Below are positions 1 through 27,044 of a stretch of 27,044 nt of DNA, piece after piece. The DNA lies in the IMG/VR virus record IMGVR_UViG_3300017758_000096, positions 1 through 27,044 of that record; one strand, written 5' to 3'. Under the pieces are notes generated by a model. The model saw only the letters and a program-made list of their open reading frames with translations, was not told the origin of the DNA and did no database searches. A program made the translations under genes and the position numbers. This DNA is from a virus. Each line of letters begins with the position of its first letter. Within the stretch, counting starts at the first letter, position 1.

Positions 1-123
1 ATGACAACTTGCCGTACGGCCGTTGCTTAGCCATACAGTACTGTTGTACCATTTTGCCGCACAGAAACTTGAACTAATGCTATTGTTTCTATCTCTTATC
101 TTATCTAAATACTTCTTATCCAT
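1..123 (-). CDS. Radical SAM protein, second tandem copy (partial, N-terminal 41 residues)
   Basis: An open frame starts with ATG at 123-121 and stays open for 41 codons to the left edge, so only the N-terminus is in the window. The residues include SSSFCAAKW and, 14 residues further on, SCH. These match the SPSFCLAKW and SCHHPP pattern at residues 19-45 of the complete radical SAM protein just upstream, with the same spacing. The start overlaps the end of that gene by 8 nt, the same kind of junction used elsewhere in this operon. I infer a tandem paralog of the twitch/SPASM-like radical SAM family. The CxxxCxxC cluster motif would lie outside the window, so the enzyme class rests on the N-terminal match and position only. 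Confidence 0.72.
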   Translation of the reverse strand, partial: MDKKYLDKIRDRNNSISSSFCAAKWYNSTVWLSNGRTASCH

Positions 124-1516
124 TGTATTCTTTACATAAATTATAATAGCCCACTAGTTCTGGAAATACTTCCTCAAAACTAACATTTCTTCTTTTGTCA
201 TACTCTTGTATAAACTTGCCAAAGTCTTTTCTATTCTTATCAATATCACCAATAGTACCTTTGAACATAAACTTACAAAGACGTTTGATTTGATCTATCT
301 CATCGTCCCATAGAAATCCACAATCTTTCATATGATAATTTTCTAATGCATATTCGTTTACAACTGTTTCCAAGTCTTCTAACATATTACGCTTTGCATC
401 TTCATTTAAGTTACAAACAGCAAGCATGTTTGGATAGCGTAGATAGTTTGTCATCATAGGTAAACAGTTACCTTCTACTAAATGATTGGTAATATATTTT
501 TTCCTTAGTGCAACAACATCTTCAATAAATTTGTGATATGTTGTGCTACTTAATATATTTACTGTTGTCATGAAAGCAAACGTTAAGTTCATTTTACCAT
601 ATGTTGCATCTAAAACTTTTTGTACATTCTTATACCATAAATCGTAATCTGATCCAAATCTAGCATAGTCGTTTTGTTTACCAACTGCTTCTCCGCTTGT
701 AAAGATTTGTATTTCTCTAAGTTGAGGTCCTACTTCAAGCATAAACTCAATAAGTCTATCAATGAATACATCTTGCACACCTAAGTTTGTATTGATGCTT
801 AATGTAAGTTCTTCGCTAGGATCTTTTTTAATTTGCTCTAATACTTTCCAACAGTCCTTACTCAACAATGGCTCACCGCCTGTTAATCTAAGTGTATGTA
901 AACTTGGATACAAGTCGGGCCACCATTTCCAAAATGCATCAACATATGGATTGTGTTCTCTATGAGGTATTAATGTTTTACCTTGATTGTCTAAGTTTTT
1001 AAAATCATTGTAATTGTTACTTGTTGGATAACCACCGTGTTGTTTTATTTCGTCATACCATTTGCTACTTAAATCTGGGCTACAGTATGCACATTTTAAA
1101 TTACAAACATTACTAAAACTTATTTCTAAGTAACTTGGATTAATGTCTTGTGTCTGTGCTTCTAGTACACTAAACATTCTGGGCTTACTCCAACTTACAT
1201 TGGACTTGTAAATTCTATCACTAAAATGTCCACCACCTGCGTCTTCAACTCTCCAACAATAATCACAACCAGACGGACGCTTGCCTTCAAGCATCTGCTT
1301 CATTTCTTTTTTCTTGTGTTGTGTATTGTGTAAAGCCGCTGGGTTCTTTTCTATTTCGTGAATAGGTATTTTATGAACAGGTGGATGGTGACAACTATGG
1401 TTCATACCTGTTTGCAAATACAAAGTATGTTGTAACCATTTTGCCAGACAAAAACTAGGGCTCACAGCATCTAGGTCATTCTTAACCCTGTTTAATTTAT
1501 CTAATATATCTGACAT
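116..1516 (-). CDS. Radical SAM protein (twitch/SPASM-like), 466 aa
   Basis: The motif CNLKCAYC (C138, C142, C145) is the CxxxCxxC ligand set for the [4Fe-4S] cluster that cleaves S-adenosylmethionine. LTGGEPLL at about 211-218 is the SAM-contacting GGE motif of the radical SAM barrel. Before the barrel lies a Cys-rich N-terminal region with SFCLAKW (C23), SCHHPP (C42) and GCDYCW (C84, C87). This arrangement is familiar from phage radical SAM proteins described as twitch-domain containing, and may bind an auxiliary cluster (inference). It would act in the infected cell's cytoplasm on a peptide or sugar substrate that I cannot identify. It starts 1 nt after the TAG of the glycosyltransferase-like gene and overlaps the next radical SAM gene by 8 nt, so the group is very likely cotranscribed. 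Confidence 0.88.
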   Translation of the reverse strand: MSDILDKLNRVKNDLDAVSPSFCLAKWLQHTLYLQTGMNHSCHHPPVHKIPIHEIEKNPAALHNTQHKKKEMKQMLEGKRPSGCDYCWRVEDAGGGHFSDRIYKSNVSWSKPRMFSVLEAQTQDINPSYLEISFSNVCNLKCAYCSPDLSSKWYDEIKQHGGYPTSNNYNDFKNLDNQGKTLIPHREHNPYVDAFWKWWPDLYPSLHTLRLTGGEPLLSKDCWKVLEQIKKDPSEELTLSINTNLGVQDVFIDRLIEFMLEVGPQLREIQIFTSGEAVGKQNDYARFGSDYDLWYKNVQKVLDATYGKMNLTFAFMTTVNILSSTTYHKFIEDVVALRKKYITNHLVEGNCLPMMTNYLRYPNMLAVCNLNEDAKRNMLEDLETVVNEYALENYHMKDCGFLWDDEIDQIKRLCKFMFKGTIGDIDKNRKDFGKFIQEYDKRRNVSFEEVFPELVGYYNLCKEYNG

Positions 1517-1517
1517 G

Positions 1518-2504
1518 CTATTCTAAAGTATATTCAACCTGGTCTTCTCTAACTTGCGCTCCAAGTCTACTTGGATTGATATATACCTCTTTATAAAATT
1601 TAGAACCTTCTACCCCAAGGTCTGCAATTTCTAAATTTAAATCTCTACGCAATTGAATACCTAGTTCATCACTAGCATCCTGTACTGCTTTATAATTCCA
1701 GCGTGTGCCTGTACGTCTACACATTTGATCATCATTTGTTTGAAACTGCGGTAACACTTCTGTATCAAAATAATTTGTAAGCCAACGGAAGTCTCTTACA
1801 TTTTTCCAATCCCATTCGTGTCTTTTTAAGTTTGTCATATATGCACCAAGTCTAGATCCATAAACAGCCCATACTCCATTTTCAACATCGTCACCAACGC
1901 TCATCCATGTAAGCAAACGCTTGTAATTTTTATCATGTACACGTGCTTTAAGATGATGTGGATTAATAACATCACCGTCAACTAATCCCATCTTAACACC
2001 TTCACGGAAACCAGCACGCCACGCTTGTAGTGGCGATCCATTATTCATTACTTGGCAGTAGATATTATTCATTTGTACATAATGAATGTTCCAACAAAAA
2101 TCTACCTGAGCACGTTTATCACCAGGTGGCGCATTTTCATGTGTTTGCATTCCATATACAACATCTTTTGGCCAACACTTAATACCACCGTTACCATATA
2201 CAAGACCGTTGATTTCATTCTTACCTGCCCAGCTAATAACATCTGTGCTTCTAATTTTATTCATATCAACTTCAACACCAAAGAACTGTGGATCAACAAT
2301 ATTGTCTGCATCAATAGTTATAAATCTATCTGTTTCTGCTAAATCAGCTGCCGCTTTGTGTGCCGCATCAGATCCAAATACTCCATGACTGCGTTTAGCC
2401 CATGGACATTTTTCTAATAGGTCGTTGTAGTTTTCATCTGCATTTGGCTCGTCAAAGCTAATAAAAACTATATCAAATTCATTGATACTTGCAATGTTAC
2501 TCAT
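1518..2504 (-). CDS. GT-A-type glycosyltransferase-like protein, 328 aa
   Basis: The N-terminal half reads as a nucleotide-sugar-binding GT-A fold. A beta strand DIVFISFDEPN (11-21) is followed by helices and then FITIDADNIV (61-70), where DADN fits the metal/UDP-sugar DxD motif. YGNGGIKCWPK at about 103-113 resembles the acceptor/sugar-binding loop seen in GT2-like enzymes. The C-terminal 150 residues are rich in Trp, Arg and Asp and I do not recognise them. The likely reaction is transfer of a sugar from a nucleotide donor to an unknown acceptor. The start codon forms an ATGA overlap with the stop of the preceding unknown gene, indicating translational coupling. The GT-A assignment rests on motif reading; donor, acceptor and family number are not determined. 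Confidence 0.7.
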   Translation of the reverse strand: MSNIASINEFDIVFISFDEPNADENYNDLLEKCPWAKRSHGVFGSDAAHKAAADLAETDRFITIDADNIVDPQFFGVEVDMNKIRSTDVISWAGKNEINGLVYGNGGIKCWPKDVVYGMQTHENAPPGDKRAQVDFCWNIHYVQMNNIYCQVMNNGSPLQAWRAGFREGVKMGLVDGDVINPHHLKARVHDKNYKRLLTWMSVGDDVENGVWAVYGSRLGAYMTNLKRHEWDWKNVRDFRWLTNYFDTEVLPQFQTNDDQMCRRTGTRWNYKAVQDASDELGIQLRRDLNLEIADLGVEGSKFYKEVYINPSRLGAQVREDQVEYTLE

Positions 2505-3481
2505 GTTAGTTCTCCGTTGTACGATATCGTAATCTTGTTGTTCTTGTATAGAAACAATGGTGTTTCTGGAATATTAAATGGTAGCTCTACATCTATTGAT
2601 GTTTCTGATAATAAATCGCCCACTGGAACATCTATACCACCTATAAGGTTATCGTATACTGTATCACAAACTACAATTTTAAATATGTTTCTTGCATCAA
2701 ACGTATTAAAGTCTGCACCTTGTAAATTTTGTTCAAAGTTTAATGTATTATCATTAACTACACGTATATTTATTTGACCTTTGCCATAGTATAAATTTGA
2801 ATTAATAATTTTATTTAAACCAGATTCGTTTGGTGTTGCAACATAATCTTCGTAGTAACTTAATCCATATTCATTGAATAGAGGTATAGTAAACAAACTG
2901 ATATGATCTATGTCGGCTGAACGTAAAATAACAGGTGGTAAGTCAATAATCATTTTTTTATGTTTAAATAAAAACAATGCGTCAATTGGTATTATTGTAA
3001 TTAAACTATCAGGATCATCCTTCTTACAAACAAAAATGTTCATAAGATTCCATTCGTTATGGACAATTCTATTAAGTTTGCTTATGTTATGAGTAGCCGC
3101 TATTTTAGTTCTGTTAACAGAAACAACAGCTTTCATATCTTTTTTGTATATAGAAAAGTGAATTTCGTCTTTATTAGGGGTATTGGTAGTTGGTATCTCT
3201 TTAAGTTCACGCCTTAATGGTTGCAACTCAATATGATTTTTCTTTCTTGTGAGATCCCAACTATTGCTTAGTACACTCCATCTTACTGCGTATTCTTTTG
3301 GATTAACATCGCCGCGTGATATTTTTCGAGCTTCAGAGTTGCCAATAATATTAACTAACTTGTATTCGTCAGATATCTCTCTAGGCTTTCTTTTTGAAAT
3401 GCCTACAATTTTACCAGTGTCTTCAATGAATGATAACCAGTAACTAGTTAAGTGTTTCTTCTCTGCTGTGTCGGAAGTCAT
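2501..3481 (-). CDS. Unrecognised 326-aa protein in the glycosyltransferase/radical SAM operon
   Basis: I do not recognise this protein. It is soluble, with no signal peptide or membrane segment. The first 90 residues are basic and include NIIGNSEARKISRGDVNP. The rest alternates hydrophobic strands such as LITIIPIDALFLF and KIVVCDTVYDNLIGGIDVPVGDLL with polar loops, suggesting a beta-rich fold. No DxD or Cys cluster is present. It overlaps the upstream GT-like gene by 38 nt, larger than any other overlap here. I see no later in-frame ATG that would shorten this without removing 100 or more residues, so I keep the start. It overlaps the downstream GT-A gene by 4 nt (ATGA). Its place between three GT-like genes suggests a role in the same pathway; this is inference from position only. 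Confidence 0.8.
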   Translation of the reverse strand: MTSDTAEKKHLTSYWLSFIEDTGKIVGISKRKPREISDEYKLVNIIGNSEARKISRGDVNPKEYAVRWSVLSNSWDLTRKKNHIELQPLRRELKEIPTTNTPNKDEIHFSIYKKDMKAVVSVNRTKIAATHNISKLNRIVHNEWNLMNIFVCKKDDPDSLITIIPIDALFLFKHKKMIIDLPPVILRSADIDHISLFTIPLFNEYGLSYYEDYVATPNESGLNKIINSNLYYGKGQINIRVVNDNTLNFEQNLQGADFNTFDARNIFKIVVCDTVYDNLIGGIDVPVGDLLSETSIDVELPFNIPETPLFLYKNNKITISYNGELT

Positions 3482-4265
3482 TGGCTATCTTTTCTTGATA
3501 AAATTCATCTTCGTGATAATAAAGTGTATTATTGATTGAGTAGTTCTGTAGCTTTAGTTTTTTTCCGCTTGTACTCCAAATACTAAACATGCTTGTCCAT
3601 TTTTCAACATCTTTTAACATACCATTAACTAGTACAGATCTCATATCAATATATGATAATATGTTGGGATCAAAAGGAAATACATCAACATCAATTCTAT
3701 TAGCAACAATAGTATGCATCATGTCCGGTTGATATGATAAGTCTACATGTTGTTTTGCAAACATAGTATTTTGTGTATCTCTCCAGTTTTTAGAAATAGG
3801 ATCTAGCAACTTAAAATATCTTAAACTAGATTCACTTTTATCAAAGTAGAACATATTACTGTAAACTTTTTTAAGTTTGTAATCATTTGCAAATACTGAA
3901 AACTTATGATCATACAATGGCATCATACGATAATCTTTACACTGTACAGGAAAACATATATTATGATGATCCAACAAGTAATCCCATAAAGAATCTTGAT
4001 TCTCCATTACAACTGTTCTGCAATCTATTGTAATTGTATAGTCATAAGGACTAGCCCAATATAATTGGTAATCGTTTTGTCTCGTTTCCGGCATAGGCGA
4101 AAACTTATAATCAATTACATTATCGTAACCTTTGTAACTCTCACTAAGTTTTGTTACTAAACTTACACTTGCATCTTTATTTCTTGTCTTAATACTATCG
4201 CATAGAAGTCTTGCTTGTAGTATTTCTTTTTCAGTATTTGCTTGTATGAGATATCCTTTATTCAT
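3444..4265 (-). CDS. GT-A-like protein with degenerate DxD, 273 aa
   Basis: The layout resembles the neighbouring 295-aa glycosyltransferase-like protein: an N-terminal GYLIQANTEKEILQARLL stretch (strand plus helix), then SVSLVTKL, then a strand ending in YTITIDCRTVVMENQD at about 76-91. The position equivalent to DxD reads D81-C82-R83, so the second metal-binding acid is replaced by Arg. It could be a metal-independent or inactive relative that pairs with the adjacent enzyme, or the true metal site may lie elsewhere. Residues 100-200 are rich in Tyr, Asp, Lys and Met. It overlaps the upstream GT gene by 8 nt and the downstream unknown gene by 38 nt. Glycosyltransferase-like fold is likely; catalytic activity is uncertain. 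Confidence 0.65.
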   Translation of the reverse strand: MNKGYLIQANTEKEILQARLLCDSIKTRNKDASVSLVTKLSESYKGYDNVIDYKFSPMPETRQNDYQLYWASPYDYTITIDCRTVVMENQDSLWDYLLDHHNICFPVQCKDYRMMPLYDHKFSVFANDYKLKKVYSNMFYFDKSESSLRYFKLLDPISKNWRDTQNTMFAKQHVDLSYQPDMMHTIVANRIDVDVFPFDPNILSYIDMRSVLVNGMLKDVEKWTSMFSIWSTSGKKLKLQNYSINNTLYYHEDEFYQEKIANDFRHSREETLN

Positions 4266-5145
4266 TAAACATCTCCACTAACTGGTGATATGATCTACCC
4301 AATGCTCTTTTGTTCATTACGTGTAAATCTAAATTGTTTGTTTGTACTAGAATGTTTTTCCAGTTCTTCTTATGATCGCAAGCAAGCATTATCCATTTAG
4401 TTTTATCTTGTATTTCTATAATATCATCTTTTTGATTTACGTTAACCATTTGTGTTGGTATTTTACCTATGACATCACTGTCTTGCATTCCATTTAATAT
4501 ATGGCTTGCAATACTTACACAATAATCTGTACGAAATAACTTTGGTGGAAAGTTGTATAGATACTGATAGAATTGATAGTTTTCTGCTACATGAGCCCAT
4601 GTATCAAAAAAGATCTTACTTAATTCGCTTTGATCAAAATAAATTACAGTACTCCACCACATCTTAATTCCAGACTCGTATAAGAACCTTTCACCAGATA
4701 ATGGTTGCTGATTTCTAATATCTAATGCTGTGTCGAACATAGCAACACCTGATTGCCTAAAGCACCCAAGTAAGAAATCACTCTTTACAATGTAATCAAT
4801 ATCTAATAGTATAGTTTGCTCAAACGGAGTGTATTCAAATACTTTGTGCTTGTTACTATTATTAAACTGTGCAACAAACTCCGTCCAAGGACTGTCGTTG
4901 TGTATACGTTTATTCTTTTTCATTTCATCATTAGTAAGAACAATATAATCAAAACATCTTTCTGCAAGTTCAGGTTTTGATTGTTGAAGCCATGCTTCAC
5001 TGCCTTCGTCTGTAATTAAGCATACAGGAAGTTTTAAATGTTCTTTTACATATAATGCGGCTAGTGTTGCAAGTTCTACATAATCAATTTGTTCATTGTT
5101 GTATGCAAAAAAGCAAACACCTTGCTTTGCTTGTTTTTCAGACAT
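4258..5145 (-). CDS. GT-A-type glycosyltransferase-like protein (GT8-like), 295 aa
   Basis: The N-terminus has GVCFFAYNNEQIDYVELATL, the strand-helix start of GT-A enzymes. LPVCLITDEGSEAWL follows, then TPFEQTILLDIDYIV at 106-120, where D115-I-D117 is the DxD motif that binds a divalent metal and the nucleotide-sugar phosphates. MWWSTVIYFDQSEL at about 156-169 resembles the 'found-on-the-other-side' strand typical of GT8/glycogenin-type folds. It probably transfers a sugar to an unknown acceptor in the infected cell. The start shares one base with the stop of the small upstream gene (TAATG), and the end overlaps the next GT-like gene by 8 nt. Fold and DxD are read from sequence; the GT8-like label is tentative. 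Confidence 0.75.
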   Translation of the reverse strand: MSEKQAKQGVCFFAYNNEQIDYVELATLAALYVKEHLKLPVCLITDEGSEAWLQQSKPELAERCFDYIVLTNDEMKKNKRIHNDSPWTEFVAQFNNSNKHKVFEYTPFEQTILLDIDYIVKSDFLLGCFRQSGVAMFDTALDIRNQQPLSGERFLYESGIKMWWSTVIYFDQSELSKIFFDTWAHVAENYQFYQYLYNFPPKLFRTDYCVSIASHILNGMQDSDVIGKIPTQMVNVNQKDDIIEIQDKTKWIMLACDHKKNWKNILVQTNNLDLHVMNKRALGRSYHQLVEMFNE

Positions 5146-5492
5146 TACCAGTCCATTGCTGTTTTGATGTTTCTAGATTTCTTAATCTTTGCATATTCAG
5201 CCTCATACTCTGTTGTAGCACTGAAGTATGCACTTGTTAATTTTTCTAGTAATTCCTCAAAGTTCTTAACATTAATTGGATTTTCTTTTGCATCAACAAG
5301 TACACCGTTTTTGTGTCCCATGTCTAAAAGTGTTTTTACAAATGTGATAGTACTACTATCTGCAATAAAAACACCACCAATATGATGCACAAGTTGTAAT
5401 TGTGCAAATCTATTTTTAATATTATTTTTCTGATTGTTAATTGTAGCTGTATAGTTGCTAAACTCTAATGCTTTCTGAAGCCGTTCGTCCAT
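5145..5492 (-). CDS. Small conserved T4-like marine phage protein, first gene of the modification operon, 115 aa
   Basis: I recognise the style of this protein (MDERLQKALEFSNY start, GHKNGVLVDAKENPI centre, AMDW end) from unannotated genes of T4-like marine myoviruses, but no function is known to me. It looks largely helical: charged helices at the N-terminus and at about 80-108, and a short hydrophobic strand GGVFIADSSTITFV around 39-52. There is no signal peptide or membrane helix. The start is strongly supported: AGGAG (5499-5503) lies 6 nt before the ATG, and a sigma70-type plus a late-type promoter lie just upstream. It is the first gene of an overlapping operon that continues with glycosyltransferase-like and radical SAM genes. 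Confidence 0.85.
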   Translation of the reverse strand: MDERLQKALEFSNYTATINNQKNNIKNRFAQLQLVHHIGGVFIADSSTITFVKTLLDMGHKNGVLVDAKENPINVKNFEELLEKLTSAYFSATTEYEAEYAKIKKSRNIKTAMDW

Positions 5493-5517
5493 AGATTACT
5501 CCTATAAGAATAGTATG

Positions 5518-5546
5518 ATTGTATGATATTTATGGGAGTATGTCAA
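5518..5546 (-). promoter_or_regulatory. Sigma70-type promoter for the modification operon
   Basis: On the minus strand TTGACA (5546-5541, perfect -35) is followed by 17 nt and TACAAT (5523-5518, one mismatch to TATAAT). Transcription would start near 5511, leaving a short leader that contains AGGAG at 5503-5499, 6 nt before the ATG at 5492. Both boxes and the spacer length match the bacterial housekeeping consensus. Host RNA polymerase could use this site without phage late factors, so the operon may be expressed early. Confidence 0.75.
5527..5534 (-). promoter_or_regulatory. T4-type late promoter-like box CATAAATA
   Basis: CATAAATA on the minus strand differs in one base from the T4 late (gp55) consensus TATAAATA. 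The identical 8-mer lies immediately before gp25. It sits inside the spacer of the sigma70-type promoter. It may give a second, late mode of transcription of the operon. In AT-rich DNA an isolated match is weak; support comes from position in the only gap here and the repeat before gp25. Confidence 0.5.
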
Positions 5547-5554
5547 CAAGAAAT

Positions 5555-6880
5555 TTAAGAAAATGGTGTCCACCCTGTAACTGTCTTAACTATAGGTGGG
5601 TTTATTTCTTTAAATAGGTAGGTAGTACTACCCGGTGTACCTGTAACTAGTGTTCTAGAAAAGCTACTATCGCTTGGATCTGGACTATCAATTGCAACCT
5701 TATAACCGTTGTGCAGTATCATTTCAGCATTAATCATGTATAAATCAGCTTGATCTTCAATTATTGTTGTTTTTACATAAATCTCAAATTTTCCTGTAGT
5801 TGCATTGTCTTGAGCTCTAGCCTCAATTCTCAGCCTTCTTGACGTATAGGCACTATATCCACCGTAACCGCCGTAACCACCATATCCGCCATAGCCTCCA
5901 TAACCTCCGTAGCCACCGTATCCTCCGTAGCCGCCATATCCTGAAGATAAGATTGATGAACTAGCATATCCACCATAGCCTCCATATCCACCATAGCCTC
6001 CATATCCGCCATAGCCTCCATATCCACCATAGCCGCCATATCCGCCATATGCTGATGGGTTTTGATTACCTGATGCTTCAAATAATATATTGTATCTTCC
6101 GTCTGGAAATAAATTGTAGAAGCCTCTGGTTAATCCAATATTTGCTCCTTGGTTAGTACCATTGCTTGTTGTACTGATAGCACCTATGCGTACTACCCCA
6201 ATTGAATTAAACACATAGGTCCATATTCCGTCATAAGCAGTCGTGCCTCCTGATGTAAGATCAGTTTCTAAAGATGTTAGTAACTGTCCTCCAGAATTAA
6301 AAAAATGTCTTGCATGGTTGTAATTATCAAATTCGTACATCTGTTCAGCAAACAAGTTATCTGGAAAAGGTGCATTACCTCTTACAGTCTTTGCACCATT
6401 GCCACTTACAATACTGTCTGCATCATCTAAGCATGTGAATTTGTTTGCATCAACAACAGTAACAATCTTGTTTCTTACTTCTTCTACTTCTGCATGTGTA
6501 ACCAAGTTAAGAACATTATTTGGCAATGGTCTTGTTTCTAATCCATTGTAACTTGCATTAACTGGATATAGGAAATCATTGTTAATATGATACATGCCTG
6601 CGTTTACTTGTGCTGCCACTGTATTGAGATGTTCTCTTTCAATCAATTGTCCTGTTGCTACACTTGTTTGTGTTGTTCCTTTAACTTTAACCGCATCTTG
6701 TCCCCAACCTTTTCTTCTTGGCGAGTTAGGATGATTATGATTTATATCAAACTGAAATGGGTAGTTTTCACCGTTCATACCGCTTGCTGGATCACTCCAA
6801 TAGTCGTTATAAAACGCTACCAGTTTTGTCATAAAATCTGATGCGCTTATTGTGGCATTAGGAACAAAGGGTGTAGACAA
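5555..6880 (-). CDS. Fibre/adhesin-like virion protein with two (Gly-Gly-Tyr)9 blocks, 441 aa, TTG start
   Basis: Probable tail-associated virion protein, inferred from composition and from its place in the fibre cluster. Residues 1-130 hold a head domain with QLIEREHLNTVAAQVN, like helical attachment segments of marine phage fibre proteins. Residues 279-305 and 316-342 are each exactly nine GGY triplets, separated by a Ser-rich spacer of ten residues. A beta-rich C-terminal domain follows (about 346-441). Gly-rich repeats of this kind recall the polyglycine-II sandwiches of gp38-type adhesins of T-even phages, where they display receptor-binding loops; that link is inference. The start is TTG at 6880-6878: GGAG lies 9 nt before it, inside the end of the preceding gene, and the first ATG is only at residue 17. 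No terminator is visible after the stop. Confidence 0.8.
   Translation of the reverse strand: MSTPFVPNATISASDFMTKLVAFYNDYWSDPASGMNGENYPFQFDINHNHPNSPRRKGWGQDAVKVKGTTQTSVATGQLIEREHLNTVAAQVNAGMYHINNDFLYPVNASYNGLETRPLPNNVLNLVTHAEVEEVRNKIVTVVDANKFTCLDDADSIVSGNGAKTVRGNAPFPDNLFAEQMYEFDNYNHARHFFNSGGQLLTSLETDLTSGGTTAYDGIWTYVFNSIGVVRIGAISTTSNGTNQGANIGLTRGFYNLFPDGRYNILFEASGNQNPSAYGGYGGYGGYGGYGGYGGYGGYGGYGGYASSSILSSGYGGYGGYGGYGGYGGYGGYGGYGGYGGYSAYTSRRLRIEARAQDNATTGKFEIYVKTTIIEDQADLYMINAEMILHNGYKVAIDSPDPSDSSFSRTLVTGTPGSTTYLFKEINPPIVKTVTGWTPFS
5855..5935 (-). repeat. (GGY)9 coding repeat, downstream block
   Basis: Nine 9-bp units encode Gly-Gly-Tyr without exception. The codons vary: Tyr is TAC in five units and TAT in four, and several Gly-codon pairs are used. 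The protein repeat is perfect while the DNA repeat is not, which points to selection on the protein. One SGY unit precedes it at 5936-5944. Confidence 0.9.
5966..6046 (-). repeat. (GGY)9 coding repeat, upstream block
   Basis: Nine 9-bp units encode Gly-Gly-Tyr, all with TAT for Tyr. Units GGTGGATAT and GGAGGCTAT partly alternate, giving an 18-bp period. This DNA is more uniform than the downstream block, so it may have expanded more recently. Both blocks have the same copy number. Confidence 0.9.
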
Positions 6881-6881
6881 T

Positions 6882-7757
6882 TTACTTTACTCCAACAACT
6901 ACTTCAATTACATCAACTTCTTGTGTTGCCTTATCCTCTAACGCACGACCAATAATACATTTCCAGTCGCTAGTATCTGATGCTTTTGCAACACCCGGTG
7001 TGCTACTTACAACAAGTCTTTGTCCTTTTGTTACTGGTCCAATTACTTTACAAGGTACCCTACCGGAAAGTGCAACAGCTGAGCCTGTTCCTTCTAGTGC
7101 GCTATTCATTAAATATGCTGGTTCTGTTGATACTACACCAAATACTTCTGTACAATTTTCATTTGCACATTCTGTAATCTCTGCACTACCTCCAAGCATC
7201 ACAACTGTTCCTGGCTCATATTCTTTATCGCTTGCATACATTTCTGCAAGGTCAGCATATTCTGCACTAGTTGCTATACCATGAAACTTTGCACCTGTTT
7301 GATTTGTTAGTGTCAGTCCTGTTTTAATTTTAGGAAAGGTTGAGTATACTGCATCATTTATGTTTACATCAAAGTTTGCTTCTGTACTCATTGCTACTAC
7401 ATCACTACCATTTTGTTGGATAATATAAACTAAGTGATCAATTCCCATTGTATCTTTTACTGTGCGTTGTTCTGACATAGTTGAGACTGTTAACCATCGA
7501 CCAACTGCATCAGTTGATCCGGTAGTGTCCCAAATGTATAAAACTGTGTTTGTAGTATCATACCAAAGCTGACCTTCAATTGGATCCGTAGGTGCTGTAT
7601 CGCTTGCTTGATTTTGTAGCAGATTGATAAAACTTTGTGCTACTGATTGGCCATATCCAAAGTAATCTTTACCAACAAGTTCAAGACTAGTTTCTGTATT
7701 CAGTTGGCCCTCGTTAATTGTAATTGTGCCGTTTTTCTTGTTTACTGTATATGACAT
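6882..7757 (-). CDS. Tail fibre-like structural protein, 291 aa
   Basis: The N-terminal module (about 1-95) contains LVGKDYFGYGQSVAQSFINL, then PTDPIEGQLWYDTT and an aromatic strand VLYIWDTTG. This pattern recurs at the start of fibre and appendage proteins of T4-like marine phages. The C-terminal half has AEYADLAEMYASDKEYEPG at about 164-182, then VVMLGG and a repeated beta pattern ending GRALEDKATQEVDVIEVVVG. It resembles the beta-rich C-terminal domains, some of them autoproteolytic, found at fibre ends. I see no clear catalytic set here. The ATG has AGGAAG about 7 nt upstream, within the end of the preceding gene. It is followed after 1 nt by the GGY-repeat protein, whose ribosome-binding site lies in this gene's last codons. 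Confidence 0.78.
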   Translation of the reverse strand: MSYTVNKKNGTITINEGQLNTETSLELVGKDYFGYGQSVAQSFINLLQNQASDTAPTDPIEGQLWYDTTNTVLYIWDTTGSTDAVGRWLTVSTMSEQRTVKDTMGIDHLVYIIQQNGSDVVAMSTEANFDVNINDAVYSTFPKIKTGLTLTNQTGAKFHGIATSAEYADLAEMYASDKEYEPGTVVMLGGSAEITECANENCTEVFGVVSTEPAYLMNSALEGTGSAVALSGRVPCKVIGPVTKGQRLVVSSTPGVAKASDTSDWKCIIGRALEDKATQEVDVIEVVVGVK

Positions 7758-7760
7758 CTT

Positions 7761-8354
7761 TTAACTTCCTGCTGTTATTCTTAGAGTATATCGAATCTCT
7801 AGTTTACGGTTAAGGCTTTTTTGTATAGGGTGAAAAATTAAATGTGTAAGTAGTTCATCGTTGTCGCCAACAAGTGCAAGTTCGTCAAATACATAATTTT
7901 CTGGATCATCAAAGTCGCTTGCATCATCACTTGGTTGAGCTGTGCTTGGTTCATTATAATCAAGTGTTACAATTGAAGTTAAGTCTCTAAATGTTTGACC
8001 TGACTCTCCTGTAACTTCAAATGAGGCTACAGCCTTTTCAAAGATTGTTGTACCGCTAGAACCAAATCCTTGTTCATATAGAGATTGTCCTGGGCCGCTT
8101 GTGTTGGGTTGTTTGTATGTAATGTTACCATTAGCATCAATCATAGTACCGCCTCTACCAAATCTAATTTTAGTAATATAGTAATCTAATCCGTTTTGGT
8201 TGGTTTGATTACCAAGTAGATTTGCAATAGCGATAGCCATGTTTTCAAAGTTAATTGCATTAAATTTATCAAGCAGAACTTCACCCGTGTCTGCATCGCT
8301 GATCAGTACATGACCGCTAAATGATAAATGTGCATTATCTGTTGTATTATACAT
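7761..8354 (-). CDS. Conserved T4-like marine phage structural protein, 197 aa (207 aa if the upstream ATG is used)
   Basis: A soluble beta-rich protein with SGHVLISDADTGEVLLDK, a helix ENMAIAIANLLGNQT, and ITKIRFGRGGTMIDANG. I know this arrangement from unnamed structural proteins near the fibre genes of marine T4-like phages. A baseplate- or tail-attached role is inferred from context. Two starts are possible. The ATG at 8384 has no Shine-Dalgarno sequence and overlaps a CTAAATA late-promoter-like box. The ATG at 8354 is preceded by AAAGGAACAGG at suitable spacing and lies about 20 nt after that box, so I chose it. The stop is 3 nt before the next ATG. Confidence 0.78.
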   Translation of the reverse strand: MYNTTDNAHLSFSGHVLISDADTGEVLLDKFNAINFENMAIAIANLLGNQTNQNGLDYYITKIRFGRGGTMIDANGNITYKQPNTSGPGQSLYEQGFGSSGTTIFEKAVASFEVTGESGQTFRDLTSIVTLDYNEPSTAQPSDDASDFDDPENYVFDELALVGDNDELLTHLIFHPIQKSLNRKLEIRYTLRITAGS

Positions 8355-8374
8355 GTTTGCCTGTTCCTTTACAC

Positions 8375-8382
8375 TATTTAGC
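8375..8382 (-). promoter_or_regulatory. Late promoter-like box GCTAAATA
   Basis: The minus strand reads GCTAAATAGTGTAAAGGAAC just after the giant gene. CTAAATA resembles the T4 late box TATAAATA. A start site 6-8 nt downstream would give a short leader beginning near the AAAGGAAC ribosome-binding site of the next gene. Assignment is by resemblance and position only. Confidence 0.4.
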
Positions 8383-8399
8383 ATAGAAATTAAATACGC

Positions 8400-11300
8400 T
8401 TATATAGCTATTCCTTTGCCTAGTGCATTAAGTTCCGATGCTGTTAAGCTATCAGAACTTGTTAATATACTCTTGCCCATATCGTTGAGCTTTAGTGTGT
8501 TTCCAGATACTTGACTTGCTGTAAGTAAACTATCTGTTATATCTGTAATGCTTGTACCTAATGGCGCATTAATTTTTCTTGTGTTGTTCGTTGCCCTATC
8601 AATGATATGCAAAATATTTCCATCTTTATAGTATTCCATGATCTCGCTGTTGATATATAAAAATCCGTTGTTGCTAAAGTTTGTTACATCTGTAACTGTA
8701 ATTTCATCTGTTGTGAGATCAATTGCTGTTGTAGTTGTAGAAGTTTTTGCGTCTTCTAATCCCACAAACATTGGAAGCTCTTCGTTATAATTTCTTAAGT
8801 ATGTAAATGTTCTTGTATTTGCATCTACTGTACTTCCGTTTGTGTTTGTTTGCACCACAATACCAATTGAGCTATCAATATCAACATGCAAGTTATGTTG
8901 TCTCAGAGGATTGTTTATACTTGCGTACATCTCTGGTTGTAAGAATGGACCATTGTTGTAAGTTGTTGATGCAGATGAATCCCACATATTACCACTGTCA
9001 ACTTCTTGATCATATGTTGTATTCCAGTCATCACCGCCATCATATATTGTTCCTACATAAGTTCTAGTTAAGTCATCCAACTTCATTGTGATTACTTGCT
9101 TTGGACTTTCTACAATTGATATATTAGTATGTTCTAGTGCTTCGCTAGTGTCAACAATATTATCAATCTTTGTGTGAAAAGGTTTGACTGTGTTTACGTA
9201 ACCAATGATATTATTTACTGTACTGCGTGTGTATTTTCTCACTGTGGTATTAATATCATGAACTATGTCAAGTTTTACATAAGTTGTTTTGTGTACCCAG
9301 TTTGGTTGATCTTGTTCACTGAATACACTGTCAACCATTGCAAAGAAAAATTCGTTAAATTTAAATTTATTAATATCTGTAAACCAATCATTTCTACATG
9401 CATCTACAATAATACGCCACCAAACTTTAGTGCTTGTATCATCCCAAATTGTACTATCCCATGCAAATACATCCCAACCTGCACGTTTACGTGCAACAAT
9501 TTGATCTAGTTCAATTGTACTATTTTTCTTTTCAGTGATGTACCAATCGTTATCTTGATACTCCCAAATCTCATCTCGTACTAGATCGTCTTGTATAGTT
9601 TTTAGCAACACTATAGTATGAACTGAGGTGTCTACTCCACTTAGTTCACTACTGTTTGTAATAGTTAATGTTGGTTGTGCATATAAACTTCTGTATTTGC
9701 TTACATAGTCTACCCATTTCCATGTCTTGTCTGGCATGTTGTTTTTAATAAATTCTCTATTCCATTGGTGTCTGTAGTTTCTATATAAGTTTATATCTTT
9801 TAGTAACGCATTAATTACATCACGTGCGTTTTGTCTAGCCAATCCATGATTTTGGAACCATGCTTGTCTAATATTCCTATCGTCACCGTATCTGTTAAAT
9901 GGATGTACATAATAATCTGGAAGTGTTTGTTCTTTTGCATCAACTGTTGCTAGATTATTTCTCAAGCCAATATAGTAATAATCTGGAATTAAATCACTGC
10001 CTCTTGCAATACTTGTCCAACTGTTATGGTTAATCCCATCTGGTACGATGTTTATTTGTAGTACACTACTTGTGTCGTTTAAGTATAGATCAGTATTTGC
10101 TGTAATAAATGCATTTGATTCGATTACTGAGAACCAAGCAATTCCGTTTGCTGTTGGATTAGAAATAATATCTGCAACTGCTTTATTTGTAAGCATTTTG
10201 TTTGCAGGGTATGTATTTTTGTTCTTTACCCAGAAATAATAACAAGTGTTGTAGTTACCTAATAATGCATCCCATTCTTCAACTGATGAATAAAAGTATT
10301 CATTTTCTTGTAGTAAGTCATTGTAAATATAAAAAGCCTCACCTGATGATACTGTACCAAACATTTCAACCTTGCCTTCTACCGCTTGTGCATATTCTTC
10401 TGGTGGTACAGAACTCTTTGTCCATTCGTAAACATCAATGCTAGAACCAGGAAATAGTCTGCCCCAATGTGTACTCTTGTAATCTAAGTCTCCTTGATCA
10501 TAATCATAATAACGTGTTGTGCTTGTATCCCACCAACGCTTGCCTACTTGATCCTGTGACCAGTAGTTATCTTCTACTACTGTATATTCTTCGTTGCTTG
10601 TTTGATTGTACGCAGCCAAATCAACATCGCTAGTCATATCAATTTCGCTTTGTGCAATACCTGGAATAATTCCTCTTAGTGGATCAAATAATTCTAGTTG
10701 TTTCACAACGGTGTTGTTATTATAATCATATATTGTAATGTTTTCAACATCATTGTTTAAAATTCTTTGTATAGTTTTTCTTTCAGGAACAAAACCCGAG
10801 GCTGCTGTTTTTCTAAATACGTTTGTTGACCTTGCTTCATTGTCATCAAATTTAACAAATGACAGGCTAAGATTTGGGATTTGAAATAGTGTACTTGCTT
10901 CTGCAGCATTTAACTGTGTGTTGGTTTCAAAACGTTGACTACGCAATACCATTACACTACTTGCATTACCGCATCTATCAATAAACTTATCAATATAAAA
11001 TATTTTGTTGTCTGATGGATGTACTTGTGTAACTTTGTGTATGCCATCAATATTTGGTTGTGTTGTTGTATTAGTTAGTAGAACAAAATCTCCTACTTGT
11101 AGATTATGATCACTAATTGTTGTAACTTGTGCATCGTTGCCATCACTGGTCGCTGCACCTGCACAAATTCCACAACCATCTGGATCGTTTGAATCAAATG
11201 TATACAGTCCATGATTTTGAACTTGTAGGACATTCCAATCATTATATTTTGTTTTGATTGTATCAGTTTCTGCAACTTCGTAGTCAGTATCGTTTACAAT

Positions 11301-14300
11301 CCAAATATTAAATAATACTGGATCTTGGTCATCACTTAATTCTTCCCAATCATTTCTTGCATCTCCTACTCCATAATATTCAAATGAGTTTTGTACACCA
11401 GCTATCAGTGTTGACTGAATACCAGTAGGTAAACCTGCTAGGTTATTGAATGTTGTGTTTCCAAAGTCTAAACTTGATCTAGTTGAACTAATATTGATAC
11501 GACTGTTTTGTACACTTGCTGTTATATCAGTAATGCCTTGTGTAGTCATATGATTGTTAATTTGTTCAACTGCTCTAATCATATTAGTATATGTGTTTAC
11601 TGTAGTAGTGCTATATGGATAAAGTGCGTCAAGACCAAACAGTCCATTACCGTCAGTAACAACAAGATTTTCATCAGCACTTGCAACTGTAATCACTAAT
11701 GCATTGTTTTGTTCTGTTGCAGTGGTGTTAGGAAATGATGCTTGATTAAACTGATCTAATATTTCTTGCATTGTTAATGGAAGAAAAGCAAATCCTGTTA
11801 CAACATTTTCTGTGTCACCAACTGTAGGATTGTTGATATCAAAAAGGAATAGCAGTGAATTAGTTGCTGCTGATGCTACAGTAAGTGTAGCAGTCAAACT
11901 TGTACTTGTTAAATCTAATTGTATTGTACCTTGTGCAGATAAACCAGCAGTAAGTCCAGTGATACTAGCATTATTAATTGCTTGTAGTATATCTGCTGTA
12001 TTCATTCCTTGATCAATATATTCAAGATCAAACTGTATCAAGTTACCTGGTGCAAATGAACTTGTATCGTTAAACGTAACGTCTTGTCCATTTACTACAT
12101 AATTACTACTTGGTACAACATTGCCTGCTACTCTTACTTGACTCAAGAAGTAACCAAGTGGTGAAAGTGTTGCGTCTGTAATAGTATAGGTATCTTGTAA
12201 AGTTTGTACATGTCTTAAAAGAACATCAATAGTTTCTCCACCTGTTAATGTTTCATTAACAGTTAAGTCTTGTCCAGATACAGTAAAGTTAGTTGTAAGT
12301 ATTCCATCAACAGCAACTTGAAATACACTGTAAGTAGTGCCACTTAGAGGTGTGCTAATTGTGAATGTATCTTGTACTGGATCTGTTATAGGATCTGGAA
12401 TTGGCACGATGAATACTTCAGGAATATTTGGAGGTGTATTAGATGCTATAGCAAGGTTACCATCTGTAATAGCCGACGGTCTTGTGTCAAAGTTGATTGG
12501 TGTACCATTGATTGTAATTGACTGACCTGCCACTGATGGCAGTACAGGTCCTGGAATGTTACCTATAATTGTAGCAGGCGCTACAACTGTTTGTTGCTGT
12601 GTAGTTCCTCTAAACTCAACTGTGGTTCCATTTAGTGTTAGTCTATTTGAATCTCTTACAATTGGGTTTTGAATACTTCCAACAGCTACAATGTCATTTA
12701 AACCAATAGTAGTATCTTGTAATGTTATTTGCTGGCTACCAATATCAACCACAGTTCCAAAAGGAAATGTTGGATTAGTTTTTGTACCAGTTTCAGTAAT
12801 GCCTTCTGATGTAACTGTAAGTCCTGTAGAGTCCACTATACATTTGTATAGTCTACTTTGATATCTCACAAGGTCTCCAATAACATAGCTTGTGCTATTG
12901 TTCCAAGATTCTATTGTAGCATAGTTAGCAGTTGAGTCATAAACACTTGGTAATGTACGTGTGTTAAATGCATAGTAGTCTGCTTCAGTAGAAAGCATCT
13001 CACCTGCTGTTTTAAGTGAGAAGTCTGTACTATTAAATTCGCCAACATTAAATTGTGTATTGCTTTTGTTTACAAATCTAGCATCTTGTGTATTGATAGC
13101 AATACTCGATGTTGCTGTTTTATTTTCAGCAAATTCTACAACTTGTGGATTGTTAGTAAGTTCGCTTTGTTTTAATTGAATCTCTGTACTTGACTTTCGT
13201 GTTGTATCTCCAAAGTAACTATGGTTGAACATAAACTTTTCGCTGATAGTTATATCCTTGGCACCTTTAATAAATCTAGCAAGTCTATCAATACTTGCGT
13301 TTGTACCCGACTCTTTAATAGCACCTTGATAAAATTTTGTTACTACGTTTGGATCAAGATACAAATCATTAAGCCACTCTCTTTCAATATTACCAATTGT
13401 AATATCTTTTGCATGTCTGATATTTTTATTAAATTCTGTAACATCTGTCTTATAGTAATCGTTTATTTCTTGTACACTACTGTCAAAGTTTTGAACAATA
13501 TGATCATCAAAAACCAAGTAGCCTGGTGCACGTTTGTTACCATCCCATTCTTTTGTTATGCCCCCTCTGGCAAGTAATCTTTGTTGTGTTGTTGCTTTTG
13601 CAGAATCTTGTATTACTTGACCAAATGTTGTTCTGTCATTAAAAACAAATGCATGTTCGTAATCTAAAATAGCAATAGTGATGTTACCAATTGTTGCACC
13701 TTGCTTTGTGCTTATCACAGTTGATTCATTTTTTCTTTTTACTTGTACATCTTCTATATCAACTACTGTGCCATCTTTGTAAAGCATATTATTTGCTGGA
13801 TATCTAAGTGTATCAAACTCAACAACATGTCCATGCGTTGCTGTAATCTCAACCTTACTTCCCAAATCTAATATTAGTTCATCACCCTCAACTGCACGTA
13901 CTGTCCAGTTTATGAATAAGTTTGCTTGTGCTTCTTTGTTTGTACCATGATTGAATCCAAGTGTTTCTAAGTATGCAAAGTAACCACGCACAAAGTTATA
14001 CACATCTTGTATCTTACTAAACGTTGTCCCATATTCAGCAACGCTTGTTTCTTTTGCAAAGTTAAAATATTTTTTAAGTGTTTTATTTGATACTGTAATT
14101 TCTCTAAATGGCCTTGTACCACTTGTCTCAGGTTCAAAGAATCTAAAGTCTTGTCTGTTGTTACTAATACCGTATACTTGATAACCTTGTGCATCTCTTT
14201 TAATTATTACTTGGCTTGCATTAATAACTGTATGTGGATAACCCTTGTGCATTACAATTTTATAATCTTGAGAACTAATTCCATACGAACCAATAAAACT

Positions 14301-17300
14301 ACTTTCAGCAAAGAAGTTTATACTGCTTTTATTTGTAAAGCCGTTTGCTTTTTGTAACAAGTTAGTAGTTAACTTATTGTATGTTGTTTCTAAATCAACA
14401 GTATAATTATTTCTATGTGTGTAATTGTAAAGTGCTTGGCTTATGCCATTTGCTACATATTCAACATTGTCATATACATATTCTAATTCTATATTCTCTT
14501 CTAGTTGTCCGCCTATTACGATATTTTTTAAAACATCACTGCGTAATATTGCTTCGTCTTTTACATTATATAATCTCTTGTTTAGAGCAATTGCAGTAAC
14601 AAATCCATTTGCATCAAACGTTACTACTGGCTTAGATACTATACCAATTTCACTGCCATATATATTTGTGTCATCATCAGTTACAACAAATCCAGTAACC
14701 TGACTCTCTACATTTATTTTTGTTAAAACTTTATTGTCTTTAAAACCAGGTTGAATAAATGTGCTTGGACTAATTGTTTTTTCTATAAGTGTATCAACAT
14801 TATAAGGAGAAACAGTTTTGTAATCAATTACACCTGGCTGGAAGAAATATGTAAATGCTTTTGCAGGTAATAGCTTGAGCATTGCATCAACTGTTACTGC
14901 ATATCCTTCAGCACTAAATCTATACTTCTGTTCTGTTGGACCGTAATCACCAAATACAAATGGTGTAGCCGCTTCAGCTGTACCAGCAATATTGCCTAGT
15001 ATTTCGCTAATTGGCATTAAATCACCAGAGGTATTGACTGGACATTTTGTTGTCCAATCCCAACCGTATCTTGCAAAACTTGGATCTTGTACTAACTTAT
15101 CACCTGGCTTACTTACAATACCTCTTTGTACTGCATCAATTAGTGCGTTACGTTTTGTGCTATCAGTCCAACTGTAATAAGTATCCCACCATGTAGGTTT
15201 AAATGAAAACCCAAGCATGTGCCAAGGATTAATATGTGGTTGGTGTGTTCCAAACAACACAGTATAAATTCCTACATAGTGGCCTGGCAACTGAACGTTT
15301 TGCATATAATCAGGATAGTTTGATAGGATAGTACTTGACATGTCTTTGTAGTTCCATGTGGTACTATCATTGGCATCATACATACTCTCTTCTAAAATTG
15401 GGTTAATATCTTTTCTTCTTGCCCACTTACTAAAGTATGGATATACATAGTTGTCTAAATGCTCTAAAGTAAACCAAGCACCTCTGTGCTGGCTTGGCAT
15501 AAACTTATCAACGGTTGCATATTTTTCTTGTGTGTATAACTTGTCGCTTTTAACTAAGCCACTGTAGATCATTAATTCAAGTTCTAACTGTGCGGCATTT
15601 ACAGGGTCAAATGTCATGCTGTCAAGTTTATATAGTTCTGCACCTGGTGCTAAATCATAATAATTACCATCGTGTGTTAATAGTCTGTTGTTTACAACTT
15701 GAGGTTGTGTACCAAATTTTAATCCTAGTTTTACAACACTTTGAGGAATATAACATGGTGTATCCATATTATGAAATTCTATCTCAATAGTATTTTTTGC
15801 ACCATTTGATAATGCAATAGGTGTAGTAAGTATAGTAAGTGTTTTGCCTTCTATTACATAGTCCACATCTTTAGTTAACATTCTGCGTACTAGTATATCG
15901 TCGCTGTTCATGTTATCGGTTAGCCAAACATAAACATGGTCTCTAATATTTGTATCTCCATTTGGTATATTCTTTAACTGAATTGTTGTTTGCGTACTAT
16001 CTATTAATTCTTTTTGTATTTGTTCGCCAGTGCTATATGCCATGTTACTTGCCGAATATAGTTGACCACCTTTTTTATTTGTTAATAAAACATCAAGTGC
16101 ATCTACTAGTATTTCGTGTACATTGCTGTAAACTTTTGTATTGTAAAGCCTACGTACCTGATTTCTAAATCTTGTCATAAAGCTGTCGTAATCTTTACCC
16201 TGTTCATATAATGCACCTGTGAGATTTAATGTCTTGTCTGCATATTGTACATCATGCATAACACCGCTGTCGTTGTGCAAGAAAATTTTACCACCATATG
16301 ATGTGAGTCTTGTAATTTGACTAAAGTTATTTTCACCAAAAGCTGTTCCATCAAATCCAGGAATATTAAACATGATATCTTCAAAGTGTGCAGATAGTTC
16401 GCTTATTGAAAAACTGTCAAATGTTTTATTTGTACTATTAGAAGTCCATAGTGTTGGTATATTTGCATTTGAAGAATCATTATTATTGTCGTTGTTAAAA
16501 AATTCAATATCAACAATATCACCTTCTTTTAGTGCAAGTTGACTAATTGTAGTTTGTGAAGGGCTAACAGTTACAAAGTTATAATCAATCAAGTTTCCAT
16601 TGATTGTTAGTTGACTAAACTGATTGTTAATAGATTCTATTACTGTAACTTTAAACAACGGTGTTGTAGTTGTATCTGTAAAGTGTACATTTATTTTGTT
16701 GCTGTCTAGACCAGTTACCATGCTACCAACATCTAACATAGTAGTTGTAGATGTTCTTGTTACTGTAGCGTTACCTGTATAGAGTATATCTTCAATATCA
16801 ACCCCATCGTCACTAAACTTTAAATCTTCTGTAGTTAAGTTATGAAACTTGACAACAGTATTATTATCAACTAGTATACCTTTTTTGTATTGATTTATAT
16901 TTTTAGTACTTGTTGTGCCTTGGTTATCTGTTCTAGTAATATTAACTTGATCATTAATTACATGAACTGTAAATTCATGTTCTTGTCTGTAATTATCATA
17001 GCCAATTGGAATTACCAAATCATTATTCTCATCAGTAATTGTATACTGTAATGTTTCAGGAGCACCAAATATAACGTCACTTGTTTTGTATAAATTTGTA
17101 AGTTCGTCATCTTGTTTAAAATAACAGAATCCATTTATATCTTGTTTCCAACTAAGTTTTGCATCAACGCTGTCACTTACTCTCTGACTGAAATTATCAT
17201 GATCTAAGTAATTAAAAAATTGGTACTCTGCTCCGTTTGGTGTATCTTTATAAGATAAAATTTTACCAAGTACTTCGTCGGGTGTTCCAGACGATCCTAT

Positions 17301-18995
17301 CTCATAACCAAATAAAGGTGAACCTTTAAATGTTGAGTCATATGTTTCAATGCCTATGCCTTTTGTATCATACACTTTAAACAGAGGCTCTTGATTGATT
17401 GAAGTTTTTAATTGAACAAGTGACCAATTACTTCCGTTCCATTTAATATCAATGTTTTCAAATTGTTTAAAGTCCGCACTAGGTACATTCTCAACAAAAC
17501 TTGTATTACCAATTACAAGTTCTTTAATTTCTTCTAATATATCACCTTGTTTCATTTTATACAAGTGTGAAGTATATGTTGTAGTATATGCAACAATGCT
17601 TCCTACTGGAATTCCGTGTCCAGGATTTAGTTGCAGTTGAATACCAGTTTCAGAGATTGGTGCAAACTCATTAACAGGTGCAATCAAGTAGTCAATATTA
17701 CCTACCCATTGCATGTCTATGTTAGGATCTAAATCTGCATGATTCCATAAATTCATTCCTGCTTCAAATTCAATAATACTACGCTTGGCTTTATTTTGTT
17801 GTGTTGCAAAGTCTTTTATTTCTGCACCAGTTACTAGCCCACATATAGTTCTAATTGCATTAATATGCATCCAAGCATTTGATCTAGAAAATGCACTCTG
17901 CCTGGTATCGTTTCTCGCTATTACAATATAATCTGGCTCTGTAGGAATAATAGGTTCGTAGTCCCAATTATCACTGTCGTATGAATCACCGAGTCCCTCA
18001 CTTAGTGGATCAGTTAAAACTGTTGCGGTAACTTTACCTGATTCAACTTCTAAATAATAAATTCCATCTAAATCTGGAAATCTCACGTAACTATTTTGTA
18101 CAAGTTTGTCGTTGTTTGAATCGTGCCTGACTAAATCAAATCCGTCAAAAAACACAGGTTTGTCTGGATGTGTATCCAAGCTGTAAGCCGACAACATTGC
18201 TAAACTATTTCCAGTGTAGTTTCTAATACTTGGTCTATGTATTACTGTGTATACTTTGTTTCTATCCCAATAACCATCACTTTTAATATTGTTGTAGTAT
18301 TGGTTAGTCCAATGAAACTTTCCTTCAAAATCTTGGAATAAAATTAATTTAATGCTTGTACCAACACCTGTTACAATATATGTATTGCCAGACGCTTGTC
18401 CCCAAGTTCCATCAAACTTAATAAACATTCCATTTTCTACAAAGAAAGTATTGTTGTCATCTTCAAGTTTATAAACTGACTCGTTTGTTATTTGTTTTAT
18501 AATATCTTTAAAAGCACCACTGTTTGTTGATGTGTATATTGGCAAATTTTGTACCCAATAGTAATTTTGATAATTTATTAACATATCAATGTTTACTGGT
18601 GGTGAGAACACAAACGGCTGACTACTATAAGCGGCGTTATAGTTGTAGGTATCAAAGTTTTCTCTGATTCCATTTACTACATCATCAAATGCAACTGTAT
18701 GTGTAATATTTTCATCATTGTCATTTAAAGTAATAGCAGGCTTGAGTTGACTGCTTTGTTTTGCTACGCTAGGATTTTTGATATTAACATATACATCATC
18801 TTTGTTTGCATAGTTACCATGTCGTCCGCCAATAAAGCCTTCGTAAATATCAAGCTCACCCTTGCTTATCATTTGATCAAGAGTACTATCTAACCATGAT
18901 TGATTTGTTTCAGTATTAAAAACTTTTGGTATAAAGTTACTACTTTGAATCTTATCGTTTGGATATTTTCCGTATCTCTTTTTGTTGTTAGCCAT
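8400..18995 (-). CDS. Giant baseplate/tail structural protein, 3531 aa (positional counterpart of T4 gp7)
   Basis: A single uninterrupted frame occupies 39% of the window. It directly follows gp6, where T4 has gp7 (1032 aa), so a peripheral baseplate wedge role is likely; homology is not proven. Landmarks are SPPVNIDMLINYQNYYWV near 130-148, INPWHMLGFSFKPTWWDTYY at about 1255-1274, a Trp-rich RWWDTSTTRYYDYDQGDLDY near 2820, VNTVKPFHTKI near 3250, and a C-terminal INSEIMEYYKDGNILHIIDR strand pair. Residues about 2025-2500 differ from the rest: low in aromatics, rich in Thr, Ile, Val and Asn, with a tandem 59-residue repeat and a carbohydrate-binding-like motif. That stretch looks like inserted modules. 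GCGIC near 2605 forms a Cys pair. Start: AGGA 8 nt before the ATG, in the end of gp6. The stop is 15 nt before the ATG at 8384. Confidence 0.88.
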   Translation of the reverse strand: MANNKKRYGKYPNDKIQSSNFIPKVFNTETNQSWLDSTLDQMISKGELDIYEGFIGGRHGNYANKDDVYVNIKNPSVAKQSSQLKPAITLNDNDENITHTVAFDDVVNGIRENFDTYNYNAAYSSQPFVFSPPVNIDMLINYQNYYWVQNLPIYTSTNSGAFKDIIKQITNESVYKLEDDNNTFFVENGMFIKFDGTWGQASGNTYIVTGVGTSIKLILFQDFEGKFHWTNQYYNNIKSDGYWDRNKVYTVIHRPSIRNYTGNSLAMLSAYSLDTHPDKPVFFDGFDLVRHDSNNDKLVQNSYVRFPDLDGIYYLEVESGKVTATVLTDPLSEGLGDSYDSDNWDYEPIIPTEPDYIVIARNDTRQSAFSRSNAWMHINAIRTICGLVTGAEIKDFATQQNKAKRSIIEFEAGMNLWNHADLDPNIDMQWVGNIDYLIAPVNEFAPISETGIQLQLNPGHGIPVGSIVAYTTTYTSHLYKMKQGDILEEIKELVIGNTSFVENVPSADFKQFENIDIKWNGSNWSLVQLKTSINQEPLFKVYDTKGIGIETYDSTFKGSPLFGYEIGSSGTPDEVLGKILSYKDTPNGAEYQFFNYLDHDNFSQRVSDSVDAKLSWKQDINGFCYFKQDDELTNLYKTSDVIFGAPETLQYTITDENNDLVIPIGYDNYRQEHEFTVHVINDQVNITRTDNQGTTSTKNINQYKKGILVDNNTVVKFHNLTTEDLKFSDDGVDIEDILYTGNATVTRTSTTTMLDVGSMVTGLDSNKINVHFTDTTTTPLFKVTVIESINNQFSQLTINGNLIDYNFVTVSPSQTTISQLALKEGDIVDIEFFNNDNNNDSSNANIPTLWTSNSTNKTFDSFSISELSAHFEDIMFNIPGFDGTAFGENNFSQITRLTSYGGKIFLHNDSGVMHDVQYADKTLNLTGALYEQGKDYDSFMTRFRNQVRRLYNTKVYSNVHEILVDALDVLLTNKKGGQLYSASNMAYSTGEQIQKELIDSTQTTIQLKNIPNGDTNIRDHVYVWLTDNMNSDDILVRRMLTKDVDYVIEGKTLTILTTPIALSNGAKNTIEIEFHNMDTPCYIPQSVVKLGLKFGTQPQVVNNRLLTHDGNYYDLAPGAELYKLDSMTFDPVNAAQLELELMIYSGLVKSDKLYTQEKYATVDKFMPSQHRGAWFTLEHLDNYVYPYFSKWARRKDINPILEESMYDANDSTTWNYKDMSSTILSNYPDYMQNVQLPGHYVGIYTVLFGTHQPHINPWHMLGFSFKPTWWDTYYSWTDSTKRNALIDAVQRGIVSKPGDKLVQDPSFARYGWDWTTKCPVNTSGDLMPISEILGNIAGTAEAATPFVFGDYGPTEQKYRFSAEGYAVTVDAMLKLLPAKAFTYFFQPGVIDYKTVSPYNVDTLIEKTISPSTFIQPGFKDNKVLTKINVESQVTGFVVTDDDTNIYGSEIGIVSKPVVTFDANGFVTAIALNKRLYNVKDEAILRSDVLKNIVIGGQLEENIELEYVYDNVEYVANGISQALYNYTHRNNYTVDLETTYNKLTTNLLQKANGFTNKSSINFFAESSFIGSYGISSQDYKIVMHKGYPHTVINASQVIIKRDAQGYQVYGISNNRQDFRFFEPETSGTRPFREITVSNKTLKKYFNFAKETSVAEYGTTFSKIQDVYNFVRGYFAYLETLGFNHGTNKEAQANLFINWTVRAVEGDELILDLGSKVEITATHGHVVEFDTLRYPANNMLYKDGTVVDIEDVQVKRKNESTVISTKQGATIGNITIAILDYEHAFVFNDRTTFGQVIQDSAKATTQQRLLARGGITKEWDGNKRAPGYLVFDDHIVQNFDSSVQEINDYYKTDVTEFNKNIRHAKDITIGNIEREWLNDLYLDPNVVTKFYQGAIKESGTNASIDRLARFIKGAKDITISEKFMFNHSYFGDTTRKSSTEIQLKQSELTNNPQVVEFAENKTATSSIAINTQDARFVNKSNTQFNVGEFNSTDFSLKTAGEMLSTEADYYAFNTRTLPSVYDSTANYATIESWNNSTSYVIGDLVRYQSRLYKCIVDSTGLTVTSEGITETGTKTNPTFPFGTVVDIGSQQITLQDTTIGLNDIVAVGSIQNPIVRDSNRLTLNGTTVEFRGTTQQQTVVAPATIIGNIPGPVLPSVAGQSITINGTPINFDTRPSAITDGNLAIASNTPPNIPEVFIVPIPDPITDPVQDTFTISTPLSGTTYSVFQVAVDGILTTNFTVSGQDLTVNETLTGGETIDVLLRHVQTLQDTYTITDATLSPLGYFLSQVRVAGNVVPSSNYVVNGQDVTFNDTSSFAPGNLIQFDLEYIDQGMNTADILQAINNASITGLTAGLSAQGTIQLDLTSTSLTATLTVASAATNSLLFLFDINNPTVGDTENVVTGFAFLPLTMQEILDQFNQASFPNTTATEQNNALVITVASADENLVVTDGNGLFGLDALYPYSTTTVNTYTNMIRAVEQINNHMTTQGITDITASVQNSRINISSTRSSLDFGNTTFNNLAGLPTGIQSTLIAGVQNSFEYYGVGDARNDWEELSDDQDPVLFNIWIVNDTDYEVAETDTIKTKYNDWNVLQVQNHGLYTFDSNDPDGCGICAGAATSDGNDAQVTTISDHNLQVGDFVLLTNTTTQPNIDGIHKVTQVHPSDNKIFYIDKFIDRCGNASSVMVLRSQRFETNTQLNAAEASTLFQIPNLSLSFVKFDDNEARSTNVFRKTAASGFVPERKTIQRILNNDVENITIYDYNNNTVVKQLELFDPLRGIIPGIAQSEIDMTSDVDLAAYNQTSNEEYTVVEDNYWSQDQVGKRWWDTSTTRYYDYDQGDLDYKSTHWGRLFPGSSIDVYEWTKSSVPPEEYAQAVEGKVEMFGTVSSGEAFYIYNDLLQENEYFYSSVEEWDALLGNYNTCYYFWVKNKNTYPANKMLTNKAVADIISNPTANGIAWFSVIESNAFITANTDLYLNDTSSVLQINIVPDGINHNSWTSIARGSDLIPDYYYIGLRNNLATVDAKEQTLPDYYVHPFNRYGDDRNIRQAWFQNHGLARQNARDVINALLKDINLYRNYRHQWNREFIKNNMPDKTWKWVDYVSKYRSLYAQPTLTITNSSELSGVDTSVHTIVLLKTIQDDLVRDEIWEYQDNDWYITEKKNSTIELDQIVARKRAGWDVFAWDSTIWDDTSTKVWWRIIVDACRNDWFTDINKFKFNEFFFAMVDSVFSEQDQPNWVHKTTYVKLDIVHDINTTVRKYTRSTVNNIIGYVNTVKPFHTKIDNIVDTSEALEHTNISIVESPKQVITMKLDDLTRTYVGTIYDGGDDWNTTYDQEVDSGNMWDSSASTTYNNGPFLQPEMYASINNPLRQHNLHVDIDSSIGIVVQTNTNGSTVDANTRTFTYLRNYNEELPMFVGLEDAKTSTTTTAIDLTTDEITVTDVTNFSNNGFLYINSEIMEYYKDGNILHIIDRATNNTRKINAPLGTSITDITDSLLTASQVSGNTLKLNDMGKSILTSSDSLTASELNALGKGIAI
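12021..12374 (-). repeat. Tandem 59-residue protein repeat within the giant protein
   Basis: Residues 2208-2266 and 2267-2325 align. Copy 1 begins QDTFTIS and has NFTVSGQDLTVNETLTGGETIDV; copy 2 begins QDTYTIT and has NYVVNGQDVTFNDTSSFAPGNLI. The pattern is a beta sandwich-like repeat (Ig- or carbohydrate-binding-like, not resolved). Sequence divergence is high, so the duplication is old. Confidence 0.65.
12816..12923 (-). other. CBM5/12-like carbohydrate-binding motif in the giant protein
   Basis: Residues about 2025-2060 read W2031 NNSTSYVIGDLVRY QSRLYKC. The order W, Y, GD.V.Y, then Y.C is the core pattern of CBM5/12-type chitin-binding modules common in phage fibres. It lies just before the Thr/Asn-rich repeat region. 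Assigned by pattern only. Confidence 0.45.
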
Positions 18996-18997
18996 TT

Positions 18998-21900
18998 TTA
19001 CTGTCCTGCTCTAATATTTGCATCTGTAATTGTATCAATTATATCAACATCTTCTACTTTAACATCTGGAATAAACATTTCGCTACTAGATGGTTTAATT
19101 TCAAATAAGTCACCAAATACACTATCATTTCCTTGTGGTACAATTACAAAACTACTAATAATTCCACTCAGCTGTTGATGTACATATGCGGCAAGTTCAG
19201 TGAAATAAAATGTTTCACCAAAGTCCCAATTTGCTACTTCAAAGTATTTGCCTATTGTCTCAATTACTTTTGATTTTACATCATTGTCTGTCATGTTTGA
19301 GTTTTTAACTTTGATAATTCTAAAACGTGCTCTTAGTTGAGGCTGTGCTTTTAATCCAAATAAAGGCTTGTATGTTACACCTCTATACACTATACTATCG
19401 CTCATTGCTTTTTTATTACTAATGTCGCTAAACATTTTTGAAAGTTGGTAACTAGTAGGAGATGATGGTTGTGCAGTGTTGCCTAGCAAGTATTGTCTAA
19501 ACTGTCTATCGTATTCTCTACTTAATACAAATACATCTATAACGTTTGTAAAACTAGGATCAACTAAAATATTATCTGCTGGATTGTGTTCCCACTCAAA
19601 TCTTAAATTCTCTTTTCCAGATTGTATAGTTGCTGTTCCATCATCATCATAATCATATGATATTGTTGAAGTTCCAACAACATCATCATAGCTACGTGGA
19701 TTGTTTGGTCTTACATCATTGTTGCTATCTTCTAAAGATACAATAATTCTGTTGCTGTTTGCAACACCATTTTCGTCTGTAAAGTAACCACTTACAAAAA
19801 ACTCACCTGCTGGTACAAAATTATCGTTTAACACAACAATTTTATCTTTCTGTGATTTAAGTGTATATGTACTTAGATTGTATTCGTTATTGATATTACT
19901 AAATTCAACTGCTTCACTATTAAATTCTATTCTAAATGTTCTAGTGTAAATGTTAAAGTTGTCGTTAGCATATTCAAACCATAATAACCAACTTTGTTCA
20001 TTGTTGCTATTATTAAAATCAGTTGGCTGAGGGTCATTATAATCTTGTGTTGTATTTGGTTCAAATATTTCCCAACTTGTGTTGAATAGGTTGTATCTAA
20101 TTGCAAAAGATTTCTTTGCCTCAATATAACCTGTTATGATTTGTCTTTCTCTGTCGTTGAATACTCTATTGAATGCTGGGTATATTGTTTTAATATATGC
20201 ATTGTCTGGTATTTCTGCATCTAGTACTATACTACCTTTACCAGTTGATGTTAAGCCTGTTGGGTCACCAGTTGAATCAAATATTCCTAGTCCATTGTTG
20301 TAAATGTTTACAACCTTTGCCCACTTTGTAGTAAACTCAGTGATTATGCCATTGTCAATTGTTGGTACAGCAAATTCAAGCAAAGTACCAACTTCAATGT
20401 GTTGTGTGTATGAAGTTTGTGTTTTACCTGTTTTTATGATTGATGCAGATGGTAGAGTAACAAAGTATCCGTTGTTACTACCAATTGCATTATCCGTTGG
20501 TGTTTGCCATTGTATAGCACCACTTAGTGTATTTGGTACTGTATCAAAGTTAGGATAACCTGTTGGCTTTAAATTGTTAATTGCTGTGTTAAACTTTGTA
20601 TAATACAAGTTCAAAAGTTCTTCGTTGTTTAAAATATTTTTTACATATTTGTTATACGCATGATTAGGAGTCTCGCCAACAGTTGAAATAGTTCTTAAAC
20701 TATCGTATGCAAATATTTTACCATCCTTGTTGAATACGTTAACACTTGTGTAAGCACCTGTTGGGTCCATGGTATGTAAATATCTGCTATGACCACTGTG
20801 TGTTCTGTTTATACTTTTTGTCTTTAGTGCATCTTCACTGAACGTTTGTACAACATTATTGTAATCACTTGCTGTAATCATTCTGTTTTGTGCGCTATAG
20901 TTTTTTGGTGCGGCTTCTTTTATGCTGTCTAAACTTTGTCTTGATGTTGCACTTATGATTGGCTTTTTAATTTGTAATCCAACTGTTGCTGTATAGCTGT
21001 TGCCATCTGCACCAATATAATCAATATTAATTTTTTGTGATCCAACATCATCTGATCTTAATCTATATGTAGCATTTATGCTTGTTCTAAACCATATACG
21101 AATTTTTCCCTTTGGTAAGTTACCAAAGTTTTTATCACTAAAGCAAACTGTAATTTGATCATTTTCTCTTGTCTTTACTGAGAAAATATTTCTTTCTGAT
21201 CCTGCCAGCGTGTTGTAAATATTATTTTGTGAATATGTATTTTCTACTTTTGTCCAATACGCTGTTGCATTACCGTTGCCGTCAATTGTAGAAACCCATA
21301 CGTCTGTGCTATTGATATTGTTTACATCAATATCAAAAGACATGTTATCAAATGGGTCGTTGATTGTAAAGTCTCTAAACTGCAATGATCCTTGCTTTAT
21401 GCCTAAGAAAAATCCAGTATCTGAACTTGTAATACCTAGTCCATCATTTTTATAAATTATGCTAAGTGCATTTGTTTTGTCTGGCGCAGTTTCAATAATA
21501 TGTTTTGTAGCATTATCAAGATCTAATCCAACAATTTCAAATGTTGAACTTTTACCAGCGGCACTACCAACAACACTAAATGTATATTGATTTTCTGTGT
21601 TGTTGAGTTTGTAAAACTGGTGTGTAATGTTTTCAATAATTAATTGTTTTACTGGACTACCAAATTGATTGCTTGTCTGCATTACAGCGTTGATTGCTGT
21701 AATAAAATTGTCCATGTTGTTGACATCAGTAGTATTTTCAAATCTTATTTCTTGTCCACCAATACTTGTTCCTTCGCTACCAATTACTGCTTCGTTAGTT
21801 TTGATACTAGTAATCTTAATATCACCAAATGCAGGCACATTACGCATTGGTTGATATCCTAAAAATTCTGCTAGTTTATAAACACTTTCTTGTCTTTCAG

Positions 21901-22171
21901 CTGTACTTAAAAAGTTATTCCTACTATTCAAGTCAATTCTAAATGCAAGGTTGTGTCCAAATTGTGCTACCACATCAAGTAGTGCAACAAATTCAGCTGA
22001 TTCTATCCAATCGTTATAATTTTCTGGATAATTATTGCGGACATATTCTACCATAGCAGTACGGATAGTATCATAATCATATGCTTGTAGATTAGCATTA
22101 ATGAAACTATCATATACTATAGTATAATCTTCAGCCGCAAAAAGTTTTGTTTGTCTAGTTTTTTGTGCCAT
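18998..22171 (-). CDS. 6: Baseplate wedge protein gp6, 1057 aa
   Basis: Baseplate wedge subunit of the gp6/gpJ type, forming the ring around the hub with gp25 and gp53 in T4. Residues 43-108 contain the conserved N-terminal pattern with YVRNNYPENYNDWIESAEFV, then a helix ending ERQESVYKLAEFLGYQP. Residues about 405-440 hold KEAAPKNYSAQNRMITASDY, the J-like baseplate signature (AP....QNR.vTa.DY). The C-terminal region includes YFEVANWDFGETFYFTELAAYV. T4 gp6 has 660 residues, so this copy carries about 400 more, much of it beta-rich material at roughly 500-850. The ATG is 1 nt after the gp25 stop with a weak GAG 8 nt upstream. The gene ends 2 nt before the giant protein's ATG. Order gp25-gp6 supports the call. 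Confidence 0.93.
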   Translation of the reverse strand: MAQKTRQTKLFAAEDYTIVYDSFINANLQAYDYDTIRTAMVEYVRNNYPENYNDWIESAEFVALLDVVAQFGHNLAFRIDLNSRNNFLSTAERQESVYKLAEFLGYQPMRNVPAFGDIKITSIKTNEAVIGSEGTSIGGQEIRFENTTDVNNMDNFITAINAVMQTSNQFGSPVKQLIIENITHQFYKLNNTENQYTFSVVGSAAGKSSTFEIVGLDLDNATKHIIETAPDKTNALSIIYKNDGLGITSSDTGFFLGIKQGSLQFRDFTINDPFDNMSFDIDVNNINSTDVWVSTIDGNGNATAYWTKVENTYSQNNIYNTLAGSERNIFSVKTRENDQITVCFSDKNFGNLPKGKIRIWFRTSINATYRLRSDDVGSQKINIDYIGADGNSYTATVGLQIKKPIISATSRQSLDSIKEAAPKNYSAQNRMITASDYNNVVQTFSEDALKTKSINRTHSGHSRYLHTMDPTGAYTSVNVFNKDGKIFAYDSLRTISTVGETPNHAYNKYVKNILNNEELLNLYYTKFNTAINNLKPTGYPNFDTVPNTLSGAIQWQTPTDNAIGSNNGYFVTLPSASIIKTGKTQTSYTQHIEVGTLLEFAVPTIDNGIITEFTTKWAKVVNIYNNGLGIFDSTGDPTGLTSTGKGSIVLDAEIPDNAYIKTIYPAFNRVFNDRERQIITGYIEAKKSFAIRYNLFNTSWEIFEPNTTQDYNDPQPTDFNNSNNEQSWLLWFEYANDNFNIYTRTFRIEFNSEAVEFSNINNEYNLSTYTLKSQKDKIVVLNDNFVPAGEFFVSGYFTDENGVANSNRIIVSLEDSNNDVRPNNPRSYDDVVGTSTISYDYDDDGTATIQSGKENLRFEWEHNPADNILVDPSFTNVIDVFVLSREYDRQFRQYLLGNTAQPSSPTSYQLSKMFSDISNKKAMSDSIVYRGVTYKPLFGLKAQPQLRARFRIIKVKNSNMTDNDVKSKVIETIGKYFEVANWDFGETFYFTELAAYVHQQLSGIISSFVIVPQGNDSVFGDLFEIKPSSSEMFIPDVKVEDVDIIDTITDANIRAGQ

Positions 22172-22172
22172 T

Positions 22173-22556
22173 TTAATACTCTGTTACTTTGTTAAATTCT
22201 TTATCAAATTTCAATTGCAAATCTGTTGCAGTTTTAGTTGGTAGGTATATAAGGTTAGCACTAACATATACATAATTTGCATCTTCATCTACTGTTACAG
22301 TAGAGTTTACCAAATTAAATCTAGGATCATAACTCACCACAGTAATAACATCATCTTCAATTTCATCAATTGTAAGAGTGTCGAGTGGTTGGAATACAAG
22401 ATATGGAAGATTACTACCAAAGTCTGGATTAGTCCATTTCTCTCCTTTACGGATATGAAAATGGTTTTCTAAGTCTTGCTTAGCCAGATCTAAATCTCTA
22501 AGGATTTTAGAGGTAGATTTTGTGTTTAAAGTTGTATAACCAATTATATTACTCAT
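22173..22556 (-). CDS. 25: Baseplate wedge protein gp25, 127 aa
   Basis: Small wedge subunit that packs with gp6 and contacts the sheath in T4-type tails. Length is close to T4 gp25 (132 aa). Residues 32-70 contain HFHIRKGEKWTNPDFGSNLP followed by YLVFQPLDTLTIDEIEDDV, the family's conserved segment. The family EPR motif appears as D77-P78-R79, a conservative change. The C-terminal strands VYVSANLIYLPT are typical. There is no Shine-Dalgarno sequence before the ATG. Instead CATAAATA lies 5 nt upstream of it, so a late transcript could begin at or very near the start codon. gp6 follows after 1 nt. Confidence 0.93.
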   Translation of the reverse strand: MSNIIGYTTLNTKSTSKILRDLDLAKQDLENHFHIRKGEKWTNPDFGSNLPYLVFQPLDTLTIDEIEDDVITVVSYDPRFNLVNSTVTVDEDANYVYVSANLIYLPTKTATDLQLKFDKEFNKVTEY

Positions 22557-22561
22557 ACAAC

Positions 22562-22569
22562 TATTTATG
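22562..22569 (-). promoter_or_regulatory. T4-type late promoter-like box CATAAATA before gp25
   Basis: CATAAATA lies in the 33-nt gap between the HNH gene and gp25 and is identical to the box before the modification operon. It differs by one base from the T4 late consensus TATAAATA. It ends 5 nt before the gp25 ATG, so transcripts would have almost no leader. It would drive gp25, gp6 and the giant gene. Confidence 0.55.
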
Positions 22570-22589
22570 TGAAAAATTAACTACGTACT

Positions 22590-23129
22590 TTATGATACTA
22601 CTTTTAACTGATCCTCTGGCCAATTAATATAGTCTTGCCACTTGGCATCTGGTATAGTGTACGGATAATGCTTTCTACTGTTGTTTATTTGGTGCCAAGT
22701 GGGTCTATATGGCTTATTAATAGGCTGTATAATATTACTGCCTTTTTTAACATTACAAGGACCGCAAGCGGCAACAGTATTTGTCCATCCCAATTTACCA
22801 CCTTTAGACTTTGGAATGACATGATCTAGTGTTAGCTCATCATAATGAAAATCATTGCCACAATATTGACACTGATAGTCATCTCTTATATAGACATTCC
22901 GCCGGGAATACCTCGCTAAATTTGGTTGCTTTTGATAGGTGTGTAGCATTACAACACTTGGCATTGGTATAGTTAAATTTGCCGATCTTAGTACACGATC
23001 TTCGTAATTTTCAACTACGTGTATCTTGTCTGCAAACATATACTTTACAGCATTTTGCCAACTGATTGTACTCAGTGGCAAATAACTAAGTGGTCTTGCA
23101 TCTGCATTTAATAGAAGTACGCTGGGCAA
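22590..23129 (-). CDS. HNH endonuclease, 179 aa, TTG start
   Basis: The nuclease core is at about 80-130. CQYC (C87, C90) and CGPC (C122, C125) form the structural zinc site, LTLDHVIPKSKGG carries the catalytic D102-H103, and WTNTVAACGPCN supplies the Asn. This is the common beta-beta-alpha-metal HNH family found in many bacteria and T4-like marine phages. The first 30 residues (PSVLLLNADARPLSYLPLS) are a conserved N-terminal part of that family. The frame has a TAA two codons before the TTG at 23129-23127, and the next ATG is at residue 31, so TTG must be the start; AAGGA lies 10 nt upstream. It separates the lysozyme from gp25 and could be a freestanding homing-type or a host/phage DNA-cutting enzyme. 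Confidence 0.9.
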   Translation of the reverse strand: MPSVLLLNADARPLSYLPLSTISWQNAVKYMFADKIHVVENYEDRVLRSANLTIPMPSVVMLHTYQKQPNLARYSRRNVYIRDDYQCQYCGNDFHYDELTLDHVIPKSKGGKLGWTNTVAACGPCNVKKGSNIIQPINKPYRPTWHQINNSRKHYPYTIPDAKWQDYINWPEDQLKVVS

Positions 23130-23155
23130 AACTTAATGTTCCTTGTTTCTTTCTG

Positions 23156-23163
23156 TATTTAAA
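23156..23163 (-). promoter_or_regulatory. Possible late promoter-like box TTTAAATA before the HNH gene
   Basis: The 49-nt gap between lysozyme and HNH genes contains TTTAAATAC about 26 nt before the TTG, with AAGGA downstream. It is a weaker match to TATAAATA than the boxes before gp25 and the modification operon. The surrounding DNA is very AT-rich, so chance is a real possibility. Confidence 0.25.
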
Positions 23164-23169
23164 TTAAAT

Positions 23170-23186
23170 TAACATATATTATGTTA
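23170..23186 (-). other. Small AT-rich inverted repeat over the lysozyme stop codon
   Basis: TAACATA and TATGTTA form a 7-bp stem with a 3-nt loop. The stem has a single G-C pair and is not followed by a clear U-run, so it is not a convincing intrinsic terminator. It may be a weak hairpin at the gene boundary. Confidence 0.3.
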
Positions 23187-23901
23187 GTTGTTTTGAGATA
23201 AAACGTTTGCGTGATTGAGTCATGCCTGGTAAAAATCGTTGTGTCTCTACAAAGTAAACTCTTTCAGCTTGTATTTTTGTTTGATCAGTTAGCATTTTTG
23301 CTGGATAATCTCTTTCTAATTTCTTAAGGCTGGCTGCCTTAATAAAATGTCTACGTTTCATAGAACCATAATCTCCTAGCATTAATATCTTTGCTTCGGT
23401 TTGTCTTATAGTTCTATTGTTTCCACTGTTAGTTAGTGCAGTAGCAACATAGTTCCATTTACGTTCTTTTATAAATTCATAGATATTAAACTTCCTAATA
23501 TCTGTTCCTACCTTCTTAAAATCTCCAGTTCGAAAATATAAACTTAACAATGCATCATATTGTGATTGCGTAATTGTATCAATTGGTAGTAATTGCTTTA
23601 ATTTTCTTTCAGCAATTTTCAATTGATCAATAAAAATAGTATAGGCTTCCTGTTCTGTTAGCCCATTGCCATTAGTTTCAATGCTTAGATTATAACCTAT
23701 TTTAGTAATACCGTCAACATCTAAATATGCATATGGAACATAATCTTCTGTTCTTATAATAAAATTAATTAGTTCGTCGCTTGCTTCTAAGTTCTTTATA
23801 GGTTGCAGATTGTTTACACGGTCACTATTCTTTACTGTGAAGATTGTATAATCCACAAGCATATCGTCTGTAATAGTGTTTGATAAAACAAATGATGGCA
23901 T
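23179..23901 (-). CDS. T4-lysozyme-like protein (GH24), free-standing tail lysozyme domain, 240 aa
   Basis: Residues 45-210 follow the T4 lysozyme fold: RTEDYVPYAYLDVDGITKIG carries E52 (T4 E11) and D61 (T4 D20). It is followed by LTEQEAYTIF, TQSQYDALLSLYFRTG and a helix NIYEFIKERKWNYVATALTN. It would cleave the murein backbone during DNA injection or lysis. Aligned without gaps, the T4 T26 position is K67, with T66 beside it, and the following IGH-type motif reads IGYN, so activity may be altered. The C-terminal 45 residues are basic and extend beyond the family. In T4 this domain is embedded in gp5; here it is a separate gene sharing one base (TAATG) with the gp5-like gene, which suggests a hub-associated lysozyme. 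GGAGAAGG precedes the ATG. Confidence 0.85.
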   Translation of the reverse strand: MPSFVLSNTITDDMLVDYTIFTVKNSDRVNNLQPIKNLEASDELINFIIRTEDYVPYAYLDVDGITKIGYNLSIETNGNGLTEQEAYTIFIDQLKIAERKLKQLLPIDTITQSQYDALLSLYFRTGDFKKVGTDIRKFNIYEFIKERKWNYVATALTNSGNNRTIRQTEAKILMLGDYGSMKRRHFIKAASLKKLERDYPAKMLTDQTKIQAERVYFVETQRFLPGMTQSRKRFISKQLT

Positions 23902-25124
23902 TACTTGTTACCTTCTCCTGTGCTAAACTTTTCATACTGACCTGTTGCACCTTTCCAAGGATGGTGTTCTGGTACTCTAGTTGAAATACTTTCTGTTACG
24001 CCAGTATTTTGTGATAACTCATTAACAATTGGATCAGTAGCAGGAGTTGCTGGTGGACCATTCATGTCTATTCGGCCTGCTGTTTCTGTATAGTTACCTG
24101 CACATAATAAATTACCATTAGCATCTGCTTGTAGGTTTAAATTAGATGCACTATGAATATTAATATCACCTACGGTACTTTGTAATTTTATACCTTCGCC
24201 TGTACTTTTAATATTGACACCAAGATCAGCTTGCATATTAATAAAGCCTTCTGCATGTACATTGTAGTCACCTTCGGTGTGTACACTTATTTCTTTTTGA
24301 CTGTAGATATCTATTCTACCATCTGGGTCCATTTCAATATATGCACTAGCAAGATGATTATTGATAAACACTGTGCCAGTAGTGTCATCCATTAATATTT
24401 GCGCACCACCTCTTGTTTTGATTCTTATATTTTTACTAATGCCTTCAGAGTCTCCATCATCTAATACAAGCGTGTGTCCACCTAGAGTTGATATACCAAA
24501 AACTTTACTAGGTGATTCTCTTCTTGCACTACTTTGACTGTGTCCTCGCATGAGATCTTCTTGAAGTCCTTGGTCAATTAAAGTTTGTGTTGCTATCCTA
24601 TCTACTGGTCTTGTATCAGGATCAACTGTATCAAATGGATTCTTTTCACTTGCTGGTGTAACTAACTGTTCATCTGTGGTTGTATTTTTGTAAGAAAAAC
24701 TACTAGCATTACCGCCCATCATATGATTTCTATCTTTTGCGATTAGGCTACCAAGTAAAATTCCTTGTTCCATTGCTGGAGTAAATCCAACTACAACTTG
24801 TGTTCCTACTTCTGGTGGTTGTGGCCACATACCATAACTCTTAGGACTTTCATTATACTCTCTAAAGTTTTGTGTGCTTTCATTAATAGACTGAATACCA
24901 CCATAAGGTGTCATAAGCAAACAAATAGTGCCTGTGTCTGGTTCGTCTGCTGCAGGGCTACCAAATTCAGGAATACGCACATTAATCCTACCAGTGTATA
25001 AGCTATCTTGATTGCTTACAACAGTGCCAGTATAAATTCCAGTGATATTGTTTACGCCAAACTTCTCATCTCTGTTTGCCATACTTGGCTTGCTTTTTGA
25101 ATTTCCTATTACATATCCTGCCAT
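23901..25124 (-). CDS. 5: Baseplate hub/spike protein, gp5-like without lysozyme domain, 407 aa
   Basis: The central spike of the baseplate, piercing the outer membrane in T4-type phages. Residues about 27-134 form the OB-fold domain: GIYTGTVVSNQDSLYTGRIN, VRIPEFGS, CLLMTPYGG, and VGTQVVVGFTPAMEQGILLG. Residues about 205-345 are the repetitive strands expected of the triple-stranded beta-helix: GGHTLVLDDGDSEG, IRIKTRGGAQILMDD, GRIDIYSQKEISVHTEGDYN and similar short repeats. T4 gp5 (575 aa) has a lysozyme between these parts; here a linker of about 70 residues (NASSFSYKN onward) takes its place and the lysozyme is the next gene. AGGA precedes the ATG, which shares one base with the upstream stop. 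Confidence 0.88.
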   Translation of the reverse strand: MAGYVIGNSKSKPSMANRDEKFGVNNITGIYTGTVVSNQDSLYTGRINVRIPEFGSPAADEPDTGTICLLMTPYGGIQSINESTQNFREYNESPKSYGMWPQPPEVGTQVVVGFTPAMEQGILLGSLIAKDRNHMMGGNASSFSYKNTTTDEQLVTPASEKNPFDTVDPDTRPVDRIATQTLIDQGLQEDLMRGHSQSSARRESPSKVFGISTLGGHTLVLDDGDSEGISKNIRIKTRGGAQILMDDTTGTVFINNHLASAYIEMDPDGRIDIYSQKEISVHTEGDYNVHAEGFINMQADLGVNIKSTGEGIKLQSTVGDINIHSASNLNLQADANGNLLCAGNYTETAGRIDMNGPPATPATDPIVNELSQNTGVTESISTRVPEHHPWKGATGQYEKFSTGEGNK

Positions 25125-27044
25125 TATAAGTTCCTTAGTTCTTCTCGTACATAGTATGTACTTGTTTTGTGATCTCTATACATTCTTAATTTACTCAAAT
25201 ATTGTCCTTGTTGAAATCTGTGTTCAACTTCTCGTAGTTCATATACTCCACTAGTATATAAATCCATTGGTCCTTTGTCAAATGGATTTTCTAATTCTTC
25301 TTTGTTCATTGGAAAGTAACTTACAAATGCTACAAATATATCACTTGTAGCTGTTACGTTGGCTAATGTTTTTTGACTTACATTACCTAAAATTGCACCA
25401 GGTATGCCAAGCAAATATGGATCACCAATAATGTCTACTTCAATAACTTGTGTATCTGCTGTTCTTTCTGCATAGCTTTGTGCATATGCTGCTTCTAGTT
25501 CATTTGTTGTTGGAGTTTTTTCATTGTTTGTTTGATCTGCCGCAGAACTTACAGTATAAGTTCTAGGATAATTTACAATTACATTATTATAATCACTTTC
25601 AACTGGTATGTCGCTTAAAAATACAGGAGCTACTATATTAGTTCCTTTTCTTTCTTGTTGAGTGTTTGAAGTGTTAAAGCCTTTTCTAGGATCTGTACTC
25701 ACTTGAAATAGCATATTAAATTGTGCAGAATAATTTAAAACTTCTGTATTTTTTCCTGTATATAGATAGTCATATTTTTTAACAATAGGTAATTTGCTGA
25801 ACCTCGTTTGTTGATAACCTTTATCTTTTAATTTTTCCATATCAGCACCGTCAGTAGAAACAACTCCATATCTTTCTTTTATACCAATTGTTATTACTGT
25901 GTTGATTGGCTTTTGTTGAGTTAAGTTATCTGTCTCATCTTCTTTACCTGGTGTACCAATTGATTTGGTAGTAATATCAATAGTAGGAGTTGTAAATCCA
26001 TTTTTCATTTGTTCTTTTACATATTCGTTCCACGCTGGTTGTTTTATAATAAATTGTTTTAACCAACTTACAACGTTACTGTTTAATGGAAGTTTTGCAT
26101 CAATTGTATCTGCATCTTCTGTATTCTTTGCTTCGCCACTGCCTTGACTAGAACTGATAGGCATTTTTTCTAAGTCAAACGGACTTTTTGCAATACCGGC
26201 TTCAACTTCATATTCAGTAGGACTACTAGATGAGTCATTACCTTTAAATCCAATAGACCAAGTTTTTCTAGGAGGTATCTTTTCTTGTCTTTCTTTTTCG
26301 TTGGGATTAGTTGGAACAGGATTAACAGCATTTACTTCAACTCTATTCAATCCTGCTTCAAGTTTTTCAACTAGTCCTCCTAGTGTGCTTACTTTCTTTA
26401 CGTGAACTTCACCAGCGGCACTTGTATTTTCAATTGCGGCCATAGCTGGAATTGTTAAACATGTAAACATATAACTGGTGCCTTCGGGTCCTGTTTCACT
26501 TGTAACTCCATAAGGTACTACAGGAAAATAATGAATACCATCATATCTCACAGAGCGGCCTGTTTCTCTATCTCTACCTGCAAATTCTAATTTTAAAACA
26601 TATGTTGCTTCTTTCATATTTTTAAATCCAAATACAGGTGCTTGTGATAGAATTGCCTCAAGTAAAGTAAATCCCATTGGTTCTTTTAATTCAAATTGTA
26701 TTGTACTTGTTTGTGCAGATCCTTTTGTATCATCACCAAATAGTGTACTGTTAAACAAAAAGTTATCTATAGTGTATGTTGCTTCAACTCCAGACTTTGC
26801 AATAATTATTGCTTCACCAGGATTGGGCAATTCGTTTTGCAAATAGTTTGAAGGAGCATCAAATACTTTTCTAGAAGTTAAGTAAAATGTCCAATGATAT
26901 GTTGGTAAGTCTACACTAGTATACCAATTATCTTCAGGACCAAATTGTCTTTTTGGTTTGGATGACGGCAGAACTTTGCTGTCTTTAATTGCAGTTGAAG
27001 TACCAGCTTCTTCAGAAATTTCATCCCCTGCTTCAACCGGTTCG
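25124..27044 (-). CDS. Baseplate hub-like structural protein (gp27/gpD-type features), partial, at least 639 aa
   Basis: The frame stays open to the right edge, so the true N-terminus is outside. An internal TTG at 26842 is not the start: 67 more codons upstream encode continuous protein, including an acidic stretch EAGDEISEEAG and then PTYHWTFYLTSRKVFDAP, which joins smoothly to YTIDNFLFNSTLFGDD. The middle (about 230-400 of the visible part) is polar and low in complexity. The C-terminus has VIEVDIIGDPYLLG, SDIFVAFVSYFP and SGVYELREVEHRFQQGQYLS, the pattern of the hub domain in gp27 and gpD-like proteins that cap the spike. Position just before gp5 supports a hub role. The specific gp27 equivalence is inferred. 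Confidence 0.72.
   Translation of the reverse strand, partial: EPVEAGDEISEEAGTSTAIKDSKVLPSSKPKRQFGPEDNWYTSVDLPTYHWTFYLTSRKVFDAPSNYLQNELPNPGEAIIIAKSGVEATYTIDNFLFNSTLFGDDTKGSAQTSTIQFELKEPMGFTLLEAILSQAPVFGFKNMKEATYVLKLEFAGRDRETGRSVRYDGIHYFPVVPYGVTSETGPEGTSYMFTCLTIPAMAAIENTSAAGEVHVKKVSTLGGLVEKLEAGLNRVEVNAVNPVPTNPNEKERQEKIPPRKTWSIGFKGNDSSSSPTEYEVEAGIAKSPFDLEKMPISSSQGSGEAKNTEDADTIDAKLPLNSNVVSWLKQFIIKQPAWNEYVKEQMKNGFTTPTIDITTKSIGTPGKEDETDNLTQQKPINTVITIGIKERYGVVSTDGADMEKLKDKGYQQTRFSKLPIVKKYDYLYTGKNTEVLNYSAQFNMLFQVSTDPRKGFNTSNTQQERKGTNIVAPVFLSDIPVESDYNNVIVNYPRTYTVSSAADQTNNEKTPTTNELEAAYAQSYAERTADTQVIEVDIIGDPYLLGIPGAILGNVSQKTLANVTATSDIFVAFVSYFPMNKEELENPFDKGPMDLYTSGVYELREVEHRFQQGQYLSKLRMYRDHKTSTYYVREELRNL

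Follow-up and report, generated by a model that had tools for sequence, protein, structure and literature searches.

A conserved operon of glycosyltransferase-like and radical SAM genes beside a fibre-like gene in large aquatic phages, with possible fibre glycosylation

The window is a stretch of viral DNA of 27,044 nt (positions 1 to 27,044 of IMG/VR record IMGVR_UViG_3300017758_000096). Seven genes, six of them complete and the last present as its start only, lie there on the minus strand behind a strong sigma70-type promoter (Table 1). Successive junctions from S115 onward are overlaps of 1, 8, 38, and 4 nt, GT_DADN and rSAM1 are separated by a 1-nt gap, and rSAM1 and rSAM2 overlap by 8 nt. 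These coordinates bear out the tight seven-gene run, with overlaps of 1–38 nt at nearly all junctions, that was described in the initial annotation. The operon is neighboured by baseplate wedge genes, and FIB stands within a virion gene row at a spacing of 1 nt from p291; p291 and p207 (6882–8384) are syntenic in relatives.

Table 1. Features of the operon and of the virion genes upstream of it.
Feature	Position	Strand	Description
rSAM2	1-123	-	First 41 codons; contig ends here
rSAM1	116-1516	-	N_Twi-type radical SAM protein, CxxxCxxC
GT_DADN	1518-2504	-	Putative glycosyltransferase, D[AG]DN-like motif
U326	2501-3481	-	Fast-evolving, multi-domain beta-sandwich protein
GT_DCR	3444-4265	-	GT_DID paralogue, DxD degraded to DCR
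GT_DID	4258-5145	-	Glycosyltransferase-like, distantly glycogenin-like
S115	5145-5492	-	Small conserved protein
Sigma70-type promoter	5518-5546	-	TTGACA-N17-TACAAT, within the 62-nt FIB-S115 gap
T4-late-like element	5527-5534	-	CATAAATA, inside the promoter spacer
FIB	5555-6880	-	441-aa fibre-like virion protein, TTG start; outside the coordinates of the initial annotation
Two (YGG)9 tracts with linker between	5969-6049, 5858-5938 (span 5858-6049)	-	In FIB
p291	6882-7757	-	Conserved virion gene upstream of FIB; phrog_6427 (E=8.5e-19), second match phrog_19602 'tail fiber protein' (E=2e-6)
p207	7761-8384	-	Conserved virion gene upstream of FIB; phrog_11259 (E=1.7e-50)

The single promoter region claimed ahead of the genes was confirmed, and similar sites recur in relatives: a sigma70-like site was found in 131 of 227 homologous FIB-S115 gaps, compared to 33 expected from mononucleotide shuffles. 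With at most one mismatch, the late-like element occurred in 103 homologous gaps versus 38 in mononucleotide shuffles. The conserved gene order is FIB, S115, GT_DID, and GT_DCR, often U326, GT_DADN, followed by radical SAMs, further DADN genes, or both. We collected 260 distinct S115 loci, of which 210 extend at least 1 kb downstream; in 209 of these, the first family member detected past S115 is GT_DID. The FIB-to-S115 gap has a median of 59 nt (20–120 nt in 235/248). Of 16 large genomes, 14 carry FIB and GT_DID side by side at a single place, and the other two lack both genes. Chance falls far short of explaining this gene order. The dedicated modification pathway next to the fibre genes that was proposed earlier is in part upheld by this order, the conserved promoter, and the all-or-none co-occurrence of GT_DID and FIB.

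The families of GT_DID and GT_DCR match each other in profile–profile comparison (E=8.6e-32). In GT_DID, Asp115 and Asp117 of the DxD motif are invariant (30/30). The label 'GT-like (DCR)' given to the second protein holds as to family membership; the DxD motif, retained by many relatives, is lost in the window copy, which is possibly non-catalytic. Glycogenin works as a dimer and glucosylates a tyrosine. Judged by profile comparison, glycogenins alone match the paired families convincingly in the PDB, with E=2e-9 for the GT_DCR family profile against glycogenin-1 over its N-terminal part, and weak matches (E=0.27) as the sole PDB matches of the GT_DID family. Since Pfam Glyco_transf_8 matched none of the 30 and 29 members of the two families, the pair is not filed as glycogenin. 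Some (YGG)n loci seemed to have lost GT_DCR, but the loss proved not clean; a 232–239-aa protein with a weak match to the GT_DCR profile (89.8% probability, 136 columns) occupies the slot.

Regarding the remaining operon proteins, S115 had no significant PDB match. For U326, the AF2 model (mean pLDDT 83) predicts beta-sandwich beads with weak FN3-like structure matches only (TMq at most 0.23), and an enzyme role was rejected on these grounds; a viral match is the uncharacterised A0A6J5TAT9 (E=1e-17). GT_DADN shows 54 invariant columns in an alignment of 17 sequences and no Pfam, NCBIfam, PHROG or PDB family match, so that its earlier designation as a GT-A enzyme stands on motif and context. 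Its homologues occur in bacterial genomes, accompanied by N_Twi radical SAM genes in Bdellovibrionia.

The initial annotation saw no obvious substrate gene. This is probably wrong, as FIB lies 62 nt upstream and carries a Tyr-periodic loop predicted to be disordered. FIB has no PHROG, Pfam or PDB relative, and the name 'fibre' therefore rests on its position; its AF2 model (pTM 0.77) matched nothing in the PDB with E below 0.7. Relatives were found by DNA motif scans and share the conserved motif RxFFN[AS]GG. The (YGG)9 tracts are written in mixed synonymous codons, and all nine units of the second tract are distinct in DNA. AF2 predicts residues 278–345 as disordered (pLDDT about 41–44), placing the tract in a loop flanked by two confident strands. 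In relatives, the loops have (GY)n, (YA)n or (YS)n; thus, the tyrosines persist while the spacers change. Loop insertions are mostly Tyr-periodic, with the small spacers G, GG, A, and S interchangeable, and the loop-end Tyr is conserved in 98% (242/247). At the sequence level, (YGG)n is a specific marker of FIB: of the 80 (YGG)6 loci examined among 2.9 million viral contigs, 75 fall within FIB or adjoin its conserved neighbours. (GY)n was rejected as such a marker, with 20 of 120 matches in FIB. Twenty of the 22 tract rows fall within one 23-row GT_DID clade (SH-aLRT 100) in which 14 residues are near-diagnostic, such as WST in place of WAT. Because the tract has essentially a single origin, or a few origins, this match is confounded by shared ancestry. 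Adjacent to the operon, FIB is the best candidate substrate of its enzymes. Tyrosine interspersed with small spacers is typical of binding loops, and a variable loop on a fibre-like protein suits host recognition. That the Tyr/Gly/Ser loop is an unmodified receptor-binding surface, and that the neighbouring transferases act elsewhere, is nevertheless rather unlikely: long regular (YGG)n tracts would be odd as a specific paratope, and the glycosyltransferase linkage would be left unexplained.

rSAM1 matches NF033640 with E=3.4e-96 (323 bits; cut-off 170) and PF04055 above cut-off, with the cluster motif CNLKCAYC. Contig IMGVR_UViG_3300017752_000043 (39.7 kb), whose shared operon proteins are 99.7–100% identical to those of the window, holds seven radical SAM matches, including a complete 449-aa rSAM2 (L083:11546-12895) followed by further radical SAMs. 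As this near-identical contig continues with the full-length gene, the start of a second radical SAM noted at the contig end is real, and the cluster extends well beyond the window end. rSAM2 and rSAM3 of L083 score 294 and 405 bits against NF033640. Linkage in relatives, put forward as a check in the initial annotation, was found for the FIB-S115-GT_DID-GT_DCR core but not throughout for the radical SAMs, as among 59 rSAM1 loci whose upstream sequence exceeds 8.5 kb, 18 are without S115, GT_DID or GT_DADN. The radical SAMs are separable from, and not obligate to, the fibre-linked unit. N_Twi radical SAM and DADN genes also occur in phages without FIB and in Bdellovibrionia and Rhodobacteraceae genomes. 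A radical SAM as a necessary partner of the Tyr tract was likewise rejected: of 21 tract loci with 6 kb or more of downstream sequence, 11 have one, and about half are without one in the sampled flank. Radical SAMs could instead act on the fibre peptide in the manner of RiPP maturases, forming Tyr-derived cross-links or changing backbone or side chains; Twitch/SPASM-type enzymes often modify peptides (PMC11002830), and a tract of regularly spaced tyrosines would suit them well as a target. We regard this as improbable, given the tract loci without a radical SAM in that flank and the occurrence of rSAM1 without FIB. RiPP-maturase models also scored far below cut-offs on the radical SAMs, and no short precursor peptide gene was seen.

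A glycosyltransferase-like pair directly after the fibre gene, together with the Tyr-spaced loop in one branch, suggests that the phage probably decorates its own fibre with sugars. Our leading explanation, held at somewhat less than even confidence, is that the operon enzymes attach and tailor a glycan on the fibre-like protein FIB. S115 would serve as adaptor or helper, and GT_DID, with its intact DxD, would add the initial sugar to FIB, with the loop tyrosines as the likeliest sites. The acceptor may be one conserved Tyr in most lineages and a multi-site tract in the window lineage. GT_DCR, DxD-less here, would be a structural partner, as in dimeric glycogenin, while U326 may bind or present the acceptor and GT_DADN may extend the glycan. 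The N_Twi radical SAMs would modify sugars by epimerising, dehydrating or oxidising them, and the glycan would act by changing receptor binding or by shielding the fibre. Within this explanation, tyrosine as the acceptor is a distinctly more doubtful part. Slightly less likely still is the full scenario of a dedicated system for glycosylating fibre tyrosines, shared by a widespread set of uncultured large phages, in which a glycogenin-like pair sugars these tyrosines and one lineage amplified a single site to a mucin-like (YGG)n/(GY)n tract bearing radical-SAM-tailored sugars.

Fibre glycosylation is supported by the position of GT_DID after S115, the short FIB-S115 distance, and the all-or-none occurrence of FIB and GT_DID. 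The glycogenin matches, the Tyr-periodic loops, the synonymous variation of the tract, and its confinement to one GT_DID clade are consistent with it, as is the predicted loop disorder. On the other hand, the linkage could reflect conserved virion gene order, GT_DID itself reaches glycogenin only at E=0.27, and the conserved FIB Tyr may be structural. Furthermore, N_Twi radical SAM and DADN genes exist apart from FIB, and the sigma70-type promoter would permit early expression, which suggests a fit with a host-directed role as well.

Transferase genes that phages carry close to their fibre genes are generally interpreted as modifying the host surface or DNA. As a less likely but substantial alternative to fibre glycosylation, the transferases and radical SAMs might alter the host O-chain or capsule and block superinfecting phages, the operon adjoining the fibre gene since both form a host-recognition island. 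Besides the promoter and the bacterial DADN and radical SAM genes without a fibre, many radical SAMs in relatives, with a nucleotidyltransferase-like and an APS-kinase-like gene, resemble a sugar pathway. A host-surface role was proposed for GT8 and other transferase genes in the pelagimyophage fibre island (PMC7029224). It does not account for the tie of GT_DID to a single fibre gene family, in both gene order and occurrence, or for the way in which the Tyr loop tracks one GT_DID clade.

Phage glycosyltransferases often act on DNA. A DNA hypermodification cluster, raised for another large aquatic phage lineage (PMC12619734), is very improbable here, in view of the virion-module position and the obligate FIB linkage; five relatives gave no TET/JBP match, although controls equally gave none and the records may be fragments.

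The host recognition cluster of pelagimyophages (PMC7029224, 2020) is a variable island with tail fibres, transferases (GT8 most represented), and radical SAM cassettes, and thus shares with our locus the combination of fibres, several transferases, and radical SAMs. This kind of region is therefore not new, and the earlier suggestion of an undescribed system is weakened accordingly, also by the 183-kb marine T4-like phage genome with 12 radical SAM genes (PMC5332604, 2017). The pelagimyophage island, however, shows little synteny and is given an O-chain reading, whereas here we find a fixed FIB-S115-GT_DID-GT_DCR order, an own promoter, a Tyr-periodic fibre loop, and a baseplate wedge like that of jumbo phages. 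In the T4-like genome, the radical SAMs were read as Fe-S metabolism, and the portion of that report considered here describes no fibre operon. Compared to glycogenin (GT8), the likeness is confined to the N-terminal half, and the acceptor here would be another protein. Mycobacteriophages have glycan-bearing virion proteins and phage glycosyltransferase genes (Freeman et al. 2023, as cited in PMC12619734); according to that citation, the glycans sit on capsid and tail-tube subunits, in contrast to the fibre-like loop considered here. Tyrosine O-glycosylation of S-layers (PMC2943079 and related work, as far as considered here) is a precedent for sugar on tyrosine in bacteria, although in a cell-surface system and not a phage. 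The strict pairing of an enzyme with a virion protein that carries a periodic acceptor-like sequence offers a testable case for a phage glycosylating its own adhesin. If true, tyrosine-linked glycans would join phage host recognition, and the radical SAM arrays found in marine phages, which are puzzling, would gain a role.

Searching rSAM1, U326, S115, GT_DID, GT_DADN, and a FIB relative against 50,697 phage records by tblastn gave no match; as a positive control, the baseplate wedge, which resembles that of jumbo phages such as GAP32, CBB, and PA5oct, matched 89 records in the same isolate-phage search. Host assignment from bacterial bins was rejected, and no host is claimed, because the matches seen in several MAGs probably stem from phage contigs that were binned with them. 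Several hundred contigs of uncultured large aquatic phages contain the unit.

The window comprises the whole IMG/VR contig of 27,044 bases, whose main genes lie on the minus strand. It contains all seven operon genes that the initial annotation had reported, with the lengths given there. From S115, a small protein, to the radical SAM protein rSAM2, successive genes overlap by 1, 8, 38, and 4 nt, are then separated by 1 nt, and finally overlap by 8 nt. In the near-identical contig IMGVR_UViG_3300017752_000043, the row extends through the whole of rSAM2 to more radical SAM genes, of the N_Twi and other types (seven radical SAM matches in the record), and to proteins without a known family. Upstream of the operon lie FIB, a 441-aa virion protein termed fibre-like by its position, the conserved virion genes p291 and p207, a gene encoding a virion protein of 3531 aa, and the genes for the baseplate wedge and hub. 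An HNH endonuclease gene (22590-23129) is inserted between the baseplate genes; by eye, a 221-kb relative has a similar one at the equivalent place.

Operon genes and adjacent FIB in the window
Feature	Position	Strand	Remark
FIB	5555-6880		upstream of S115
S115	5145-5492	minus	small protein
GT_DID	4258-5145	minus	GT-like
GT_DCR	3444-4265	minus	GT-like
U326	2501-3481	minus	
GT_DADN	1518-2504	minus	putative GT
rSAM1	116-1516	minus	radical SAM
rSAM2	1-123	minus	first 41 codons

The 62-nt gap 5' of S115 holds TTGACA-N17-TACAAT, with a CATAAATA element inside the spacer and AGGAG ahead of the ATG. Sigma70-like sites occurred in 131 of 227 homologous gaps versus 33 in shuffles, a strong enrichment that is not a probability, because the shuffles preserve base composition only and the gaps are related, non-independent sequences.

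Gene order was assessed across 260 distinct S115 loci, with counts taken from those with enough flank. In 209 of 210 loci, GT_DID was the first family member detected beyond S115; with 2.5 kb available, GT_DID was followed by GT_DCR in 133 and by U326 in 22. Among 16 large genomes, 14 had FIB and GT_DID side by side and two had neither; a second GT_DID-profile match, found in most, was the adjoining GT_DCR. Where at least 6 kb lay downstream, GT_DADN was always present (84/84), and rSAM1-type proteins occurred in 54 of 63 loci free of the FIB tract described below versus 11 of 21 tract loci. Since 18 of 59 rSAM1 loci with >8.5 kb upstream lacked S115, GT_DID, and GT_DADN, alongside this strict core linkage, the operon is a composite of a fibre-linked core (FIB-S115-GT_DID-GT_DCR) and DADN and radical SAM genes also found elsewhere. 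Rhodobacteraceae genomes carry DADN alone. Bdellovibrionia chromosomes (L547, L553, and L554; Bdellovibrionia/Bdellovibrionaceae contigs) carry tandem DADN genes with an N_Twi radical SAM gene after them and no fibre unit, possibly a cellular relative of the phage module. The searched operon proteins had no match in a collection of 50,697 phage records, in which the baseplate wedge matched 89, jumbo phages at the top.

rSAM1 is a clear N_Twi radical SAM protein (NF033640); the window's other operon proteins matched nothing in Pfam, NCBIfam, or PHROGs. The GT_DCR family alignment matched glycogenin over ~100 N-terminal positions (E=2e-9) and nothing else convincingly, and the sole matches of GT_DID were glycogenins, weakly (E=0.27). 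Both families are paralogous (hhalign E=8.6e-32); the DxD motif is invariant in GT_DID (30/30 sequences) and lost in the window's GT_DCR (TIDCRT). U326 is predicted to form beta-sandwich beads, and GT_DADN is strongly conserved, with no family placement found. At some (YGG)n loci, a 232-239-aa protein (e.g., L111:2640-3344) occupies the GT_DCR slot, weakly resembling GT_DCR in its C-terminal half only.

FIB contains two (YGG)9 tracts, and an AF2 model (pTM 0.77) shows residues 278-345 as disordered and flanked by two confident strands. Because the codons of the tracts are mixed (nine of nine units differ in one tract), the kept feature is the protein sequence, not a DNA repeat. Among 2.9 million viral contigs, 81 stretches of (YGG)6 came to light, and 75 of the 80 examined lay in FIB or next to its conserved neighbours. 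Unlike these, (GY)6 tracts (viral contigs L182-L301) turn up often in short, unrelated viral ORFs, and of 120 hits, 100 lay outside a fibre context. Across 261 FIB clusters, the loop-end Tyr was conserved in 98% (242/247), and most of 33 long loop insertions were Tyr-periodic, with GG, G, A, or S as spacers. One clade of the GT_DID tree (SH-aLRT 100), set apart by 14 positions of GT_DID, takes 20 of 22 tract rows plus three others: L008 (tract broken by Phe), L370 (Tyr-rich loop), and L504 (Tyr-rich stretches, no regular tract). Spacer types interchange inside it. As the tract arose essentially in one clade, this match is suggestive and not independent evidence.

A glycogenin-like enzyme pair, linked in both position and occurrence to one virion protein with a Tyr-repeating loop, favours self-glycosylation of FIB, the candidate substrate, as the likeliest, still tentative, purpose of the operon. 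The pair would glycosylate FIB, and DADN and the radical SAM proteins would extend and tailor the sugar. The main rival, modification of the host O-chain, seems less likely; it was proposed for a similar pelagimyophage island (PMC7029224) and gains from the sigma70-type promoter and the DADN-rSAM pairs without a fibre, but not from the strict FIB linkage. Less likely still are a bare Tyr loop serving FIB in receptor binding and peptide chemistry performed by the radical SAM proteins. Islands that combine fibres with GT8 and radical SAM genes have been described (PMC7029224), and so have marine phages rich in radical SAM genes (PMC5332604). Searches of open-access literature turned up no prior account of FIB-S115-GT_DID-GT_DCR as a fixed unit, of its promoter, or of a Tyr-periodic loop tied to a GT clade.

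One phage contig, IMGVR_UViG_3300017917_001342 (L003/G003; 518,643 bases), carries 21 N_Twi radical SAM matches spread over several clusters. Two protein families recur among the radical SAM genes (L083:3356-6033 and L083:6023-6973, on the contig with the complete 449-aa rSAM2; similar genes in L085, L095, and L097), one beginning like YKKLVITLRNTEDTDSKDVVWDIREHALAQKWA and the other having VFGCSYMKGTELP; the L083 copies matched nothing in Pfam or NCBIfam. Downstream of its radical SAM genes, the relative L095 encodes an APS-kinase-like protein (403-894; PF01583 above cut-off), a weak nucleotidyltransferase match (1723-3114), and a GxPRSGTT protein, sulfotransferase-like by eye only (3692-4426), which together hint at sulfated sugars.
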